Source of the DNA: Pyrinomonadaceae bacterium
GTDB lineage: Bacteria; Acidobacteriota; Blastocatellia; Pyrinomonadales; Pyrinomonadaceae
Length of the DNA stretch: 64,000 bases
Reading direction: 5' to 3'
NCBI GenBank assembly: GCA_025054715.1
Contig: JANWYH010000001.1
Coordinates: 370,001-434,000 of the forward strand
The translations under genes and the position numbers were made by a program. Shown one piece after another: positions 1 to 64,000 of the stretch (positions are counted from its first letter, which is position 1; the number at the start of each line of letters is the position of its first letter). Under the pieces are notes generated by a model. That model saw nothing but the letters and a program-made list of their open reading frames with translations. It did not search any database and was not told the origin of the DNA.

Positions 1-611
1 ATTCTCGTCTTCGCGAAATCGCTTCTTGCCCGTTCTATTTCTTCCTCTGATGGCTCAGCATCTTTTGCTATAAAACCTCTTTCCTTTGCCCTTTCGATTT
101 GTCTTTTAATGAAAGTATCAAAAAGTGCCTGGTTTACTTTGCTTTTGTAAAACTCGTTAACTTGATCTTCCTCGATAAAACCGAAAGGCGGCATCGGACC
201 CTTATCTTTGTTTTTTTCTCTATCGTAGCTTATAGCGGTTATTTGTATCCTTATTTCCTCAAGCATTTCTTTTGCTTCTTCATCATCGGCTAAACCTTCT
301 TTTTTGGCTTGATGTGCAAAGGCGAACATTTGTTTAATATCTGTCAATATCTTTTGTCTTGCTGAAGGGTTATCTTTCAGTCGCTTCAAAAAGGTTGGGT
401 CTTCGCCTTTAAGCAAAACCATGAAATCTTCCTCTGTAAACTTCTTCGGAAGTTCGTATTTAGGCTTTAGAACTTTTTCTTTCCATACCAGTAACCCGAC
501 GCCGATCAAGATAATAGTAATCAGCAGAATAAGTGTTTTAGTTAAAGCAGACAACTTTTCACCTCTTTTCTGTGTTCCTTGGGTTTGAATGACCTGGTTT
601 TTTTCTTCCAT
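1..611 (-). CDS. Membrane-anchored protein, possibly SurA/PpiC-like N-terminal region (truncated by window edge)
   Basis: Reading the minus strand from ATG 611-609 gives about 203 residues with no stop before the window edge, so the C-terminus lies outside. The N-terminus is a short polar stretch followed by one hydrophobic segment at about residues 24-43, then a charged helical region rich in Lys/Glu. This is the topology of a signal-anchored periplasmic protein. The helical region (NPSARQKILTDIKQMFAFAH, later a PSEEEIERARSDF motif) resembles the chaperone part of SurA/parvulin-type peptidyl-prolyl isomerases, but the catalytic parvulin domain would be off the edge, so that identity is inference. 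It ends 6 bp upstream of mce on the same strand but reads away from it, and may be the last gene of that operon. Confidence 0.6.
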   Translation of the reverse strand, partial: MEEKNQVIQTQGTQKRGEKLSALTKTLILLITIILIGVGLLVWKEKVLKPKYELPKKFTEEDFMVLLKGEDPTFLKRLKDNPSARQKILTDIKQMFAFAHQAKKEGLADDEEAKEMLEEIRIQITAISYDREKNKDKGPMPPFGFIEEDQVNEFYKSKVNQALFDTFIKRQIERAKERGFIAKDAEPSEEEIERARSDFAKTR

Positions 612-617
612 ATGTGC

Positions 618-1016
618 TTACTCCGTTTTTTGAACTAACTCTAACAAGACTCCGTTAGTAGAAGAAGGATGAACAAACGCTATTAAGCAATTTTCTGCAC
701 CGATGCGGGGAACTTCGTCAATTAGTCTAGCACCGCTTGATTTAAGCTTTTCAAGCGCATCATAGATGTTTTCAACCTCAATGGCTATGTGATGAATTCC
801 ACCGCCGCGCTTTTCAAGAAACTTGCTAATAGGCGAATCTTCAGCCGTAGGCTCTAAAAGCTCAATCCTAGTTTCGCCTATCGGTAGCATTGCTACGCGA
901 ACCTTCTGTTCTTCAACAACCTCTGTGTGAACATTTTCAAGACCGAGGGAGTCTTCCCAAAATTTTAACGCTTCTTCGATGCTTTTTGTTGCAATGCCAA
1001 GATGATTGATTTTCAT
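618..1016 (-). CDS. mce: Methylmalonyl-CoA epimerase
   Basis: A 132-residue vicinal-oxygen-chelate (glyoxalase-fold) protein of normal epimerase length. It interconverts (R)- and (S)-methylmalonyl-CoA in propionyl-CoA/branched-chain catabolism. Two betaalpha-beta modules are visible. Candidate metal ligands are His5 in MKINHLGIA, His75/76 in GGGIHHIAIEV and Glu127 in the final GVLLELVQ strand. The ATG overlaps the stop of meaB as ATGA, so the two are translationally coupled. The pairing with MeaB favours methylmalonyl-CoA epimerase over other glyoxalase relatives. The mutase itself is not in the window. Confidence 0.9.
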   Translation of the reverse strand: MKINHLGIATKSIEEALKFWEDSLGLENVHTEVVEEQKVRVAMLPIGETRIELLEPTAEDSPISKFLEKRGGGIHHIAIEVENIYDALEKLKSSGARLIDEVPRIGAENCLIAFVHPSSTNGVLLELVQKTE

Positions 1017-1945
1017 CTTAAAATTTTCTCCACTGCTGAGTATGGATCTATTCTTTTTTGTGCAACTTCGAGTGCTAATTGATCTAATTTTTCTTTTGCT
1101 CCGTTTTTGTTAAGCAACTCTTGTAAAAGCTTTTCTCTTAAAAGCTCTAATAGTCGCCACTTCGCTACAGCACTTCGTCTTTGTAAGTTTTCATTTTTCT
1201 TTTGAAATTCGTAATATTTACTAATGGCTTCGGCTAGTTCGTCTATTCCTTTGCTTTCAACAGCAATTGTTTTGATAATTGGCGGGTTCCATCCATCCTG
1301 TCTGCTAGTAAGTTCTAGAAGCATTTTTAATTCACGTTCGGTTTTTAAGACGCCATCTCGATCGGCTTTATTTATGACAAACAAATCTCCTATTTCCATT
1401 ATCCCGGCTTTTATTGCCTGAACATCATCGCCCATGCCGGGGACTAGAACAACTACAACAACATCAGCTGCCTTCACAATCTCAACTTCATCCTGACCAA
1501 CGCCGACAGTTTCAACTATTACTTTTTGAAAACCTGCAGCGTCTAGAATGTTAACCGCATCAACTGTTGCTCTTGCAAGCCCGCCGAGATTACCGCGTGT
1601 TGCCATCGAACGAATAAATATGTTTTTGTCAGTTCCAAGAGCGGACATTCTGATTCTATCGCCTAAGATTGCTCCGCCAGAAAAAGGGCTTGAAGGATCA
1701 ACAGCAATGATGCCAATCTTCTCGCCTTTTTCCTTGTAAAGCATTGCTAATTTATCAACTAAAGACGATTTGCCAGCACCAGGTGAGCCGGTTATGCCAA
1801 TGACCATTGCATTTCCTGAGCGTTCAAAAACTGCTCTCATTATTTCAGAAGATTCTGCTTCGGCGTTTTCTACTTTTGATATAGCACGTGCTATGGCTCT
1901 GGCATCTGCTGAAAAAACTCCTTTGACTATCTCAGCCGCATTCAT
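1013..1945 (-). CDS. meaB: Methylmalonyl-CoA mutase-associated GTPase MeaB (ArgK family)
   Basis: A 310-residue G3E-family P-loop GTPase. Walker A is GSPGAGKS at residues 53-60, followed by a PSSPFSGGAILGDRIRM segment typical of MeaB/ArgK, a VETVGVGQDEVEI switch region and the NKAD guanine-specificity motif. MeaB protects and reloads the adenosylcobalamin-dependent methylmalonyl-CoA mutase. Its 4-bp overlap with mce shows a methylmalonyl-CoA module. Together with the B12 uptake locus at 32.3-37.8 kb, this indicates a cobalamin-dependent propionate pathway. Confidence 0.93.
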   Translation of the reverse strand: MNAAEIVKGVFSADARAIARAISKVENAEAESSEIMRAVFERSGNAMVIGITGSPGAGKSSLVDKLAMLYKEKGEKIGIIAVDPSSPFSGGAILGDRIRMSALGTDKNIFIRSMATRGNLGGLARATVDAVNILDAAGFQKVIVETVGVGQDEVEIVKAADVVVVVLVPGMGDDVQAIKAGIMEIGDLFVINKADRDGVLKTERELKMLLELTSRQDGWNPPIIKTIAVESKGIDELAEAISKYYEFQKKNENLQRRSAVAKWRLLELLREKLLQELLNKNGAKEKLDQLALEVAQKRIDPYSAVEKILR

Positions 1946-2023
1946 AGAGAGAGCTGAAACTAAATTTTTGCATTTTTTCAGCTGAAAAACAAACTTTGTA
2001 TCTCGAAGTTACAGGTGACTATC

Positions 2024-2833
2024 CTAACCGTAGAAAAATTCTCCACAAAAAACAATCTCTGCTGTTCCTATTAGTAGCATTTGATTATTTTCTTTCCAAA
2101 AGGCTTGTGTAGTCCCACCAACTGCTTTTACGAGCACTTCACCTCGCTTTTTTATACGATTTAGATATGCAGTAGCTGCGGCTATGGAGCATGTTCCTGA
2201 AGAATTCGTTTCGCCGGCGCCTCGCTCCCAGATTCTTATCTCTATTTGTTTTTCATTCAAGGGCTTTACGAAAACAACATTTGTTCTTGATGGGAAGTTT
2301 TCATGACATTCAATTTCTGCTCCTATTTGTCGCCAGTTGAGTGAATTAAAATCTTCAACAAAAATTACGCAAACGGGATTTCCAACATTTACAAAATCAA
2401 TGTTTAAGGTGGTGTCAAGAACAGATATGTTCAAGTTTTCGATTTTTGACAAGATGCCGAGTTCGGTTTCAAACCAGAAAACTTTGCCTTCTTTTTTTAG
2501 AAGTTTGTATGTTTTTATTCCGCTCAGGGTTTCTAGTTTAAGCTCTTTTCTTTTCCAGAGGTTCTTAAAATATAGGTAGGCGGCGGCACAACGAGTTCCG
2601 TTTCCTGAAAAGGCAGCTTGGCTTCCATCTGGATTAAATATCAAGCATCTGTAATCGGCACCTTCTGTAGTCGGTTCTAAAACTGCTATTCCATCGCTAC
2701 CAACTCCAAAATGCCTGTTACAGACCGTTATTGCAAAGTCATTTATTTCTTTAGGCAAGTCCTTTCTTAGAAACACTAAATAATCATTGCCGCATCCTTG
2801 AAATTTGCAAAGCTTGATCCGTTGCATTTTCAA
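2024..2833 (-). CDS. dapF: Diaminopimelate epimerase-like protein, both catalytic Cys replaced by Ser
   Basis: A 269-residue DapF-fold protein, the family's usual length. The two pseudo-symmetric halves are present with FNPDGSQAAFSGNGTRC at residues 66-82 and ERGAGETNSSGTCS at 203-216. In characterised DapF the catalytic pair is the Cys before GNG and the Cys in the A-C-G-T/S-G motif. Here these are Ser76 (codon TCA at 2608-2606) and Ser212 (codon TCA at 2200-2198). The start is probably TTG 2833, six bases after GGAAG and overlapping the dacB stop; ATG 2827 is possible. If active it would convert LL- to meso-diaminopimelate for lysine and peptidoglycan, and its link to a PBP4-type peptidase supports a wall role. 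The serine pair leaves the true reaction open. Confidence 0.8.
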   Translation of the reverse strand: MKMQRIKLCKFQGCGNDYLVFLRKDLPKEINDFAITVCNRHFGVGSDGIAVLEPTTEGADYRCLIFNPDGSQAAFSGNGTRCAAAYLYFKNLWKRKELKLETLSGIKTYKLLKKEGKVFWFETELGILSKIENLNISVLDTTLNIDFVNVGNPVCVIFVEDFNSLNWRQIGAEIECHENFPSRTNVVFVKPLNEKQIEIRIWERGAGETNSSGTCSIAAATAYLNRIKKRGEVLVKAVGGTTQAFWKENNQMLLIGTAEIVFCGEFFYG

Positions 2834-4395
2834 TTTAGTCTTCCATTGAAGTTTGCTAAAAGAAGAACTATCTCATCGATTACTGAGACTCTCAAGTTTT
2901 GATCGGGGAAATTATTCACGATGATTGAAAAGGCAAGCCGTTCGCCCGCAGCAGTTGTAACGTATCCGCTCAGCGATGAAACTTGGGATATAGTGCCGGT
3001 TTTGCCACGAACGTTGTTTTCGGCTTTTGTTCCGCGAAATCTATTCTTTAAGGTTCCATCAACGCCGCCTATTGTAAGGCTTTCTGTCCAAGCCTGACTA
3101 AAACGGCTCTTATGCATAAAAGCGTAGAGGCTAACTACAGCATTCGGAGTAACTAGGTTATGTCTTGAAAGTCCAGAACCGTCATACATCAGAACACTTC
3201 CCTGGGGTATGCCAATTTCTTGCAAGAATTTATCAATAACGGCAATTCCCTTGTCGGAACTTGTCCACTCTGGTTTTGCACTTTCGGTTGGGACGTTTTC
3301 GCCTAATGTTCTAAGCAAAATTTCTGTGTAAAGGTTTTGACTGGGTTTCATCGTCTTTTGTGCGATGAGAAACAAGGGTGGAGATTCAAGGCGAGTAAGC
3401 TCTACTAGGTCTTTGGGTAAGGGTTGCTGTTTGCGAGTTTCTGCATCAGCAGTTTCCGTTTGACCTTCGATAATGACACCTTTTCTTTCAAGAATAGAAC
3501 GAAGAATCGAAGTAAATGTCAATGCCGGATCCGGTATCGAGACAAATGCTTCGTAACCTTTATCGTCTTTAGGAATAGATCCCGTGACCTGCACTATATT
3601 TGTTCCCAGCTTTCTTGTTATGTTTATTTTTCTTGGAACTCCAGCTTTAGACGTCTCGACTTTGTTAATTAAAAACAAACCACTTTCTACGGGTAAAACC
3701 TGAATTTTAGCTTGCTCACCTTCATTCATAGAAGGTATTATGAAAAGCTTTGCTACGTTATCGTTTATTGTGAGAGCAGAAACTTGTGCTCCGTAATACC
3801 ATTGCAAATCTTCCCATTCCCATGTGTACGGAATTTTGGTCCCGGTGAAGAAGCTTTCGTCTCCTATCAGCTTGCCTTTAATTTTTTTAATTCCAAGGCT
3901 AACTATTTTATCAGCAAGCTTTTCCATGGCGTTGATCTCGTCATCACTGCTTATTCCGAAGGATATTGTAGGATCACCTCTTCCGTAAATGATCAGGTCA
4001 GAATGTAGTATTCCGTCCTTATCAGGTTTTGTTGAAGAGTAAACACTCGTTACAAAGGTAAAGTTTGGTGTGAGTTTTTCGATAGCTGCGGCGACCGTAA
4101 AGTTTTTCATGTTTGAGGCTGGCATGAAGAGTTTTTCGCTGTCTTCTTCAAAAATCACTTTTCCTGTGTCTAGCGAAAGAATCTTTATGCCGAGCCTTGA
4201 GCGTCTAAGGTAGTCACGAGTAAGAATCTCGCGGATTTTAGATTGTAGCTCGGTGAGATTTTGTCGAGAGTCGTTTTCAAACGATTTCTGAGGGGTTGGT
4301 GAGGTTATGACTCTAAAACGAGAAGCATCTTGCTGAGCTTTTATTGGTAAAACTAAAAGCAGTGTAAGAAGTAGAAGCGCCTTAATTCTTTTCAT
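2830..4395 (-). CDS. dacB: D-alanyl-D-alanine carboxypeptidase/endopeptidase, PBP4 (S13) family
   Basis: A 521-residue secreted penicillin-binding protein with an N-terminal signal peptide (hydrophobic residues 6-20). The three S13 active-site motifs are visible: SxxK as S94-N-M-K97 in MPASNMKN, SxN-like SGLSRHN in the C-terminal half, and KTG in RGKTGTISQVS. The long insertion between the first two motifs is characteristic of class C low-molecular-mass PBPs. It trims D-Ala from, or cuts cross-links in, peptidoglycan in the periplasm. Its stop overlaps the start of the dapF-like gene, suggesting an operon around wall metabolism. Confidence 0.92.
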   Translation of the reverse strand: MKRIKALLLLTLLLVLPIKAQQDASRFRVITSPTPQKSFENDSRQNLTELQSKIREILTRDYLRRSRLGIKILSLDTGKVIFEEDSEKLFMPASNMKNFTVAAAIEKLTPNFTFVTSVYSSTKPDKDGILHSDLIIYGRGDPTISFGISSDDEINAMEKLADKIVSLGIKKIKGKLIGDESFFTGTKIPYTWEWEDLQWYYGAQVSALTINDNVAKLFIIPSMNEGEQAKIQVLPVESGLFLINKVETSKAGVPRKINITRKLGTNIVQVTGSIPKDDKGYEAFVSIPDPALTFTSILRSILERKGVIIEGQTETADAETRKQQPLPKDLVELTRLESPPLFLIAQKTMKPSQNLYTEILLRTLGENVPTESAKPEWTSSDKGIAVIDKFLQEIGIPQGSVLMYDGSGLSRHNLVTPNAVVSLYAFMHKSRFSQAWTESLTIGGVDGTLKNRFRGTKAENNVRGKTGTISQVSSLSGYVTTAAGERLAFSIIVNNFPDQNLRVSVIDEIVLLLANFNGRLN

Positions 4396-4408
4396 AATCT
4401 ACGAGTCC

Positions 4409-5374
4409 CTAGAAAAGAGATTTTATGTCCTGTTTTGGGATTTCGAGGCTCATCTCAACTAGATTATTTTGTCCTTTTATCTTCAAGTTGTTGAGCATTT
4501 TAGCATAGACTTGTTTGTCTCGTCCTTGCATGCTGCTTAGAATACCTTTGAACATTATTTGGAAAACTGAAAGAGTCTCTCTTATAACTTCTGCCTCATT
4601 ATTTTTTTCAGTTCTTGCACTAAGGGACAAAGAAAAGTTTTCGTTTACAAGGTCAATCCAACCTTGAATTTGTCTTACACCTGCTAAAGCCTTACCGAGT
4701 TCGTCATCTTCAAGGTCTATGATCGCACTAAGTCCGTAAGGCGTAACTCCTGCAACAGCGATCAGTGGAGTTTGTTTCAAATTCAAAAGTTTTATAAGAG
4801 ACTCTTTGAGCACGTCTTTTTTAACTATTGCTGACTTTACAAATGAAGGTGAGCCAAAAATAAAGGCGTTGTTTTTAGTGAAAACTGCAATTTCATCCGA
4901 AGAATTTTTGAAAACTAACTCATAAATCTTTTTTAACATTGAATTATTCTGAGTTTTGCCTAGGACTTCTTTAGTTGAAAAAATATAAACTGTGTTACCA
5001 TTGACCACTTCTTCTTTATATTTGCCAGCAGATGCTGCCTTTAGAATTTCTAAAATCACTCTAGGGTCTTGTTTTAGGCGAATTGAAACTAAGGCCTCGA
5101 ACCTCTTTGTATCAATGAAGTTCAAACTAATAGCGATTTTTTCTATTTCCTTGAGATCAAGCCCAGAACTTGATCTAATTTGTTGTTGGATTTCGGTTAT
5201 TTTTTGAGATTCGTCGTTGAAAAGCTCTGGGATGGCTCCATTTAGGAGTTTTTCTACGTTGACTAGTATTATTCCATGGGAATCGGGAAGAGAAGCTAGA
5301 AATTCATCTTTTGTGCCTGTAGCGTGTGAAACTAGGCAGCAAAAAAAGATGATTGAGAAAAACAGATTTTTCAT
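4409..5374 (-). CDS. Secreted protein of unknown function (DUF3352-like)
   Basis: A 321-residue protein with a clear signal peptide (residues 1-20, ending ATG-T) and no further membrane segments. The mature protein opens with a LASLPDSHGIILVNVEKLL motif and shows alternating strands and helices. This resembles proteins carrying DUF3352-type repeats, but I do not recognise a defined family with confidence. It lies 13 bp upstream of dacB on the same strand, with a good AAAGGAG ribosome site ahead of its own ATG, so a cell-envelope role is plausible by context only. Confidence 0.65.
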   Translation of the reverse strand: MKNLFFSIIFFCCLVSHATGTKDEFLASLPDSHGIILVNVEKLLNGAIPELFNDESQKITEIQQQIRSSSGLDLKEIEKIAISLNFIDTKRFEALVSIRLKQDPRVILEILKAASAGKYKEEVVNGNTVYIFSTKEVLGKTQNNSMLKKIYELVFKNSSDEIAVFTKNNAFIFGSPSFVKSAIVKKDVLKESLIKLLNLKQTPLIAVAGVTPYGLSAIIDLEDDELGKALAGVRQIQGWIDLVNENFSLSLSARTEKNNEAEVIRETLSVFQIMFKGILSSMQGRDKQVYAKMLNNLKIKGQNNLVEMSLEIPKQDIKSLF

Positions 5375-5437
5375 CCTACTCGAACTCCTTTCTTTAGCCT
5401 TAACGAAGAGATGCTCATTAAGTCTTCGTTGGTTTAC

Positions 5438-5980
5438 CTATTTTATCACTTCAAACTCAAAATGTAATTCCTTGCCACGAAAGATGAAACTTAAGTAATG
5501 TTCCCAAAATTTTCGCGTAAACCGTAGTCTGGGATTTATTTGATCAAGGTTTACTAAAAATTCGATTCCAATGACTTTCCATAATTTAAGCAAAGAAACG
5601 TAAATCTTTAACGGTCGCAATTTTACGTCTGTGTAGAAGTCAAAAAGCTTTTTTTCTGTGAAGATATTAAATGAGTAAGAATTAAAGTGATTTTTATGAG
5701 TCGGATCGGTTGCCCAGTCAGGATTTGTGTAGTGTGGTGTTATTATTTGAATTCGTCCACCGGGTTTTGTGATTCTGTAAAGTTCGGTTACAAAAGTCAT
5801 TACGTCGGGAACATGTTCGATTACGTGTCTTGAGATTACAAGATCGAATTCATTATCGGAAAAGGGATAAGGAATCTTGCCTAGATCGTGTATTATATCT
5901 GCAGAAGTTCGGGGATTATTGTCGAGCCCTATTGCACCCGAATATTTATTGATTCCACATCCAACATCGAGGATTTTCAT
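5438..5980 (-). CDS. SAM-dependent methyltransferase (type 11)
   Basis: A 180-residue class I methyltransferase. Motif I is ILDVGCGINKYSG near the N-terminus, followed by GLDNNP (acidic ribose-binding position), a PFSDNEFDLVISRHVIEHV motif and KPGGRIQIITP. I chose ATG 5980 because it overlaps the stop of the upstream zinc-ribbon gene as ATGA and places motif I at the extreme N-terminus; a 23-residue extension in frame would run over that gene. Substrate unknown. It is translationally coupled to the zinc-ribbon protein and downstream of htrA. Confidence 0.82.
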   Translation of the reverse strand: MKILDVGCGINKYSGAIGLDNNPRTSADIIHDLGKIPYPFSDNEFDLVISRHVIEHVPDVMTFVTELYRITKPGGRIQIITPHYTNPDWATDPTHKNHFNSYSFNIFTEKKLFDFYTDVKLRPLKIYVSLLKLWKVIGIEFLVNLDQINPRLRFTRKFWEHYLSFIFRGKELHFEFEVIK

Positions 5981-6195
5981 ACCTTTTCCAAAGGTTCTGT
6001 GATTCCACAGCGAGGACAAGTTAGGATCGTGCGTGCAGCATCGAGCCATTTTGCTAAAGCTGGATTTGACAAGGGCGGATTTTTGCTTTCCGCTTCTCCT
6101 TCTGTCATAAGGCGCAACTGGCTGTTATCTGTTTTAAGCTCACGCTCGCAGTGCTTGCAAACCCAGCCAAAACCATCGTTGTAAAAGTTCTCCAT
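5977..6195 (-). CDS. Small zinc-ribbon protein
   Basis: A 72-residue protein with two CxxC pairs, CKHC near residue 15 and CPRC near residue 62, a spacing consistent with one four-cysteine zinc site. The middle is polar with a single Trp. The start ATG 6195-6193 shares its A with the htrA stop (TGATG), and its own stop overlaps the methyltransferase start, so it sits in a three-gene translationally coupled chain. Function unknown; it may bind nucleic acid or a protein partner. Confidence 0.7.
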   Translation of the reverse strand: MENFYNDGFGWVCKHCERELKTDNSQLRLMTEGEAESKNPPLSNPALAKWLDAARTILTCPRCGITEPLEKV

Positions 6196-7370
6196 CAAAA
6201 TCTCCGATTCTGTCGTATTGGTATTGTAGTCAGCTTCATAGGAATAGAAATTTTTCTTCCGTTGCGATAAATTTCAACCTGAACGGTATCTCCTATTTGC
6301 TTTTTGTCGAGAAATCGATATAAGTCGTCAAGATTATTCATTGCTTGTCCATCAATTGAAAGTATAATGTCGCCTAGATATCCGTCAGCAGTCACTCCTC
6401 GGAGTCCTGCCATGTCAGCTGAACCACCTGGCAATACTTGCAAAATGACTAATCCGTTTTCGACAGGAAGCCTATAACCGCGAGCTACCAACTCTTCGAC
6501 ACTTCTTACAGCCGCACCAAGTTTTGGACGTCGAACCTCGCCGAATTGTATAAGCTGAGGAACTACTCTTTTGGCAATGTTTACTGGAATTGCGAATCCT
6601 ACGCCTACGGAACCTCCAGCAGGAGTTAAAATTTGTGAATTTATACCTATCATGCGTCCATATTTGTCAAGTAATGGTCCGCCTGAGTTTCCAGGATTGA
6701 TCGAAGCGTCTGTCTGTATTGCTGCATCTATGGGTCTGCCATTACGTGCTCGGATGGGTCTTTGAAGTGCCGATATGACGCCTGTTGTCAATGTTCTGTC
6801 AAGTCCGAAGGGATTTCCTATCGCTAGAACCTTTTGACCTACAACCAACTTGTCAGAATCACCAAACTCAACAACAGTCAGCTCTGATCTGGGAGCATCA
6901 ATTTTTATGACAGCAAGATCCGTGTCAGGATCACCTCCTACAACTTTAGCAGGATAAACTTTATCGCCACCAAAACTTACAGTTAACTTCGATGCGCCTT
7001 CTATGACGTGATAGTTCGTCAAAATATGTCCTTCTTTATCAATAACTGAACCAGAGCCGCTACCACTTTCTTGCTCAAATTCTTCGCCGAAAAAGGTTTC
7101 GAATCTTGCGCTTGTTTTTATTGAGACAACTCCAGGTGCGACGGCACGATAAACTTCGATGTTGTTTTGTTCGTCACTTACCTTTGACGGGTCAGAAACT
7201 CCTGCAATGGGAGTTTCCGTATTTGTTTCTGCTAAAACTTTGTCTTTTGAGACATCTTGGGCGTTTTCTCTTGTAAGGTCGCCTAGACAGGCAGTTATCA
7301 CGACGGAAATAAATGCCGAAGAGAGAACGATAAGAAGAAGCTGTCTTGCTGAAAGATTGTATTTTTTCAT
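6195..7370 (-). CDS. HtrA/Deg-type trypsin-like serine protease with PDZ domain
   Basis: A 391-residue envelope protease. The catalytic triad is His121 (TNYHVIEG), Asp151 (DTDLAVIKID) and Ser229 (NPGNSGGPLL), followed by a single PDZ domain at about residues 280-380 with the GYLGDIILSIDGQ carboxylate-binding region. The N-terminal hydrophobic segment ends ITAC at Cys28, a possible lipobox, so it could be a lipoprotein rather than a simple signal-anchored protein. HtrA proteases degrade misfolded envelope proteins. One PDZ domain makes it DegS/HhoA-like rather than DegP-like. It leads a coupled cluster with the zinc-ribbon and methyltransferase genes. Confidence 0.92.
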   Translation of the reverse strand: MKKYNLSARQLLLIVLSSAFISVVITACLGDLTRENAQDVSKDKVLAETNTETPIAGVSDPSKVSDEQNNIEVYRAVAPGVVSIKTSARFETFFGEEFEQESGSGSGSVIDKEGHILTNYHVIEGASKLTVSFGGDKVYPAKVVGGDPDTDLAVIKIDAPRSELTVVEFGDSDKLVVGQKVLAIGNPFGLDRTLTTGVISALQRPIRARNGRPIDAAIQTDASINPGNSGGPLLDKYGRMIGINSQILTPAGGSVGVGFAIPVNIAKRVVPQLIQFGEVRRPKLGAAVRSVEELVARGYRLPVENGLVILQVLPGGSADMAGLRGVTADGYLGDIILSIDGQAMNNLDDLYRFLDKKQIGDTVQVEIYRNGRKISIPMKLTTIPIRQNRRF

Positions 7371-7441
7371 AAATAACTATGATGCTTAAAGAAGTTGTGT
7401 TGTTACTCTAGGATAAATATATCACGAAAGTTGCTGAAAAA

Positions 7442-7741
7442 CTAATCTTTCATGATAAACAAAGCTCCTACCATGAAGTGAAGTAAAAGGACGAAGCTAT
7501 AAATGACAAGCACAGTTATTGCGCCGTATCTTGCAATTCTTAACTCTTTCCACTTAAGAAACACGGCCATGGCTAAAATTCCTACTGAAAGTTTTACGAG
7601 GAAGAAAAGGATATCGCTTTTTTCAAGTAAAAAAGCCATTAAAAAATTAGCTTCAGAGGTGGCGCCTTTACGAATCCAGAAGATAGTTAGCACCGCGTCT
7701 ATGAGATTCAGTGTAAACAGTGAGACAGTCGTGTAAAACAT
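7442..7741 (-). CDS. Small integral membrane protein, DUF5658-like
   Basis: A 99-residue protein with three to four predicted transmembrane segments (about residues 3-22, 45-62, 70-92). The first segment carries LNLIDAVLTIFWIRKGATSEAN, cut here to the pattern D-x3-T-x9-A-x2-N typical of DUF5658 proteins, with an acidic residue in the membrane followed by a Glu/Asn pair. A strong GGGGGAG site precedes ATG 7741. Function unknown; it is upstream of htrA on the same strand with a 71-bp gap. Confidence 0.62.
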   Translation of the reverse strand: MFYTTVSLFTLNLIDAVLTIFWIRKGATSEANFLMAFLLEKSDILFFLVKLSVGILAMAVFLKWKELRIARYGAITVLVIYSFVLLLHFMVGALFIMKD

Positions 7742-7946
7742 TTACTCCCCCTCCTTTAGCTTGTTCTGGCTCGTTCGGAAAAAGCTTTTCTGGTTTCTGT
7801 AAATTTTCAAATAGCCATTAATTTCAGAAAAATTTTCTAGCAACCTTGGAAGGCATACTTCCTTCTCAGAATTTGAAAAAATTCTTGATTTTGTTTCTTA
7901 TTTGGTATAGGTTAAAGAAAAACTTTTAAGGTGAGGGTTTTGAGTT

Positions 7947-8648
7947 ATGAAAAAATTTGTAAGTTCGCTTATTTTTGCTCTGATGATTTGTGGGCTTTCA
8001 GCAGTTAAAGAAGCGCAGGCACAAAGGCGAAAGCCAGCTTTAAAGAGCTCAACATCTACCAAGACAACGACTACTACGCAGTTTTATCGTGTTAATGCTG
8101 GCACAGTGATAAGAGTTAGGATGAACGATACTCTTAGTTCAAAAACTGCTAGAGTAGGAGACAGGTTTACTGTGAATGTTATCGAGCCTGTTTACTCAAA
8201 CAACGGAGTTCTTGTAATTCCGGTTGGTAGCGTCATAACAGGAAGAGTTGACGCCGTTACGCCCGCTAAAAAAGGTGGTAAGCCGGGAACGCTTGATGTA
8301 AGTTTTGTATCGGTGAGACTTCCAAATGGAGTAACTAGAGCAATAAATGGTTCTTTGACGAGCCTAACAGCTGATGACGCAAAAAGCGATGAAGAAGGAA
8401 CCGCAAAAGGTGATAGAATGAAGCATCGCAAGGTTATATTCATAGGTGGCGGTGCCGGTGGTGGAGCTATAATTGGAGCCGCTGTGGGTGGAGCAAAAGG
8501 AGCAGTGATTGGTGGAATAATTGGAGCTGGTGCCGGTCTTCTCGGCGAGCGCCTAACCAAAGGTGAAGAAGCAGAAGTAAAACCAAACACGGAGTTTGGT
8601 GTTTATCTGAATCAATCAATTACGATGCGTAAATGGGTAGAAAGATAA
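7947..8648 (+). CDS. Exported glycine-zipper protein
   Basis: A 233-residue protein with an N-terminal signal peptide (residues 1-25), a Lys/Ser/Thr-rich linker and a domain opening FYRVNAGTVIRVRMNDTLSS, which continues with a V..G...IPVGSVITGRV strand pattern. Near residues 165-200 comes a long Gly/Ala glycine zipper (GGGAGGGAIIGAAVGGAKGA), which usually inserts into or oligomerises on membranes. The same architecture occurs at 19492-20106, so the two are paralogues. Expression probably ends at the terminator at 8671. Function unknown; likely a surface or outer-membrane-associated protein. Confidence 0.72.
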   Translation: MKKFVSSLIFALMICGLSAVKEAQAQRRKPALKSSTSTKTTTTTQFYRVNAGTVIRVRMNDTLSSKTARVGDRFTVNVIEPVYSNNGVLVIPVGSVITGRVDAVTPAKKGGKPGTLDVSFVSVRLPNGVTRAINGSLTSLTADDAKSDEEGTAKGDRMKHRKVIFIGGGAGGGAIIGAAVGGAKGAVIGGIIGAGAGLLGERLTKGEEAEVKPNTEFGVYLNQSITMRKWVER

Positions 8649-8670
8649 CTTTTGTTTTTATGAGGTAAGT

Positions 8671-8706
8671 AAATGCCGGGTTTGAAAAAGCCCGGCATTT
8701 CTCTTT
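8671..8706 (+). terminator. Intrinsic terminator after glycine-zipper gene
   Basis: Perfect 10-bp inverted repeat, AAATGCCGGG at 8671-8680 and CCCGGCATTT at 8691-8700, with a 10-base loop, followed by TCTCTTTT. It separates the glycine-zipper gene from the rpmH promoter. Confidence 0.8.
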
Positions 8707-8724
8707 TGAAGTAGAGGGTTAGCT

Positions 8725-8754
8725 TTGACAATTTCTTTATTTTTTTCGTAAACT
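8725..8754 (+). promoter_or_regulatory. Probable sigma70-type promoter for rpmH/rnpA
   Basis: TTGACA at 8725-8730 is a perfect -35 hexamer; TAAACT at 8749-8754 (spacer 18) is the best -10, matching 4 of 6. It lies 35 bases ahead of the rpmH start and just after a terminator, the expected place for a promoter. Confidence 0.5.
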
Positions 8755-8781
8755 TCTAATTTTCAATGTCTTTAATTGAGG

Positions 8782-9306
8782 ATGCAATATGCCGAAAAGA
8801 ACATATCAACCGAACAATCGTCGTCGAGCCAAGAAACACGGATTTCGAGCGAGAATGGCGACCAAAAGCGGCAGAGAAGTGATAGCACGTCGTCGGGCGA
8901 AAGGGCGCAAACGATTAACTCCGCATCACTACTAGGATTTCGCCTGCCGAAGGAATGCAGATTAACGAAGGCATCGCAGTTTCAGCTTGTTTATGCTCAA
9001 GGCAAGCGTTTTGAAGGAAAATATATGACGGTATTTGTAATGCCTTCAGAAGGAGTTTTTCACAAATTAGGAATTACCGCTTCGAGAAAAGCTTTAGGGA
9101 AGGCTCATGATCGCAATAGAGCTAAACGCCTAATACGCGAGGCTTTTCGTTTGAATAACCCCTTTCTTTACAAGCTAAAGAAAAGGTATTGGTGGGTTGT
9201 CAACGCAAAGCGAACATTGCTTGATGTTAAGCTCAAAGAGCCTCTTGAAGAACTTGAGAAAATAATAGAAGCCATTAGCGATCAAGAAAATAAAGGTGAG
9301 ATATGA
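8782..9306 (+). CDS. rnpA: Ribonuclease P protein component, with N-terminal extension overlapping rpmH
   Basis: The conserved RnpA core of about 123 residues begins just after the rpmH stop ([20 protein letters not shown]) and includes the signature RNR region [16 protein letters not shown], which binds RNase P RNA. No ATG, GTG or TTG exists in frame between the end of rpmH and this core. The only canonical starts are ATG 8782 and TTG 8776, both upstream of rpmH; a stop at 8773-8775 closes the frame. This yields about 174 residues with a 50-residue Ser/Thr/Gln-rich extension read out of frame through rpmH. The same nesting is known from Thermus. A rare CTG or ATT start after rpmH cannot be excluded. 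RNase P RNA itself is at 29251-29691. Confidence 0.88.
8789..8935 (+). CDS. rpmH: Ribosomal protein bL34
   Basis: A 48-residue, extremely basic protein beginning [20 protein letters not shown] and ending RKRLTPHHY, an unmistakable bL34 with standard length. It is a structural component of the large ribosomal subunit. GAGG at 8778-8781 sits seven bases before this ATG, ideal spacing. The whole gene is embedded in a different reading frame of the rnpA open frame (8776/8782-9306), so the same bases can encode both proteins. dnaA, often upstream of rpmH, is not present. Confidence 0.97.
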
Positions 9307-9515
9307 TAAAGTCAGCACTTCTCGATCTCATAAAACTTTATAAACTTGTTTTCTCGCCCCTTCTTCCGCCTTCTTGCCGCTTTGAGCCTACTTGCTCGGA
9401 TTACACCTATCAAGCAATAGAAAAGTATGGAATTTTGACAGGTCTGTGGATGGGATTTAAGAGAATTCTAAGATGCAATCCTTTTTGCAAAGGTGGTTAT
9501 GACCCCGTAAACTAA
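9303..9515 (+). CDS. yidD: Membrane protein insertion efficiency factor YidD
   Basis: A 70-residue protein with the YidD hallmarks: an amphipathic N-terminal helix followed by CRFEPTCSDYTYQAIEKYG and RCNPFCKGGYDPV. It assists YidC/Sec-dependent insertion at the inner membrane. The ATG overlaps the rnpA stop (ATGA), and yidC starts two bases after its stop, the conserved rpmH-rnpA-yidD-yidC order. Confidence 0.95.
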   Translation: MIKSALLDLIKLYKLVFSPLLPPSCRFEPTCSDYTYQAIEKYGILTGLWMGFKRILRCNPFCKGGYDPVN

Positions 9516-9517
9516 AA

Positions 9518-11398
9518 ATGATGAATGATAGTCAAAGACAAAGGGAACAGCAGATAAGACTGCTTCTTGCGGTTACGCTTTCAATGTTGGTTTTAACGGC
9601 TTGGACTTATTTTTTCGCACCAGAGCCATCAAAAGAACAATCTCAGACTGTCAAAGAAGAGCCTCAACAACAAGAAGTAAGCAAAGTTAGCAAAGAAATA
9701 TCTCTGACTGAGGAAAAAGATAATTTTCCAAATAGAACAATTACAATTAAGACACCTCTTTACGAGGTAAAGATAGACTCAAAAGGTGCTCTGGTTACTA
9801 GCTGGATTTTGATAAAAAATGTTCACGATCAGCATGAAAAACTTCTCTTTGCTGACGGTGGAAATGGCATTTCTGGTAAGCCTCTCGAATTGATACCAGA
9901 TAAAGCATTAGAAACCAGAATGCTGCCTTTTCGACTTTTTACGGGAAATGAACAACTAGACGCACTTGTTAATGAGAGAAATTATGAGATTTCCGAAAGT
10001 GAAAGCATTATAGAACTTTCTGAAGGGCAATCCAGGCAAATAAGTTTTCGTCTGAAAACTCAAAGTGGTGTAGAGGTTACCAAGACTTTTTCTTTTAAGG
10101 CTGATAGCTACTTAACGGATTTTTCTGTGCAAGCTAGCGTAAACGGGTCCGTTTTAGATGATCTAAAACTTCTAGTAGGCGCAGGGATAGGTGATAAAGC
10201 TATAGTTCGACACAATTATTATCACATAGAACCCGAAGCCGTAGCTTTAATAGGAGAAACAGTCGAAAGGTACGGAGGTTACTATTTTACTTACAATGGT
10301 GCAGAAGCGAAAAGAGTTTTTACAGGTAACGTAAATTGGGCTGCTGTCGGTGATACATATTTCGTTACCTCAGCTATTCCTTTACAGCCTGTCTCTCAAG
10401 TAGAGTTTCGGTCTTTAAGATACGAAGTTCCAGTGGAGCCTTTCTACGATGGAATTTTTGCATGGATTACACGCCATCAAACAACAAAGCTTACCAAGCA
10501 CATGGTTTCAGCCTACATACCTGTAAGAGCGGATGGAACGGTGATAAAAATTTATACTGGTTCAAAAGATTACTTTACGCTTGAGCAATATGATAACATG
10601 CTTAAAGATGAGATCGGTCGAGAAATAAATCTTGATAATCTTATCAATTGGGGCTGGACTGGTGCCATTACAAAACCTATTGCCATTCCGCTTCTTCGTG
10701 CTTTGAACTTTATTTTTGCTTACGTAGGGAATTACGGAACAGCGATCATAATTTTTACGATAATTTTTTATTCACTTTTTTTCCCTTTGCGTTGGTATCA
10801 ATCGAAATCTTTCAAGAAGGCACAGGCGAATGCTCCAAAGATGCAGCAGATTCAGGAAAAGATAAGACAGCTACAGAAAAAAGGTGTTCCCATAGACGAT
10901 CCGAGAATGCGTGAACTTCAAATGGAGCAGCTTCGCTTGATGAAAGGAGCTATTCCGTTAGGTGGTTGTTTACCTTTATTGTTGCAGATTCCGTTATTTA
11001 TTGCTCTTTATGTTGCTGTTACTATTTCGCTTGATTTCAGACAGGCTCATTTTCTATGGCTTCCTGATCTGTCAGCGGCAGATCCATGGCATTTGTTAGA
11101 GTTTCTTTTTGCTGGTTCAATGGTAATTTCAATGGCGTTGACGCCGACGGCTCCAGCTATGACGCCAGAGCAGAAGATGCAGCAGAAGATGATGACATAC
11201 CTGATGCCTTTGATGATGCTATGGCTTCTTTGGGGCGCGCCCTCCGGACTTTTGCTTTACTGGTTTTTTGGCAATTTAGTAAGCTTTGCCCAGCAGGTTA
11301 TCATAAATAGACTTGTTGCTGAACCGTCTCCTATCGAACAGCAAGATCAAAGCGAAAGTCTTGAAAAAAAGCCTAGAAGAAGGGCTTCTGCATCATAA
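9518..11398 (+). CDS. yidC: Membrane protein insertase YidC
   Basis: A 626-residue insertase of Gram-negative type: an N-terminal membrane segment (about residues 12-29), a Glu/Gln-rich linker, a large periplasmic beta-super-sandwich domain (to about residue 370), then the conserved 60-kDa insertase core with helices around YVGNYGTAIIIFTIIFYSLF, the cytoplasmic coiled hairpin (KKAQANAPKMQQIQEKIRQL) and later membrane segments (PLGGCLPLLLQIPLFIALY). The C-terminus is basic (KKPRRRASAS). It inserts proteins independently of or together with SecYEG. Confidence 0.96.
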   Translation: MMNDSQRQREQQIRLLLAVTLSMLVLTAWTYFFAPEPSKEQSQTVKEEPQQQEVSKVSKEISLTEEKDNFPNRTITIKTPLYEVKIDSKGALVTSWILIKNVHDQHEKLLFADGGNGISGKPLELIPDKALETRMLPFRLFTGNEQLDALVNERNYEISESESIIELSEGQSRQISFRLKTQSGVEVTKTFSFKADSYLTDFSVQASVNGSVLDDLKLLVGAGIGDKAIVRHNYYHIEPEAVALIGETVERYGGYYFTYNGAEAKRVFTGNVNWAAVGDTYFVTSAIPLQPVSQVEFRSLRYEVPVEPFYDGIFAWITRHQTTKLTKHMVSAYIPVRADGTVIKIYTGSKDYFTLEQYDNMLKDEIGREINLDNLINWGWTGAITKPIAIPLLRALNFIFAYVGNYGTAIIIFTIIFYSLFFPLRWYQSKSFKKAQANAPKMQQIQEKIRQLQKKGVPIDDPRMRELQMEQLRLMKGAIPLGGCLPLLLQIPLFIALYVAVTISLDFRQAHFLWLPDLSAADPWHLLEFLFAGSMVISMALTPTAPAMTPEQKMQQKMMTYLMPLMMLWLLWGAPSGLLLYWFFGNLVSFAQQVIINRLVAEPSPIEQQDQSESLEKKPRRRASAS

Positions 11399-11410
11399 AT
11401 CATAAGGAGT

Positions 11411-13657
11411 ATGCGGAAAGCTTATTTATTTCTTTTCCTTTTTCTGTTCTCGATCTCAGCTTTTTCTCAAGATGAGTTACGAGTGCAGGTTGTCTGGCAG
11501 GTGAAAAGCTATGACATAGAAGTGTCTTTTTCGGACAGGTTTTTGTTAGGTAAGGCGTTGCTAGTGCTACAGAACACGGGAAACTCTGCAGGTTCGAGAG
11601 TTACTTTAAGGATAAATGAAAAGGCAGAAGTTACTTCAGTAAAGGTTAACGACTCTGCGGGAAGTTTTACGAAGGGACAAGAAAGGCTAGGAGCGAAAAA
11701 TCTTCAAAGGATAATAGTTAGCATTCCCTCCACACAGCCCAATTCGACGGTTAGTTTGACGATAGAGTATAAATTGAAAATAGAAGAAAACAGCGGGCTT
11801 AGTGCAATTTCGCCAGTTGGACTGCAATTTTTACCTCTTTCCTTTTGGTATCCAACTCCTAACACTTTATATGCGCCTCGTGGAGGAGATTTTGCTCCAT
11901 TTAGATTGGTTGTTAATTCTCAGATGACTGTAGTTTCTTCGGGAAATCAGAGCGGAAACACTTTTCAGCAAAGAGCTAATGGCTTACCTTTTTTTGTTGC
12001 AGGCGATTGGGACGTAGTTAGTTTCAAGGGCGTTACAGTTTATTTACCAAAGGGGGCAGGTGATTTTGAGCGGCAGAGGGCTTCTGAGCTAGCAAACCTT
12101 TTTGTTGAGGCAAAGACTTTTGTTGCTTCTCTTCTTGGCAGCATAGATGAAACGCCTGCACGAATAGTTGCAGTAAGACGAGGAGCAGGCTTTGCCGATT
12201 CATCAACGATACTGCTCGAATACGGTGCTTTTCGCCGTCACAAAATTGATTCACAAACCGCAATGACTATAGCAGAAGCCGCCGTAAAACTTTGGCTCGG
12301 AAATGCTGTTCTTGTAAGAGAAGAGGGTTACGGTGTAATTCGTGAAGGTCTGACTCGTTACATTGCAAATCTTTTCATTGAAAAGCAGTTTGGCAAAGAG
12401 GCTGCTGAAAATGAATGGTTCAGACAAAGGATTTCTTATGCTGCTATAGCTAGGCGTGAAGTCCCACTGAGTAAAGTTTCTCCACTAGACGACTTCTACT
12501 TTGCTTTAACGGCAAACAAGGGCGCCATGATTTGGCGTTTGCTTGCTAGAAGAATAGGTCAAGCGGAGTTTTTCAGAATTCTTAGGTCGCAATTAAAGAC
12601 CGGAGCTCTCACACTTTCGGATGTTAGACTGGCCTTTGCCGATCAAAAGGAATTCCTAGAGTTTTGGCTTGATCAGACAAATGACGTTAACCTTCTTGTT
12701 GGACTTCCACAAGCATCTGGAGATGAAAAAAGAGTGGCGTTGAGAAACAATGGCTCGATACCTGTCGAGACCAAGGTTACGGCGTTTACTGACAAAGGTG
12801 AAAAACTTATTGTTGAAACATCTCTGCAGGCAAAGAGCTTTGGTGAAGCAGTTTTCAGAACGGCCTCAAAGGTGGTGAGAGTAGAGGTTGACCCAGAAAA
12901 GCTTTATCCACAATTGGATTTTTCAGATGATGTTGCTCCTAGAGAATTCAGTGATTCTGATGCGATTTTAATTATCAAGCGAAGTTTTGATAGACAAGAT
13001 TTCGTAGGCGCAGAGAAGGCTGCTAGAACACTTCTAGAATCATATCCAGGCCTAGATGATGCTAGGATTTTGCTCGGGCGATCCCTACTTGCTCAAAATA
13101 AACTATCTGAAGCAGAGAAACAATTTCAAACCATTTTAGATGAAAAGCTCGTTTTAGCTAGGAATTCTGCTTGGGCTTATGTCGGGCTTGGTGAAATAGC
13201 TACTAGAGCAAATAAAACCAGTGAAGCGGTAAGGTTTTTTGAAGAAGCTATCCGTTCAGATGCCGAATATGGAGCAACTTTAGCTGCAAGAATGGGAAGA
13301 AATAAAGTTTTACCTACTTCTAAGGTTGAGGAAAGCATAAGGAATTTCTTTATTCAGTTTGATCGTGCAGCAATTTCAAAAAGTCGCGCTAATGTTGAGC
13401 AGATGATAGTTTCGGGTGAGATGGTGCGGTTTGCATCAAACCTTGCCGGACAGGCTGAATTGTGGGAAACAAAAGTCGTTCATGTTGATCCTTTAGATGC
13501 GAATAATGTTCTTGTTGAGGTTGAACTTAGAGTTCGTCTTCTCAATCGTAGCGAAGAAAAGGGAATGGCAGTTTTTTATTTGTCAAGAACGACTACAGGT
13601 TGGAAGTTGAGCGGAGTAGAAATTTTTGAAGTCAGGGCACAGGAGCAAGAAAGTTGA
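11411..13657 (+). CDS. Secreted degenerate M1-peptidase-like protein with TPR region
   Basis: A 748-residue exported protein (signal peptide residues 1-19). The N-terminal beta domain and the following region resemble M1 aminopeptidases: at residues 287-298 IAEAAVKLWLGN aligns with the zinc motif IAHELAHQWFGN, and a downstream REGLTRY aligns with NEGFATY. Both zinc histidines and the catalytic Glu of HExxH are absent, so it is probably not a metallopeptidase. Residues about 520-640 look like TPR repeats (DFVGAEKAARTLLESYPGLD, then SEAEKQFQTILDEKL), and the C-terminus forms a separate small domain. It starts 12 bp after yidC with a good AAGGAG site and its stop overlaps kdsC. Probable scaffold role in the periplasm (inference). 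Confidence 0.72.
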   Translation: MRKAYLFLFLFLFSISAFSQDELRVQVVWQVKSYDIEVSFSDRFLLGKALLVLQNTGNSAGSRVTLRINEKAEVTSVKVNDSAGSFTKGQERLGAKNLQRIIVSIPSTQPNSTVSLTIEYKLKIEENSGLSAISPVGLQFLPLSFWYPTPNTLYAPRGGDFAPFRLVVNSQMTVVSSGNQSGNTFQQRANGLPFFVAGDWDVVSFKGVTVYLPKGAGDFERQRASELANLFVEAKTFVASLLGSIDETPARIVAVRRGAGFADSSTILLEYGAFRRHKIDSQTAMTIAEAAVKLWLGNAVLVREEGYGVIREGLTRYIANLFIEKQFGKEAAENEWFRQRISYAAIARREVPLSKVSPLDDFYFALTANKGAMIWRLLARRIGQAEFFRILRSQLKTGALTLSDVRLAFADQKEFLEFWLDQTNDVNLLVGLPQASGDEKRVALRNNGSIPVETKVTAFTDKGEKLIVETSLQAKSFGEAVFRTASKVVRVEVDPEKLYPQLDFSDDVAPREFSDSDAILIIKRSFDRQDFVGAEKAARTLLESYPGLDDARILLGRSLLAQNKLSEAEKQFQTILDEKLVLARNSAWAYVGLGEIATRANKTSEAVRFFEEAIRSDAEYGATLAARMGRNKVLPTSKVEESIRNFFIQFDRAAISKSRANVEQMIVSGEMVRFASNLAGQAELWETKVVHVDPLDANNVLVEVELRVRLLNRSEEKGMAVFYLSRTTTGWKLSGVEIFEVRAQEQES

Positions 13658-14184
13658 TAAGAAGCCTGTTTGACAAAGATTTGTTAGCAAAAGCATCTAG
13701 GGTGAGGCTTCTTTTGATGGATTGTGACGGTGTGCTCACGGATGGAAGATTGTATTTTTCTGAAGATGGCGAAATTATAAAGGCTTTTCATGTTAGAGAC
13801 GGGCAAGGTCTTGTCTTGTGGAGAAATGCTGGTTTTGCCTCAGGAATAATTTCGGGTAGAAGGTCTAGGATACTGAAGCAAAGAGCAAGGGAGTTAGGAA
13901 TAAATTTCCTTTTTCAAGGGGTTAAAGACAAAGTTCAAGTGTTTGAGCAAATTCTTACTCGAGGTAATTTTTTGGCTAGTGAAGTAGCTTATATTGGTGA
14001 TGATGTAGGTGATATTGATTTGATCAAACGTGTTGGATTTTCTGCCGCGGTGGCGGATGCTGTTTATGATGTTAAGAGTTTGGTTGATTTTGTAACTAGG
14101 GAAAGAGGTGGTTTTGGAGCAGTTCGCGAGGTCATAGATTTTATTTTTTTTGCGAAGAAAAATGAAGAAGAGAGTAAAACCTGA
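13654..14184 (+). CDS. kdsC: KdsC-like HAD phosphatase (3-deoxy-D-manno-octulosonate 8-phosphate phosphatase)
   Basis: A 176-residue cap-less HAD hydrolase, normal KdsC length. Motif I is LLLMDCDGVLTDGRL with the two catalytic aspartates, followed by FHVRDGQGL, the motif II region GIISGRRS, a motif III Lys region VKDKVQVFEQ and motif IV YIGDDVGDIDLI. KdsC releases phosphate from Kdo-8-P for lipopolysaccharide, consistent with waaA elsewhere in the window. The start is TTG 13654, overlapping the stop of the preceding gene. A related nucleotide-sugar phosphatase function is possible, since the family is close-knit. Confidence 0.85.
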   Translation: MIRSLFDKDLLAKASRVRLLLMDCDGVLTDGRLYFSEDGEIIKAFHVRDGQGLVLWRNAGFASGIISGRRSRILKQRARELGINFLFQGVKDKVQVFEQILTRGNFLASEVAYIGDDVGDIDLIKRVGFSAAVADAVYDVKSLVDFVTRERGGFGAVREVIDFIFFAKKNEEESKT

Positions 14185-15310
14185 TATTCGTGCAATAACT
14201 AGGCTTGTTCCGCCGGAAGGTAATTTAGTTCAGGGTCAGTCGGAGCTTCCAATTCATCCTAGACTTGCTGAAGAGGCTGCTAAGGTTATTTCGGCAAACC
14301 AAAATCATTACGGAGCTTCAGAAGGCGAGCAGCAGCTTCGCAGGGCCGTGGTTGAGAAGGTGAGAAAATCTAACAACATAGACTTAAATTCTGACGAAAT
14401 GGACGTAATGATTACAAGTGGTGGAACGGGGGCATTGGTAGGAATAGCCGTTAGCTTTCTCAGAAATAAATCAGCTCTAGTTTTCGAGCCTTATTACCCT
14501 TATCATTGCAGAATCGTAGAGCAATTTGGCGGAAAAATAGAAAAATTTGAGCTAAATGAGAACCTAAGTTTCGATAAAAATGAGCTTTTTGAAAGGTGTC
14601 AAGTCTTAAAGCAACGTTCAGAATATCCGCTTTCAGCTATAATTGTTTGCTCACCAGCAAATCCCTCTGGAAAGGTGTTGAATTTTGAAGAGCTTAAAGC
14701 AGTTGCCGAAGTTGCCACAAAACTTGATTTGATGGTGATTTCGGATGAAGTTTATGAACATTATGTTTGCGGAGATAATCCACATATTTCTATTGCCTCA
14801 CTTTTTGATATGCAGAAGCGAACAATCACGGTTAACTCCTTTTCAAAATCATGGAACATTTCAGGTTGGCGCCTTGGCTATTGTTATGGACCGAAGGAGC
14901 TTATCTCTCAAGTAAACTCTGTAGCAAACGTGGTGTATGTCTGTCCTGTAACTCCATTGCAGAAGGCTCTGGCAGAGGTTCTACTATCTGAAGAAGATTA
15001 CTATGAACTTTTACGCAGAGATTTTGAGCACAAACGGAAATTTTTTGTAAATGAACTTAGGGGCCTAGGATTTCAAGTGTATGAATCGGGTTCAACATTT
15101 TATGTCTGGGCTAGAATCCCTGAAAGATTTGATGACTCGGTTAGCTTTAATCAGATGTTGATGGAAAAGCAACAAGTCGCAGGTGTTCCAGGGAGTGCAT
15201 TTTCTGATTCCGGCAGATGGGATGCTTTTATGCGGTTTTGTATTGCAAGGGAAGACAGCATCCTAGAGACTGCTCTCAAAAAAATTAAAAATGCATTAAA
15301 TAGTGATTAG
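14162..15310 (+). CDS. PLP-dependent aminotransferase, class I/II
   Basis: About 382 residues with the fold-type I aminotransferase pattern: SGGTGALVGIAV for cofactor phosphate contacts, SPANPSGKVL, SDEVYEHYV, and the PLP lysine in SFSKSWNISGWRLGY followed by the substrate-carboxylate arginine near the C-terminus (MRFCIARE). It resembles the aspartate/aromatic aminotransferase group; the exact amino acid cannot be told. I chose ATG 14162, which overlaps kdsC by 23 bp; TTG 14150 in frame is an alternative. Confidence 0.85.
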   Translation: MKKRVKPDIRAITRLVPPEGNLVQGQSELPIHPRLAEEAAKVISANQNHYGASEGEQQLRRAVVEKVRKSNNIDLNSDEMDVMITSGGTGALVGIAVSFLRNKSALVFEPYYPYHCRIVEQFGGKIEKFELNENLSFDKNELFERCQVLKQRSEYPLSAIIVCSPANPSGKVLNFEELKAVAEVATKLDLMVISDEVYEHYVCGDNPHISIASLFDMQKRTITVNSFSKSWNISGWRLGYCYGPKELISQVNSVANVVYVCPVTPLQKALAEVLLSEEDYYELLRRDFEHKRKFFVNELRGLGFQVYESGSTFYVWARIPERFDDSVSFNQMLMEKQQVAGVPGSAFSDSGRWDAFMRFCIAREDSILETALKKIKNALNSD

Positions 15311-15557
15311 TTCGTCTTTCGAGTAAAGTAAAAAGAAGGTTAAAGTAGTTGATGAAACTTAGGTAAAGGTGTATTTTTAGGTATGAAAAAGAAGAAGCGA
15401 TGATAACATTGCGGTGTTGGTTGGGACTTGGGAGAAAAGATATTATTTGGCGTAGAAGCTATGACTAGTTGCTGTCTGTCAATGCGAGTCAGCCTAAAAG
15501 AAGTGGGGTATAAAATGTAGTGATCATGCTCACTTTAACTAATCGAGGAAGATTATT

Positions 15558-17507
15558 ATGAGATCGTTAAGCATTTTTGTTTCTTTTACTGTGTTTTTAA
15601 TCGGTGTCGAAGCTCAGCAGATTAGACTTCAACCCTTTCTATCTGGTTTAAGTTCGCCAGTTTACATAACAACAGCAAAAGACGGAACCGGTAGGCTTTT
15701 CGTAGTTCAGCAAAGAGGGATAATAAAAGTGGTTGAGCCGGGGAGTAGAACTATAAGCGACTTTTTGAATATAACAAGCAAAGTAAGTCAAACGGGAACC
15801 GAGAGAGGGCTTCTAGGACTTGCCTTTCATCCTCAGTTTTCAACGAATGGCTATTTTTTTGTTAATTACACTCGTGCCAGTGACGGTGCTACAATAGTTT
15901 CTCGATTCAAAGCGATAAATAACAATACCATAGGTGATCCGAATAGCGAAAGGATCATAATTACTATTCCTCAGCCTTATTCGAATCATAACGGCGGGAT
16001 GATTGATTTTGGACCAGATGGTTATCTTTATATTGGTATGGGCGACGGTGGATCAGCTAATGATCCACAGGCAAGGTCGCAGAATATCAATGAGCTTTTA
16101 GGTAAAATGTTAAGAATTGCGCCTAGTGTGTCGGAATCTCCATCCGATCCGCCTTATACAATCCCGCCAGATAACCCCTATGCCGGACCTACGCCCGGAG
16201 CTGATGAAATTTATGCGATAGGATTGAGAAATCCTTGGCGATGGTCTTTTGATCGGGCAACGGGACAACTATGGGCAGGTGACGTTGGACAAAATGCGAT
16301 CGAGGAAATAGACATAATTTTGATTGGCAGAAACTACGGTTGGCGAGTCTATGAAGGCTCTCAATGTACAGGTCTCGATCCGCAATTGTGTGCAGGCGGC
16401 TCAAATCCCATCAATCACACTCCACCAATTTATGAATACAACCATTCAAACGGCAGGTGTTCGGTAACCGGTGGGTATGTTTACAGAGGCATCAGACGCA
16501 CTTTTGCTAGCGGGACTTACATTTATGGAGATTATTGCACCGGTGAAATATGGATCGGTGGTAATTCGACTCCAATAATAGACACACCCAGAAATATATC
16601 ATCCTTTGGAGAGGACGATGACGGTGAAATCTATGTAGTCGGGCTTGGCGGAACGGTTGATAAGATCATTCGGGCTAATGCTTCGGCGGATTTCGACGGT
16701 GATGCTCGCACTGATACTGCGGTTTTTCGTCCATCAGAGGGCGTTTGGTATATTCTTAACAGCTCTAATAACTCGTTTCGAGCAGTTCAATTCGGTGCGG
16801 ATGGCGATATTCCCACGCCTGAGGACTTTGATGGAGATTATAAGACTGATATAGCAGTTTTTCGTCCTTCTGCGGGCACTTTTTATATTCTTGGAAGCAA
16901 TGGAAACATCTTCTTTTCAGTCCAATGGGGAAGTGCGGGAGACATTCCGACTCAAGCAGACTTCGATGGCGATGCTCGGGCAGACGTAGCAGTCTTTCGC
17001 CCGTCTGAAGGTGTATGGTATATCAGAAATTCAAGAGATGGGTCTTTTAGAGTTCAGCAATTCGGAATTTCTACAGATATACCAGTTGCTGGCGATTACA
17101 ATGGTGATGGAAGGACAGATATAGCAGTTTTCAGAAAGTCAACGGGAACTTGGTATATTCTAAGTAGTCAAAGCAATTCCTTTACTGCGATTCAATTTGG
17201 CAGTAGCTCGGACATTCCAGCTCAAGGTGATTTTGACGGAGACGGCAAAGCCGATATATCGGTTTTTCGAGAATCAGAAGGCAGATGGTATCGTATAAAC
17301 AGCTCAAATAACTCTCTTGCGGTTATTCAGTTCGGATCGAATGCTGACAAGCCTGTTGTCGGCGATTACGATGGAGACGGTAGAGATGATATTGCAGTTT
17401 GGCGGGCCGGGTTTTGGTATCGTTTGAACAGCTCTAACAATAGCTTTAGCGCAATTCAATTTGGCATAAGCTCAGATTTGCCTGTTCCACTTTACGATGT
17501 GCCTTAA
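15558..17507 (+). CDS. Secreted PQQ-type sugar (glucose/sorbosone) dehydrogenase with C-terminal FG-GAP repeats
   Basis: A 649-residue exported protein (signal peptide about residues 1-19). Residues about 20-370 match the soluble glucose/sorbosone dehydrogenase beta-propeller: [72 protein letters not shown]. The PQQ-binding histidine in the NHNGG motif is present. The last about 270 residues are six tandem FG-GAP/VCBS-like repeats rich in DxDxDG calcium-type loops. It would oxidise sugars outside the cytoplasm. A strong GAGGAAG site precedes ATG 15558. Its stop overlaps by 3 bases the stop of the opposing gene. Confidence 0.87.
16690..17500 (+). repeat. Six tandem FG-GAP/VCBS-type coding repeats
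   Basis: DNA units of about 135 bases, each opening with a D-[FY]-[DN]-G-D box at about 16690, 16827, 16964, 17098, 17230 and 17365, each followed by [AV]VFR-S-G-WYI and an F-[AG]-[IV]-QFG motif. The array is coding and encodes a probable extracellular beta-propeller. Confidence 0.85.
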
Positions 17508-18628
17508 GGCAAATGATCAACTAGAATTTCAATGTCATCTTCGTTGTTGAAAAAATGAGGTGAGATGCGTAACAAATTGTTTCTTGCAGAAATGATTATG
17601 TTTTTCTTCTCTAAAGATTTTGTGATTTCTTGGGCACTCGAGCCGTTTTTAGGGCATATTGCTACTATTTGCGACTTTTCGCCTTTTCGTCGGGAGCTAT
17701 AAACTTTGTAGCCTTTTTCCTTTGCTTTCTCACAGAGAAAATCGGTCAAGTTTTCGAGGTATTTTTCTATTCTTTTTACTCCGATTTCTTTTATGATTTT
17801 AAGGCTTTGTTCGAGTCCGTAGAAGAGGCTTGTGCAACCGGTTCCTGATTCTAAAACTAGCGTATTTTGCTTCCAAGATTGACTACGATCATTAAAATCC
17901 CAGGGTTCTTCGACACTTATCCAGCCTACTAAGGAAGGTTTTATCATCTGTCTTGCTCGATCGGAAAGATATAGAATGCCACACCCTTCGGGTGCGCATA
18001 GCCATTTATGAGAAGCTCCTGATGCAATATCTATCGAGATTTCAGTCAAGTTTAACTCTATCGCGCCGAAACCTTGAATTATGTCAACCGCAAAAAGAGC
18101 TTTAGTTTTTTTGATGACGTTGCTAATTTTTTCTAAATTGGCTCGAAAACCAGTGTCAAATTGAACTACACTTATCGAGGCGATCTTGGTTTTTTTGTCT
18201 ATCAAGCTTATAAATTCTTCTATGTCAACTCTTGCGTTTTTGTTATGAGATATTCTAAGTTCGACCCCAAAGCGCTCATGAATCATTCTCCATGGGTAAA
18301 AGTTAGAAGGAAATTCGCCGGCAAAAACAACGATATTGTCATCTTTAGACCAGTCAAGTCCGTTTGCTACAATGGAAAAACCGTCAGAGGTGTTTCTGGT
18401 AAATGCGATCTGATCTGGACGAGCGGAAAGCATCTCGGCGAGTAGTTTTCTAGCTCGCTCTTTAGTTTCTATCCACTTTGGATAATTGAGGACACCGTTT
18501 TCGGACACATCTTTAAGTTGCGACAAAACAGCTTCAACCGTAGTTATAGGTAATGGAGAGACAGCCGCACTATTTAGATAAACGTATTTTTCTAAAGCAG
18601 GAAAAAGCTTGCGTATCTTCTCTTCCAT
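17504..18628 (-). CDS. Class V aminotransferase (cysteine desulfurase/isopenicillin-N epimerase-like)
   Basis: A 374-residue PLP enzyme of fold-type I, class V. Visible are [16 protein letters not shown] near the N-terminus, the aspartate of [13 protein letters not shown] that contacts the pyridine nitrogen, and the PLP lysine in [20 protein letters not shown]. No flexible active-site cysteine loop of the SufS/IscS type is obvious, so it may be an epimerase, desulfurase-like or selenocysteine-lyase-like enzyme; substrate unresolved. It directly follows the thioesterase gene with no gap. Confidence 0.83.
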
Positions 18629-19099
18629 TCACCAACGATGATAAGCTGGATGACCTGGTTTAACAATCACGAAAACTCCTCGGCAAGTCGCACAAACCTT
18701 TTCGTTTGCAATAAGCTCTGCCTCAACCGTGGCTCTATCATCTTCAGCTTCTACGACGCGAGCCTTTAGGTGAATTGTTGAATCCGAGGGAGTTGGTCGC
18801 AGTAGTTTTACCGAATAGCTTGCAGTAACAGTGCAATCAGGCTTTTCTTTACCAGCTTTTTTCATCAAGTAATATGCAGCAGTCCAGTTTGAATGACAGT
18901 CCAGAAGCGCTCCAATGATTCCACCGTTGAGCATTCCGGGAAAAGCTTGGTGATGCGGTTGAGCTGTCCATTCGGCAACAACTTCTCCATTTTCTGTTGG
19001 AAAACTACGAATCCTCAAGCCTTTTTCGTTTTTAACGCCACAGCCAAAGCAGATGCTTTCAGGAGCGTAGAGTTCTTGAAGAGATTTTTGGCTCATCAT
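18629..19099 (-). CDS. Hotdog-fold thioesterase, PaaI-type
   Basis: A 156-residue single hotdog domain. The helix-entry motif HQAFPGMLNGGIIGALLDCH contains the catalytic Asp/Asn-Gly-Gly region seen in PaaI-like acyl-CoA thioesterases. An N-terminal CFGCGVKNEKGL motif is common in this subgroup. It probably hydrolyses small acyl-CoA thioesters in the cytoplasm. It lies between a YtxH-like gene and the class V aminotransferase on the same strand; two adjacent ATGs (19099, 19096) are possible starts. Confidence 0.8.
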   Translation of the reverse strand: MMSQKSLQELYAPESICFGCGVKNEKGLRIRSFPTENGEVVAEWTAQPHHQAFPGMLNGGIIGALLDCHSNWTAAYYLMKKAGKEKPDCTVTASYSVKLLRPTPSDSTIHLKARVVEAEDDRATVEAELIANEKVCATCRGVFVIVKPGHPAYHRW

Positions 19100-19108
19100 T
19101 TTTCGATC

Positions 19109-19438
19109 TTATTTTCTTCCTCTTAAGATTAGTCCAAGCACCAGTCCAACTGCCGCTGAGATTAAAATGGCTTGGCCAGGTTTTTTTCTTGCAAACTCCT
19201 TAGCATCTTCAATAAGCTCGGCTGGGTCTTTGCTTGAAATCTCTTTGAATTTCTCATTAACTTGCTCGAGTTTTTCGTTAATGTATTCTTTAGCTTTCAT
19301 CGCACCTTCTTGAATTTTTTGTTGGTATTCTTCCCAATTCCATTCGCCTAAAAACTCGTCATCCTTTTTTTCAGAAGGATTGATTGGCACAATGCTTTGT
19401 TGTTGTCTTTTCTCAATACCTGATTCAAAGTCTGACAT
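19109..19438 (-). CDS. YtxH/DUF883-like small membrane-anchored protein
   Basis: A 109-residue protein with a highly charged helical N-terminal part (KAKEYINEKLEQVNEKFKEI) and one C-terminal membrane segment ending in a basic tail (LVLGLILRGRK). The ARKKPGQAILISAAVGLVLG region is the pattern of the ElaB/YqjD/DUF883 and YtxH groups, tail-anchored proteins sometimes linked to ribosomes or stress. An excellent GGAGGTC site precedes ATG 19438. Specific function unknown. Confidence 0.68.
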   Translation of the reverse strand: MSDFESGIEKRQQQSIVPINPSEKKDDEFLGEWNWEEYQQKIQEGAMKAKEYINEKLEQVNEKFKEISSKDPAELIEDAKEFARKKPGQAILISAAVGLVLGLILRGRK

Positions 19439-19491
19439 ACGAGACCTCCATCTAAATTCTAGAATTACATTTTAACACTTGTTCAAGGCAT

Positions 19492-20106
19492 CTAGAAATC
19501 TTGGCTTGGAAGCACGAGGTCTTGTTCAAGACGCAATTTCAAAATTTCTCCGGATTTAATAAGGACATCCTCACCCTTTTGGACTAAGGCTACGCTTGCT
19601 CCTGCGACTGCTCCTATACCTGATGCTATCAATGCGTATTTGCCTTGTCCAAGCAAGCCACCAGTTACTGCACCTATAGACGCTCCTATAGTAGAAAATA
19701 AAATGGTTCGCGTAGGATCAGATTTTGACTCTGGAAAGTCAACTATTCTAGCTTTTAATTGACGCCGATAGCCATTGGGTAGCTTGAGTGTTTCAATTTC
19801 AACATTGAGTTGTCCATTTTTATTTCCTAAGGAAGCTCTTTTTACTTTTGTAATTCTACCTTCGATCACTGCTCCTTCAGGCAAGACTTCTATCTGATTA
19901 AATAAAATAGGCTGTGAGACCGTAAGCGTGAACGTGTCATTTACAGAAGAGAATTCTGAGCCGATGCCGTTATCCATCCTAGCTTGAATTACAGTTCCAG
20001 CAGGGAGAGTATAGGGGTTTTCTGGTGTTTGGGATTTCAAGAGAGAGAAAAGAATTACTATTGCAAGAAAGACTTTCTTTAGCTTAAGGAGCAAGGTTTT
20101 TTGCAT
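19492..20106 (-). CDS. Exported glycine-zipper protein (paralogue of 7947-8648)
   Basis: A 204-residue protein from ATG 20106 with a hydrophobic N-terminal segment (about residues 8-22). It shares with the 7947-8648 protein the YTLPAGTVIQARMDNGIGSE opening, the LPEGAVIEGRITKVKRAS stretch and a C-terminal glycine-rich zipper (GASIGAVTGGLLGQGKYALI). A longer frame reaching 20175 would read into the tRNA-Leu gene and is rejected. Function unknown; probably periplasmic or outer-membrane associated. Confidence 0.7.
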   Translation of the reverse strand: MQKTLLLKLKKVFLAIVILFSLLKSQTPENPYTLPAGTVIQARMDNGIGSEFSSVNDTFTLTVSQPILFNQIEVLPEGAVIEGRITKVKRASLGNKNGQLNVEIETLKLPNGYRRQLKARIVDFPESKSDPTRTILFSTIGASIGAVTGGLLGQGKYALIASGIGAVAGASVALVQKGEDVLIKSGEILKLRLEQDLVLPSQDF

Positions 20107-20130
20107 TCTTATCCCATGATTTTTTATAGT

Positions 20131-20218
20131 TGGTGCTGAGGGCGGGACTCGAACCCGCACGGAGCATAGCTCCACAGGATTTTAAGTCCTGTGCGTCTAC
20201 CTGTTCCGCCACCCCAGC
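20131..20218 (-). tRNA. tRNA-Leu (anticodon UAA)
   Basis: Read on the minus strand: a 7-bp acceptor stem (GCTGGGG with CCTCAGC, one G-U pair), D-arm, anticodon stem CAGGA/TCCTG with loop CTTAAAA giving anticodon TAA, a long class II variable arm (GGAGCTATGCTCC), T-arm GCGGGTTCGAGTCCCGC and an encoded 3' CCA. Length 88 with CCA. The long variable arm confirms leucine. Confidence 0.96.
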
Positions 20219-20332
20219 GCTTCTAGCTAGAAAAATTTGATTTTCAAATTGAATAGTGCTTCAATTGTATTAGATTATCACAAGGAGCAAGAGATAACAA
20301 AACTATGTATTAGAGCTTTTTAGGAGTTTGAA

Positions 20333-20809
20333 ATGGAATACGTTTGGATTATTTGGGTAATAATTGGGATTATTCTAATGCTGGCTGAGATTTTTACTTT
20401 TGGCTTCGTGCTTTTTTGGTTCGGAATAGGAGCTTTGCTTGCAGGGCTAGTTAGTTATTTTGGCTTCGGTTATATTGCACAATTTGCGGTCTTTCTCATA
20501 GTGTCGGCTGCTTTAACGATTTTTTCGCGGCATATTTTTTCTGGATTTTTATTGAGTAAAGAAAGTAAACAGCTGAGGATTGGAGTAGAAGGAAAAGTTG
20601 GTGTGGTGACGGAATCGAGCAAAGGAGCCTTGAACGAGGGCGCTGTTAAAGTTTATGGCTCTGTGTGGACTGCATTTCCTGAAGAAGGAGAAGAGCCACT
20701 TAAAGAAGGAGAAAAGGTTGTGGTTACTAGAGTGGAAGGTGCCTCTATTTACGTGAAAAAGTTAGAAAGCAAAAATTTGGGCCTACCTGATTGGAGAAAG
20801 GAAAACTAG
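20333..20809 (+). CDS. NfeD family membrane protein (short form)
   Basis: A 158-residue protein with two to three N-terminal membrane segments (about residues 4-70, including WIIWVIIGIILMLAEIFTF and the FWFGIGALLAGLVSYFG hairpin) followed by a small soluble OB-fold domain (GVEGKVGVVTESSKGALNEG). This is the short NfeD form, usually paired with a stomatin-like protein; none is adjacent here. It has a TAGGAG site eight bases before ATG 20333 and its stop lies one base from that of the opposing enoyl-CoA hydratase. Confidence 0.85.
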   Translation: MEYVWIIWVIIGIILMLAEIFTFGFVLFWFGIGALLAGLVSYFGFGYIAQFAVFLIVSAALTIFSRHIFSGFLLSKESKQLRIGVEGKVGVVTESSKGALNEGAVKVYGSVWTAFPEEGEEPLKEGEKVVVTRVEGASIYVKKLESKNLGLPDWRKEN

Positions 20810-20810
20810 T

Positions 20811-21563
20811 TTACTTGGAAAGAAACTTTTGAATTCCTTTTCGGCAATCTTCTGTGAATCTTGCGATTGTGTTTACTTCAGCTCCAATCTGCATAGAAGC
20901 CTCAAAACTTAATCCGTCAATTTGATAAAGAAGTTTCTTTGTAAGAGAAACTGCCGATTGGGAAATGTTTTTGTAAATCGAGACGTAACGAGTAACCTCC
21001 TCATCAAATTTTTCGTCGTCAAATACTTCGTTTACGAGTCCTATTTGCTTTGCTTCTTCAGCGGAAAATTCAAATCCTTGAGTAATCAGTTCAAAGGCTT
21101 TTTTCTCCGAAAGATTTCTTCTTAAGATGGTAGTAACCATCGCGGGAACGAAACCTATTTTAACTTCGGGATACCCGAAACGGGCTGATCTAGCTGCAAG
21201 AACAATGTCGCAAGCAGTTGCAAGACCACAGCCACCAGCAAGAGCTCTCCCTCGCACAGCCGCAATAATTGGCAATTTTAGGCGCCTCATCAGGAGAAAA
21301 AGTTCCATAAGGTTTTCTGCATCTGCTAGATTTTCAATAACATCGCTTTCAGAAATTTTCTGAAGGGATGATAAGTCGGCACCTGAACAGAAATCTTTAC
21401 CAGCACCTGAAAGCACGACAGCTTTCGCACCGTCAGTTTCAGCTTTTATTAAAGATGCTTTTAGTTGTTCGATTATCTTTTCATTCAAAGCATTTCTTTT
21501 TTCAGGTTTATTTAGTGTTATTCTTGCTATATCGCTTTCGATTTTGTAAATTACTTCAGACAT
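20811..21563 (-). CDS. Enoyl-CoA hydratase/isomerase family protein
   Basis: A 250-residue crotonase-fold protein. The oxyanion-hole regions are visible as SGAGKDFCSGADLSSL and ALAGGCGLATACDIVLAA, with FGYPEVKIGFVPA after them. The glutamate equivalent in the FGYPEVKIG motif is present; the second hydratase glutamate is not clear, so hydratase versus isomerase or methylglutaconyl-CoA hydratase is open. It is followed two bases upstream by the AtuA-like gene, suggesting a role in acyl-CoA or isoprenoid/leucine breakdown (inference). Confidence 0.85.
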   Translation of the reverse strand: MSEVIYKIESDIARITLNKPEKRNALNEKIIEQLKASLIKAETDGAKAVVLSGAGKDFCSGADLSSLQKISESDVIENLADAENLMELFLLMRRLKLPIIAAVRGRALAGGCGLATACDIVLAARSARFGYPEVKIGFVPAMVTTILRRNLSEKKAFELITQGFEFSAEEAKQIGLVNEVFDDEKFDEEVTRYVSIYKNISQSAVSLTKKLLYQIDGLSFEASMQIGAEVNTIARFTEDCRKGIQKFLSK

Positions 21564-21565
21564 GG

Positions 21566-21910
21566 TTAAACCAATCCTAGCGACTTAGCTTCTTGTTCTG
21601 AAATTTCTATCTGCATTCTCAAAAGTGCAGTTGAAAAAGTTTTACCTTGAGCGTCGGTCATAAGACTTAAAGTTCCTCCACCGCCTAAAGCTTTGTGCAG
21701 AAGAAAGTTCAAAGCTTTCAAATTTGGAAGTTCGTATCTTTCTACCTGGCCTTTAACCATTTCACCAAAGTGAGTCTTGACTCTTTCTGCAGTCACTTCT
21801 CTAGTTAGTATAGGAAAAAACTCATCCTTAAGCGCTATTAGGCCTATGTTGACCGTATCGCCTTTATCTCCGCTTCTTGCGTGTGCAAGTTTAAGAAGAC
21901 TTACCTTCAT
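21566..21910 (-). CDS. AtuA C-terminal-like small domain protein
   Basis: A 114-residue protein from ATG 21910. It contains LAHARSGDKGDTVNIGLIAL, the signature of the AtuA/'acyclic terpene utilisation' C-terminal ferredoxin-fold domain found as a stand-alone protein beside enoyl-CoA hydratases. In this family it is linked to terpenoid/leucine-type acyl-CoA degradation. An upstream TTG (21928) overlapping the Nudix stop would add six residues. Biochemical role unknown. Confidence 0.72.
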   Translation of the reverse strand: MKVSLLKLAHARSGDKGDTVNIGLIALKDEFFPILTREVTAERVKTHFGEMVKGQVERYELPNLKALNFLLHKALGGGGTLSLMTDAQGKTFSTALLRMQIEISEQEAKSLGLV

Positions 21911-21924
21911 AAAGCGAAATTTTA

Positions 21925-22491
21925 TCAAACTTTCTGATGAATGGCATCTTTGCTAGCAAAGTCGCTAGTAATGAAGAAGTAGATAGCAGCAATGACTAAA
22001 GAGTGGGTAATTTTTCCTTCTTGAATTAACTTAAGAACTTTCTCGAAAGGAATTAGCTTTGTTTTTACGTATTCGTTTTCATCAAATCTAGGATTTTCGG
22101 TTTTTCGGGCATTTACAGCTAGAAAGTGGTAGATCTTATTGTTTTGAATAGCGGGATTAGGATTTGATACTCCAAGTAAAAACCATTTTTCTGCTGAAAA
22201 ACCTGTTTCTTCAAGCAGTTCCCGACGAGCAGCTTGCTCTGGCTGTTCGCCTTGGTCAATCAAGCCACCTGGTAGCTCTAAAATGACCTCTTCTAGGCCA
22301 TAGCGGAATTGTTCTATCAAAACTAGATTGTTATTCTCGGTTAGGGCTATCACATTAACCCAGTCGGGATTTTCCACTACGTAAACTTCAATTTGCTTAT
22401 CGTCGCTCTTTACCACTCTCTCAAAAACTTTGAAAACCTTACAGTCGGCGACTTGTTTAGAAAAAATTCGTTTCCAGACTTTAGGTTGCAT
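21925..22491 (-). CDS. Nudix hydrolase, ADP-ribose pyrophosphatase-like
   Basis: About 188 residues from ATG 22491. The Nudix box GGLIDQGEQPEQAARRELLEETGF fits Gx5Ex7REUxEExGU exactly, shown here by its G, E, REL and EE residues. The domain before it (WVNVIALTENNNLVLIEQFR) is typical of ADP-ribose/nucleoside-diphosphate-sugar pyrophosphatases. A longer frame to ATG 22566 begins inside a terminator hairpin and is unlikely. It probably cleans up ADP-ribose or a nucleotide sugar; substrate is inference. Confidence 0.82.
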   Translation of the reverse strand: MQPKVWKRIFSKQVADCKVFKVFERVVKSDDKQIEVYVVENPDWVNVIALTENNNLVLIEQFRYGLEEVILELPGGLIDQGEQPEQAARRELLEETGFSAEKWFLLGVSNPNPAIQNNKIYHFLAVNARKTENPRFDENEYVKTKLIPFEKVLKLIQEGKITHSLVIAAIYFFITSDFASKDAIHQKV

Positions 22492-22547
22492 AGAAACATT
22501 TTGAAAAGCTTTTGCGTCTTTCCAAAACGTAGAAGATAAGTTTGCTG

Positions 22548-22576
22548 GTAAAAAATACGGGCTCATCTGAGCCCGT
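22548..22576 (-). terminator. Intrinsic terminator after SdrD-like gene
   Basis: On the minus strand TACGGGCTCA pairs with TGAGCCCGTA (22555-22564 and 22567-22576 on the plus strand, two-base loop), followed by ATTTTTT at 22554-22548. A classic Rho-independent terminator, lying between the SdrD-like gene and the Nudix start. Confidence 0.85.
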
Positions 22577-22703
22577 ACTACTTAATTTAATTGCGAGCTG
22601 TTTCCGAGTATTTACACCCGAAACAAGTCTCTACCGACGTATTATGCCGAAGCTAAATGCCACACTAACTCAGCACAACTACTTTTTCAACATCACAAAA
22701 AAT

Positions 22704-25334
22704 CTACAAATTTCTCGTATGCCTACTATTGTGCCTACTATTTTTTCGGATTGAGTAAAAGCCTTCTTCTTTACTAGTGAATGGATCCTCAGCTATGAAG
22801 TTTATATTCATCATTTCATGTGTGAGGTTGATCACTCTATTTGGCTGAGCGAAGCTATGTCTTTTAGATGAAACGCTAACTGTGATGACTTGCCCTACCT
22901 CAACTTCTGGAAAAACATAATAACCGAAGAAGTTTGTTCGAGTCATTCTTATGTTTCCATTTTGCTCTATCAGTGAGACGAAAACATTCCCGATACCTCT
23001 TCCTCGTGAATCAAGCACACGCCCACCAACATTAACCGAGTCAGCTGTCGGATTGAGCCTGAAACCAGTGTCAAAAGTATGGTTATTATGTCCGTAGTCT
23101 CCTGTTGTGAAAGTGATCACAGGCCAAGTGCCTGCAGGAGAGCCCGCTGGGTTAGTTACATAGGTGGCATTTGAGTCTATTGAGCTGTTTCCTCCTGCGT
23201 TTGATTGTGTCAGAATGAAGTTGTGAAGAGGACCGCCTGAAGCGTAGTTTGCAGGATTGTCAAAGCGGATTTGATATTGGGTATTGGGTTGTAGATTTAG
23301 TCCGTAGATGGCGTTAGGAGTGTTCGTGCCGGGAGCAGATGAAAAATAAAATTCGCCATTTGAGTCAGTGACAGCAGTAGCGATTAAATTTCCTGCGGAA
23401 TCGTAAAGTCTAACAGTTACGCCGGCAATGGGGGGCTCTGTTGGTTGCTGAATTCCATCACCGTTGTCGCGCCAGACTCTATTTCCAATCTCGATAGGAG
23501 CTGGAGCGCACATGGCAACTACGTCGCCTAAACCGTTGACTTTACCGAAATCAGGTGTTCCGCCGCCATTATAAATTCGATATGCTCTGTCGCTTGCTCC
23601 CGTTGAGTTGTTGAACCATCTTAACCCACCATCGAAAGTTCCACCAGGAAATATGTTAGAATCTATTGGATCTAGAAGAGTATTGAGCAGGTGACGCCTT
23701 CCTGGAATTTGTAAAAACGTTCCCCAAGAAACTTCATCATGGTAGAGAACGAAATCGTCTTGGTAATAAAATTCTCCTCCACCAGGTCCTTGATTAGTGC
23801 CCTGAGGAGCGTTTCCAGTTCCACCGCACCTTCCGTTGCTTTCTAAGGTCCATGCACCAAAGCTTCCGCAAGCTCTTAGCGTGTCACCAGCGGTTCTTTT
23901 GGCGTTTGGACCCTCGTCCATTGCTTGATCTCCTGCTCTATCACGAAGTCCTATTATTAGATTATCGTCTTGAAATTCTATGTCTGTGAACATAGGTTGT
24001 GGATAGGCGAAGTCGCTACTGATGGTTGTTCGCCACGGACGCCACGCAGCTGGCCAGCCTGGGTCAGCATTTCTTCTAGGGTAGTTTAACCGAAACTGGA
24101 ACGTGGGCGCACTAGAGATCGTTAACGAAATAGGGTTGACTTGAAAAATGTATGCAAATAAATCTGAAGCGTTCTGAGAGGTTTCTGCCGAGCATACATA
24201 GCCGACGTATAAGTTTCCTCTATAGAATCTAAGAGCGAATGGGCGTTCGTCATTATTGTTACAGTTTGAAGAAGTTCCTCCAGGCGTTGGTAAAGTAACC
24301 GAGGTAAGATCGACACTTCCTTGATTTGTTCCGGACACGGCGTCAAGTCTATAAAGCCTGCGATTTTCAAGATTTACTACGAAAAGAGATGCTTCGTCGT
24401 CCGAAAGAGCTATACCACCTAAACTTGTTTTTCCGACGGCATCCCAGCCGAGGTCTAGGTTATCATCTCCATAGTTGTTTACGTCGTGTCTATTAAGGGT
24501 TGCATTTGGAACGGTAAAGACGTTGGTTACAGTATTGTTGGATGGATTTATTACATATATTGCTCCTGGATCGTCGGCATTGTTCAACACTCCATCAGCA
24601 CCAGGGCCAAATCCTGCATGCCTTTTAAAATAAGAGGCAACATATAAGCGATTTCGACGTTTTGAGTAAGCCATTGATAGAACTGTTCCTATCTGTTGAA
24701 AACGAACGGTTAAGCTACGAGTTGTGGGGTTGTCGTAATTCGAGATGTTGGTATCAGTGTAAATTGTCCCGGCGTTGTAAGGAAAGTCTATCAGCAAACT
24801 AGAATTTCGATATGCTCCATTTGATGCACCTTCTAGTAGTCTGGGAGTTACTAGAGTCGGTAAGTCCTGACAATAATCCTCTGGTCTTACTAAAGCGAGA
24901 TTTACGTTTGATGTGTTGCCATCTGGCACAAATTGGACGGTTGAGCCTGCATTAGAAGAGCTTCCACCGCCTACGGAACTTCTACTTCTTGGTCCGGGCT
25001 GGTAACCGATAGGTATTGCTTTAAATTCTACTCTATAGGGACCTACGCCAGTGGCTGAAATAGAATAAGTTCCATCAGAGGCTGTAATGGCGGAGCCTCG
25101 AAGAGTTCCACTAGAATCATAAACCTCTACGGTTACTCCTCCAACACCTCTGTCGATCGAGGTTAAACCGATCGAAGTATCGTATAACCCGTTGGAATTG
25201 TAATCTAAAAATACTCTTCCTGATATATTGCCAGCGGCAATGACTGTGTCTTTGCTTAGCAAAGAAAATACTATCGCTAGGCTAATCAACGCTACCAATG
25301 CAAATGTGCTAAAAACAATCTTCCTACTATTCAT
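22704..25334 (-). CDS. Large secreted SdrD B-like domain surface protein
   Basis: An 876-residue exported protein (signal peptide residues about 1-33). The mature protein begins with an SdrD B-like domain (ISGRVFLDYNSNGLYD) and has a second at about residue 640 (IGNRVWRDNGDGIQQPTEPP, with IAGVTVRLYDSAGN following). The middle about 450 residues hold a lactonase-like, WD-type region (RNRLYVASYFKRHAGFGPGA, IALSDDEASLFVVNLENRRL). The C-terminus holds a carboxypeptidase-regulatory-like beta domain (GRGIGNVFVSLIEQNGN). The composition and NG-rich loops are those of calcium-binding adhesive proteins. Expressed from a strong promoter at 25411-25438 and terminated at 22548. Confidence 0.8.
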   Translation of the reverse strand: MNSRKIVFSTFALVALISLAIVFSLLSKDTVIAAGNISGRVFLDYNSNGLYDTSIGLTSIDRGVGGVTVEVYDSSGTLRGSAITASDGTYSISATGVGPYRVEFKAIPIGYQPGPRSRSSVGGGSSSNAGSTVQFVPDGNTSNVNLALVRPEDYCQDLPTLVTPRLLEGASNGAYRNSSLLIDFPYNAGTIYTDTNISNYDNPTTRSLTVRFQQIGTVLSMAYSKRRNRLYVASYFKRHAGFGPGADGVLNNADDPGAIYVINPSNNTVTNVFTVPNATLNRHDVNNYGDDNLDLGWDAVGKTSLGGIALSDDEASLFVVNLENRRLYRLDAVSGTNQGSVDLTSVTLPTPGGTSSNCNNNDERPFALRFYRGNLYVGYVCSAETSQNASDLFAYIFQVNPISLTISSAPTFQFRLNYPRRNADPGWPAAWRPWRTTISSDFAYPQPMFTDIEFQDDNLIIGLRDRAGDQAMDEGPNAKRTAGDTLRACGSFGAWTLESNGRCGGTGNAPQGTNQGPGGGEFYYQDDFVLYHDEVSWGTFLQIPGRRHLLNTLLDPIDSNIFPGGTFDGGLRWFNNSTGASDRAYRIYNGGGTPDFGKVNGLGDVVAMCAPAPIEIGNRVWRDNGDGIQQPTEPPIAGVTVRLYDSAGNLIATAVTDSNGEFYFSSAPGTNTPNAIYGLNLQPNTQYQIRFDNPANYASGGPLHNFILTQSNAGGNSSIDSNATYVTNPAGSPAGTWPVITFTTGDYGHNNHTFDTGFRLNPTADSVNVGGRVLDSRGRGIGNVFVSLIEQNGNIRMTRTNFFGYYVFPEVEVGQVITVSVSSKRHSFAQPNRVINLTHEMMNINFIAEDPFTSKEEGFYSIRKNSRHNSRHTRNL

Positions 25335-25410
25335 TTTCTTTGTTCTCCTTTTTTTAGCTTTATTTTGGGAAGGGCTAAGTCGCCGTTATGACTTTATAAC
25401 TATATGATAC

Positions 25411-25438
25411 TTTATAAAAAATGTTTTAACTTTGTCAA
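25411..25438 (-). promoter_or_regulatory. Strong sigma70-type promoter for SdrD-like gene
   Basis: On the minus strand: perfect -35 TTGACA (plus-strand TGTCAA at 25433-25438), 16-base spacer and -10 TATAAA (plus-strand TTTATA at 25411-25416). The predicted start lies about 70 bases before ATG 25334, with AAAGGAG in the leader. Confidence 0.65.
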
Positions 25439-25546
25439 CATGTTTTTTCAAAATACGGAGAGGCTTAGAAACTGAAAGGTTCTTTCTCAAAGTAATTTAT
25501 TTTTGGTAGAATTTTGGGAGAAGATTTTTTCTTAGGAGTCCAGATT

Positions 25547-26476
25547 ATGAAGTGTTTAAGATGCGGAGCAGAGGTTTTGCCGAATGCGAAGTTTTGCGGA
25601 ACTTGTGGCTATCTTGTGCAGGCAATGCCGCAAAATCCGGGTTATGGGACTGTAGGTGCGGAAGCGTTTCGGGGAACTGGTCATGGTCAAAGTCAGACTC
25701 AACCTTCGGGTAGTTACGCAGAGCAATCAGGACAAAGTTTTCGTTTAGATGAGGATGGTCGTGGAAGAGGAAGAGGTTATACTTGGGAGGTTCATCACCC
25801 TGGCGCATTTGCTCTTGCTGTTGTGAGGCTAGAACCCGAGCAATCAATACTTGCTGAAGCTGGTGCGATGGTTTCAATGTCTGCAAATGTGGAGCTTCAA
25901 TCGCAGATGAAGGGTGGTATTTTCGGAGCCTTGAAACGAGTTGTGGGAGGCGAGTCAGCTTTTGTTTCGACGTTTACGGCTAAAGGTGGTTATGGTGAGG
26001 TTACTCTTGCTCCCGGTGCACCCGGCGACGTAGTAGGAATTGAGATGCAAAATCAGAGGTTCCTTGTCCAATCAAGCTCATATTTAGCCGGAGACGTCAG
26101 TCTTCAAGTAGAAACTAAATTTGGCGGAGTTAAGAGCTTTTTAGGAGGCGAGGGTTTGTTTGTTCTTGAAGTTACTGGCACGGGGCTTCTTCTAGTATCC
26201 TCTTTCGGAGCTATTCATCGCAAAACGTTGCGTCCTGGAGAAAGATACTTAGTTGACACAGGACATCTAGTGGCTTGGGAAGCTCATATCCCTTATGAAC
26301 TTCGTAAGGCTGCAAAAGGCTTTTTCCGTAGCTTTCTAAGCGGAGAAGGTCTGGTAGCGGAATTTACCGGACCTGGTGAGATACTGATTCAAACAAGAAA
26401 TCTTGCTGCTTTTGCAGGACTTTTAAAACCTTTCTTCCCTAATCAAAGTGGTGGAGGAATCAATATAGACCTTTGA
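25547..26476 (+). CDS. AIM24/TIGR00266-family protein with N-terminal zinc ribbon
   Basis: A 309-residue protein from ATG 25547, chosen because of the AGGAGTC site and because it places the zinc ribbon (CLRCGAEVLPNAKFCGTCGY, two CxxC pairs) at the N-terminus. A Gly/Gln/Ser linker leads into a beta-rich AIM24 domain (FALAVVRLEPEQSILAEAGA, LAPGAPGDVVGIEMQNQRF, FVLEVTGTGLLLVSSFGAIH). AIM24 proteins are of unknown function. Its TGA overlaps the start of the enzyme I gene as TGATG, so the two are coupled. Confidence 0.82.
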   Translation: MKCLRCGAEVLPNAKFCGTCGYLVQAMPQNPGYGTVGAEAFRGTGHGQSQTQPSGSYAEQSGQSFRLDEDGRGRGRGYTWEVHHPGAFALAVVRLEPEQSILAEAGAMVSMSANVELQSQMKGGIFGALKRVVGGESAFVSTFTAKGGYGEVTLAPGAPGDVVGIEMQNQRFLVQSSSYLAGDVSLQVETKFGGVKSFLGGEGLFVLEVTGTGLLLVSSFGAIHRKTLRPGERYLVDTGHLVAWEAHIPYELRKAAKGFFRSFLSGEGLVAEFTGPGEILIQTRNLAAFAGLLKPFFPNQSGGGINIDL

Positions 26477-28242
26477 TGAGCCGTTTGATTTGGCAATATA
26501 ACAGGATAGATCTTTGTTTCAAAGGAAAAGCAGTATCTCGCGGGATAGGCATAGGCAAGATAGTTCGGTTGCAAAGTAGAAGAAGATTCTATCAAACCAG
26601 ACTCTCTGAAGGCGGAAAGAGTAAAGAACTAAGAAGGTTTAGGGCTGCCGTAAGACTTGCAAAGCGTCAGTTAAGAAAGTTAGTTTCGCGTGAATCTTCG
26701 TCGGTGCAGCGTGGGATTTTCGAAGCTCAAATCTTTATTCTCGAAGATAGAGAATTTATTGAAAAGATTGAATCGAAAATTTCGGAAGGCACAAGTGCTG
26801 AACTGGCAATTCGAGAAATAGCTAACAGATACATAATACTTTACAAAGAAATTCAGGATGAGGCAATAAGGGAAAAATATATTGATGTTGAGGACGTTTC
26901 AGATAGGATTCTCTCCATACTTAATAGAAGCGCACACTTATTGACACAGATCAGTGAAGACACCATTTTGGTTATTGATGAGCTAAAACCTTCTGTTATT
27001 GTCGAGTTTGGTAAAAAAGGATTGGTAAAAGGAGTAATTTCGGAAAGTGGTGGGTGGACTTCGCACGCTTTTATAATAGCTAGAGAGCTGGGCATTCCTG
27101 CCGTTACGGGACTTCAAGGCTTTTCGCGGCTTGTCGTTGGAGGTGAAACTGCAGTTGTTAACGGGTACGATGGAGAAGTAATCCTTTTCCCGTCCGAAGA
27201 GACTATTAAGACATTTTCCGAGCGCGTAGAGAAAAAAAGTTTTTCCTTTTCGGAATTTCAGGGAAATGAAACCAAGACTTTAGACGGTAAGGTTATAGAG
27301 ATTTTGGTAAATCTTGACTTTGTAGAAACTTATGAAAATGCGAAAAAATTAGGTGCAAAAGGTGTTGGGCTTTATCGCTCTGAGTTTCTTTTTAACCAGA
27401 GAAAGGGTTTTCCTAGCGAGCTTGAGCAATTTGAAGTTTATAAAAAAATAGTTGAATCGGTCGGTGAGGATAGGGTAAAAATTAGAACCTTCGATCTGAA
27501 CGCTGAAGGGTTTAGTGAGCAATTTCATGAAAGAAATCCTGCATTAGGTTTGAGAGCAATAAGGCTCGGTCTTACTTATGAGCGTGAGTTTAGAAAGCAG
27601 ATCAGGGCGCTTTTAAGAGCTTCTGCGGCTAGAAGTATTGATGTTGTTCTTCCAATGATTTCTGACATTTCTGAAATTCTTAAGGCAAAGAAAATTTTAC
27701 GCGAGGAAAGAGAAAAACTAGTTGATCGGAAAGTTCGAGTTGGCGAGCTACGTTTAGGCATTATGGTAGAAGTTCCTTCTGCGGTTTTCATGATAGAGGA
27801 ATTCCTGGCAGAGGTTGACTTTGTAAATTTGGGTACTAACGATCTAGTGCAATATATTTTAGCAGTAGATAGAGATAATGAATCAGTATCAGATTGGTTT
27901 AGAACACTTCACCCAGCTGTGATTCGTGCAATTGATATAGTTCTAAGGAAGGCTGAGGAAACGGAGAAAGAAGTGGTTGTTTGTGGGGAGATGGCTGGAT
28001 CTCCTGTTTATGTGCCAATTTTAGTAGGCTTGGGTGCAACGAGATTAAGCATGAATGTAAACTCGATTGCTAGAATCCGGCACTTTATCTCCAACATAGC
28101 CTATGAAGAAGCTTATGAGGTAGCAAGAAAGGTTCTTCAAGCAAAAAGTGCTGATGAAGCTGAAGAGATTGTCCATCGGAAATTTACTCAAAATTGGCGG
28201 CATCTTTTCCCCTCAGAGTTTTTCCCAAAAGGTAAGTCTTAA
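26476..28242 (+). CDS. ptsI: Phosphoenolpyruvate-protein phosphotransferase (enzyme I)
   Basis: A 588-residue enzyme I from ATG 26476. The phosphorylated histidine is His197 in SGGWTSHAFIIARELGIPAV. The C-terminal PEP-binding barrel includes KGVGLYRSEFLF, the VNLGTNDLVQYILAVDRDNE stretch and the CGEMAGSP cysteine motif. It transfers phosphate from PEP to HPr. No HPr, EIIA or sugar permease lies nearby, but hprK and rapZ are in the window, suggesting a regulatory rather than a transport PTS. The start is coupled to the AIM24-like gene. Confidence 0.92.
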   Translation: MSRLIWQYNRIDLCFKGKAVSRGIGIGKIVRLQSRRRFYQTRLSEGGKSKELRRFRAAVRLAKRQLRKLVSRESSSVQRGIFEAQIFILEDREFIEKIESKISEGTSAELAIREIANRYIILYKEIQDEAIREKYIDVEDVSDRILSILNRSAHLLTQISEDTILVIDELKPSVIVEFGKKGLVKGVISESGGWTSHAFIIARELGIPAVTGLQGFSRLVVGGETAVVNGYDGEVILFPSEETIKTFSERVEKKSFSFSEFQGNETKTLDGKVIEILVNLDFVETYENAKKLGAKGVGLYRSEFLFNQRKGFPSELEQFEVYKKIVESVGEDRVKIRTFDLNAEGFSEQFHERNPALGLRAIRLGLTYEREFRKQIRALLRASAARSIDVVLPMISDISEILKAKKILREEREKLVDRKVRVGELRLGIMVEVPSAVFMIEEFLAEVDFVNLGTNDLVQYILAVDRDNESVSDWFRTLHPAVIRAIDIVLRKAEETEKEVVVCGEMAGSPVYVPILVGLGATRLSMNVNSIARIRHFISNIAYEEAYEVARKVLQAKSADEAEEIVHRKFTQNWRHLFPSEFFPKGKS

Positions 28243-28297
28243 GAAAAATTTTTCGGAAAAATTGTTCTCTTAACTATCTTTTTAGAGCAGAAGGCTT

Positions 28298-29179
28298 ATG
28301 CGTTTAACCTTTTTTGTCTTTATTTTTTCGTTATCTGCATTTGGGCAAGATACGAGGAATCTGCCTTTTTTTCCAAATCCAAAAGCTGAAGTTAATCAAA
28401 AAACAGAAACAACGCTTGCTAGTAGAACTTTGGAAGTAGTAGAGCGGAAAAATAGAATCGTTAAAAGTCCTACTGAGACTTATAGTGTTGGGGCTGGAGA
28501 CGTTTTGGAGGTAAGAATGCAAGGATTAAGTACGAAAGTTAGAGTCTCTGAAGATGGAACCATTGAATATCCACTCGCTAGTGGGGAAGCTATTAAAGTC
28601 GAAGGACTTACAGTCGAGGAGATCGAAGATTTACTGCGTGAAAGAACGCAATACACGCAAGTTTTGGTGAAGGTGAAAGAATATGAGAGTCACAAGATAA
28701 CAGTTTTGGGGTTGGTAGAAAATCAAGGTATTAAGGTTTTAAGGCGTGATGCTGTGCCGCTTTACGTTGTTCTTTCAGAAGCCATACCGCATCAAACCGC
28801 CAAGAAGATAGAGATTTTGCGCTTAGGTGAAAAACTGATTGTAGGATTTGAGAAACTAGACACTTTGGTTTATCCAGGCGACGTCGTAAGGGTCGTTGGA
28901 GAAGAAGTTGAAAATAAGCCACAGCAGAAGAAGTTTTACTACATCACCGGAGAAATACTTTCTCCGGGTCAGAAGGAATTTCACGATGGTATAACTTTGA
29001 CTCAAGCAATAGCAGCAAGTGGTGGTCTTAAGAAGTCTTCGATCCGAAAGGTTATTGTTCGTCGCAAGAATGCCGACGGAAAACTTGAATCAATGGAATA
29101 TGATTTGAGGGCTATTAGAAATGGCAAAGAAGCTGATCCAGCCCTTAAAGAAGGTGATATAATAGAGGTTGAAAATTAA
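28298..29179 (+). CDS. Polysaccharide export protein with SLBB domains (Wza-like)
   Basis: A 293-residue exported protein with signal peptide MRLTFFVFIFSLSAFGQ. Residues about 63-130 form the poly-export domain (YSVGAGDVLEVRMQGL), followed by two SLBB-like domains (FYYITGEILSPGQKEFHDG, TLTQAIAASGGLKKSSIRKV). No lipobox cysteine is seen. Family members form the outer-membrane/periplasmic part of exopolysaccharide export. The partner tyrosine kinase/copolymerase genes are not adjacent. Confidence 0.85.
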   Translation: MRLTFFVFIFSLSAFGQDTRNLPFFPNPKAEVNQKTETTLASRTLEVVERKNRIVKSPTETYSVGAGDVLEVRMQGLSTKVRVSEDGTIEYPLASGEAIKVEGLTVEEIEDLLRERTQYTQVLVKVKEYESHKITVLGLVENQGIKVLRRDAVPLYVVLSEAIPHQTAKKIEILRLGEKLIVGFEKLDTLVYPGDVVRVVGEEVENKPQQKKFYYITGEILSPGQKEFHDGITLTQAIAASGGLKKSSIRKVIVRRKNADGKLESMEYDLRAIRNGKEADPALKEGDIIEVEN

Positions 29180-29250
29180 CTGAAAAAATTTTTACAAAAA
29201 AAACGGAAATTTTCGGCGTTTAATAATTTTGAATAAGGTGAACGAAACTT

Positions 29251-29691
29251 GAAAAGGGGCAAGTTGGGCAATCGCTGCTGAAAGTCTCTTTTGGAGGCTT
29301 TCAGGAGAGGAAAGTCCGAACACCGTAGGACAGCGAGCCGGGTAACGCCCGGGCATCGGTATTTGAAAACCGGTGACGACAAGTGCAACAGAGAGCAGAC
29401 CAGCCAGCGGCTCTTTCCTTTGAAGGGAAAGAGTGCGGGTGATGGGTGAAACGGTGCGGTAAGAGCGTACCAGCGCATCTGGTAACAGGTGCGGCTAGGC
29501 AAACTCCTCGCGGTGCAAGACCAAATAGGAAAGCGTTTTGAGAGTGTGTCCGCTCGAATCTCGATTTTTTCGAGAGACGCTTTCGGGTAGGTCGCTAGAG
29601 CGATTCGGCGACGAATCGCCTAGATGAATGATTGCCGCCGTTTTCTTAAGAAAACGGTAACAGAATTCGGCTTACGGACTTGCCCCTTTTC
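29251..29691 (+). ncRNA. rnpB: RNase P RNA, class A
   Basis: Conserved RNase P blocks are visible in order: GAGGAAAGTCCGAACACC, ACAGAGAGCAGACC, GGGTGAAACGGTGCGGTAAG (with GAGCGTACCAGC), AGGCAAACTCC, AGATGAATGATTGCC and ACAGAATTCGGCTTAC. The ends pair as P1: GAAAAGGGGCAAGT at 29251-29264 with ACTTGCCCCTTTTC at 29678-29691. This is the catalytic RNA of tRNA 5'-end maturation; its protein partner rnpA is at 8782-9306. About 440 nt, somewhat longer than usual owing to extended P-arms near 29400-29430 and 29560-29660. Confidence 0.96.
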
Positions 29692-29718
29692 AGAAAATTC
29701 AATTAAGGAGTAGGGTAT

Positions 29719-30000
29719 ATGGTTAATAGAAAAGGTGTGTTCATTGGAGCCTATGTTCCAGTGGAGCTAAAAGAGTCTTTACGTCGTCGAGCTGCGATGG
29801 AGCACAGAACTTTATCACAAGAGATTACCAGGATTTTGACGGAAGCCGTTCATGGGAAAGGCTTACCTCCTGGAAGCATCGATCGTAGGCGTCCAAATAG
29901 TCCACCGCGCCGTCGCGCTACGGATCCACTTCCGCGTCGAAGAGCTGAAGACCTGCCTTTTATCTTACCTGAAAAGGATATAAACGGGTCGTTTGCTTAA
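29719..30000 (+). CDS. Ribbon-helix-helix (Arc/CopG-type) protein with Arg/Pro-rich tail
   Basis: A 93-residue protein. Residues 5-45 fit a ribbon-helix-helix DNA-binding fold: a short beta strand (FIGAYVPVEL) and two helices (KESLRRRAAMEHRTLSQEIT). The tail carries three near-copies of a PRRRAxD-like motif (RRRPNSPP, PRRRATDPL, PRRRAEDLPF), a basic, disordered region. A GGAG site precedes ATG 29719. It lies 28 bp after rnpB. Likely a small DNA- or RNA-binding regulator; target unknown. Confidence 0.72.
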   Translation: MVNRKGVFIGAYVPVELKESLRRRAAMEHRTLSQEITRILTEAVHGKGLPPGSIDRRRPNSPPRRRATDPLPRRRAEDLPFILPEKDINGSFA

Positions 30001-30088
30001 TGAAGTTTTCGGACAGAAGGCATTTCTTTGATCAGCTTTCTGTCCTATTTTCTCTTTAATATTTTTCTTTGATAAACTCTAAATTTAG

Positions 30089-30784
30089 ATGAATAAATCG
30101 CTAACCTTAATTTCGGTTATAGCCGTCATAGTAAGCTTTATTGGTGGGTTCATGCTCGCAAGTGCGCTTAATCGCAAAGAGATAGAGCAGCTGCGTAAAG
30201 AGAATGAAAGACTTAGATCCTCCCAGAAATCTCCTTCCATAAGTGATGAAGAAATAATGGCAAGAATAGAAGAAGCCGACAGAAGGCCCAATGATTTTAA
30301 CTTTCAGAAAGGTTTGGGAATAGCTCTTTACCGTTATTCTCTAATTGAACAGGAGACCAAATATCTTAAGGATGTGGTAAGACTGCTGGAGCGCGCTGCG
30401 AGTCTTAATCCGAAGGATTTTGAAACGCAGGTAGCGATTGGAGATGTAAGTCTCGATCTAGGACAGATAAATAAGGATTCACAGCAATATGAGCGTGCGC
30501 GCAAGGCTTATCAGCAAGCACTTTCAATAAAACCACAGGACACAGACATACAAAGCAGCATAGCCTTGACGTATCTTTGGGCAGAGCCACCTGATTACGA
30601 AAAAGCCATATTAGAATTGAAAAAAGCTCTTCAGATGAATCCAAACCACGAAAGAAGCCTTGAAAATCTAATAAGGGCCTTGATAGCTCAAAACAAACAA
30701 GAGCAAGCAAAGCCCTATCTAGACAGGCTTAAAAAGGTCAACCCTCAAAATGCGGCAATAAAGGAACTAGAAAGTCAATTTTAG
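30089..30784 (+). CDS. Membrane-anchored TPR protein
   Basis: A 231-residue protein with an N-terminal membrane anchor (residues 6-26), a coiled-coil (RKEIEQLRKENERLRSSQ) and about four TPR motifs, clearest as YERARKAYQQALSIKPQDTD and YEKAILELKKALQMNPNHER. The overall plan resembles the CcmH/NrfG TPR half used in cytochrome c maturation, but no heme-handling genes are adjacent, so the role is unassigned. The next gene starts at the base after its stop. Confidence 0.78.
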   Translation: MNKSLTLISVIAVIVSFIGGFMLASALNRKEIEQLRKENERLRSSQKSPSISDEEIMARIEEADRRPNDFNFQKGLGIALYRYSLIEQETKYLKDVVRLLERAASLNPKDFETQVAIGDVSLDLGQINKDSQQYERARKAYQQALSIKPQDTDIQSSIALTYLWAEPPDYEKAILELKKALQMNPNHERSLENLIRALIAQNKQEQAKPYLDRLKKVNPQNAAIKELESQF

Positions 30785-31045
30785 ATGAAATGCTTGTTTA
30801 TTCTTCTCATTTTTTCTTTTATATTATTAGCCGTCCTGGTTTTTCGCTATAGACATCAGATAAACTTTTTCCTAAAGATTTTTCAGGTTCTGTTGTTGCC
30901 GAAAAGAAAGAAGCAAAAGTCTAGAAAGATGGTTTGTTGTGTTGTTTGTCAGAAGTGGATTTTGTCGTCTCAGGCTCTTTGCTTGAACATGGAAAATTTT
31001 TATTGCTCAAAAGAATGTTTTGAGAAAAGCTTAAGGCATAGCTAA
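30785..31045 (+). CDS. PP0621-like small membrane/zinc protein
   Basis: An 86-residue protein with an N-terminal membrane segment (residues 3-23) and a C-terminal four-cysteine zinc-type module: MVCCVVCQKW and then FYCSKECFEKSL. This matches the small PP0621-like family (unknown function). It abuts the TPR gene, and its last 15 bases overlap the opposing prepilin peptidase gene. Confidence 0.7.
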   Translation: MKCLFILLIFSFILLAVLVFRYRHQINFFLKIFQVLLLPKRKKQKSRKMVCCVVCQKWILSSQALCLNMENFYCSKECFEKSLRHS

Positions 31046-31882
31046 TTTTAGGTAGATTTTTATAATTTCTTCTCCGAAAAGAAGCGAAACTATAGAACCA
31101 AAACCAAGAAAAACCCCAAAGGGTATTTTGGCTTGCAAAGTTCCGTGTTTTTGAGCAACGAAAATGCCTACGAGCGCGCCCGTAAATGCACCAATAAAGA
31201 TTGCTAGCAGAGTAAGTTGCCATCCTAGAAGAGCTCCTACTGCAGCCATCATTTTAACATCGCCTAGTCCCATTGCCTCCATTTTCCGTAAAATTTCCCA
31301 AATCTTGCCTACAACCCATAAGAATCCTCCTCCAACAAAAGCACCAAAAATTGCTGATGTCAAAGAAGCTAACCATATTGGATAATCTTTCATCAGCGTT
31401 GATGGGAAATGATTTAGATCGCTGAAAAAGCTCTTCTCGAAAATTAGAGCAAAAGTTATTCTACTAACTAAGGCAAAGAAAAGCATCGGGTAAGTAATAA
31501 CATTCGGTAGCAGCATGTGTTCAGCATCAATGAAAATCAAAGCGATAGTAGCAGCTATAAACAAGAGCGCTACAGGAAGAAATAGGTTAAAACCTATCTT
31601 CCAAAAAGAAATGGTGAAAAGTAGAGCCGTTAGGATTTCTACGAAAGGATATCTTATCGGAATCTGCTTTTTGCAGTAGCGGCATTTTCCCTTTAGAAGC
31701 AACCAACTAAGAATTGGGACGTTGTCATAGGGTTTGATTGGGGTTTTACATTCAGGGCAGTGAGATTTGGGCAATGTTGATTCTTTTCTTGGAACTCTGT
31801 GTATTACGACGTTAAGGAAACTGCCGATTATTGCTCCGAGGATAAAAAAGAGAACTGAGAAGATGATATCAATGTCACTCAT
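31031..31882 (-). CDS. Prepilin peptidase (A24)
   Basis: A 283-residue integral membrane protein of full PilD type: an N-terminal cytoplasmic domain with two CxxC pairs (CPECKTPIKPYDNVP, CRYCKKQIP) for methylation, and the two catalytic aspartates in IDAEHMLLPN and the GLGDVKMMAAVGALLG motif. It cleaves and N-methylates type IV pilin-like precursors. No pilin genes are nearby. It is the only gene of its strand block and overlaps the tail of the PP0621-like gene. Confidence 0.92.
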   Translation of the reverse strand: MSDIDIIFSVLFFILGAIIGSFLNVVIHRVPRKESTLPKSHCPECKTPIKPYDNVPILSWLLLKGKCRYCKKQIPIRYPFVEILTALLFTISFWKIGFNLFLPVALLFIAATIALIFIDAEHMLLPNVITYPMLFFALVSRITFALIFEKSFFSDLNHFPSTLMKDYPIWLASLTSAIFGAFVGGGFLWVVGKIWEILRKMEAMGLGDVKMMAAVGALLGWQLTLLAIFIGAFTGALVGIFVAQKHGTLQAKIPFGVFLGFGSIVSLLFGEEIIKIYLKLAMP

Positions 31883-32272
31883 TTTCTGCCTAGATTTTTA
31901 AGTATTACAAAGTGCCTTTTACGCTCCTAAAAGAACAAACTTCTCAAAAAAACATAGGGACATACCTCTCGGCATTCGCACAAACGGTAGCTCTTTTTGA
32001 AAGCTTCAACTCTTTTCAATCTGACCTTGCGGCTTGACCAAGGATCAAACCAAGCCCTCTTCTGAGAATGACGAAGTGGCTTCGATTTTCTGTGGTATTT
32101 CAAATAATCTCTCAAGACATTTCTTTGTTAATCTCTTAAGAACTTACTTTTTCATAAGCACAGTTTTTCCAAACCCTGACGAAGATGTCCTATCAAAGCA
32201 AGCTACCTCACACAACTATCATAGTATTTGTTTTTACAATTTCAAGAGAACATGTTTGGAAAATCACGAGAC
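31883..32272. other. Gene-free stretch before the B12 locus
   Basis: About 390 bases between divergent prepilin peptidase and the btu promoter. I found no convincing gene, tRNA or known RNA. Short frames exist on both strands (for example 31927-32115 minus) but lack ribosome sites and recognisable content. It should hold the promoter of the prepilin peptidase gene. Confidence 0.5.
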
Positions 32273-32301
32273 TTGACAAATTAACTTTCTTGTTTTCAAA
32301 T
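32273..32301 (+). promoter_or_regulatory. Probable promoter for the btu locus
   Basis: Perfect -35 TTGACA at 32273-32278, 17-base spacer and TCAAAT at 32296-32301 (4 of 6 to the -10 consensus). A start near 32308 would precede the riboswitch by about 25 bases. Confidence 0.5.
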
Positions 32302-32330
32302 TTTTGCTTGGTGCTTGAAATTTTGACCTT

Positions 32331-32466
32331 TCAGGTGCCGCTTTCAGTAGTTCCTTATTGGGACTGGTTAGCGGAGAATAGGGAAGATGGGTGAAAGTCC
32401 CACGCGGTCGCGCCACGGTGAGGTGACTTTTTGTTAGAGTCCGAAGCCCGGAGACCTGCCTGAAAG
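32331..32466 (+). ncRNA. Cobalamin riboswitch 1 (aptamer)
   Basis: The conserved core AGGGAAGATGGGTGAAAGTC, CCACGCGGTCGCGCCACGGTGA and AGTCCGAAGCCCGGAGACCTGCC matches the cobalamin riboswitch consensus. CTTTCAG at 32341-32347 pairs with CTGAAAG at 32460-32466 as the closing stem. It senses adenosyl- or methylcobalamin and sits upstream of btuF, with an intrinsic terminator after it. Confidence 0.93.
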
Positions 32467-32524
32467 GGTAACCCGTTGAATGCCTCGCGTCAAGGCATGC
32501 GGGCTGAAGAGAATGAGTTTTTGA

Positions 32525-32588
32525 AGGCTCTATTCTTTTTGCCTGCTTGCTTTGAGGCAGGCGAAAAAAGAGGAATAGAGCCTTTTTG
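32525..32588 (+). terminator. Riboswitch-controlled intrinsic terminator
   Basis: Outer stem of 11 perfect pairs, AGGCTCTATTC at 32525-32535 with GAATAGAGCCT at 32573-32583, continued by an inner TTTTTGCCTGC/GCAGGCGAAAAA stem, then a T5 run at 32584-32588. It lies between the aptamer and btuF, pointing to transcription attenuation at high B12. Confidence 0.88.
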
Positions 32589-32606
32589 TTTTGATTGGCT
32601 AAAGTG

Positions 32607-33485
32607 ATGCTTAAAAGGTCGGTTTACTTACTATTTTTGGTTTTTCTTTTGCTGCTGAGCTGCGAGCAAGCGCATCGGTCGGTATCAGAGTTCGATATTT
32701 TTGTTGACGATCTTGGAAGGCAAGTAAAGCTACCTAAAAGGGTTGAGAGGGTTGTCTCGCTTGCTCCGAGCCTTACGGAAATAATTTTTGCAGTTAAGGC
32801 TGAAGATAAGCTTGTCGGCGTAACTACTTATTGTGATTTTCCGGAACCAGCAAGAGAGATTGAGAAGGTTGGAGATACTATAAGACCAAGCCTAGAGAGA
32901 ATTATTTCCTTAAAGCCAGATGTAGTTTTTGTGTCGACTGCATCTCAGCTTGAAGGTTTTGTGAGACTTTTAGAGCAAAAAGGGATAAGTGTTTTTGTGA
33001 CCAATCCTAGTAGCATTGAAAAAATTTTGGAAAATATAGAAGTTATAGGAAAGATAGTTGAAAGAGATAATGAGGCGCAGAGTTTAGTTGAGCAGTTGAG
33101 AAAACGCATAGAAAGAGTTGAAGAGAAAAGCAAAGATTTAAGTAGACCGAGAGTATTCGTTCAGATAGATAAATCTTTATTTACTGTCGGTAAGGATTCT
33201 TTTATAACTGATTTAATAAGGAAGGCAGGTGGAATTTCTGTAACTGAAAACATAGAAAATTCTTATCCGAAAGTTAGCAAAGAGACGGCTTTATCGCTGA
33301 ATCCTGAAGTGATAATTCTGCCGGACAGTCCAGATAACGGCGAGCCGAACGAGGTTTTTAGCAATTCTGATGCCGTAAGAAATGGCAGAGTCTATAAGAT
33401 AAATTCAGATGTTCTGTCAAGGCCTGGTCCTCGCATTGTTGATGCTCTCGAGCAAGTTTCTGAAATGATTCATGGCAAGCAGTAA
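32607..33485 (+). CDS. btuF: B12 ABC transporter substrate-binding lipoprotein
   Basis: A 292-residue cobalamin-type binding protein from ATG 32607 (TTG 32595 is an in-frame alternative). The signal peptide ends in a lipobox LLSC, so it should be a lipoprotein. The fold motifs LPKRVERVVSLAPSLTEIIF and LKPDVVFVS are those of the BtuF/FhuD family with two lobes joined by a long helix. The riboswitch and following permease/ATPase support B12 rather than iron-siderophore. Confidence 0.92.
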   Translation: MLKRSVYLLFLVFLLLLSCEQAHRSVSEFDIFVDDLGRQVKLPKRVERVVSLAPSLTEIIFAVKAEDKLVGVTTYCDFPEPAREIEKVGDTIRPSLERIISLKPDVVFVSTASQLEGFVRLLEQKGISVFVTNPSSIEKILENIEVIGKIVERDNEAQSLVEQLRKRIERVEEKSKDLSRPRVFVQIDKSLFTVGKDSFITDLIRKAGGISVTENIENSYPKVSKETALSLNPEVIILPDSPDNGEPNEVFSNSDAVRNGRVYKINSDVLSRPGPRIVDALEQVSEMIHGKQ

Positions 33486-33490
33486 AAGTG

Positions 33491-34465
33491 ATGAAACATA
33501 GTAGGCAAACATTTTTTTTTAGTCCACAGATTTTCGGAATTTTGCTGCTAGTTAGTTTCTTTGTCGCTCTTATATTTGCAGTTTTGCTTGGGAGTGAAAA
33601 TTTAAGGTTTTCGAATTTAAGCCGGACGGAGGAGAGAATACTTTTTGATGTGCGGATTCCGCGAGTTTTGCTTGGGGCGGTTGTTGGAGCGAGTCTTGCC
33701 ATATCGGGGGCTGGTTTGCAGGCACTACTACGTAACCCTTTAGCAGAGCCCTATCTTTTAGGTGTTTCAAGTGGTGCAGCCTTAGGCACGGCTATTTCTT
33801 TTGTTGTATCAGTTGATTTGGAACTAATACGTCCAATCTTTGCTTTTGCGGGGGCTAGTCTAGCGACTTTTGCAGTTTATCAGATGGCTAAATCGAAAGC
33901 TGGTATGAGCGTGGAAAGGCTTGCGCTTTCAGGAATAGTTGTTACTACGATGCTGTCTTCGATAATTGTGCTACTTACGACGTTGCTCGATTCGACTCGT
34001 CTTAGAAGCTTTACCTTCTGGCTTCTTGGAGACTTATCTCAAGGAACGAAAGTAGGTCTTTACGTTGTTTCGTTTGCCGCTTTGCTTGGCTTATTTGTTA
34101 TGGTGTCGCAGGCTAGAGCACTGAATCTGATGATGATAGGCGAAAGAGACGCTTTCGATTTCGGTGTTGAAGTAAATCGAGTAAAATTCTTAGTTTTTAT
34201 TACGTCGTCGGCTTTGGTTGGAGTTTCAGTTTCTGCGAGTGGTTCTATTGGTTACGTCGGGTTAGTCGTTCCGCATCTAGTTCGTCTTTCCGTAGGCAGT
34301 GATAATCGTTATGTTCTGCCATTTTCAATGCTTGCTGGAGCAGTTTTTGTGGTCGTTGCTGATACGATTGCGCGAGTTGCTATTGCGCCCAGAGAATTGC
34401 CTGTAGGTGCAATCACGGCTATTATCGGTGCTCCTATGTTTATTTATCTTCTTAAAAGAACATGA
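33491..34465 (+). CDS. btuC: B12 ABC transporter permease
   Basis: A 324-residue FecCD/BtuC-type permease from ATG 33491, with about ten membrane segments. The N-terminal RIPRVLLGAVVGASLAISGA and NPLAEPYLLGVSSGAALG motifs and the later GSIGYVGLVVPHLVRLSVG motif (cytoplasmic coupling helix for the ATPase) are characteristic. It starts just after btuF and overlaps btuD by ATGA. Confidence 0.93.
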   Translation: MKHSRQTFFFSPQIFGILLLVSFFVALIFAVLLGSENLRFSNLSRTEERILFDVRIPRVLLGAVVGASLAISGAGLQALLRNPLAEPYLLGVSSGAALGTAISFVVSVDLELIRPIFAFAGASLATFAVYQMAKSKAGMSVERLALSGIVVTTMLSSIIVLLTTLLDSTRLRSFTFWLLGDLSQGTKVGLYVVSFAALLGLFVMVSQARALNLMMIGERDAFDFGVEVNRVKFLVFITSSALVGVSVSASGSIGYVGLVVPHLVRLSVGSDNRYVLPFSMLAGAVFVVVADTIARVAIAPRELPVGAITAIIGAPMFIYLLKRT

Positions 34466-35292
34466 TTGATGTAAGAAACGTTTGCGTTGCTTATGATGAT
34501 TTTGAAGTGATAAAGGGAGTCTCATTTTCAGTTGAGGCTGGGAAGATGGTTTTTCTTCTAGGGGCTAACGGCTCAGGAAAAAGTACTATTTTGAAAGCTT
34601 TAAATGGCAGCCTACCGATCGCAAAAGGAGAAATTTTATTTGAGGCAAAGCCAATACAAAAATTTTCAAGGCTTGAAATAGCTCGACGGATAGCAGTAGT
34701 TGCACAAGAAAGCGAAACGAGGTTTCCGATAACCGTTCAGGAGTTTGTTCTTTCGGGAAGATATGCATTTAGTTCAGCTTTTAGTTTCGATACGGAAGAG
34801 GATTTAGAAGTAGCTACTTGGTGTATGAAGCTTTGCGATTTATCAGGGTATGAAGCGAGGCTAATGAATCAGCTTTCTGGGGGTGAGCGGCAAAGAGCCG
34901 TTCTCGCTAGAGCATTTGCCACACAAGCGCCTGTGCTGATACTTGATGAGCCAACAAATAATCTGGATTTGCTACATCAGATTTCGCTGTTTCAGCTAGT
35001 CAAGGAGCGTTGTAAAAATAGTCTTTCTTGTGCAGTTATTGTGACTCATGATTTGAATCTTGCTTCTGAGTTTGCTGATGAGATTGTCTTGCTTAAAAAA
35101 GGAGAAATGATAGCGAAAGGTGAGCCGAAGCAAGTTTTAACAGAAGAGAACTTACAGGATGCTTTTGGCATAAAGGTTTTACTGGATGAAAATCCAGTGA
35201 GTAAAAAAACGAGAGTAACTTTGATCTGTGAAAATATGATCGGATCGTTAAGGGAACGCAGTGAAAATCTGCGACTGCCCGCGCAACTGTGA
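34462..35292 (+). CDS. btuD: B12 ABC transporter ATP-binding protein
   Basis: A 276-residue ABC ATPase: Walker A GANGSGKST (residues 34-42), Q-loop VVAQESE, signature LSGGERQR, Walker B VLILDEP, and the switch His in VTHD. The C-terminus continues about 25 residues beyond the usual ending (VLLDENP), and its last codons, from about 35241, are part of the second riboswitch. Start overlaps the btuC stop. Confidence 0.93.
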   Translation: MIDVRNVCVAYDDFEVIKGVSFSVEAGKMVFLLGANGSGKSTILKALNGSLPIAKGEILFEAKPIQKFSRLEIARRIAVVAQESETRFPITVQEFVLSGRYAFSSAFSFDTEEDLEVATWCMKLCDLSGYEARLMNQLSGGERQRAVLARAFATQAPVLILDEPTNNLDLLHQISLFQLVKERCKNSLSCAVIVTHDLNLASEFADEIVLLKKGEMIAKGEPKQVLTEENLQDAFGIKVLLDENPVSKKTRVTLICENMIGSLRERSENLRLPAQL

Positions 35293-35413
35293 AGGCGAAA
35301 AGAAGGTACTCTGTCGAGATGACAGAAAAGCCACTGCTCAGAAAAGAGTGGGAAGGCGTACCTTCAGGCTTGATAAAAAGCCTAATGCCTAAGTCAGGAT
35401 ACCTTACGATCCG
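35241..35413 (+). ncRNA. Cobalamin riboswitch 2, overlapping the end of btuD
   Basis: The core GGGAACGCAGTGAAAATCTG, CGACTGCCCGCGCAACTGTGA, GCCACTG and AAGTCAGGATACC fits the cobalamin consensus. The outer stem is CGGATCGT 35241-35248 with ACGATCCG 35406-35413, and a variable arm GAAGGTAC/GTACCTTC encloses the GCCACTG segment. It controls the BtuB-like receptor. Its first about 50 bases lie inside the btuD coding sequence (stop at 35290-35292). Confidence 0.92.
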
Positions 35414-35422
35414 AAGCTTCAA

Positions 35423-35451
35423 CTTTTCCGCGTCGGGCGGAAAAAGGGAGG
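35423..35451 (+). promoter_or_regulatory. Expression-platform hairpin next to btuB ribosome site
   Basis: CTTTTCCG 35423-35430 can pair with CGGAAAAAG 35438-35446, ending at the GGGAGG ribosome site (35446-35451) eight bases before ATG 35459. No T-run follows, so control of translation is likelier than of termination (inference). Confidence 0.55.
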
Positions 35452-35458
35452 AAAAAAT

Positions 35459-37810
35459 ATGAAGAGAAAGATAGGGTTAATGATTTTTGTATTCGCGTTG
35501 TCGGTGAGCGTTTTTGCTCAGAAGGTTACAATCAGGTTAGTTGAAAAAGGTAAACCTGTTGCCAACGAAAAAGTTAGATTAGTATCGGCAACAGCAGTTT
35601 TCGAGTTTCAAACTGATGCAGAAGGAAATATCGAGGCGCAGCTTTCCGATGGTAGCTACCTTGTAAGCTACGGTGATAAGACAGGCATTCTAACGATAAG
35701 AAATGGTCAAGTTGCATCTTTTGAGATAAATGAAGTAGTTGTGGTTTCTACGAACACTCTTCAGTCTATTGGAGAAGTTTCAAAGACTGTAAGCATAATT
35801 GATGGGTCACAAATTAGAGATAGACAAGAATTTTCTCTTGCTGACTTGCTGAGAACGGTTCCAGGATTTCGCATTCAACAGTTAGGCGGTTTTGGACGAC
35901 TTGCTAGCGTAAAGACGCGAGGGCTTAGGAATCAGGATACAGCCGTTTTGATTGATGGCGTGCGTTTTCGGGACGCTGCTTCCATTAATGGGGATGCTAC
36001 GGCTTTCTTAGCTGACTTTACCTTAACAGATATTTCTAGAGTGGAGATTATGCGCGGTTCGGGCTCTTCTGTTTATGGAACGAATGCTATAGGAGGAACA
36101 ATAGACTTACAAACTTCAAGACCCGAATCAGGCATAAACGGAAGACTTGGATTAATGCTTGGCGGTTATGGTCTTTCTCGATTTGATTCCGTTTTCGGTG
36201 ACGGAAACGAAAAATTTGCTTATAGGCTTGGCGCTTCTAGAACGGTTTACACAAGCGGAATTGACGGTCAAGACAATGCCCATAACACGAACTTTCAATC
36301 GAGACTTGAATTCAATCCGACGAAACTAACCAATTTTTCAGCAAAATTTTTCATTTCAGATGCTTTTGTTAGGTTAAACTCTAGTCCGGATACCATCGGA
36401 CCTTTACCGCCGACAAATGCTGTCGTAATCAAAGCGGTTCCGCTTTCTCGCTCTGAGCTAAGAAGGTATGAAAATGGAACACCTGTTAGCCAGCTGAATC
36501 GAGGAAACGCTAATTTTATTCCAGATGCAAACGATCCAGACAGCACGCAGAAATCAAAGTTTTTTAATGCTCAAGTTTCCTTTACTCAGGTCGTTACGGA
36601 TAGATTACTTCTCAAAGCTTTTTACAATGGGCTCAAAACTTCTCGTAAGAATGAAAACGGCGTTCTTGGAATTGGGTTTCAGAGCGCTTCGACCTCCATT
36701 TTTGATGGTCTAATTCAGACTGCACAAGTCAGGCTCGATTGGACGCCAAATAGGTTTCATGAGATTACCTTTGGTTATGAGTTCGAGCATGAAAAGTATG
36801 GTAATGATGGTTTTACGCCTACGGGAACGGGTAATTTCTTTACTCGGGCTTATCAATCAAGCAATACTCTGTTTGCTCAGGATTTGATTAGGCTTCTCGA
36901 AGGAAAATTAACCGTAGCTTTAGGTGCTAGGTTTCAAACCTTTAATTTGGAAGAGCCGAAGTTTAGTCGAACAAATGCACCTTACCAAAACCTGTCACTA
37001 AGTGATCCTCCAAACGCTTATACTTTTGATGGTTCGGCTTCTTATTTCATTTCGGCAACAAAAACCAAACTGCGCGCTCATGCTGGAACTGGGTTCAGAG
37101 TCCCTAGCCTTTATGAAAGGTTCGGAAGCTTTTTCAGTTCGTTCTCGCAAAGCTTTACGGCTTTAGGCGATCCATATCTTAAACCGGAAAGGTCTTTCAC
37201 CTTTGACGTAGGTCTAGAGCAATATCTTTTTGATAGCAGAGCAAAGCTTTCCGCCGTTTACTTCTACACGACTCTAAAAGAGGTAATAGGATTTGGTAGC
37301 CCTGTTCCTAACATCGGTTCGACACAACGCCCCTTTGGTGGATACTTTAATACAAAAGGTGGTATTTCAAGAGGGGCAGAGTTTACGGCAGATGTGAAAA
37401 TTACTGAGCTTACAACGTTATTGATGTCTTACGCCTACACAAATAGCGATCAAAGACAGCCTCAAGTAGCAGGAAGCGGAATAATCAGAACCCTTGCTGT
37501 TCCAGAGCATCAGTTCACTCTGGTCGCAACTCAGAAATTAAAGAACTTCCTAGTTAATTTCGATTTTCTTGCAACTAGCAACTACCTTGCTCCAATCTTC
37601 AGCAATTCGGTCTTCAGAAATTACATTTATGAATTTAATGGAAATCGAAAAGCTGATTTGACCGTTGGGTATAGCTTTCCGTCCGTGAATGAAAGGATTC
37701 GTTTACGACTTTTTGGGACTGTAGAAAATCTTTTCAACCAAGAATACTATGAGAACGGCTTTCGAACCTTTGGTCGCTATGGGCGAATAGGGATTAGTTT
37801 CGGATTCTAG
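35459..37810 (+). CDS. btuB: TonB-dependent outer-membrane receptor, BtuB-like
   Basis: A 783-residue receptor. After a signal peptide (residues 1-20) come an unusual N-terminal carboxypeptidase-regulatory-like beta domain (about 21-95: LVEKGKPVANEKVRLVSATA), a plug domain (LLRTVPGFRIQQLGGFGRLA, VEIMRGSGSSVYGTNAIGGT) and a 22-strand barrel ending in the terminal aromatic motif GISFGF. A TonB box is not obvious, perhaps VVVVST near residue 96. The cobalamin riboswitch in front makes cobalamin or cobinamide the likely substrate. Confidence 0.92.
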   Translation: MKRKIGLMIFVFALSVSVFAQKVTIRLVEKGKPVANEKVRLVSATAVFEFQTDAEGNIEAQLSDGSYLVSYGDKTGILTIRNGQVASFEINEVVVVSTNTLQSIGEVSKTVSIIDGSQIRDRQEFSLADLLRTVPGFRIQQLGGFGRLASVKTRGLRNQDTAVLIDGVRFRDAASINGDATAFLADFTLTDISRVEIMRGSGSSVYGTNAIGGTIDLQTSRPESGINGRLGLMLGGYGLSRFDSVFGDGNEKFAYRLGASRTVYTSGIDGQDNAHNTNFQSRLEFNPTKLTNFSAKFFISDAFVRLNSSPDTIGPLPPTNAVVIKAVPLSRSELRRYENGTPVSQLNRGNANFIPDANDPDSTQKSKFFNAQVSFTQVVTDRLLLKAFYNGLKTSRKNENGVLGIGFQSASTSIFDGLIQTAQVRLDWTPNRFHEITFGYEFEHEKYGNDGFTPTGTGNFFTRAYQSSNTLFAQDLIRLLEGKLTVALGARFQTFNLEEPKFSRTNAPYQNLSLSDPPNAYTFDGSASYFISATKTKLRAHAGTGFRVPSLYERFGSFFSSFSQSFTALGDPYLKPERSFTFDVGLEQYLFDSRAKLSAVYFYTTLKEVIGFGSPVPNIGSTQRPFGGYFNTKGGISRGAEFTADVKITELTTLLMSYAYTNSDQRQPQVAGSGIIRTLAVPEHQFTLVATQKLKNFLVNFDFLATSNYLAPIFSNSVFRNYIYEFNGNRKADLTVGYSFPSVNERIRLRLFGTVENLFNQEYYENGFRTFGRYGRIGISFGF

Positions 37811-37823
37811 ACAAATTTTTGCG

Positions 37824-37892
37824 GCGCTTTGAGCCTCAAATTATGTTAAAATCTCTCAAAAGGAGAAAAGTATGAGGCTCTTAGCGCTTTTT
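37824..37892 (+). promoter_or_regulatory. Terminator-like hairpin covering the start codon of the next gene
   Basis: GCGCTTTGAGCCTCA at 37824-37838 pairs with TGAGGCTCTTAGCGC at 37873-37887 (13 of 15 pairs), the latter immediately followed by T5. The right arm includes two bases of ATG 37872-37874. The loop holds the ribosome site AAAGGAG. It may be the btuB terminator, a translation block, or both. Confidence 0.6.
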
Positions 37893-38603
37893 CTCATTGT
37901 TTTGCCTATTTTTGGACAGCAGTCAAGAACAATAACGAATTTCGATCTTGAAAAATATCGTCAGCAGCGAATAGAAGCGGAAAGCGAATATCTGCGAACA
38001 TACCGAAGTAAGAACATGCCTTCGCCTGAGGAAATTGAGAAAATTGCTGAAGAGAAAAAGAGACAAGCTTCAGAACTTGCCCAAAGGATAAGCCAGGAAA
38101 AGTCTTCGCTGGAAGAGTATTTTCAGAGAAGAGCCAATGAGATTAGGTTAAATTTGGCGTCTCTTGATGCCCAAATTACCTATTTACGAAGAGCATTGTC
38201 TGAGGAAACGGGATACTATCGAGGAGGTTTATTATCAAGACCAATTCTTGCGGGAAGTTTCTTAATTGGAGTTGGCAAGAAGAGCTTTGTAAATAGTTCT
38301 TCAAACATATCTTCAAACATACCGCCAAACGTCCGCATGGTGCAAAGTTATTCTATGGGAGTGCCAACTGCAACCGATATTCGCAATCTTGCAAATGGTT
38401 TTGCAGTATCATCGGTTGTAGAAAATGCTCAGACATCTTTCAGAGGTTTGGTTTTCCTTCCAGTTATAATTGATAACACGGATTATAGAAGGGAAAGATT
38501 AATAGCTGAGCTACAAAACTTGGAGCGAATACGAATCGGTCTCTCAGCAGAACTTGCGGAGCTTCAAGAGCAGGCAAGGCGTGCTGGTGTTAAAATACAT
38601 TGA
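37872..38603 (+). CDS. Exported coiled-coil protein, unknown function
   Basis: A 243-residue protein with signal peptide MRLLALFLIVLPIFGQQ, then a charged, helical region (KYRQQRIEAESEYLRTYRSK, KRQASELAQRISQEKSSLEE) likely to form coiled coil, a Ser/Asn-rich middle and a second helical region (ERIRIGLSAELAELQEQARR). I recognise no family. A hairpin spans the start. It lies between the B12 receptor and the peroxidase genes. Confidence 0.68.
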   Translation: MRLLALFLIVLPIFGQQSRTITNFDLEKYRQQRIEAESEYLRTYRSKNMPSPEEIEKIAEEKKRQASELAQRISQEKSSLEEYFQRRANEIRLNLASLDAQITYLRRALSEETGYYRGGLLSRPILAGSFLIGVGKKSFVNSSSNISSNIPPNVRMVQSYSMGVPTATDIRNLANGFAVSSVVENAQTSFRGLVFLPVIIDNTDYRRERLIAELQNLERIRIGLSAELAELQEQARRAGVKIH

Positions 38604-38651
38604 AGGCTTTTTATAACTGATTGTTTATGCTATAATCTCTGGCTATCAATT

Positions 38652-41429
38652 ATGAAGCGAGTGAAAATCTTCTTTTTCTTAGTTTTCTGTTGTCTTTCTG
38701 CTTTCCTTTTGGGGAATAAATTTTTCTCGGTAAGTAGCCAGACTAGCCTTTTGGCACCTACGGGTGTGAAGGCAACTGATGGAGCTTATTCAACAAAGGT
38801 CGGTGTAATGTGGGATGCTGTTCCTGGGGCAACAAGCTACCGGATTTTCAGAAGCACAAATAGCAATCCTTCTACGGCGATAGATATTGGGACAACTTCT
38901 TCCTTTTACTTTTTTGATACTACGGCAGCTGCTGGACAGGTTTATTTTTACTGGGTTAGGGCTGAAAAGGGAAGTCAGGTTAGTTCGTTAAGCTTTCCAG
39001 ATCAAGGTATAAGAGCTAATGGCGGAATTTTGCCAGGACCTTTTCCACCATTAGAACCACCATCTGCACCATCTGGCAACGAAGTTACTGCAGCAAAGGC
39101 TTATCTTGGCAAGGTTCTTTTTTGGGATGAACAACTTTCTGCTACTAAAACAGTAGCTTGTGGAACCTGTCATCGCCCTTCAGCTGGCGGTTCAGATCCA
39201 AGAACAACCACCACGGGAATGTCAACTCGTTATCCCGGAGCAGATGATACGTTTAATACTGATGATGATGTTTTCGGCTCACCTGGTGTTCCAAGAAATA
39301 ACTCAAATGGTTCATATACTCTATCAGATTTTTTCGGTATGGATGAGCAAGTAACTGACAGAAAGGCACCTTCTTATTTAAATGCTGGGTACTCGCCTAA
39401 TGGGCTTTTTTGGGACGGAAGAGCACTTGACACTTTTCGCGATCCGATTACAAACCAGATAATTCTTCCTAGTGGAGCCTCCTTAGAAAGTCAGGTTCTA
39501 GCTCCGCCTGTTTCACCCGTGGAAATGGGACATGTTAACAGAAACTGGAGTGACGTAGCCCAGCGAGTTGCACAGTCGAAACCTTTAGCCTTGGCAACAT
39601 ATATTCCACCTGCATTGAAAAGATGGATCGGTAACAGAACATACCCGCAACTTTTTGAAGAAGTTTTCGGAACACCCGATGTGACACCGGCTAGAATAGC
39701 CATGGCAATAGCTACTCACGAAAGAACCTTGTTTTCAGATCAGACTCCACTGGATAAGTGGGCGATGCAAATTGAGACGCTATCAGCACAGGAAGAAAGG
39801 GGAAGACAGCTTTTTGTTAATTTACAGTGTAATACTTGTCACGAAGGGGCGCTACTTACAGATCACCAATTTCATAACATAGGCGTCAGACCTCAAAACG
39901 AAGACTTAGGGCGTGGGGCAGTTACGGGAAATCCGAATGATAACGGAAAATTCAAGACACCTACACTTAGAAATGTTGAGCTACACGCTCCTTACATGCG
40001 AAATGGTCGCTTTGCTACTTTAGAGGAGGTAGTTGATTTTTATGATCGGGGTGGCGATCACGATGCCCCAAACATTGATAGAGGAGTTATCCGTCCGTTG
40101 AATCTGACTGCGGACGAAAAAGCTGACCTTGTAGCCTTTATGAAGCGTCCGCTTACTGATCCACGTGTGCTTTACGAACAAGCTCCTTTCGATAGACCAA
40201 TTCTTTACACCGAGAGCAGTAGAGTGCCTCAAATTTATGGCAATGGAATAGCGGGCTCAGGAGGATTCACTCCGAAGCCAAAAGTAGTCGAACCGGCTTT
40301 TTCTGGAAATCAAAGCTTTACCGTTGGAATTTGGAAAGCGCTTGGCGGAGCACAAGCTATTCTAGTCATAGATTCAAATGAACCGGGCCTTTCATCAATA
40401 CCTACCTCTGGGTCATTTACGCGGCAAGTTATAAATCTTTCTGGTTCAGGAGCGGGCAATGGTTATGGATCGATTACTTTATCTATTCCTAGTGATCCAA
40501 ACTTTGTTGGTAAAACATTCTACGGGCGATGGTACGTAATAGATGCTTCTGCTCCAAATGGTTTTGCAGCAACTCCCATCTTCAAATTCACTATTTTCGC
40601 AAATACTATTGATAGGACCAACGCTGACTTTGACGGTGACGGAAGAACTGACATCTCAGTTTTTCGTCCATCGCAAGGAGTCTGGTATATTTTAAGGACT
40701 TCGGATAATGCTTTCGTGGCTCAAGGCTTTGGCAATAGCTCGGATCAATTAGTGCCTGCTGATTATGACGGTGACGGTAAAGTTGATTTGGCAGTTTTCC
40801 GACCTTCTGAGGGAGTATGGTATTTGTTGCGTAGCAAAGAAGGATTTACTGGTATTCAATTCGGAGCAAGTGGAGACATAGCAAAACCAGGAGATTATGA
40901 CGGTGATGGGCGGGCTGATCTGGCTGTTTTCCGCCAATCAACGGGTGTGTGGTATTTTTTGAGAAGCACTCTTGGGTTTACTGCAGTTCAGTTTGGTATG
41001 AATGGTGACAAACCGATTTCAGCAGATTTCGACGGAGATGGAAAGGCAGACATTGCGGTTTACAGAAATGGTATTTGGTATTTGATGCGATCAAGATTTG
41101 GTTTTACAGGTATTCAATTTGGTACCGAATTTGATAAGCCAGTTCCGGCTGACTACGACGGAGATGGGCGAGCTGACATAGCAGTTTTTAGATCGACAAA
41201 TGGAACTTGGTATCGTATAAACAGTTCAGACGGAAACTTTACTGCAGTGCAATTTGGAGCAAATGGCGATCTAGCATCACCCGGCGATTACGATGGAGAT
41301 TTGAAAGCCGATCTAGCAGTTTTTCGCCAGGGAACATGGTATATTTTGCGAAGCTCTGATAATACTTTCATTGGGCAGCAATGGGGACAAAGTGCAGATA
41401 TTTCTGTTCCGGGCGCTGTGGTTCCATAA
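38652..41429 (+). CDS. Secreted di-haem cytochrome c peroxidase (MauG-like) with FnIII and FG-GAP repeats
   Basis: A 925-residue exported protein. After a signal peptide come a fibronectin-III-like domain (about 38-120), then a di-haem peroxidase domain with two CxxCH sites at residues 170-174 (CGTCH) and 393-397 (CNTCH). The second is followed by HQFHNIGVRP, as in the CCP/MauG family, and TPTLRNVELHAPYMRNG is also conserved. A linker domain (about 545-650) leads into six FG-GAP/VCBS-like repeats (about 658-920). It would reduce peroxide or oxidise proteins/cofactors outside the cytoplasm. TATAAT at 38631-38636 lies just before the start. Stop is one base from the opposing S41 gene stop. Confidence 0.87.
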   Translation: MKRVKIFFFLVFCCLSAFLLGNKFFSVSSQTSLLAPTGVKATDGAYSTKVGVMWDAVPGATSYRIFRSTNSNPSTAIDIGTTSSFYFFDTTAAAGQVYFYWVRAEKGSQVSSLSFPDQGIRANGGILPGPFPPLEPPSAPSGNEVTAAKAYLGKVLFWDEQLSATKTVACGTCHRPSAGGSDPRTTTTGMSTRYPGADDTFNTDDDVFGSPGVPRNNSNGSYTLSDFFGMDEQVTDRKAPSYLNAGYSPNGLFWDGRALDTFRDPITNQIILPSGASLESQVLAPPVSPVEMGHVNRNWSDVAQRVAQSKPLALATYIPPALKRWIGNRTYPQLFEEVFGTPDVTPARIAMAIATHERTLFSDQTPLDKWAMQIETLSAQEERGRQLFVNLQCNTCHEGALLTDHQFHNIGVRPQNEDLGRGAVTGNPNDNGKFKTPTLRNVELHAPYMRNGRFATLEEVVDFYDRGGDHDAPNIDRGVIRPLNLTADEKADLVAFMKRPLTDPRVLYEQAPFDRPILYTESSRVPQIYGNGIAGSGGFTPKPKVVEPAFSGNQSFTVGIWKALGGAQAILVIDSNEPGLSSIPTSGSFTRQVINLSGSGAGNGYGSITLSIPSDPNFVGKTFYGRWYVIDASAPNGFAATPIFKFTIFANTIDRTNADFDGDGRTDISVFRPSQGVWYILRTSDNAFVAQGFGNSSDQLVPADYDGDGKVDLAVFRPSEGVWYLLRSKEGFTGIQFGASGDIAKPGDYDGDGRADLAVFRQSTGVWYFLRSTLGFTAVQFGMNGDKPISADFDGDGKADIAVYRNGIWYLMRSRFGFTGIQFGTEFDKPVPADYDGDGRADIAVFRSTNGTWYRINSSDGNFTAVQFGANGDLASPGDYDGDLKADLAVFRQGTWYILRSSDNTFIGQQWGQSADISVPGAVVP
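40620..41425 (+). repeat. Six tandem FG-GAP/VCBS-type coding repeats
   Basis: Units opening with a D-[FY]-DGD box at about 40624, 40763, 40892, 41028, 41155 and 41286, each followed by [AST]VFR or equivalent, WY and QFG motifs. Same repeat type and same copy number as the array at 16690-17500. Confidence 0.85.
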
Positions 41430-41430
41430 G

Positions 41431-43098
41431 CTATTTTTGAGTTTTTAGGAATTTTCTTTGAGCTGATTTAGCTAAAGCATCGGCTTTTGGCAAACTCAAA
41501 ATAGCTTTTTCAATTTGAGGATCATTTTCTATTAAAACTTGTTCTGCTGTAGTTGCGCCAAAAAGAGCCGTTGCTATCGTGTAGCGTAGTCTTAGAAGAG
41601 CAAATTCCTTTTCTTCTTCTAGTGTTTTAAGCATTTTAGGGTTTTGATTTTCAAGATAGCTTTTGAAGGCATTAAATAACTTTTCATCAGCAGGTAGATC
41701 ATTTTTACGGATTCTTTTGGCAAATTGAGGTAGGTTTTGCCATTTGAAGGCTTCCAACTCCCTTATTCTTCCATTTACGAGTTCACGAACGAAAAAGAAA
41801 ATGCTATCTAGCAATGAAGATTGCTTTTGGTTAATTGAGGGAGTTATTACGGTTTCATCTGGCATGATTCCTTTTCCGTTATAGACGGTTCTTCCAGTAG
41901 TGGTCTTCTTTGCTGAATTCGGATCGGGTTTATAGTCAGTTTTTTGTAAGTAGTAGTCATAGAGGTTTTCGGAGTTGTAGGCTCTCTGAATGAGTCTTCC
42001 CGATGGCGTATAGTAGCGAGCGGTTGTAAGAATAAGACCTGTTCCTAATGGGAGATTGAAGATGCTCTGGACAAGACCTTTGCCAAAGGTATTCTCGCCA
42101 ATTATCAAGGCTCTATCGTGATCTTGAAGAGCCCCGGCAACAATCTCAGAGGCTGATGCGCTGTAGCGATTAACGAGAATAACTAAAGGCATTGTTTCAG
42201 GATTTCCGTTAGATGAGCGCCATGTGCGGTTGTCTATTGCGTAGCGTCCGCGTTGAGAAACTATTACAGAACCTAACGGAAGAAATTTCTCCGTTACTTT
42301 TACTGCTTGCTCTAGAATTCCGCCGGGATTGTCTCTCAAATCGAGTATAAGTGCTGTTATAGATTGTCGGCGGAGCTCTGTTATTGCTGCATCGAATTCT
42401 TCTTTTGTTGTGTATGTGAATCCATTAGATAGATTTATGTATCCAATTCCTGGACGAATCACGTAAGCGTCTGAAATTGAAGGTATTGGGACTGAGTCGC
42501 GACGAATGTCAAATCTTTCTATTCTACCTGTTGAAGCTCTTTCCACAAGAAGACTTACAATTTTTCCCTTTTCGCCTCTTATTCGGTCTCGGACGTATGC
42601 AGAGGGTTTACCTCGCATTTTTTCGCCGTCAACGGCAACAATCTTATCTCCGAACATAAGACCGGCCTTCAAGGCAGGTGAGTTAGGGAGGGTTGAAGTT
42701 ACGTATGTTTCAGTGATTCCGTTGATCGTATAACTTGCGATTATAGCCCCGATTCCATAATACTCTGAGCGCTGTTCTAGAAGTATTTGGCGAAATTCTG
42801 ATGCCGTTAGGAAGCTGGAATGAGGATCTAGTGTATGAAGCATTGCTGTAATGGAGTGTCGTGTAAGCTTTTCGTAATTTAGATTTTTTCCGTCAAAGTG
42901 TCTTTCTTGAATGATTTTTAATGCTTGCCTGTAGTCTTCTACAATTTCGTTCAGCTCGACACTTTGTTTCTCTGTAGAAGCAGAAAAAGAGAATCCTGAA
43001 CCAATCTTGAAAGACTCTGTTTTTGCCTTTGAGCTTTCGTTTGTTTGAGAGATGATTGAGTTTGTCAGAACGATTAAGAAAATGAAGGTTTTTTTCAT
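41431..43098 (-). CDS. C-terminal processing peptidase (S41 family)
   Basis: A 555-residue exported protease from ATG 43098, which has AAGAGG nine bases upstream (TTG 43116 is the alternative). Signal peptide, then a PDZ domain (GIGAIIASYTINGITETYV, PALKAGLMFGDKIVAVDGEK), then the S41 catalytic core: Ser in NRYSASASEIVAGALQ and Lys in GENTFGKGLVQS. It processes or degrades periplasmic proteins from the C-terminus. A C-terminal helical extension of about 130 residues follows. Confidence 0.92.
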   Translation of the reverse strand: MKKTFIFLIVLTNSIISQTNESSKAKTESFKIGSGFSFSASTEKQSVELNEIVEDYRQALKIIQERHFDGKNLNYEKLTRHSITAMLHTLDPHSSFLTASEFRQILLEQRSEYYGIGAIIASYTINGITETYVTSTLPNSPALKAGLMFGDKIVAVDGEKMRGKPSAYVRDRIRGEKGKIVSLLVERASTGRIERFDIRRDSVPIPSISDAYVIRPGIGYINLSNGFTYTTKEEFDAAITELRRQSITALILDLRDNPGGILEQAVKVTEKFLPLGSVIVSQRGRYAIDNRTWRSSNGNPETMPLVILVNRYSASASEIVAGALQDHDRALIIGENTFGKGLVQSIFNLPLGTGLILTTARYYTPSGRLIQRAYNSENLYDYYLQKTDYKPDPNSAKKTTTGRTVYNGKGIMPDETVITPSINQKQSSLLDSIFFFVRELVNGRIRELEAFKWQNLPQFAKRIRKNDLPADEKLFNAFKSYLENQNPKMLKTLEEEKEFALLRLRYTIATALFGATTAEQVLIENDPQIEKAILSLPKADALAKSAQRKFLKTQK

Positions 43099-43226
43099 CG
43101 TCAATAACCTCTTCAAAATCTTAACTGAGGCGTTGTTAAAATCTCAAGTGAAACTTTAGCTATTTTTTATCCTTCTTGGATTATTTTCCGAAATCTCTTA
43201 TGCTGGTTTTTTGGGGTGTTTAAGCA

Positions 43227-44654
43227 ATGTCAGAGAGACTTTTCGAGAAGGTTATACTGATAGCTGAGTCCGTTCGAAAACTTGGCGGACGAGCACTTCT
43301 AGTTGGTGGGTGTGTGCGTGATGAGCTGATGGGGTTTGAGCCAAAGGATTATGACGTCGAAGTGTATGGTCTAAAGGCAGAGGAGCTTTATCGGGTTCTT
43401 GAGTCTATTTTTGGCGAGGTTAAAACTGTAGGAGCCTCATTCGCGGTTTATAAGGTTGATAAAAATTTGGATGTAAGTCTTCCGAGGCGTGAAAGGAAAA
43501 TAGGTCGTGGGCATCGAGGGTTTTTGATTGAGGGCGATCCGTTCATGAGTTTTGAAGAGGCTTCTAGAAGGCGAGATTTTACGATGAATGCCATTTTGAA
43601 GGATCCACTAAATGGCGAAATAATAGATCCTTTTCATGGACGAGAAGACATATCACGCAGAATTATTAGGCACATATCGGATGAGACCTTTCCAGAAGAT
43701 TCCTTAAGAGTTTTAAGGGCTTGTCAATTTGCTGCAAGATTTGAATTTCATGTAGCTGAAGAGACTGTAAAACTATGCCAGCAGATTGATCTTTCTGATC
43801 TGCCGAATGAGCGTATTTGGGGGGAGATTGAAAAGCTTTTGCTTCAAGCTAGACGACCATCAATCGGGTTAGAATGGATGAAAGTTTTAGGCGTAAATCG
43901 TCAGCTTTTTCCCGAGCTTGAGGTTTTAGTCGGTGTTCCACAAGACCCGGAGTGGCATCCTGAGGGAGATGTTTGGACACATACTTTAATGGTTGTTGAT
44001 GAAGCTAGGAAATTGATTGATGATCTGGAGTATCCAAAGAAGGTAACCGTGATGCTAGCTGCTTTGTGCCATGACCTTGGAAAGGCAGTAACTACTGAGT
44101 TCATTGATGGTAGATGGCGATCACTAAGACATGACGAGGAAGGAGCGAAAATAACAGAGAAGTTTCTAGACAAATTAGGAATTTTTACCTTACAGGGGTA
44201 TCCAGTCAAAGAAAAGGTTGTGCAGTTAGTTAAGTATCATCTGAAACCTGGGGAATTTTACAAAAGACGGGAAGAAATAGGAGATGGCGCTTTCCGACGT
44301 CTTGCTCAAAAGGTAGAACTTGAATTGCTTTATCGGGTTGCAAAAGCAGATTCTTTAGGTAGAAATCCTGACTGGCTTCCTAAAGAAAGGCGGTTCAGTG
44401 CAGAAGCGCAGGAATGGTTTATTCAAAAGGCGCGCGAACTTCAGGTTGAAATGTCTGCTCCAAAGCCTATTTTAATGGGGCGCCATTTAATTGAGATTGG
44501 ACTCAAACCTTCACCTCTTTTTGGCAAGATTCTAAACGCTGTTTATCAAAAACAGCTTGACGGGGAGGTTAAGACTTTGGACGAAGCTATCCAAGAAGCG
44601 AGGAGTCTTATAGTCAACATTGAAGATTTAAGCTTTGTGGGAAACTCTGACTGA
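43227..44654 (+). CDS. cca: CCA-adding tRNA nucleotidyltransferase with HD domain
   Basis: A 475-residue class II nucleotidyltransferase. The head motif LVGGCVRDELMG and the DYDVEVYG metal-binding pair, then RRDFTMNAI and the DSLRVLRACQFAARF neck. The C-terminal half holds an HD phosphohydrolase domain (HTLMVVDEAR, LCHDLGKAVT). It adds or repairs the tRNA 3' CCA; the HD domain may give 2',3'-cyclic phosphatase or phosphodiesterase activity as in other proteobacterial-type Cca. The window's own tRNA-Leu has an encoded CCA. Confidence 0.88.
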   Translation: MSERLFEKVILIAESVRKLGGRALLVGGCVRDELMGFEPKDYDVEVYGLKAEELYRVLESIFGEVKTVGASFAVYKVDKNLDVSLPRRERKIGRGHRGFLIEGDPFMSFEEASRRRDFTMNAILKDPLNGEIIDPFHGREDISRRIIRHISDETFPEDSLRVLRACQFAARFEFHVAEETVKLCQQIDLSDLPNERIWGEIEKLLLQARRPSIGLEWMKVLGVNRQLFPELEVLVGVPQDPEWHPEGDVWTHTLMVVDEARKLIDDLEYPKKVTVMLAALCHDLGKAVTTEFIDGRWRSLRHDEEGAKITEKFLDKLGIFTLQGYPVKEKVVQLVKYHLKPGEFYKRREEIGDGAFRRLAQKVELELLYRVAKADSLGRNPDWLPKERRFSAEAQEWFIQKARELQVEMSAPKPILMGRHLIEIGLKPSPLFGKILNAVYQKQLDGEVKTLDEAIQEARSLIVNIEDLSFVGNSD

Positions 44655-44792
44655 CGAAGCTGTTCGAATTTTTCCTAAAATTGTTTTAATCACTTAGTTA
44701 TTTTTGTATAATTTTTTTGGCAAATTTGAGTTTTCTCTTTTTTGAGCGGGCAAGGTTTCGGGAAAACTTATTTTGAAAGGAGTTATGGGTTG

Positions 44793-45512
44793 ATGACAAA
44801 GATCTTATGTGTGACTTTTTTGATCTCGACCTTTTGTTTGTTTGCTTTTGCAGATACGATACGCCTAAAAGACGGAAGCGTTATAAAGGGCAAGGTAATT
44901 AGTTTTCGTGACGGAAAGTTTTTAGTTTTAATTGGAACAGGTGAAAGAGCTAGGCAGATGACCTTCTTCATTGATGAGATCGAGTCTATAGAGTTTGACT
45001 CAAGCGACTTACAAGCACCCAAAACTACAGAACCTTCATTAGCTAAAGGTGATGGTGACAGGGAAAGACAAAGACTAGAAGTGATAAAATCCGACCCGCT
45101 GCTTGAAGCTAAAAGTAATAACAAAGAAGTTAGGTTGATTGAGCCGATAAGAATAAAAGTAAAAGTCTTAGCTGACAACACTGCGAATGGCTGGACTAGT
45201 GCCGGATTTGTTGTCAAAAAGGGGCAGAAGATAAGAGTCATCGGCAAAGGGCAGGTTTATTTAGGTAATGGCAATTTTTGCGGACCTGATGGTATGCAAA
45301 CTCTGAAAGATCCAGATAAGCTAATTCCAGATAAACCAACAGGAGCTCTGATTGCGGTCATTGGAGATGATAATAATGATTTTATATTTATTGGTGCGCA
45401 GAATGAGTTTATTGCTCAGCGCGACGGAACACTGTTTCTCGGTGTAAATGAAGGCTATCTAGATGATAACTCAGGAGCTTTTGACGTGACGGTAGAGATA
45501 GAACCTCAATAA
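44793..45512 (+). CDS. Exported protein with PA-IL/LecA-like domain
   Basis: A 239-residue protein from ATG 44793, which has AAAGGAG ten bases upstream and begins a clean signal peptide (TKILCVTFLISTFCLFAFA). The first 60 mature residues form a small beta domain (IRLKDGSVIKGKVISFRDGK); the C-terminal half (KVLADNTANGWTSAGFVVKK, then GALIAVIGDDNNDFIFIGAQ and LFLGVNEGYLDDNSGAFDV) matches the calcium-dependent galactose-binding lectin fold of LecA/PA-IL. The Asp/Asn calcium loop is visible as GYLDDNSG. It may bind carbohydrate at the surface; substrate unknown. Confidence 0.72.
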   Translation: MTKILCVTFLISTFCLFAFADTIRLKDGSVIKGKVISFRDGKFLVLIGTGERARQMTFFIDEIESIEFDSSDLQAPKTTEPSLAKGDGDRERQRLEVIKSDPLLEAKSNNKEVRLIEPIRIKVKVLADNTANGWTSAGFVVKKGQKIRVIGKGQVYLGNGNFCGPDGMQTLKDPDKLIPDKPTGALIAVIGDDNNDFIFIGAQNEFIAQRDGTLFLGVNEGYLDDNSGAFDVTVEIEPQ

Positions 45513-45560
45513 AACCAAATTTGCTATGCGACTATCTAAAGAAGTAGAAAGGAAAATTTT

Positions 45561-46787
45561 ATGCATTTCTTGATGAAACTTCTTTTGTTGATTTTTCTTT
45601 TAAACTTTCTTTCTCTTTCTGACTCATTCGCACAGTCTAGACCGCAACGTCCTGAGCCTGCGAAAGGTAACCAGAAAAAAAATCAAAGACCTGTGCCTAA
45701 AACTGAAGAGGAGCTAAGGAAGGAAGAAGAGGAAAGAAAGCGCATTGAAGAGGAGAAAAAGGCTATCGAAGATCCTGAGGTTTTGCGAATAGAGACAAGA
45801 ATAGTTAATGTTGATGCTGTCGTTTATCACAAGAAAACAGGACAAATAATCACGGGACTCAAGAAAGAAAATTTTGCAGTTTTCGATAATGGCATAAGAA
45901 AGCCTATAGTTAATTTTGCTACGCCTGAAGCCCCGATAACTGTAGCCTTGCTAGTTGAATACAGTAAATGGACTGAAGTTTTTGGATACTATGCAAGTCG
46001 TGGTTTTGAGCCTGGGAAGTATGAAGTCATACGTCCCGTTGCACAGTTTCTTTCTAGGTTTATCAAACCGCCAGATGATTATGCAACAGTTATAGCTTTT
46101 GATCTTCGCCCAACACCTTTAGTTGATTTTACAAACGATCCGGCAAAACTCCGAGCCGTAGTTGATCTTCTCCTAAGAAACAACCCCGCCTTTAGAGAAA
46201 ATAATCTTTATGATGCTTTGAAGTTCGTGTTAATTGGTGGAAAAGGTGATCCAGTAGTGCTAGAAAATTCTGGAAAAGAAAGCCAAGTTGAATATGCTGG
46301 AATGGTTGAAGTCAAGGCAAAAAGAAAGGCAGTAATTCTTGTCGCTTCTGGCATTGATACTTTTAGCCGCACAAGCTACGATGAGGCAAGGAAAATTATA
46401 CAGAGAGCAGGAATTCCGATTTACATTATAAGCACAGGTAACATGTTTTTTAAGCTTTATGAGCCATATCTTCCTGCTACTGATAGTATATCCGGAATGC
46501 CAGGAAGACTCACCTTTTTGCAAGCTCAAAATGCGATGAATACCTTTGCCAAAGAGTCAGGCGGTCAGCATTTTCCGATGACTTTTGAATCCGAGATCCC
46601 TTCTATTCTAAATTCGATAAACTCCCTTTTGAGAAATCAATATAGCCTTGGTTTTGATCCGGGAGAGATTCCGAAAGATGGAAAAAGACGAAAAATAGAA
46701 GTGAAGGTTGATGTAAATGGTGATGGTGTTTTTGATGAGAAAGAGTATGTCGTTCAGCATCGTCCGTTTTACTTTGCCGATAAATGA
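45561..46787 (+). CDS. Acidobacterial VWFA-related domain protein
   Basis: A 408-residue exported protein. After the signal peptide comes a Pro/Lys/Glu-rich linker (EEERKRIEEEKKAIEDP), then the VWFA-related domain typical of Acidobacteria: VNVDAVVYHKKTGQIITGLK, then KENFAVFDNGIRKPI, and VALLVEYS in place of a full DxSxS metal site (the MIDAS is incomplete). KAVILVASGIDTFS and LRNQYSLGFDPGEIPKDG follow. Likely a secreted protein-interaction module. Its stop is one base from the rapZ stop. Confidence 0.85.
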   Translation: MHFLMKLLLLIFLLNFLSLSDSFAQSRPQRPEPAKGNQKKNQRPVPKTEEELRKEEEERKRIEEEKKAIEDPEVLRIETRIVNVDAVVYHKKTGQIITGLKKENFAVFDNGIRKPIVNFATPEAPITVALLVEYSKWTEVFGYYASRGFEPGKYEVIRPVAQFLSRFIKPPDDYATVIAFDLRPTPLVDFTNDPAKLRAVVDLLLRNNPAFRENNLYDALKFVLIGGKGDPVVLENSGKESQVEYAGMVEVKAKRKAVILVASGIDTFSRTSYDEARKIIQRAGIPIYIISTGNMFFKLYEPYLPATDSISGMPGRLTFLQAQNAMNTFAKESGGQHFPMTFESEIPSILNSINSLLRNQYSLGFDPGEIPKDGKRRKIEVKVDVNGDGVFDEKEYVVQHRPFYFADK

Positions 46788-46788
46788 C

Positions 46789-47682
46789 TTATATTGGTTT
46801 TTCTCTTGATATATCTCGGTGAAAGACTATGACATCGTAGCCTTTGCTTTTGAGTGTTTCTGAAATCGCTTCAGCTACTCTTACTGATCTATGCCGGCCA
46901 CCTGTGCAGCCAATTCCGATTGTCAGGTAAGATTTGTTTTCTTTTTCATATTTAGGAAGTAGATATTCTATTAGTGTTAAGAATTTTTCAATGGTTTCTT
47001 GCACTTCGGGTTGAGAATTGAAGAATCGAACAACTTCAGGATCGTTTCCAGGGAGGTTTTTCAATTCCGGAATAAAATAAGGATTTGGTAAATGGCGAAC
47101 GTCAAACAATAAATCTAATCGGCTAGGAAGACCATGTTTATGACCGAAGCTTACTATTTCGATAAGAAACTTACGTTTTTCTTGACGGAAGCTGTCAGTT
47201 AAGTATTTTCTAAGTGTGTGGACAGTGTAATCTGAAGTGTCAATTATCTGATCGGCTTTTTGCCTAACTTTTCCCATTGCTATTCTTTCTTCTTTAATTG
47301 CTTTTTCCAATCCTTCTCCTTTGTCGAATGGGTGCGGGCGGCGTGTTTCAGAGAATCTTCTCATCAGAACTTCATCGGAGGCTTCAAAGAAGAGAACATA
47401 AGGGCGTAATCCTTTTTTGACAAGTTTTTCTAGCTCTTTGTCAAAATCTGACAAAAAGTGCCGCTCACGAATGTCAATAACGAGAGCTACTTTTTCGAGC
47501 GAAGGGCTCTCGTCTTCTTTTGGAAGTAATAGTTTTGCAAATTGAGGAAGAAGTGCTATCGGTAGATTGTCAACGCAGAAATATCCTAAGTCTTCAAAAG
47601 CATTTGTTGCTGAAGACATTCCTGAACCAGACAGGCCAGTGATAATTATGAAATTTCGTTTTGGTAATTCAGCTGTTGTCAT
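46789..47682 (-). CDS. rapZ: RapZ (YvcJ-family) nucleotide-binding protein with altered Walker A
   Basis: About 297 residues from ATG 47682 (an upstream TTG 47736 overlaps hprK). The P-loop reads ITGLSGSGMSSATNAF: the Walker A lysine of GSGKS is methionine, codon at 47619-47617. The remaining RapZ landmarks are intact: DLGYFCVDNLPIALL, RLDLLFDVRHLPNPYF and the C-terminal IGIGCTGGRHRSVRVAE. RapZ adapts RNase E to small RNAs controlling glmS in Enterobacteria; in other phyla its role is less clear. It lies downstream of hprK and hpf. Confidence 0.9.
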   Translation of the reverse strand: MTTAELPKRNFIIITGLSGSGMSSATNAFEDLGYFCVDNLPIALLPQFAKLLLPKEDESPSLEKVALVIDIRERHFLSDFDKELEKLVKKGLRPYVLFFEASDEVLMRRFSETRRPHPFDKGEGLEKAIKEERIAMGKVRQKADQIIDTSDYTVHTLRKYLTDSFRQEKRKFLIEIVSFGHKHGLPSRLDLLFDVRHLPNPYFIPELKNLPGNDPEVVRFFNSQPEVQETIEKFLTLIEYLLPKYEKENKSYLTIGIGCTGGRHRSVRVAEAISETLKSKGYDVIVFHRDISREKPI

Positions 47683-47728
47683 TTCTCTTAAAAGAACAAG
47701 CTTTGCAAGAAGTGGCAAAAAAAGCAAA

Positions 47729-48682
47729 TTACTCAAGCGCTTGGTTTGATATTTGTTTCGCGTGAGTTTCGATTAACTTTTGTGTCGCATCATATCCCTT
47801 GATGCGGAGCAGATGCACGCGCACAGCGGTTTCGACTAAAGTTGAAAGGTTACGACCTGGGCTTACGGGAAGAACAAATTTCGGTATGCTTACACCAAAG
47901 ATTTTTTCTTCTTGTGTTTCTATTCCTAATCTTTCGATTTCTTCTGCTTTATCCCAGTTTTTAAGTTCAATACAAAGGTCTATGTTTTTTTGTTTGCTAA
48001 TGGCTGAAACTCCAAATAAGTCTCGAATGTTTATAATTCCTAAACCGCGTATTTCGAGAAGTTCGAATGTGAGTTCTGGCGAGGAGCCTTCGAGACGATC
48101 GCCAATTCTTTTGACTATTACAACATCATCAGAAACTAGCTGATGACCTCTTGTTATAAGATCAAGCGCACATTCTGACTTTCCTATTCCAGAACTTCCC
48201 TTTATCAGAACACCAAGACCATACATACCGAGAAGAACGGCATGAATTGTCATTTGAGGTGCAAGCGCTTCTTGCAAAAAATTGGAGACTAAGCTTATTG
48301 CGATCGAGCTAACTTTTGGAGTCCTTAGAACTACTAAATTTTTCTCACTTGCTATTTGAAGGAGATCAGGTGATGGCTCGAGGTTTTTTGTAATCAAGAT
48401 GCATGTTATTTTTTCAAGGTCCAGATTTTTTATGGCTTCTACTCTCTTTTTCTTTGAGAGTTGTTTAAGGTAAGAAATCTCGCTTTGACCTACGATTTGA
48501 ATTCTACCTTCGTGTATGTAATGTGAAAAGCCAGCAAGGGCTAGGCCTAGTTTTTGGATTCGGTAGGAGTTGATTTGTTTTTTGTCCAGAAAATCTTTCC
48601 CGGTTAAAACTTCGAGAGAAAGCTCTTTCGGGGCTTTTTCAATGAACTCTGCGACTGTAATTTTAGGGTTAATTTGATTCAT
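47729..48682 (-). CDS. hprK: HPr kinase/phosphorylase
   Basis: A 317-residue bifunctional kinase/phosphorylase. N-terminal MurF-like domain, then TIHAVLLGMYGLGVLIKG with His147, Walker A GSSGIGKS at 162-169, RGHQLVSDDVVIVKR, the signature EIRGLGIINIRDLFG, and SPGRNLSTLVETAVR. It phosphorylates Ser46 of HPr in carbon or other regulatory systems. HPr is not in the window. It starts immediately after the hpf stop, and rapZ follows. Confidence 0.94.
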   Translation of the reverse strand: MNQINPKITVAEFIEKAPKELSLEVLTGKDFLDKKQINSYRIQKLGLALAGFSHYIHEGRIQIVGQSEISYLKQLSKKKRVEAIKNLDLEKITCILITKNLEPSPDLLQIASEKNLVVLRTPKVSSIAISLVSNFLQEALAPQMTIHAVLLGMYGLGVLIKGSSGIGKSECALDLITRGHQLVSDDVVIVKRIGDRLEGSSPELTFELLEIRGLGIINIRDLFGVSAISKQKNIDLCIELKNWDKAEEIERLGIETQEEKIFGVSIPKFVLPVSPGRNLSTLVETAVRVHLLRIKGYDATQKLIETHAKQISNQALE

Positions 48683-49213
48683 CTAAGGTTGTATTAAACC
48701 GTAGTTACCATCTTTTCTACGGTATATAACTGCTATTTTTTCTTGTTCATCTGCGTTACGGAAAACTAAAAACTGATTATCGTTTGAGCTAAGCTCTACA
48801 ATAGCTTCTTCCAAAGTCAATGGTTTTACAGCGTAACTGTCAGTCTTGATTACTTTAGGGTTTTCGGGTGCAGGAGAAACTTCGTTTCGGGGGGCTACTT
48901 GGCTTGCTTTTTTAGCTTTATGGTGTTTGTCAATCACCTTATTTTTTAGTTTCAAAGCTTGTTTTTCAAGTTTTTCTATTGTTTTTGAAAGAGCTTGATA
49001 CATATCGGTAAGGGTTGTTTTGGCGGTTAATATATGATCACGCCATTTTAAGACTATTTCTGCTCGATGCCTACCTCTGACTACTTCGATGATTACGTGA
49101 GCCTTTGCTTCTTGTCCATCAAAGAGGTGCTTTAGTTTGTCAAAGTGCTTTTCAACATGGGAACGAATGGCGGGTGTGACTTCTATGTGTCTCCCAGTAT
49201 ATTCAAGTTTCAT
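48683..49213 (-). CDS. hpf: Ribosome hibernation promoting factor, long form
   Basis: A 176-residue long HPF: an N-terminal S30AE domain (LEYTGRHIEVTPAIRSHVEK, RHRAEIVLKWRDHILTA), a basic linker and the C-terminal dimerisation domain (VKPLTLEEAIVELSSNDNQF, NYGLIQP). It dimerises 70S ribosomes into inactive 100S particles in stationary phase. GGAAGAGG precedes ATG 49213. The hpf-hprK-rapZ order is a conserved regulatory cluster. Confidence 0.93.
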   Translation of the reverse strand: MKLEYTGRHIEVTPAIRSHVEKHFDKLKHLFDGQEAKAHVIIEVVRGRHRAEIVLKWRDHILTAKTTLTDMYQALSKTIEKLEKQALKLKNKVIDKHHKAKKASQVAPRNEVSPAPENPKVIKTDSYAVKPLTLEEAIVELSSNDNQFLVFRNADEQEKIAVIYRRKDGNYGLIQP

Positions 49214-49246
49214 ATAACCTCTTCCTTTTCAAGTTTTTCAGTTTTA

Positions 49247-49274
49247 AGTATAAACCGAAGTCTCTTTTTAGCAA
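49247..49274 (-). promoter_or_regulatory. Probable promoter for hpf-hprK-rapZ
   Basis: On the minus strand, TTGCTA (-35, plus-strand 49269-49274), 16-base spacer, TATACT (-10, plus-strand 49247-49252). It lies about 35 bases before the hpf start. Confidence 0.45.
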
Positions 49275-49524
49275 AAATTTAACCTAAAAGATAGAAAATC
49301 TTTTTCACAATTTTTCTAGTGTATGATTGAAAAAGGACTTACTTTTTTCCGTTGTTCGGTAAGGCTTCAGTTAGCGAATAGCCGAAATTTGTCTTTAGAT
49401 TTAAGATTTGCTAGTGATCAGTTCTTCAAAGTATTGAGAAAGAAGAAAAGACTAGCGTAATTTTTTGCCTTGAGCAAGTAGTTATTGTCTGAAAAGACAA
49501 AGCTTATCGAGTAGGATTATAAAA

Positions 49525-49556
49525 TTAAAAGCCCCTTTCACTTGAAAGGGGCGCTT
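49525..49556 (-). terminator. Intrinsic terminator after DUF1501 gene
   Basis: On the minus strand GCCCCTTTCA pairs with TGAAAGGGGC (plus-strand 49532-49541 and 49544-49553, two-base loop), followed by TTTTAATTTTA. It lies 8 bases past the DUF1501 stop. Bases 49275-49524, between it and the hpf promoter, contain no recognisable gene. Confidence 0.8.
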
Positions 49557-49560
49557 TTGT

Positions 49561-51042
49561 TTATGAATTGACCAAAAAGCCCAAATCTCTGATTGGGAAG
49601 TTTGTAATTTTAGGAAAGACAGTTGGTAAATCCGAATCGGGAACTCCAAACCATTTTGCCAAAGTAGCGGCGAATTGCTCGACGGACGTAGATGGAATCC
49701 AGCGACCTCGTGCATTCGAACCTGAGTCGGCATCGTCCGGACCGTTAAAGGTTAAAGTGGGAAACGGTGTTCCATTTGAAGTGTTGATTCCGTAAAAATC
49801 AGAAGCGGCGACAGCATCACCTATGACGATAAGGTGATTCCCCCATGCGTGATCACTTCCTACAGTGCTTCCCGAACCTGCTGGGTTAAAGGTTCGATTA
49901 AATTCCGTAAGCCAAAATTGCGTTACCTTATTTGCGATGCCCTGAACAACCATCTCGTCGTAAAAGGCTCGCATTGCTTGACTTACCTGTGTTAACAAAC
50001 TACTGTGAGCTGAAACCTGATTTTGATGTGTGTCGAAACCGCCTAGCTGGCAGAAGAATATCTGGCGATTAACGCCTAAATCATTTCTTTTCTTAATCAT
50101 CCTAGCAACTTGCTTCAGCTGGTTTCCGAGCGTTGTATTCGGAAAAGTAACGGTTACTTCCTGATATGACTGAAGAGCGTTACTGGCTTGAATAGCTTGT
50201 TCTGTGATATTGCTTGCAGCCGCAACGAGCTGGTTGTTTCGGTCAAAGCTTCTTAGTTGATTAAAAGCATTTCGTCGTTCTATGTCGGCAGTAGAAGTGC
50301 CAAAGCCTTGTAATAGAAGAACTTGGTTTAGTGGGGTGGGAGCGGAAGCTATTGAAAGAGGCAACGTTAGTTGACCCAAAGTAAAGAGCTCTCCGCCGGC
50401 AACGGAAGTTATCATCGGAACGAGTGCATTCGGGTTGTCTTGAGAGGTTCTAAGGTCTGAGATTTTACCACCCCAGCCGAAACTTACTATTTGGTCACTT
50501 CTTCCAGCTTGAAACTGAGCTATCTGATCCGAATGCGAATAGAGCTGATAAGGTATGGGAACGGTGCGGTTTAAATACTGTTGTCGGGTTGTTGGTTGAA
50601 TCAAGGTTCCAACGTTTGTTACAATAGCCATTTTTCCTTGCGCCCATAATTCGTAAATTCCATTATTCACAATAGTTGTTCCGTTTTGAGTTTGAGGACC
50701 TAAAGCTGGGTGAAGTCCGTAGGTAAGCCCGCCCATTCTAGGCACAGAAATAGGTAGTAGTTGGTTTTGAGGTATGGCTAGTCCTTGAGGGTTACGGGCG
50801 TTGTAATAAACAGAGTAATTGCTTACGCTTGAGTCGTTATGATTAGGTATAACTGTATTATTTCCATCGTTTCCACCATTTAGAAAGATACAAACCAAAG
50901 CCTTATAATCGTTAGGTGGGGTTGACTGATCTTGCATTTTTTGCGCTAATGCGCTCATCAGTCCGAAGTGATGAATTTGAGTTGCAAGACCTAGCATGGT
51001 CAGGGCGCATCCGGATTTTTTTAAGAATTCTCTTCTTTTCAT
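49561..51042 (-). CDS. DUF1501 secreted protein, Tat-type signal
   Basis: A 493-residue exported protein whose N-terminus MKRREFLKKSGCALTMLGLA has a twin-Arg-like signal. The core motifs ALVCIFLNGGNDGNNTVIPN, then QIFFCQLGGFDTHQNQ and SDHAWGNHLIVIG are those of DUF1501 proteins, which share a sulfatase/phosphatase-like fold. It is almost always paired with a DUF1800 protein, as here (6-bp gap). Function unknown; the pair is abundant in Planctomycetes and Acidobacteria. Confidence 0.88.
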   Translation of the reverse strand: MKRREFLKKSGCALTMLGLATQIHHFGLMSALAQKMQDQSTPPNDYKALVCIFLNGGNDGNNTVIPNHNDSSVSNYSVYYNARNPQGLAIPQNQLLPISVPRMGGLTYGLHPALGPQTQNGTTIVNNGIYELWAQGKMAIVTNVGTLIQPTTRQQYLNRTVPIPYQLYSHSDQIAQFQAGRSDQIVSFGWGGKISDLRTSQDNPNALVPMITSVAGGELFTLGQLTLPLSIASAPTPLNQVLLLQGFGTSTADIERRNAFNQLRSFDRNNQLVAAASNITEQAIQASNALQSYQEVTVTFPNTTLGNQLKQVARMIKKRNDLGVNRQIFFCQLGGFDTHQNQVSAHSSLLTQVSQAMRAFYDEMVVQGIANKVTQFWLTEFNRTFNPAGSGSTVGSDHAWGNHLIVIGDAVAASDFYGINTSNGTPFPTLTFNGPDDADSGSNARGRWIPSTSVEQFAATLAKWFGVPDSDLPTVFPKITNFPIRDLGFLVNS

Positions 51043-51048
51043 AACCTC

Positions 51049-53241
51049 TCACCTCTGTATTTGGTATTGGGAAGAAGTGGCTATTAAGTAAACAGCCGTT
51101 TGTGCTCTACGAAGTGGATTAGAGCTTGGAACAGCATTTACTGCCGTTATGATTCTGTTTCGCATCTCAGCCGACATATTTCCATTCATCATTCGCCAGT
51201 TCAACTCATCAAGAAGTTGGTTGCTTGTTGGGTCAGCCGCTGCTAAAGCTTCAAGGTCGGAAAAACTCAAGGATGTTCCATGAGTTACGCCGCTGCTATT
51301 TGTATTTATTCGGCTAAAGACAAGCGTATTAACCATATTTGCTCTAGCAATAGCTGTTCCAGTCGTATAAATAGCAAATTCAGGAGCGTTTAGTGTTGTG
51401 CCTGGTATGACGAAATCTGGAGGATAATAGTTAAAGACACTAGGTGCCATGAAAGCCACCTGTCCTGATGGGGAAGTTACGGAAGTTAAAACTCCGTCAC
51501 TTATTGTTGTTCTATCAGCTGACATTACGTCGAACTGTCTAGCAAGGTTTGTTAAAAGTTGGACAGGTTCGCGAAGTTTTCCGTAATTTGGTTCTGTTTT
51601 TACGTTTCCGCGAGCTTCTGGGTCGAGAAGTATTGCCTTTACAACTTCTTTGAGCTGTCTCGGGTTTGAACGATTAGCGTTAAATGTTGCCGCCACACGA
51701 GCAACATAAGCAGGTGATGGATCGCTCGTTACAAGGTGCTGTATTAAAATTCGGCTAATAAATGGTGCGACGTTCGGGTGATTGTAAATATTATCGAGTG
51801 CTTGATTTAGAGAGTTATTGGCGTAGGTTTCTATAGCGGCACTGTTTGAACAATTTGTGCAAGCTGGTATATTTCTAGTACTATCCGAGCCAGGGTAATT
51901 TAACAGGGTTTTAGCTGTAAGATCGTGGTTTTGTGGTCTTAACAACATCGGGTCTTTGAAGTTAACGGCTCCGGGAGTTCTATTTGGGCATCTTGCAGTG
52001 TCTTCACAGAAAGACCAGCCTGTAAAGACTTTAGTAAAATTGTTAACTACGTTTTGATCATAGGTCGGGATGAGATTGCCTTGAGCATCACGCTGATAAG
52101 TTCCATCTGGGTTAAGCATGAATAAACCAACGTTGAATAGCTGTAAAATTTCACGGGCGTAGTTTTCATTTGGATTATTTTTGGTGGAACGAGCCATATC
52201 GAGGTATTCTCCCATTCCAGGATTCAGCGTCATTTCATACATAAGCTGTCGCCAGTTGCCGAAGGCGTTTCTAGCCAGGACCTGAAAGTAAGCAATCATG
52301 TGGCTGGATTGTTGGATATCTGTTCCGGAAATAACCCAAATCTGGCTCAGTGCCCAAGCTACCCGATGGCGAAGCTGTGCTTCTCCATAGAAAGCTTCTT
52401 GATAAAACCATTTTTGGGCAGAATACATTCCGTATCTTTGTCTGTAGCAATCAGGCGGGTTGTCAGGAACATCATTTTGATTACCGTTACAATCTGAAGG
52501 TGGATTAGATGGCATAAGTGGCAAGTCTGGGTATGGAATTGTTGGGTAAGGTGCATTAAACTGCTCTTCTAGCCATGCTCTTATGCCTATTCTTCTAATT
52601 CTATTGTCTAAAGCTTTTGTGGGACCGAAGGTAGCTTGTTGGAGAAATCTCATTCTATCGCCTGACCAACGATAGCCAACATATTCTGTCTCTTGAATCT
52701 TCTTAGGTGGTTCTAACGGAGCCGGTGTCGGTTTGGCGCCAGGGTCATCTTCTATTTTACCGCCGACAAATCCGATGGAAAGTCTTGTTCTATTGCTTGT
52801 TAGTCCGCGCCATGATACTCGCATTAGAACATCACCTTGCTCAGGACCTTCTTGCCAATAACCTACTTCGTCTTTCAGCTGAACTATTAAGCCATAAATC
52901 CAATCGATTCCCTTCACAGGGCGCATTTCTAAAACAGGAAGCCGAAACTCTCTACCTTTGGCGTCTTGAATATAGACACGAAAGGCGTTTGCACCTTCGT
53001 CAGGAAGAAGGTCTAAGTTTGTTACAAAGATAACTATCTCAGTTCCATAAGGAAAGGATCTGACTACTTCTTTTGGCAGATTACCTCGCCAAGATTTAGC
53101 CGACACACTTAAAGTTCGTGTCGAGTCAGAGTGACTTATCAGGATGGGCGTAGGAGAATCAGGATTAGGATCGTCTTGTGCTCTTGCGACTATGAAGAAC
53201 ACGAGTGAAAGGGCTAAAATAAGAAGCTTGCAGGTTTTCAT
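51049..53241 (-). CDS. DUF1800 secreted protein
   Basis: A 730-residue exported protein from ATG 53241, which has GGAGAG upstream and a proper signal peptide (TCKLLILALSLVFFIVARA); a longer frame to 53307 lacks both. An N-terminal about 160-residue beta domain is followed by the DUF1800 region: RFLQQATFGPTKA, HRVAWALSQIWVIS, NPNENYAREILQLFNVGL and the C-terminal SPSGQVAFMAPSVFNYYPPD motif. It precedes the DUF1501 gene. Function unknown. Confidence 0.87.
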   Translation of the reverse strand: MKTCKLLILALSLVFFIVARAQDDPNPDSPTPILISHSDSTRTLSVSAKSWRGNLPKEVVRSFPYGTEIVIFVTNLDLLPDEGANAFRVYIQDAKGREFRLPVLEMRPVKGIDWIYGLIVQLKDEVGYWQEGPEQGDVLMRVSWRGLTSNRTRLSIGFVGGKIEDDPGAKPTPAPLEPPKKIQETEYVGYRWSGDRMRFLQQATFGPTKALDNRIRRIGIRAWLEEQFNAPYPTIPYPDLPLMPSNPPSDCNGNQNDVPDNPPDCYRQRYGMYSAQKWFYQEAFYGEAQLRHRVAWALSQIWVISGTDIQQSSHMIAYFQVLARNAFGNWRQLMYEMTLNPGMGEYLDMARSTKNNPNENYAREILQLFNVGLFMLNPDGTYQRDAQGNLIPTYDQNVVNNFTKVFTGWSFCEDTARCPNRTPGAVNFKDPMLLRPQNHDLTAKTLLNYPGSDSTRNIPACTNCSNSAAIETYANNSLNQALDNIYNHPNVAPFISRILIQHLVTSDPSPAYVARVAATFNANRSNPRQLKEVVKAILLDPEARGNVKTEPNYGKLREPVQLLTNLARQFDVMSADRTTISDGVLTSVTSPSGQVAFMAPSVFNYYPPDFVIPGTTLNAPEFAIYTTGTAIARANMVNTLVFSRINTNSSGVTHGTSLSFSDLEALAAADPTSNQLLDELNWRMMNGNMSAEMRNRIITAVNAVPSSNPLRRAQTAVYLIATSSQYQIQR

Positions 53242-53413
53242 TTTTCTTCTCTCCTTCGGCTTGCCAGACTTGCGCAGAATGGTAATGTTAGGCAAATGAT
53301 AAAACATTTTTAACCTGTTGGCAAGTAGTTTTTATTAAAGTAGAACCATTTATTAAGACGAGCTAAGTCGAGTTTTGGTCGAAAATCTTTTACTATCTGT
53401 TTTTTCGCGAAGT

Positions 53414-54496
53414 TTAGGCTTGATAAATTTTTTCAAGGCTTTCAATTGTTTTCTCGAGAGAAAAATTTAAAGCTTTTTTTTGGGCATTTTTTCCGAATTG
53501 TCTTCTTCGACTCTCACTCTCAAGAAAGAACTTAATCGCTTCAGCTATTTGGACAGCGTCTTTTACTGAGACGAGCTTTGCGGAGGCATTATCTAGTAGT
53601 TCGATCGCTCCTTGTGTTTTTGTTGCTACGATTGCCGAGCCACTTGCCATTGCCTCGAGAATAGCTAGCCCGAAACTTTCATTTCTTGATGCCGATACAA
53701 AGACATCTATAGAGGAGAAAAATTCAGAAGTATCTTCAACCCAATCAAGAAAAAGAATTCTGTTTTGTAAGCCTAAGATTTTGATTAGTCTTTTTAGCTT
53801 GGTTTTATAGTGTTTTGTTATAGAGTGATCTTGTCCAACAATTACGAAGAAAGAATGAGGAAAATCTGCGATCACCTGTTTTGCTGCGAGGATAAATTCT
53901 ATTTGTCCTTTTAGTTCTTTAAGTTCTCCTAAAGTACCGACGATGAATGAGTCTTCAGGTATTTTGTGAAAAGATAGAAAGCTTTTTCGAGCGTTTTTGT
54001 TTAGATTGGTCCAATTTTCTATTCGAATTCCGTTTGGTATAAGGGCTATTTTTTCGGTTGGAAAAACTTTTTCTAGTTCAGTAAGAACCGAATTTGACAC
54101 GGCAATTACTTTCGTAACGTTGTCGAGAGCTTTTTTGTAAAAGGGTGAAAGCGGAAACAAAACATGTCTAGTTAAGAAAAGTTTTGTTTTGGGTAACAAA
54201 CGGCAAGCTAGGCTCGCGGGTAAGTAGTCCTTTGCAGGATGAGCATGTATCAATTCAATTTCTTTTTCTCGGCATATTTTGGCGATTTTGAATGCTGATA
54301 GAAAATCAAGAGAGTTGTTTATTTTGAGTTTTATGAGATTTTCACCGAGGAAGGAAAGCCGCTCAGACCATGAATTTTCTGGGTGAACGATGGCAAAAAC
54401 TTCATGACCTTTCTGCCTTAAGCCCTGACAGATGTCAACAAAGTGACGTTCACCGCCGCCGAAGTTTTTTGTGGAGTTTACTTGAAGAATGCGCAT
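53414..54496 (-). CDS. Glycosyltransferase, GT4 family
   Basis: A 360-residue GT-B-fold transferase. N-terminal GGGERHFVDICQGLRQKGHE, then IELIHAHPAKDYLPASLACR, and the C-terminal donor site with VFVSASRNESFGLAILEAMA-type EX7E signature. Likely adds a sugar to lipopolysaccharide or an exopolysaccharide; specificity unknown. It is read from a monocistronic unit between DUF1800 and the M16 genes. Confidence 0.86.
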   Translation of the reverse strand: MRILQVNSTKNFGGGERHFVDICQGLRQKGHEVFAIVHPENSWSERLSFLGENLIKLKINNSLDFLSAFKIAKICREKEIELIHAHPAKDYLPASLACRLLPKTKLFLTRHVLFPLSPFYKKALDNVTKVIAVSNSVLTELEKVFPTEKIALIPNGIRIENWTNLNKNARKSFLSFHKIPEDSFIVGTLGELKELKGQIEFILAAKQVIADFPHSFFVIVGQDHSITKHYKTKLKRLIKILGLQNRILFLDWVEDTSEFFSSIDVFVSASRNESFGLAILEAMASGSAIVATKTQGAIELLDNASAKLVSVKDAVQIAEAIKFFLESESRRRQFGKNAQKKALNFSLEKTIESLEKIYQA

Positions 54497-54591
54497 AAAG
54501 GTTATTGTAACTGAAAGCTTCGGTGTTACAAGAGGTATTCAGGTTTTGCTTTTTTTCTATTTAGATGGTTTTATAGAAAAAGGGGTTAAGG

Positions 54592-55944
54592 ATGAAAAAT
54601 TTGCTGATCACTTTAGTTTTAGTTATCTTTTCAGCGATTATTTCTGCCCAAGGTAGTAAAATGAAGGCGAAAGAGGAATTTAAACTAAGACCGTTGGAAA
54701 TAGAATATTATCGATTGAGTAATGGTTTGAGAGTGGTTCTAAATCCTGATAACTCGGTGCCCGTAGTTTCTGTGGCTGTTTATTATGATGTCGGCTCTCG
54801 CAATGAAAGGAAAGGTAGAACTGGGTTTGCTCATCTATTTGAGCACATGATGTTTCAAGGTTCAGAAAATGTTCGTAAGGGTGAGCATTTTCAATATATC
54901 TCAAAAGCCGGCGGAACGATGAACGGGACGACTTCTTCTGAAAGGACTAACTACTTTCAGACTCTTCCAGCTAGATGGCTTCCCTTAGCTTTATGGCTTG
55001 AATCAGACCGGATGCGCTCTCTTGCAGTAACGCAAGAGAATCTTGATAATCAACGTGAAACGGTTAAAGAAGAAAAGCGTCTAAGGTATGACAATCAGCC
55101 TTACGGGCAGGTTTTTGATTTGCTTACTTCAATGATTTATAAGAATTTCGCAAACGCGCATTCTACTATAGGTTCGATGGAAGATCTAGATGCTGCGACG
55201 ATCGAGGATGTAAAGGAGTTTTTCCGCATTTACTATGCCCCGAATAATGCTGTTTTGGTCATATCAGGTGCTTTTGATACGCAAGAAGCCAAGAGATTGA
55301 TCGAAAAATACTTTGCAACTATTCCAAGCCAACCCGCTCCGCCGCCTGTAGATGTTAGCGAGCCTGAAGAAGTAGCTTTAAGAGAAAAGATTTATGAGGA
55401 TAAGTTAGCTCCTCTGCCAGCATTTATTGATGGTTGGAAGATACCGCCGAGAAATACGAAGGATTTTAAGGCATTGAGTTTAGCAGGTAAGCTCCTTTTT
55501 GATGGTGAAAGTTCCAGACTTTATCAGAAGCTAGTGAAGGGAGATGAGTCTGTAGTGCAAATTTTTGGTTTTGTTGATGAAAGAAGAGGTCCGTCGGCTA
55601 TTGTAATTGGTGCTATACCCAAACCCGGCAAGGACATAAAACAAATCAGACAACAAATCTACGATCAGATAAAACAGCTTTCGACTGAAGGACCTACTTC
55701 TGAAGAGATGCGAAAACTTCGTAATCAACTGATTAACGATGAGGTTCGATTGAGACAGTCTTCTCTTTCTCGTGCGTTAAGGCTTGGTGAATATGCTCTT
55801 TACGACGACGATCCCTTTTTGATAAATAAGGCGTTAGACGAGCTTCTTCAAATAAAACCTGAACAAATTCGGGATGCTGTAGCAAAGTATCTAAATACGG
55901 AAAATCGTGCACAGTTGAACGTAGTCCCGGCAAATCAAAAATGA
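54592..55944 (+). CDS. M16 zinc peptidase, catalytic subunit
   Basis: A 450-residue exported protein with signal peptide (residues 1-20). The inverted zinc motif HxxEH is H81-L-F-E-H85 in AHLFEHMMFQGS, and the third ligand Glu lies near residue 160 in ETVKEEKRLRYDNQPYG. These are full M16 catalytic residues. It likely forms a heterodimer with the following M16 protein and degrades short peptides in the periplasm. Confidence 0.92.
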   Translation: MKNLLITLVLVIFSAIISAQGSKMKAKEEFKLRPLEIEYYRLSNGLRVVLNPDNSVPVVSVAVYYDVGSRNERKGRTGFAHLFEHMMFQGSENVRKGEHFQYISKAGGTMNGTTSSERTNYFQTLPARWLPLALWLESDRMRSLAVTQENLDNQRETVKEEKRLRYDNQPYGQVFDLLTSMIYKNFANAHSTIGSMEDLDAATIEDVKEFFRIYYAPNNAVLVISGAFDTQEAKRLIEKYFATIPSQPAPPPVDVSEPEEVALREKIYEDKLAPLPAFIDGWKIPPRNTKDFKALSLAGKLLFDGESSRLYQKLVKGDESVVQIFGFVDERRGPSAIVIGAIPKPGKDIKQIRQQIYDQIKQLSTEGPTSEEMRKLRNQLINDEVRLRQSSLSRALRLGEYALYDDDPFLINKALDELLQIKPEQIRDAVAKYLNTENRAQLNVVPANQK

Positions 55945-55959
55945 GGTTTTATTGTTAAG

Positions 55960-57735
55960 ATGAAAAAATCACTCCTAATTGTTTTCGTAATGTTTGTTCT
56001 TTTCGTTAATAACGGAGCGCAAGTCATGAATGAAGAGTTTCGTAAAAAGCCACCAGAACCTTTGAAAGAGATCCCTTTTTCTATAGGAAAACCTTTTGAA
56101 AAAACTCTGAAGAATGGTCTGAAAGTTGTGATTTTTGAGAATAAGCGCTTACCGATAGTGAATTTCAGACTTGGTTTTAGATTTGGACAGATAAACGATC
56201 CGCCGGATTCGATAGGATTGACCGCCGCAACGGTTGAAATGTTAAATCAGGGCACGAAAAAGCGCACGAGCAAGCAATTTGCTGAAGAGGTTGAAAGCAT
56301 AGGTGCATCAATCGCGGCAAGCTCAAGCTCGGATAATATAGTCATATCTGGTTCCTGTTTGAGCATCTACGAAGAAGCAGTTCTTGAATTGATGGCAGAT
56401 ATGGTATTAAATCCGATATTTCCTGAAAATGAGCTTAATCTTTACAAGCAAAATACCATAGAAGCCCTGAAGTTTCAGCGTTCTCAACCGAGTTTTCTAG
56501 CGGAAGAGCAAGTTGCTAGACTCATCTACGGCAATCACCCTTATTCTATCGTAGGCCCGAAAGAATCGGATGTGGAAAAACTGAAACGTGAGCGACTCAT
56601 AGAATTTCACAAAAAAGTATTAATACCAAACAACGCCGTCTTTATTGTTGTTGGCGATGTAGATACAAAAAACACATTGAAAAAAATAGAGAAATTTTTC
56701 GGCAAGTGGCAACCCGGAGAGGTTAAGGTTCAAAATTTTGATTCGCCACCGTTAAGAAATGAGAGAACCATTACGATAGTTGATCGAAAAGGCTCTGCTC
56801 AGGCAAATATCGTAATATCAAATCTTGCCATTCGCAGAAATCACCCTGATTATTTTCCGGTTCTGGTAATGAATCAGATTCTCGGGGCAGGTGCTTCGTC
56901 AAGGCTTTTTATGAATCTTCGTGAATCTAAAGGTTACACTTATGGTGCTTATTCTAACTTCGATATGAGGCGTTTAGCCGGTAACTTCGAGGCTTCTGCT
57001 GAAGTTAGAACAGCTGTTACCGCAGATGCATTAAAGGAGTTTTTTTATGAGCTCGATCGTATCCGCAATGAAAAAGTTTCCGAAAAGGAGCTTCAAGATG
57101 CGAAAAATTATCTAACAGGAGTTTTCCCGATCAGGCTTGAGACACAAGAAGGATTAACAAGTCTAATTACTCAACAGCAACTATTTGATTTGCCGAAGGA
57201 TTACTTGCAAACTTATAGGGACAAAGTGAATGCTGTGACAGCGGAAGATGTTTCGAGAGTAGCTAAACAGTATATTTTGCCCGATAAAGCTGCCATCGTA
57301 ATCGTTGGAGACGCTGAAGATTTGCTCGATCAGGTTAAAGCTTATGCCTCTAAAATTGAGATCTTTGACACACAAGGCAGAAGACAGAACCTTGATGATT
57401 ATGCTAAAAGAGATGAAAAACCTTTAGTTGATGTCAGTGGCAAATGGCAGTTGACTGTCGAAGCTCAAGGGCAGCAATTACCGCCGCTTAGTATTACCCT
57501 AGAACAAAAAGGTGCAGAAGTAAAAGGAAGTTTTGAATCAATTTTTGGTAAGGGTGAGATAGTTAGTGGCAAGGTGCGTGGTCGTAGATTCATTGCAAAC
57601 GTAAATGCTTCTTTTCAAGGTCAGAATTTGGAATTTAGAATAGACGCAGAAGTCAATGAAGATCAGATGAAAGGAATGATTTCAACTCAGATGATACCAA
57701 CGCCATTACAATTCTCTGGGAAAAGGGAAAGGTAG
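55960..57735 (+). CDS. M16 peptidase-like non-catalytic subunit with C-terminal beta domain
   Basis: A 591-residue exported protein with two M16 domains but no HxxEH: the equivalent stretch reads GLTAATVEMLNQGT. It keeps the Arg/Tyr pair of the regulatory subunit (GASSRLFMNLRESKGYTYGA). About 100 residues at the C-terminus (VDVSGKWQLTVEAQGQQLPP) form an extra beta domain seen at the ends of acidobacterial hydrolases. It is the partner of the preceding peptidase, 15 bp downstream. Its stop is one base from the waaA stop. Confidence 0.88.
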   Translation: MKKSLLIVFVMFVLFVNNGAQVMNEEFRKKPPEPLKEIPFSIGKPFEKTLKNGLKVVIFENKRLPIVNFRLGFRFGQINDPPDSIGLTAATVEMLNQGTKKRTSKQFAEEVESIGASIAASSSSDNIVISGSCLSIYEEAVLELMADMVLNPIFPENELNLYKQNTIEALKFQRSQPSFLAEEQVARLIYGNHPYSIVGPKESDVEKLKRERLIEFHKKVLIPNNAVFIVVGDVDTKNTLKKIEKFFGKWQPGEVKVQNFDSPPLRNERTITIVDRKGSAQANIVISNLAIRRNHPDYFPVLVMNQILGAGASSRLFMNLRESKGYTYGAYSNFDMRRLAGNFEASAEVRTAVTADALKEFFYELDRIRNEKVSEKELQDAKNYLTGVFPIRLETQEGLTSLITQQQLFDLPKDYLQTYRDKVNAVTAEDVSRVAKQYILPDKAAIVIVGDAEDLLDQVKAYASKIEIFDTQGRRQNLDDYAKRDEKPLVDVSGKWQLTVEAQGQQLPPLSITLEQKGAEVKGSFESIFGKGEIVSGKVRGRRFIANVNASFQGQNLEFRIDAEVNEDQMKGMISTQMIPTPLQFSGKRER

Positions 57736-57736
57736 G

Positions 57737-59017
57737 TTATCTTAGTGACTGTGCAATTATTTCCGCTGTCTTCTCGGAAGCACCTTTTGCGGATTTAACT
57801 ATTGAAAAGGCGTTTTTAGACAGAGATTCTCTGAGGGATTCGTCTAAGAATAATTTGGAAAATGTAGATACGAGAGCTTGTATTATCTCATCCTCTTGCT
57901 TTAGTTCTGGTAATCTGATGATGGCATTATGTTTTAGGAATTCATTTATTATTGACTCAAAGTTCATCGTGTAAAATCCAGTTATTATTGGCTTTTGACA
58001 AATGGCAGCTTCTAGTATGTTCTGTCCGCCGTGCTTTATGAGGCTTCCGCCGATGAAGACAATCTGAGCAAGAGGCATCAAAGAGCGTAGCTCGCCGATA
58101 CTATCAATTAGAATAACCTTTGCTGTTTTGTCCTTTATTGATTCTGCATTGCTTCGACGGATTAGATCGTACCCGTAAAGCCTTATCATTTCGGCAACTT
58201 TATCAAACCTTTCAGGGTGTCTCGGCACTAGCATCAATCGAAGGTTCGGAAATTGATTTTGTAGAATCTGGAAAGCCTCTAAAATCCATTTTTCTTCTGG
58301 CTCGTGTGTGCTGGCTGCTAAGATTAGGCTAGGGTTTTGTTCTATTCCGAATCTTTGTCTGAAATAATCAGTGAGTTCATCTTCTGATTTTTCGAAAGTT
58401 TGATCGAATTTCAAATTAGCGGTGGCTTGAACCTTTGATGGCTCAACGAAACGACGGAATTTTTCAGCGTCAATTTCACTTTGAGCGACTATCCGTTCCA
58501 CTTTTTCCAGAATCTTTTGCATCGTTTTACTGATGATTTTGTAGCGTTTGAAGGATTTTTCTGATAATCTTGCATTTACGATATAGACTTTTGAGCCTTT
58601 TTTGCTTGCTTCGTTTATAAGGTTAAGCCAAATTTCAGTTTCCATCAAAACGATTGCTTTTGGATTTACTTTTTTCAACGTTCGACGGACTGAGAATAGG
58701 AGATCAAAAGGGAAGTAGAAGATTTTTTCTGCATCGTTTGAGAATACTTTTTTCGCAAGCTGCTGTCCTGTCAAAGTGGTTGTCGAAACTACTAGCTTAT
58801 AGTCGGGAAGCTGTTGGCGTAGGGCTTTGACTAAAGGTCTAGCCGCTTGAGTTTCTCCGACGGAAACGCAATGTAGCCATATAACTTTTTCAGTTCCAAA
58901 GTCGGTCAAGAAACCTAATCTTTCAAGCAAACTTTGGCGGTATTTTGCTTGTAGAAGAAATTTTGGAAGCAATATCAAAAAGCCGACGACAAGCAAAAAA
59001 TTATAAATAAGCAACAT
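57737..59017 (-). CDS. waaA: 3-deoxy-D-manno-octulosonic acid (Kdo) transferase
   Basis: A 426-residue GT30 protein with an N-terminal membrane anchor. WLHCVSVGETQAARPLVKAL contains the acceptor-site Glu; MLVPRHPERFDKVAEMIR and FIGGSLIKHGGQNILEAAIC are the donor-site motifs of KdtA/WaaA. It attaches Kdo to lipid A precursor. Together with the KdsC-like gene it shows a Kdo-containing LPS. Confidence 0.94.
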   Translation of the reverse strand: MLLIYNFLLVVGFLILLPKFLLQAKYRQSLLERLGFLTDFGTEKVIWLHCVSVGETQAARPLVKALRQQLPDYKLVVSTTTLTGQQLAKKVFSNDAEKIFYFPFDLLFSVRRTLKKVNPKAIVLMETEIWLNLINEASKKGSKVYIVNARLSEKSFKRYKIISKTMQKILEKVERIVAQSEIDAEKFRRFVEPSKVQATANLKFDQTFEKSEDELTDYFRQRFGIEQNPSLILAASTHEPEEKWILEAFQILQNQFPNLRLMLVPRHPERFDKVAEMIRLYGYDLIRRSNAESIKDKTAKVILIDSIGELRSLMPLAQIVFIGGSLIKHGGQNILEAAICQKPIITGFYTMNFESIINEFLKHNAIIRLPELKQEDEIIQALVSTFSKLFLDESLRESLSKNAFSIVKSAKGASEKTAEIIAQSLR

Positions 59018-59039
59018 TTTTGAGCTTCTTCAGTCACTG

Positions 59040-59597
59040 TCATTTTACTCTTTCTATGTAGCGACCTTCATTTGGATTAACTCTGATTTTCTCGCCTTCG
59101 GTTATGAAGGGTGGAACTTGAATAGTGACACCATTTTCTAGAACTGCTGGTTTATTTGAATTTGAGACAGTCGCGCCTTTTAGAACTGGTTCAGTTGAAA
59201 CAACTGTTAATTCTATTGCTTGAGGTAGTTTTATGCCTATTGGCATGTCGTTATAGAATTCGATTTCTAATTCAAGATTAGGCATCAGCCATTGAGCAGC
59301 TTCTCCCAAATCTTCTTCATTCATAGCAATTTGCTCGTAAGTTTCTGAATCCATGAAGTAGTGAAGCGAGCCGTCTGAGTAAAGATACTGAACCTTACGC
59401 TGATCGAGAACGACTCTTTCTATCGGGTCATTTGAGCGAAAGCGGTGTTCAAAGGATGTGCCAGTTACGAGGTTTCTCAAGCGTGTCTGAACTATTGCTC
59501 GCAAGTTTCCTGGTGTGTGATGATGAAAATCCATTACTTTGCAAGGCACGCCTTCAAAGAGAATGACCATCCCTTTACGAATATCATTTGCCAGCAT
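59040..59597 (-). CDS. efp: Elongation factor P, loop Lys replaced by Asn
   Basis: A 185-residue EF-P with all three beta domains. The tip loop reads [15 protein letters not shown]: residue 31 (codon 59507-59505) corresponds to the modified Lys34 of E. coli (PGKGQA) and is Asn; no Arg stands at the rhamnosylated position either. EF-P rescues ribosomes stalled on polyproline. A form without a modifiable lysine suggests an unmodified or differently modified factor. It starts ATG 59597 and lies 22 bp from waaA. Confidence 0.93.
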
Positions 59598-59673
59598 AAA
59601 CTGTCTCTCCTATGTCGAAATCGTGAAAATACAGTTTAGCCTTTTAGTTGAGGTTTGTCTAGTTCTTGAAGAT

Positions 59674-60081
59674 TTATCGTTCTATTTGAAGTTTTTTCCT
59701 AAGCTTTAGCTCAAGACGATTCATTTCTCCATTATCGGTTTCGTGGTCGTAACCGCACAGATGCAAAACTCCGTGCAGTATAAGCTGTTTTATTTCGACT
59801 TCAAAAGGTAAATCATTTTCTATCGCTTGCTTTTGGGCAGTTTCCAAGCTTATAACTATGTCTCCGAGCAAGTCCGTCTCATCGTAACTAAAGGAAAGAA
59901 CGTCCGTTGGATAATTTTTTTTGCGAAACCTTCTGTTGAGTTCCTTAATTTGCCTGTCTGAAACGAAGACTACACAGAAATCCTTGTTTTTTGTTATGTT
60001 TGTTTTTATTTGATGAAGGAAATTTTCAAGCTCCGTTTTGTTCAGCTTGATTTTTCGTTGTTTGTTTATGATTTGTGGCAT
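59674..60081 (-). CDS. ybeY: Endoribonuclease YbeY
   Basis: A 135-residue zinc endoribonuclease from ATG 60081 (TTG 60111 is the alternative). The metal-binding motif HxxxHxxxxxH is seen in [14 protein letters not shown]. YbeY acts in 16S rRNA 3'-end maturation and 70S quality control. Its start overlaps the phoH gene by 56 bases, the usual phoH-ybeY order. Confidence 0.93.
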
Positions 60082-61057
60082 AAGCTTCGTTGTCTTTTTC
60101 GTAAGCCTCAATAATTAGTTGAACTAGACGATGTCTTACTACGTCCTTTTGAGTGAAGTAAACGAAAGCTATTTCTGGTATATCTTTAAGTATTCTTTCA
60201 GCCTCGAGAAGACCACTTTTTTGACCTTTTGGAAGATCGATCTGAGTTTTATCTCCAGTGACAACGACCTTTGAACCAAAACCTATGCGGGTGAGAAACA
60301 TTTTCATTTGTTCTGCCGTCGTGTTTTGAGCTTCGTCTAAAATAATGAAGGCGTCATTTAAGGTTCTACCGCGCATGAAGGCAAGCGGAGCAATTTCTAT
60401 TATCTGTTTTTCCAGCATTCTAGTAATTTTATCCGAATCAACCAGATCGAAAAGAGCATCGTATAACGGTCGCAGATACGGATCAACTTTTTCCTGAAGA
60501 TCGCCCGGTAAGAAACCAAGTTTTTCGCCGGCCTCGACGGCGGGTCTGGTTAAGATTATTCTAGAAACCTTCTTTTGGAAAAGTGACTTAACGGCCATTG
60601 CAACGGCAAGAAAAGATTTTCCTGTGCCTGCCGGTCCTATACCAAACGTAAGGTCTTTCTCTTCTATTGCCTGTATATACCTTCTTTGTGTTGATGTTTT
60701 TGGAGAAACTTGCTTTTTTCCTGAAGGATTAAATCTAGCTTTTGTGAAGTAATCTCTGAGCGAATAAGCTCGGTCCTCAGCTATGTGTTTGAAGGCATCT
60801 CGCAGTTCTCTGTCAGTAAATGTGCTTCCTTGAGAGAAAAGTTCCGCAAAGTCTTCCAAAATCTGCTCAACTACTTTTACGTCTTCAGGGTCGCCGTCAA
60901 TCGTTAAGTCTTGACCTCGAACATTTACTCGGACGTCAAGAATTGACTCTAGATACTTTATGTTTTGGTCCTGAACGCCAAAAAGTGTTTCGATTCCGCG
61001 TGGTGGTAACTCTATTCTTCTCTTGTTCAACTCCTTGTTAAAGTCCCTCTTGATCAA
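60026..61057 (-). CDS. ybeZ: PhoH-like ATPase (YbeZ)
   Basis: A 343-residue PhoH family ATPase. A KH-like N-terminal region ([20 protein letters not shown]) is followed by the P-loop [13 protein letters not shown], Walker [21 protein letters not shown] and [17 protein letters not shown]. Start is TTG 61057; no in-frame ATG lies near. It probably works with YbeY in RNA maturation, with which it overlaps. Confidence 0.9.
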
Positions 61058-61159
61058 GCTCTCAAATTTGAACGCTACTACAAACTTTTTGGCTTGTCAA
61101 TGTCAATCGAGATAAGTTTTGAATTTTTACTATTCTAGATTCATGGCAGAATCTTTCTT

Positions 61160-62746
61160 ATGCAGAGAGTTTTAACAGCAGAGCAAATGCGATTTGTTGA
61201 TGAGCAAACGGAGCAAATTTACAAGCTCCCTTCAATTCTTCTTATGGAAAACGCTGCTCAAAATGTGGTTCGCGCTATCGAGCAAAAGGTTGGACTAAGG
61301 AACAAAAAGTTTTTGGTGGTTTGCGGTAGGGGCAATAACGGAGGTGATGGTGCCGCTATTGCAAGGCTTCTATGGATGAAAGGTGCAAGTGTAATAGCAG
61401 TTTTAATTGGGAAAGTTGAACAGACTAAAGCAGATGCAAGAGTAAATTTCGAGGTTTTAAGAAGTATCAACGGGCTTAGAAGCTCTGTTAAGTCAACGGC
61501 TTTTGAATTTTTTGAGCTTTCCGAACGAGATTCGATTGAACCGTTTTTAAGTGAGTCTGACGTAGTAATAGATGCAATTTTTGGAACAGGGCTTTCACGT
61601 CCTGTTGAGGGAAGATTTGCAGAAATAATAGCAATGATTTTAAGCTGGAAGGAAAGAAGAAGGGGTTTTTTGATTGCTGTTGACTTACCGTCAGGTGTTA
61701 ATTCTGATGATTACAAAATAATAGGTGACTGCTTAAGAGCTGATCTAACCGTTACGTTTACTGCGCCTAAAATTGCAAATGTGCTTCCGCCAGCCGCAAA
61801 TTATTGCGGTGAAGTTGTAGTTGCTAACATTGGAAGCCCAAAGGAATTGATAGATTCTGTCGGGTCGAAAATCTTTTTTGCAGAAAGGGAAGACGCCTTT
61901 GTATGGTTAGAGAAAACTCAGGTCAGTTCTTCATCTTACAAAAAAGAGCGCGGTAGGGTTTTGATTGTGGCTGGCTCTGATGATTACATCGGAGCAGCTG
62001 CACTGGCCGCGAACGGTTGTTTTTCGGCGGGTGCTGGAATGGTGACGCTAGCTGTTCCAAGGAAAATAAAGTTTGCTGTAGCCTCGAAAACAATCAATGA
62101 AATTATAGTCAGAGCCATAGAAGATGAGACATTTTTTTTCGAAGATTATGAATGCGTAGCGGTAGGCTGCGGTCTTGAGTCTAGTGAAGAAACTAAACAG
62201 CTAGTTCGTAGACTCGTCGAAGGTCGAACCTCGGCGATGATTCTGGATGCGGAAGCACTGAATTCGCTATCGCCTTTTGATTTAAAATCGGAAAGCAATT
62301 TGCCTTTGATTTTAACGCCGCACATTGGCGAATTTGAGCGTCTTCTGGGAAGGAAAGTTTCTGATCGGGTAAAGGATGCCGCAGAATTTGCGGTTAGACA
62401 CGGGGTAATCTTGCTATTAAAAGGCGAAAGAAATTTGATAATAAAACCTGACGGAACAGTGGTAGTGATTCCGACAGGTGATTCGGGCGTTTCGAGAGCT
62501 GGAGCGGGCGATACTTTAACTGGGATTCTATCTGCTTTTGTTGCGCAGACTGTCGCTCGCTGTGGGCTTAAGGCAGAGGAGATATTTGAGTCAGTTGTAG
62601 CTGGAACATACATTGCAGGTTTAGCCGCGGAGATTGCATCAAAGAAGTTTTCAAGAAGATTTATGACCCCGACTTCTGTCTTAGATTGTCTTAAGCAGGC
62701 TATTATTGAGGTAACGGGTGAAGATGGAGAAAGCATTTCTTTGTAA
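61160..62746 (+). CDS. nnr: Bifunctional NAD(P)H-hydrate epimerase/dehydratase
   Basis: A 528-residue fusion of NnrE and NnrD. The N-terminal YjeF-type epimerase half includes LVVCGRGNNGGDGAAIARLL-type substrate motifs and VVIDAIFGTGL; the C-terminal carbohydrate-kinase-fold dehydratase half includes VAVGCGLESS, LTPHIGEFERLLG and GDSGVSRAGAGDTLTGI. It repairs spontaneously hydrated NAD(P)H. Stop overlaps the tsaE start. Confidence 0.94.
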   Translation: MQRVLTAEQMRFVDEQTEQIYKLPSILLMENAAQNVVRAIEQKVGLRNKKFLVVCGRGNNGGDGAAIARLLWMKGASVIAVLIGKVEQTKADARVNFEVLRSINGLRSSVKSTAFEFFELSERDSIEPFLSESDVVIDAIFGTGLSRPVEGRFAEIIAMILSWKERRRGFLIAVDLPSGVNSDDYKIIGDCLRADLTVTFTAPKIANVLPPAANYCGEVVVANIGSPKELIDSVGSKIFFAEREDAFVWLEKTQVSSSSYKKERGRVLIVAGSDDYIGAAALAANGCFSAGAGMVTLAVPRKIKFAVASKTINEIIVRAIEDETFFFEDYECVAVGCGLESSEETKQLVRRLVEGRTSAMILDAEALNSLSPFDLKSESNLPLILTPHIGEFERLLGRKVSDRVKDAAEFAVRHGVILLLKGERNLIIKPDGTVVVIPTGDSGVSRAGAGDTLTGILSAFVAQTVARCGLKAEEIFESVVAGTYIAGLAAEIASKKFSRRFMTPTSVLDCLKQAIIEVTGEDGESISL

Positions 62747-63227
62747 GACGCCAGAGGAAACTTTTGAATTGGGAAAAGAAATCGGCAAATGCCTTTCTGG
62801 CGGAGAAGTGATTTTGCTTTTCGGCGGTCTTGGTTCAGGTAAAACCTTGCTAACTAAGGGGATAGTTTCGAGTCTTGGTTATGATGAAAACGACGTTAAT
62901 TCTCCTTCCTTTACGCTTGTGAATACTTATGAGGCTGAGAAGGGAAGAGTTTATCATCTAGACCTTTGGAGATTGAGTAATGAATTAGATGTCGGCTTTT
63001 CAACGGGGCTTGACGAAATTTTATCCGGTGAAGCCATAGTTATAATCGAATGGGCGGAGAAGCTTTCAAATTATGATTTTGATCGTTCCAAAAGTGTAGA
63101 AATTAGGATAGAGGAAGATGAAGACGAAAGGAGAAAAATCACTATTTCTGGTAGGCTTGTGGAAGACTGTATCATAAATTTTGTTGGCAAATATTCCGAG
63201 TATGATTCACCGAGACATTTTAGTTAA
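62724..63227 (+). CDS. tsaE: tRNA threonylcarbamoyladenosine biosynthesis protein TsaE
   Basis: A 167-residue P-loop ATPase of normal TsaE length from ATG 62724 (GTG 62718 in frame upstream). Walker A is FGGLGSGKTLLTKGI, with SPSFTLVNTYE and VYHLDLWRLSNELDVG following, and VIIEWAEKL near the end. It is the ATPase of the TsaBDE complex that makes t6A37 in tRNA. It overlaps nnr by 23 bases. Confidence 0.93.
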   Translation: MEKAFLCKTPEETFELGKEIGKCLSGGEVILLFGGLGSGKTLLTKGIVSSLGYDENDVNSPSFTLVNTYEAEKGRVYHLDLWRLSNELDVGFSTGLDEILSGEAIVIIEWAEKLSNYDFDRSKSVEIRIEEDEDERRKITISGRLVEDCIINFVGKYSEYDSPRHFS

Positions 63228-63381
63228 ACCCAAACATAGAACATCGGTTACGATGCCTGCGAAGTGTTTGAGTCGTAGAAATTCAGTCTTGATGCTATAT
63301 TTCAGGCGTGTGTCTTCAAAAATCTCGTAGCTTCGGTCATGCAAAACGCAAGAGCTTTTCTACAGAAGAATTTAGATGAGT

Positions 63382-63411
63382 TTGGATAAGATGCTGTTTT
63401 CGACGTAAAAT
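63382..63411 (+). promoter_or_regulatory. Possible promoter for the thiolase gene
   Basis: TAAAAT at 63406-63411 is a fair -10, with TTGGAT at 63382-63387 eighteen bases upstream as a weak -35. It lies in the 219-base gap after tsaE, where I see no gene. Confidence 0.3.
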
Positions 63412-63446
63412 GAAGTTTAATTTTTTCGAGGAAAGGAAAAACTACG

Positions 63447-64000
63447 ATGAAAGAAGCAGTTATAATAAGCGCAGTTAGAACGCCTACGGGTAAATTTCAA
63501 GGGTTATTGAAAGGTTTTACTGCTACGGATTTAGGAGCAATAGTTGTAAGAGAGGCGGTGAAACGAGCAGGGATAAAGCCGGAAGATGTTGATGAAGTTA
63601 TAATGGGATGCGTAATTCAAGCTGGACTAGGACAAGCTCCGGCTAGACAGGCAGCATTGAAGGCAGGGCTGCCGCCAGAGGTATCAGCTCTTACAATCAA
63701 CATGGTTTGTGGTTCTGGACTTCGTGCCGTCGCGTTGGCTGCACAAGCCATAAAGCTTGGCGATGCCGATTTTGTTGTCGCTGGTGGTATGGAATCAATG
63801 TCAAATGCGCCCTATGCTTTGCCTGGAGCGAGAGATGGCTATCGGATGGGACACCAAAATGTAGTGGACTTAATGATTCATGATGGTTTATGGTGTCCTT
63901 TTGAAAATTGGCATATGGGAAATACGGCTGAAGTAGTGGCTCAAAAATACCAAATTACGCGCGGTGAGCAAGATGAATTCGCTTATAATTCTCACCGAAA
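63447..64000 (+). CDS. Acetyl-CoA acetyltransferase (thiolase), truncated by window edge
   Basis: ATG 63447 begins a frame that stays open to the window end (about 184 residues). [19 protein letters not shown] at the N-terminus, the acylated Cys88 in [16 protein letters not shown] and [18 protein letters not shown] are thiolase signatures. It condenses or cleaves acetoacetyl-CoA or longer 3-ketoacyl-CoAs. GAGGAAAGG precedes the start. The C-terminal catalytic His/Cys lie beyond the window. Confidence 0.94.

What the first reader, a model, noticed from the sequence alone, without database searches (positions are those of the whole stretch)
2024..2833. DapF homologue with both catalytic cysteines changed to serine
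Established DapF enzymes use two cysteines as acid/base pair. Here both are serine (Ser76 in FSGNGTRC, codon 2608-2606; Ser212 in NSSGTCS, codon 2200-2198), while the surrounding fold motifs are intact. Coordinated double change is not random decay. It may be a distinct subfamily with different chemistry (in the related proline racemase family, Ser/Thr variants become dehydratases), a slow epimerase, or a binding protein. A new cysteine (Cys215) lies three residues after Ser212.
Basis: partly seen in the sequence, partly recalled or inferred. Interest (0 to 1): 0.65.

Follow-up and report, generated by a model that had tools for sequence, protein, structure and literature searches.

The report
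DAP epimerase with serines for cysteines
This is a phylum-wide, strictly conserved version of the cell-wall and lysine enzyme diaminopimelate epimerase in which both catalytic cysteines are serines; because it is the only such enzyme in a genome that needs its product, serine probably does chemistry thought to require cysteine.

Summary
Window 2024-2833 (-) encodes a DapF (TIGR00652, E 3e-60) with Ser at both catalytic positions (Ser76, Ser212). It is neither decay nor a one-genome oddity: every DapF typed in the window's class, and 129 of 147 typed genomes across its phylum (Acidobacteriota, by named relatives), are Ser/Ser only; 16 are Cys/Cys, one has both, one is a Cys/Ser hybrid. Among 65 non-redundant Ser-type proteins (mean identity 39%) both serines are invariant and no cysteine is. 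Cys215 is lineage-specific. One origin fits the tree. The AlphaFold2 model (pLDDT 96.6) is a DapF fold; DAP-binding residues are invariant. It is the only DapF in a 99%-complete genome that has DapD, a DapE-like deacylase, DapB, LysA and a DAP-type MurE but no detectable DAP dehydrogenase; glutamate racemase there keeps both cysteines. Best reading: a working LL-/meso-DAP epimerase using a Ser/Ser acid-base pair (inferred; activity unmeasured). Cys-to-Ser mutants of a relative are strongly impaired, yet natural Ser/Cys epimerases exist in the proline racemase superfamily. No description of a Ser/Ser DapF was found in the open-access library.

The parts
2024..2833 (-). dapF-like gene, Ser/Ser type, 269 aa from TTG 2833 (or 267 aa from ATG 2827)
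   Evidence: TIGR00652 203.8 bits over cut-off 114.65; PF01678 154.6 bits
2606..2608 (-). Ser76 (TCA) at the first catalytic Cys position, N-cap of helix 77-89
2198..2200 (-). Ser212 (TCA) at the second catalytic Cys position, N-cap of helix 213-226
2189..2191 (-). Cys215, lineage-specific, not conserved in the Ser type
   Evidence: 45 of 175 sequences
2222..2227 (-). Glu203-Arg204, DAP-binding pair of DapF, invariant
2830..4395 (-). PBP4-type D-Ala-D-Ala carboxypeptidase gene directly upstream of dapF, its stop overlapping the TTG start; likely same transcript (inference)
   Evidence: TIGR00666 265.3 bits; PBP4 homologue beside dapF in 22 class loci

Best explanation
It is the organism's diaminopimelate epimerase: it turns LL-DAP into meso-DAP for peptidoglycan and lysine, using Ser76 and Ser212 in place of the usual cysteine thiolate/thiol pair. 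The likely mechanism is the DapF one: the two domains close on DAP, the N-termini of two helices hold the alpha-carboxylate, one serine (as alkoxide) takes the alpha-proton and the other gives one from the opposite face. Shown: sequence, predicted fold, strict conservation, invariant DAP-binding residues, sole DapF in the genome, a genome-encoded need for meso-DAP, near-exclusive exchange with Cys-type DapF within the phylum. Inferred: that it epimerises DAP at a useful rate and that the serines are the bases.
For: Only DapF in a 99%-complete genome. dapD, DapE-like and dapB genes side by side, LysA over cut-off, MurE with DNPR, no DAP dehydrogenase. DapF fold, TM 0.89-0.90 to liganded DapFs. 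Residues whose loss abolishes CgDapF activity are invariant or conservatively kept. Ser76 and Ser212 invariant in 65 diverse proteins. 129 genomes Ser-only, 16 Cys-only, 1 both. MurI keeps both Cys in all 25 readable loci, own included, so the change is specific to DapF. L268 Ser/Ser dapF is followed by a lysA-like gene. Natural Ser/Cys 4-hydroxyproline epimerase on the same general fold (PMC4113996).
Against: Ser has a much higher pKa and desolvates less easily than Cys (PMC8142540). Cys-to-Ser mutants of HisR are greatly impaired, and Ser mutants are used to stall such enzymes for crystallography. No new conserved acid or base that would activate the serines was seen. The probable Chloracidobacterium genomes keep the gene though no DapD was detected there. 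No activity has been measured.
Confidence: 0.74

Rival explanations
1. A DAP epimerase in which the serines are not the direct bases: an ordered water, a metal, PLP or another cofactor, or a neighbouring residue carries the proton, and the serines only position it.
For: Chemistry disfavours serine as a carbon-acid base. A PLP-dependent side activity has been reported for chlamydial DapF (PMC5885031).
Against: No new conserved Lys, His, Asp, Glu, Tyr or Cys distinguishes the Ser type; no cysteine is invariant. A pure positioning role does not explain why Ser alone is allowed at both sites.
Confidence: 0.13
2. The protein has left epimerase chemistry (dehydratase or elimination enzyme, other amino acid, or DAP-binding role), and an unknown enzyme makes meso-DAP.
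For: In the proline racemase superfamily a Ser/Thr pair gives a dehydratase; Ser mutants of glutamate racemase still do eliminations.
Against: DAP-binding residues are unchanged; no DAP dehydrogenase or other DapF in the genome; near-exclusive replacement by Cys-type DapF within one phylum. An unknown epimerase would be needed throughout the phylum.
Confidence: 0.1
3. An inactive, decaying copy, or a sequencing or alignment artefact.
For: None found.
Against: The same residues occur in well over a hundred separate genomes and are invariant; the alignment in the flanking motifs is unambiguous.
Confidence: 0.01

Closest known systems
DapF, cofactor-independent diaminopimelate epimerase (EC 5.1.1.7; e.g. 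PDB 9MRO, 3EJX, 1GQZ, 5M47)
   Same: Fold, length, all flanking motifs, DAP-binding residues, genomic need for the product
   Different: Both catalytic cysteines are serine; several second-shell positions differ
C73S and C217S mutants of H. influenzae DapF (PDB 2Q9H, 2Q9J)
   Same: Ser at one of the same two positions
   Different: Laboratory single mutants of a Cys enzyme; the present form has both changes and is natural
Ser/Cys 4-hydroxyproline 2-epimerases of the proline racemase superfamily (B9JQV3, PMC4113996)
   Same: Natural two-base epimerase of the related fold with Ser as one catalytic residue
   Different: Only one face is Ser; different substrate; only about 14% identity to that superfamily in the fold search
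Aspartate/glutamate racemase EcL-DER with one Cys replaced by Thr (cited in PMC8142540)
   Same: Cofactor-independent racemase with a hydroxyl residue in place of one Cys
   Different: One replacement only, and reported to act irreversibly in one direction
Cofactor-independent histidine racemase HisR (F. nucleatum)
   Same: DapF-like fold; Cys-to-Ser mutants studied
   Different: Cys/Cys enzyme for histidine; 14-15% identity to the window protein

Membership tests
DapF (diaminopimelate epimerase) | Score above the curated equivalog cut-off of TIGR00652 | tested here: met
   203.8 bits against 114.65
DapF (diaminopimelate epimerase) | DapF two-domain fold with the catalytic residues at the N-termini of two helices | tested here: met
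   Model pLDDT 96.6, helices 77-89 and 213-226; best PDB matches are all DapF
DapF (diaminopimelate epimerase) | DAP-binding residues (CgDapF N15, N74, N85, N159, N194, E212, R213, T223) | tested here: met
   N16, N67, N78, N152, N185, E203, R204, T214, invariant or nearly so, T/S at 214
DapF (diaminopimelate epimerase) | Two catalytic cysteines as acid/base pair | tested here: not met
   Ser76 and Ser212; Ser in every member of the clade
DapF (diaminopimelate epimerase) | LL-DAP/meso-DAP epimerase activity | not testable with these tools
   Only indirect: sole DapF in a genome needing meso-DAP
Proline racemase superfamily Ser/Thr dehydratases | Membership in that superfamily by sequence | tested here: not met
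   No proline racemase family among Pfam or NCBIfam hits; 13-16% identity in the fold search against 25-31% for DapF
Bifunctional DapF/glutamate racemase (NF038284) | Score above the curated cut-off of 350 | tested here: not met
   87.6 bits; the own genome has a MurI

The most novel reading that the evidence does not exclude
A bacterial phylum makes meso-DAP with a cofactor-independent epimerase whose two acid/base groups are both serine hydroxyls: a Ser/Ser two-base proton-transfer enzyme, showing that the cysteine pair is not required to remove an amino-acid alpha-proton.
Probability: 0.6. Interest if true: 0.78.

Novelty: new variant of a known kind. Interest (0 to 1): 0.62.

Why it matters
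Cofactor-independent racemases are the textbook case for cysteine as the base that removes a very weakly acidic alpha-proton. A natural Ser/Ser enzyme, fixed over most of a large phylum and placed at an essential step, would make the question 'why cysteine?' directly testable by swapping residues in both directions. It would also mean that DapF inhibitors that react with the thiol may miss these bacteria, and that annotation by catalytic cysteine misses them. A Ser/Ser enzyme could not form the inactivating disulfide described for CgDapF, a possible advantage (inference).

Tried and rejected
Second DapF in the genome: none. A single-protein scan of genome contigs confirmed nothing; with an alignment it worked. 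Cys215 as a rescuing thiol: not conserved. Cys82 as a substitute: Ile in the second Ser subclade and also present in Cys-type enzymes. Two independent origins of Ser/Ser: the quick tree first suggested more than one, but holding all Ser forms in one clade raised the likelihood by 39.6, p-AU 0.865, so convergence is not claimed and shared second-shell changes are not independent evidence. A role of Ser-DapF in D-glutamate supply: unlikely, since the MurI-less f4 and f5 genomes have a strong D-amino-acid aminotransferase homologue. A DapL route in the own genome: only weak aminotransferase hits. Plasmid searches gave only distant DapFs, not typed. No paper describing a Ser/Ser DapF was found, in an open-access library only.

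Full report
OBSERVATION. The minus-strand ORF at 2024-2833 encodes a 269-residue protein that scores as DapF against TIGR00652 (203.8 bits, cut-off 114.65) and matches PF01678 in both halves. Aligned with solved DapFs it has Ser where each has its catalytic cysteine: SGNG against CGNG, and SSGTC against ACGTG. The start may be ATG 2827, because the close relative L004 starts at the aligned Met; the serines would then be 74 and 210.

HOW WIDE IT IS. In the window's class 149 of 162 genomes have a match, and all 100 class loci typed are Ser/Ser, over nine families. In an even draw of 396 genomes of the phylum, 376 carry a DapF match. Of 147 genomes typed, 129 have only Ser-type, 16 only Cys-type, one has both (G499), and one (G167) has a Cys/Ser hybrid as its only match; by family, 33 are Ser-only and 10 Cys-only. 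Typing rests on the best-scoring loci fetched, so rare second copies could be missed. Named relatives show the phylum to be Acidobacteriota, Aminicenantes included; matches from Bacillota, Chloroflexota, Actinomycetota, Nitrospirota and others in the same scan are Cys/Cys. Two Ser/Ser examples lie outside: a contig labelled Bacteroidetes (L268), whose next gene is lysA-like, and an IMG/VR contig (L270) with a recombinase-like gene.

CONSERVATION. In 65 Ser-type proteins below 60% identity to each other (mean 39%), Ser76 and Ser212 are two of only 23 invariant columns; the window protein's other serines are conserved at 0.74 or less, and no cysteine is invariant. Serine at site 76 is encoded by TCN in most sequences and by AGY in a minority. 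A quick tree built without the two catalytic columns puts 39 Ser rows in one clade (SH-aLRT 96) among Cys enzymes; holding all Ser rows together gives a better likelihood, so one origin fits. Apart from the catalytic pair, the positions that differ most are 85 (K/R in Cys-type, Ala in the main Ser clade, K/R kept in the second subclade), 201 (V/T to F/I), 11 (Met lost) and 121 (V to F). These may be adaptations or mere ancestry.

STRUCTURE AND SUBSTRATE. The AlphaFold2 model is very confident (pLDDT 96.6, pTM 0.92). Ser76 and Ser212 sit directly before helices 77-89 and 213-226, the place of the catalytic cysteines. Its best PDB matches are DapFs, led by liganded ones (9mro, TM 0.89; 3ejx, TM 0.90). 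The residues that bind DAP, and whose alanine mutants are almost inactive in CgDapF (PMC5296763), are all present and essentially invariant. So substrate recognition looks unchanged while the bases have changed.

PHYSIOLOGY. This is the only DapF in a genome estimated 99% complete. The genome has dapD, a DapE/ArgE-like deacylase gene and dapB side by side, lysA, and murE with the DNPR motif of meso-DAP-adding enzymes (the meaning of the motif is established knowledge). The deacylase is below its subfamily cut-off, so its DapE role rests on its place in the operon. No DAP dehydrogenase was detected, and DapL models give only weak aminotransferase hits here. LL-DAP is therefore probably made and meso-DAP needed, with no other known enzyme between them. 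MurI, which uses the same two-cysteine chemistry, keeps both cysteines in all 25 readable loci, own included. The gene follows a PBP4-type carboxypeptidase gene; a PBP4 homologue lies beside dapF in 22 class loci.

MECHANISM. The simplest account is a normal DapF cycle with serine as base and acid. [quoted passage not shown] For it stands precedent: a natural 4-hydroxyproline epimerase works with Ser on one face and Cys on the other (PMC4113996). I put 0.74 on DAP epimerase with serines as bases, 0.13 on DAP epimerase by another proton carrier, and 0.10 on another reaction or substrate.

VERDICT. By sequence and fold it belongs with DapF, but it fails the family's catalytic-cysteine criterion, so it is filed as a new variant, not an ordinary member. 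The open-access literature searched here did not describe it; subscription papers and database notes were not searched.

Noticed in passing
L134 (G167, family f15): A DapF of the otherwise Cys/Cys 'ERGVE' clade with Cys at the first site and Ser at the second; the only match in a genome estimated 100% complete: a natural half-way form.
   Followed up: partly
L268, 2986-5158: Ser/Ser dapF of the 'SGNGLRIF' subclade on a contig labelled Bacteroidetes, directly followed by a lysA-like gene (280.5 bits, just under cut-off); suggests transfer between phyla or misbinning.
   Followed up: partly
L270, 180-3768: IMG/VR viral contig with a serine-recombinase-like gene and a Ser/Ser dapF: a mobile-element copy of the Ser type.
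   Followed up: partly
How they make DAP is unclear.
   Followed up: partly
G015, G018, G019, G022, G023 (families f4, f5): Glutamate racemase MurI is missing, and exactly these genomes carry a strong D-amino-acid aminotransferase homologue (271-284 bits): a swap of D-glutamate routes.
   Followed up: yes
L077 and L078 (G046): One genome with two full-length, diverged Ser/Ser dapF genes; could be a duplication or a mixed bin.
   Followed up: no
window 618-1945 (-): Methylmalonyl-CoA epimerase gene overlapping a MeaB-type GTPase gene, a propionate-metabolism pair downstream of dapF.
   Followed up: no
L183 6071-8720 (own genome, contig C19): Adjacent genes that look like kynureninase and kynurenine 3-monooxygenase, by eye only.
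   Followed up: no

Follow-up and report, generated by a model that had tools for sequence, protein, structure and literature searches.

The gene rpmH, encoding ribosomal protein L34, and the front of rnpA, encoding the RNase P protein, appear to share one stretch of DNA that is decoded in two frames in a Pyrinomonadaceae bacterium and in about fifty of its relatives. Within the 64,000-nucleotide stretch of DNA analysed here (the window; contig JANWYH010000001.1), rpmH would be nested in rnpA with an initiation region shared by both genes, and RnpA would start at AUG 8782. The probability of this reading is put at about 0.8 for the window genome, and it is higher when the nested start is considered for the clade as a whole. 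Sequence comparison indicates that rnpA is most probably translated from the upstream start through rpmH, which gives RnpA a disordered extension of about 53 residues.

The order rpmH-rnpA-yidD-yidC in the window is the usual one (Table 1). The rpmH product matches L34 (PF00468, 1.4e-23, 82.9 bits against a cut-off of 25; TIGR01030, 78.8 against 37.65). The RnpA domain occupies residues 55–164 of the product read from 8782 (PF00825, 6.9e-25, 87.7 bits, cut-off 22.3), and the same product matches TIGR00188 at 54.5 (cut-off 38.35). Both genes are present in one copy each, and a search across the genome for second copies of rpmH or rnpA found none. Upstream of the rpmH unit, at 7947–8648, lies a 233-residue open reading frame whose C-terminal part is rich in glycine and which matches nothing in Pfam. 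The rnpA frame is free of stops from TTG 8776 through rpmH to 9306, while the remaining alternative frame of rpmH holds three stops. TTG 8776 and ATG 8782 are the only canonical starts in the rnpA frame 5' of the RnpA core, and ATG 8782 precedes the rpmH ATG by four bases (CAAT). Behind the rpmH stop, no in-frame ATG, GTG or TTG occurs until ATG 9025, which is inside the conserved core. The only near-starts of the frame are ATT 8914, which is inside rpmH, and CTG 8944. A sequence-only reading of the window had described this open frame, the lack of canonical starts behind rpmH, the four-base interval and the GAGG in front of it, all of which were confirmed, and its estimate of a roughly 50-residue extension is refined to 53–54 residues before the ordinary N-terminus.

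Table 1. Features of the rpmH-rnpA locus in the window.
Feature	Position	Strand	Remarks
Sigma-70-like promoter of the rpmH-rnpA unit	8725-8754	+	TTGACA 8725-8730, spacer 18, TAAACT 8749-8754; 10/12 matches
Predicted 9-bp hairpin just upstream of the starts	8759-8783	+	3' arm contains the GAGG Shine-Dalgarno; single-strand folding only
Shine-Dalgarno GAGG, single	8778-8781	+	7 nt 5' of the rpmH ATG; directly abuts the rnpA ATG
rnpA, nested reading, 174 aa	8782-9306	+	ATG 8782 to TGA 9306
Coding region of the putative RnpA N-terminal extension	8782-8943	+	Out of frame, overlaps rpmH; open and start-bearing in the clade
rpmH, ribosomal protein L34, 48 aa	8789-8935	+	Wholly within rnpA, out of frame (-1)
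CTG at the old RnpA N-terminus, rival start	8944-8946	+	AGGA 8934-8937 lies 6 nt upstream
yidD	9303-9515	+	4-nt overlap with the rnpA stop (ATGA)
yidC	9518-11398	+	Next after yidD

When rpmH is recoded synonymously, with codons drawn as in the long open reading frames of the window, the rnpA frame stays open in 0.37% of the recodings. Such evidence from the window genome alone is suggestive only against chance, and the relatives were therefore examined. RnpA was found in 102 of the 119 genomes of the window's GTDB-coded family, and 99 loci were parsed. In a quick tree of the RnpA core, YidC and L34, which has many weak inner branches, the window falls inside a 60-genome clade that has SH-aLRT support of 99. 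The rnpA gene is in −1 phase relative to rpmH in 59 of these, and in these 59 the distance to a fixed point of the RnpA core is always 323 or 326 nt, an in-frame difference of 3. In the 39 other family members the phases are distributed 18/15/6 and the distances are scattered. Of the 60 clade members, 54 have an in-frame ATG or GTG at −13, −10, −7 or −4 relative to the rpmH ATG, in each case exactly 7, 10 or 13 bases upstream, as opposed to 3 of the 39 others; over this stretch, neither of the two remaining frames has an ATG in any clade member. In the family members outside the clade, RnpA starts with ATG, GTG or TTG from a few to about 30 bases 3' of the rpmH stop. Divergence at fourfold sites of rpmH is 0.47 in the clade versus 0.66 in non-nested relatives, with similar divergence of yidC; synonymous change of rpmH is also slow in the non-nested genus g29.

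The best sampled genus of the clade, g22, comprises 38 parsed genomes, whose rpmH genes fall into about 29 clusters at 8% divergence. All 38 have a start at exactly −13 (ATG in 29, GTG in 9), and the rnpA frame is open in all 38 when 3.7 are expected from the codon usage of neighbouring genes. No stop is seen in this frame within rpmH versus about 76 expected, and none of the 341 rpmH codons that could make one does so. This avoidance begins at the second rpmH codon, and translation must therefore begin upstream of rpmH. Several genomes of the genus have the frame closed farther upstream, at −22, which leaves −13 as the main canonical start. Downstream of rpmH, the g22 genomes have no canonical start before the conserved core except a TTG at +155 in four of them, and seven genomes also have no CTG, ATT, ATC or ATA from +100 to +200. 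For g22, nesting can be regarded as established to the extent that sequence evidence allows. A chance open frame is rejected on three grounds, namely codon shuffling, the codon usage of neighbouring genes and the synonymous recoding, and an assembly error is unlikely given that the pattern is seen again in dozens of genomes.

The rival that survives best, although it is improbable, is that RnpA of the window starts at CTG 8944 by translational coupling or reinitiation, like the TTG of ordinary relatives, and that the open frame has been left over or is due to chance. The CTG has an AGGA 6 nt upstream (Table 1), and it directly adjoins the beginning of the RnpA domain at residue 55 of the nested product. 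In the window's genus, for which two genomes were compared, the second one (L053) carries a TTG at +155, the place of CTG 8944 in the window. Among the nested-like genomes outside g22, the codon at the old RnpA N-terminus is TTG in eleven including L053, CTG in five, and CTT or CTC in five; furthermore, those clade members in which the frame is closed mostly retain CTG here or TTG at +173. However, CTG is a rare start, the frame would be open by chance in only 0.4% of cases, and both genomes of the window's genus have kept the open frame and the ATG at −7. In g22, the frame is open and the −13 start is always there, yet the codon has turned into TTA or CTA in many genomes, or into another non-start, so that most of this genus cannot use a start at this position. 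The sequence-only reading had itself raised a chance open frame combined with a rare start codon; the chance part fails on the 0.4% and on conservation in the clade, and the CTG with its AGGA is what is left of that proposal.

The open frame could also be a side effect of biased codon choice, since rpmH is a ribosomal gene with high expression. Non-nested relatives do fall below prediction in the −1 frame of rpmH, with 53 stops among the 40 genomes outside the nested-like genera versus 91 predicted from neighbouring-gene usage. This explanation is nevertheless rejected as very improbable by the contrast within g22, where codons ending in T are found at 0 of 341 stop-making sites versus 218 of 1041 harmless ones. 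In addition, shuffling the codons within each g22 gene leaves 19 genes open when 37 of 37 are observed to be open, and the +1 frame is open in only 1 of 38. Still less credible is an L34-RnpA fusion that would result from a programmed −1 frameshift late in rpmH: the rnpA frame is indeed the −1 frame of rpmH, but a frameshift would not need the in-frame start 5' of rpmH that 54 of 60 genomes have, does not predict stop avoidance from the second rpmH codon as upstream initiation does, and has no classic heptameric slippery site in rpmH when this gene is inspected by eye.

The nested arrangement is not uniform in the clade. Of its 60 members, 55 have an rnpA frame without stops across rpmH; four members (L007, L032, L037 and L061) have stops in this frame inside rpmH, and L059 has rnpA in another phase. 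Stops in relatives had been named in the sequence-only reading as evidence against nesting. Those in the four members bear against it in these genomes, while the 55 open frames, the retention of the upstream start in about 55 clade genomes and the lack of any stop in g22 bear it out, as does the comparison with sister genera, which are ordinary, have rnpA in any phase and carry stops in that frame. The exceptions reflect either losses of nesting or several gains of it, between which the tree is too weakly resolved to choose. L009 has ATC 10 bases before the rpmH ATG where its relatives have ATG, and its frame is still open; its RnpA may possibly start at this AUC or at TTG −22. In L037, the frame stop is at +5 of rpmH, and no canonical RnpA start was found on either side of rpmH, nor any ATG, GTG, TTG or CTG after it. 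In the clade genera other than g22, including the window's own, the upstream ATG and a downstream TTG often occur together. The clade would display intermediate steps, from a TTG after rpmH through both starts to the nested start only.

In the proposed mechanism, one initiation region would serve both rpmH and rnpA, with the 30S subunit docking at the single GAGG. Its spacing of 7 nt to the rpmH ATG is good and that of 0 nt to the rnpA ATG is poor for initiation, and the 30S subunit would start mostly at rpmH AUG 8789 and less often at rnpA AUG 8782. A similar geometry, with the rnpA start between the Shine-Dalgarno sequence and the rpmH start, is seen in many other genomes. From AUG 8782, the ribosome would read the −1 frame through rpmH into the RnpA core to produce the 174-residue protein. 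Most ribosomes would presumably make L34 and a minority RnpA, so that competition between the starts at one site would tie the supply of RNase P protein to that of ribosomal protein at a low ratio. Ribosomal proteins are in excess over RNase P, and a high yield of L34 with little RnpA would fit this. The extension is predicted by AlphaFold to be disordered, with pLDDT below 50 at residues 1–33 and 35–52 and about 45 over residues 1–52. The RnpA core models well and is matched by Foldseek to RNase P proteins in the PDB (7uo0, 6d1r, 4jg4, 1nz0 and 1a6f). The extension itself probably contributes little to function; the N-terminal third of the Thermus protein is reportedly dispensable in vitro.

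A terminator-like hairpin at 8671–8700 precedes the promoter-like site, and TTTGACA...TAAACT is found 5' of rpmH in nearly all nested relatives. After this strongly conserved promoter, the relatives L002–L085 have a hairpin, TTTTCACTT...AAGTGAA, at the same place as that of the window, and in the window the predicted hairpin takes in the only Shine-Dalgarno sequence. These hairpins are defined by single-sequence folds and visible inverted repeats, and RNAalifold gave no consensus structure on the alignment of the upstream hairpin. The predicted 5' hairpin may be an element at the 5' end of the mRNA that controls rpmH-rnpA.

The arrangement closely resembles that of Thermus. In both, rpmH is located fully inside rnpA and out of frame, the rnpA start lies a few bases before the rpmH start with one Shine-Dalgarno sequence for the two, and RnpA carries an N-terminal extension, which is a prediction from sequence in the present case. 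Changes in the length of the Thermus extension are said to keep the reading frame, as do those in the −1-phase members of the clade, where the two distances differ by one codon's length. The nested rnpA-rpmH of Thermus (Feltens et al. 2003, PNAS, PMID 12719542, as described in PMC9841429) is, according to an experimental study of 2022, the only described bacterial site at which one ribosome-binding site starts two overlapping frames (PMC9841429). The start-to-start distance is 4 in Thermus (AUGGAUG; PMC9841429), whereas it is 7 in the window and 10 or 13 in its relatives. In g22, unlike Thermus, the GGAG sits inside the first rnpA codons and GTG may replace ATG. As to a start of rnpA after rpmH, seven g22 genomes have none at all, and the window has no ATG, GTG or TTG but has CTG 8944 with its AGGA. 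Expression has been demonstrated in Thermus; the present case is a prediction from sequence and belongs to another lineage surrounded by non-nested relatives. Shared ancestry of the nesting with Thermus is unlikely because rnpA is non-nested in further genera of the same family and in the families sampled from the class. The present arrangement would work like that of Thermus but is probably not homologous to it as an arrangement. The E. coli genes pqiA, tamA and narQ likewise have two out-of-frame starts (AUGUG or GUGUG) in competition at a single initiation region, with native expression of the alternative frames left unclear or shown at the reporter level (PMC9841429), whereas both frames encode conserved proteins of central function here. 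The ordinary rpmH-rnpA-yidD-yidC operon has the same gene order and neighbours, but there the start codon of RnpA, an ATG, GTG or TTG, lies at the rpmH stop or closely follows it, and the window lacks such a codon at this place. A literature search, thin on subscription journals, found no report of nested rnpA-rpmH in acidobacteria.

Surveys of rpmH-rnpA loci were extended to the class and the phylum beyond the window's family. The sampled families of the class have mostly the ordinary arrangement. Long open frames in GC-rich genomes elsewhere in the phylum were counted as nesting only when accompanied by a conserved upstream start. In family f47, eleven genomes from seven genera (L218–L222, L226, L227, L229, L230, L232 and L235) have an ATG at exactly −7 (GTGATGnnnnATG); the frame is open in 10 of 11 (2.7 expected) with 1 stop versus 15 expected, while in sister genera the phase of rnpA differs and there is no start at −7. 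In family f11, 8 of 9 genomes (L209–L213, L215, L217 and L165) have TTG or GTG at exactly −7, and the frame is open in 9 of 9 (2.9 expected). An NTG at −7 is found at 9 of 86 other loci of the phylum. In both families, RnpA may instead begin at a CTG or GTG overlapping the TGA stop of rpmH or at a start shortly behind this stop; an rpmH that ends in TGA in −1 phase automatically gives an NTG overlapping the stop. The two families are strong candidates for nesting, apparently independent of the window's clade. A shorter out-of-frame overlap is seen in two further families, f34 and f10, where RnpA apparently starts at an ATG in the 3' end of rpmH (+116; L163, L177, L178, L182, L192 and L204). 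The sequence-only reading had suggested that dual coding either arose twice or is more widespread than described, and this looks right, as f47 and f11 carry the same signature. It is fairly likely, though with less confidence than the nesting itself, that nesting arose at least three times in the phylum (in the window's clade, f47 and f11) besides Thermus, as a recurrent outcome that perhaps reflects selection for linking the supply of RNase P protein to that of ribosomes by start-codon competition.

The nested coding thus appears to have arisen separately from that of Thermus, and probably more than once. Clade-wide and apparently repeated nesting with intermediates would turn a curiosity into a testable evolutionary pattern, and dozens of relatives are available to ask whether competition between start codons sets the ratio of L34 to RnpA. 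The findings also suggest that rnpA start sites are easily mis-annotated in these genomes.

Follow-up and report, generated by a model that had tools for sequence, protein, structure and literature searches.

The stretch of DNA analysed here (the window) comprises 64,000 nucleotides from a member of the Pyrinomonadaceae, and carries on its forward strand a B12-uptake operon with the order RS1, btuF, btuC, btuD, RS2 and a btuB-like receptor gene, RS1 and RS2 being cobalamin aptamers (Table 1). These two are the only RF00174 matches in the genome (G000; 2.45 Mb). The stop codon of btuC overlaps the start of btuD, and the end of btuD lies within RS2.

Table 1. Genes and RNA elements of the B12-uptake operon (window coordinates)
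Feature	Position	Strand	Basis or remark
First cobalamin aptamer (RS1), 5' of btuF	32316..32477	+	RF00174, 75.9 bits
Hairpin resembling a terminator, with UUUUUGUUUU after it; probable expression platform of RS1	32523..32585	+	Fold
btuF-like substrate-binding protein	32595..33485	+	NCBIfam NF002894 BtuF 3.8e-37 and others; all matches below curated cut-off except the TroA_like subfamily
btuC-like permease	33488..34465	+	NF007081 BtuC 2e-75, below curated cut-off
btuD-like ATPase, 276 aa	34462..35292	+	Residues 257-276 read from the aptamer
Second cobalamin aptamer (RS2)	35228..35425	+	RF00174, 75.7 bits
P1 of RS2, 5' strand, within btuD	35241..35248	+	Perfect complement of 35406-35413; cognate P1 test
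AGGGAA core block of RS2, within btuD	35251..35256	+	Sequence and RF00174 match
L5 of RS2 (GCCCG), within btuD, kissing partner of L13	35277..35281	+	Co-variation with L13, 42 loci
btuD stop (TGA), inside the conserved CAACUGURA motif of RS2	35290..35292	+	Sequence, frame
P1 of RS2, 3' strand, between btuD and btuB	35406..35413	+	Complementarity, fold, cognate P1 test
CUUC able to pair with GAGG of the btuB Shine-Dalgarno	35417..35420	+	Folding
P13 hairpin (P13/L13)	35424..35444	+	Folding
L13 (CGGGC), complement of L5	35434..35438	+	Sequence, L5-L13 co-variation
btuB Shine-Dalgarno (GGGAGG)	35446..35451	+	7 nt 5' of ATG 35459
btuB-like TonB-dependent receptor, 783 aa	35459..37810	+	TIGR01779 TonB-B12 3.2e-34; TIGR01785 TonB-hemin 1.5e-39; both below curated cut-off

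The match of RS2 to the RF00174 covariance model (E 7.4e-17) is well above the gathering cut-off of 31.5. Its P1 stem is made of eight exact pairs, CGGATCGT with ACGATCCG, which enclose the core, and the stretch folded in isolation reaches -88.6 kcal/mol (z -6.7), a value equalled by none of 200 shuffles. By these features RS2 is an ordinary cobalamin riboswitch and a regular member of its family, predicted to bind a corrinoid. Counting from P1, the btuD coding sequence takes in 52 nt of it, comprising the 5' strand of P1, the AGGGAA block, the P4 hairpin and L5. The model match, the exact complementarity of the stem and the reading frame up to the TGA bear out the initial annotation, which had the aptamer begin, with its outer stem, inside btuD.

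The CAACUGURA motif supplies a stop in one frame and can in this way cap a gene which runs into the aptamer; motifs resembling it occur in 71 of 92 anchored aptamers. A built-in stop in all frames was not found among the aptamers that could be anchored (92 of 142): one frame was closed in 84% as against 53% of shuffles, and the other two were closed less often than in shuffles.

In a set made up of the window and 29 relatives, the BtuD proteins closest to that of the window have RVTTIY or a similar sequence as their C-terminus, at residue 256, and the codon after it is TAA, TAG or TGA. In an alignment of ten, the window protein reads RVTLIC and then ENMIGSLRERSENLRLPAQL, a GAA codon standing where the nearest relatives often have TAA or TAG. 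BtuD had been described as about 25 residues longer than usual; the extra tail is confirmed by the alignment of C-termini, and its size is corrected to 20 residues. In a structure model the ATPase fold is confident up to approximately residue 250, while the tail is of low confidence, mean pLDDT falling by tens of residues through 77 and 51 to 41 at the end. When the native stops of the other 48 loci in the set of 49 were removed in silico, the next in-frame stop was often within about 20-60 codons, so that an extension of 20 codons is unremarkable. Residues 257-276 are probably a tolerated tail, and as judged from the aligned genes the extension is specific to this lineage. An error of base calling or assembly might also have abolished the stop, since the sequence TGTGAAA contains, at this very position, a TGA in the next frame and the extension is seen in one genome only; we regard this as very improbable, given that there is no homopolymer at the site and that the genome, assembled into 23 contigs, is 99% complete.

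That the coding part of RS2 is constrained as RNA follows from comparisons across related loci. The strands of P1 pair with their own partners at a mean of -14.5 kcal/mol versus -9.0 kcal/mol for swapped partners (49 loci; L065, in which no B12 box was found, was left out), and the own partner is the single best one in 17 of the 49, the window included. L5 and L13 are complementary in the window and pair in 41 of 42 loci. The closing position of this kissing loop, formed by the base after GCCC and the base before GGGC, is A-U in 23, G-C in 15, G-U in three and a T-C mismatch in one. None of 2000 permutations reached the observed P1 value (49 loci) and none of 10000 gave an equally good closing position (42 of 49 loci), although both counts overstate significance because the related sequences are not independent. 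The GGGC loop was missing by pattern in the remaining seven loci; six of these have GCGUGG loops which are by eye complementary to CCACGC of L5, and in one the contig ends at that place. Changes on both sides of L5-L13 are direct support for a constraint on pairing, despite the kinship of the sequences. Both pairings being constrained, the last codons of btuD encode RNA pairs. In the outer stem, where covariation had been sought, cognate duplexes beat swapped ones, and the claim that the RNA dictates the BtuD tail is upheld for P1 and L5 alike.

The overlap itself is not shared by related operons. A core pattern 3' of btuD was found in 50 of 81 loci (80 named loci and the window), the 31 dropped by the pattern including some truly without an aptamer and others with a divergent one. 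In the 49 relatives the core begins 12 to 192 nt after the btuD stop, several at 12-31 nt (for L126 the figure is 19 or 31 nt, two scripts having anchored it differently), compared with -40 nt in the window, which is the sole case among the 50 pairs in which the frame passes the core. P1 starts within a few bases of the btuD stop in five relatives (L129, L128, L094, L096 and L133), and the window therefore lies at the far end of a range of tight packing. The nearest relative (G001), the only genus mate compared, has its btuD stop at 256 and no aptamer behind btuD, btuB starting about 36 nt further on; a second aptamer was looked for in this genome and not found. In another relative (L028) btuD and btuB share ATGA.

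The slot between btuD and btuB is variously occupied in the Pyrinomonadaceae, by the long RF00174 type in some and by the short AdoCbl-II type (RF01689) in others, the kissing loop being kept (L012, L091, L094, L115). In L011 a hairpin, GCGAUGGGC, still precedes the receptor gene 3' of btuD; cmscan found no aptamer there, and the hairpin is possibly the remnant of a riboswitch.

Same-strand frames which end inside an aptamer were surveyed in 142 cobalamin aptamers of the phylum, namely the best 30 matches of the class, the best 30 of the phylum, 80 further listed matches of the phylum and the two of the window, a sample biased towards the better-scoring aptamers. Seventeen have an open frame ending past model position 8, window btuD included. 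Apart from window btuD, which was typed separately, eight of the 17 were searched against Pfam, and lpxD was the sole match. Five frames (L183, L201, L210, L217, L220) were excluded ahead of the family search since their G+C content is higher at first than at third codon positions, as in shadow frames, and three (L149, L160, L163) because they are short. The two supported overlaps among 142 aptamers are accordingly a floor and not a rate, in view of the high-scoring sample and the eight frames set aside.

The second case lies in a genome (G058) from a family other than that of the window but within its class, where the frame of lpxD (L054 457-1671; Pfam LpxD 2.2e-22) extends into a cobalamin aptamer as far as the core. 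The TGA of lpxD is 11 nt beyond the start of the GGGAA block, in the P4 region; the P1 of this aptamer (-22.8 kcal/mol) is partly coding, and the gene which follows specifies a BtuB-like receptor (TIGR01779 2.9e-28, below cut-off). In a sister genus (G245) the gene order is as in G058, but the lpxD stop falls 14 nt before the start of the model. Judged from these loci, genes have come to run into an aptamer on no fewer than two occasions, in one of which the gene has no connection with B12. The lpxD parallel speaks more for a stop lost beside an aptamer lying close by than for a purposeful link between transporter and receptor. The initial annotation had proposed that translation of btuD is tied to sensing for btuB; as an evolved link this fares poorly, the other 49 btuD-aptamer pairs stopping short of the core and the independent parallel having the unrelated lpxD upstream.

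Whether ribosomes cross RS2 at all depends on where the btuB transcript begins. The + strand between btuD and btuB was scanned for terminator-like sites and none was found, nor is there an excess of promoters before btuB (two matches versus 1.0 expected by chance), which makes co-transcription of btuD and btuB plausible. If btuB were expressed mainly from a promoter of its own in late btuD, ribosomes would never cross the aptamer, and a promoter-like TTGGCA-17-GAAAAT is indeed situated at 35165-35193, just 5' of RS2. The match overlaps, however, the codons of the conserved VLLDENP stretch, and matches in such number are close to chance expectation; the short spacing of the two genes in the genus mate, with no aptamer between them, and the shared ATGA of L028 argue against it as well. 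We consider such a promoter distinctly improbable as the main source of btuB transcripts.

The two riboswitches appear to differ in their expression platforms. Downstream of RS1 the segment 32520-32592 folds at -38.1 kcal/mol (z -6.46) into a long hairpin followed by a U-run, and a longer fold displays an alternative pairing; a simple terminator scan did not report this hairpin. Attenuation of transcription is the probable mode of RS1. With respect to RS2, P13/L13 ends just 5' of the btuB GGGAGG, and L13 adjoins the ribosome site throughout the loci listed for the P1 test. In nested folding the GAGG of the window is paired at 0.86-0.98. Sequestration of the Shine-Dalgarno was rejected as evidence of a conserved feature, its pairing across relatives being 0.60 versus 0.56 in shuffled controls and above control in 28 of 48 loci. 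The hairpin which had been held to suggest translational control of btuB does exist beside the ribosome site, but predicted pairing of that site across relatives is not above that in shuffles; for this reason the case for a translational mode of RS2 is made by where P13/L13 lies and by published homologues. According to excerpts of one report (PMC10653944), P13 of E. coli btuB and of env8HyCbl is stabilised by the kissing loop, which favours the hairpin at the ribosome-binding site. With RS1 in front of btuF, the operon thus appears to hold a transcriptional and a P13/L13-type riboswitch in series.

We think it likely that RS2 is a B12 riboswitch of ordinary type lying tight against btuD, an operon gene which has lost its stop, a matter of tight packing rather than a designed switch. 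The aptamer would have occupied the gap between btuD and btuB, close up against the gene before it, an arrangement that many relatives share; loss of the stop after residue 256 in the window lineage would have let the frame continue for 20 codons into RS2, to end at the TGA of its CAACUGURA motif. The operon would be under dual control, RS1 acting by transcription termination before btuF and RS2 acting on btuB through P13/L13 beside the Shine-Dalgarno: with B12 bound, L5 would kiss L13 and the hairpin would bar ribosomes from btuB. The overlap would be neutral.

We might alternatively suppose that ribosomes gate the riboswitch, a sharper version of what the initial annotation had proposed. A ribosome with a stop codon in its A site covers roughly 15 nt on each side, and L5 lies 9-13 nt 5' of the btuD stop, within this footprint. 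A ribosome at the stop would thus sit on L5, which makes gating mechanically possible: on finishing btuD it would unfold P1 and cover L5, L5 and L13 could not kiss, and btuB would be on for as long as btuD is translated. Since btuD is itself under RS1, scarcity of B12 would then open btuB twice. The constraint on L5-L13 pairing is in keeping with this, as are two precedents cited here from excerpts of the reports. Removing the start of an upstream ORF in the M. tuberculosis metE aptamer raised expression >10-fold while B12 sensing persisted (PMC11260477), and in Salmonella mgtQ releases the mgtB ribosome site (PMC8092293). Against it stand the lack of conservation among the other 49 btuD-aptamer pairs, the presence of lpxD upstream in the parallel case and the ability of the aptamer to refold between ribosomes. 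Moreover, the GAGG was still approximately 0.8-0.9 paired when all RNA 5' of 35305 was blocked in nested folding; freeing of the Shine-Dalgarno by the ribosome-covered stretch was thus rejected in a computation which does not represent kissing loops, and any coupling must go through the L5-L13 loop or P1. Gating of this kind is unlikely in our judgement. The broader proposition, that the last ribosomes of an upstream operon gene serve as a second signal for the B12 riboswitch controlling the following gene, each ribosome terminating on btuD blocking the kissing loop which shuts btuB, we hold to be improbable. Were gating true, the separate lpxD origin would make translation of the upstream gene a general and evolvable tuner of the riboswitch response; that overlaps arose twice independently within a single class could also mean that usefulness is the reason why they are tolerated. 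Re-initiation from the btuD stop seems unlikely given the distance, btuB being about 167 nt away.

Whatever its origin, the arrangement is one in which the core of a riboswitch, and not merely its flank, is at the same time coding sequence belonging to the gene before it; this is seen in one bacterial class at two loci whose gene contexts are unrelated. It offers a naturally occurring test of how translating ribosomes and a ligand sensor use one and the same RNA, and it is a warning that gene ends beside riboswitches may bear tails dictated by the RNA.

In the open-licence literature we found reports of upstream ORFs in or beside riboswitches, an example being a preQ1-like element of Listeria (PMC12519234, seen in excerpt), and none in which a complete upstream gene has its end within a cobalamin aptamer. 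Two further papers, PMC5243855 and PMC9788540, proved on inspection of excerpts to concern other matters. The AdoCbl-II elements of relatives resemble RS2 in their position between btuD and btuB and in their neighbouring genes, but have a short core and no long P6 arm, whereas RS2 is of the long RF00174 type. As with mgtQ and mgtB, translation in one part of the operon could bear on the ribosome site of the next gene; the excerpted account of that system (PMC8092293) describes a dedicated 8-aa ORF and no riboswitch aptamer, unlike btuD and RS2. The metE and ppe2 B12 riboswitches of M. tuberculosis also hold an ORF and share their RNA between ribosomes and ligand, yet there, as far as the excerpts of PMC11260477 describe it, a short upstream ORF starts inside the leader, while at RS2 it is a complete preceding gene whose 3' end extends into the aptamer from the 5' side. 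RS2 also resembles E. coli btuB and env8HyCbl, RF00174 members in which L5 and L13 form a kissing loop and which in the excerpted descriptions (PMC10653944, PMC9600662) agree with RS2 in the aptamer blocks, P1, L5, the location of P13/L13 just 5' of the Shine-Dalgarno and a btuB-like target; RS2 differs from them in that the 5' half of its aptamer also codes for protein, as part of the operon gene before it. The arrangement of RS2 and btuD is thus an unusual variant, and the riboswitch itself is regular.
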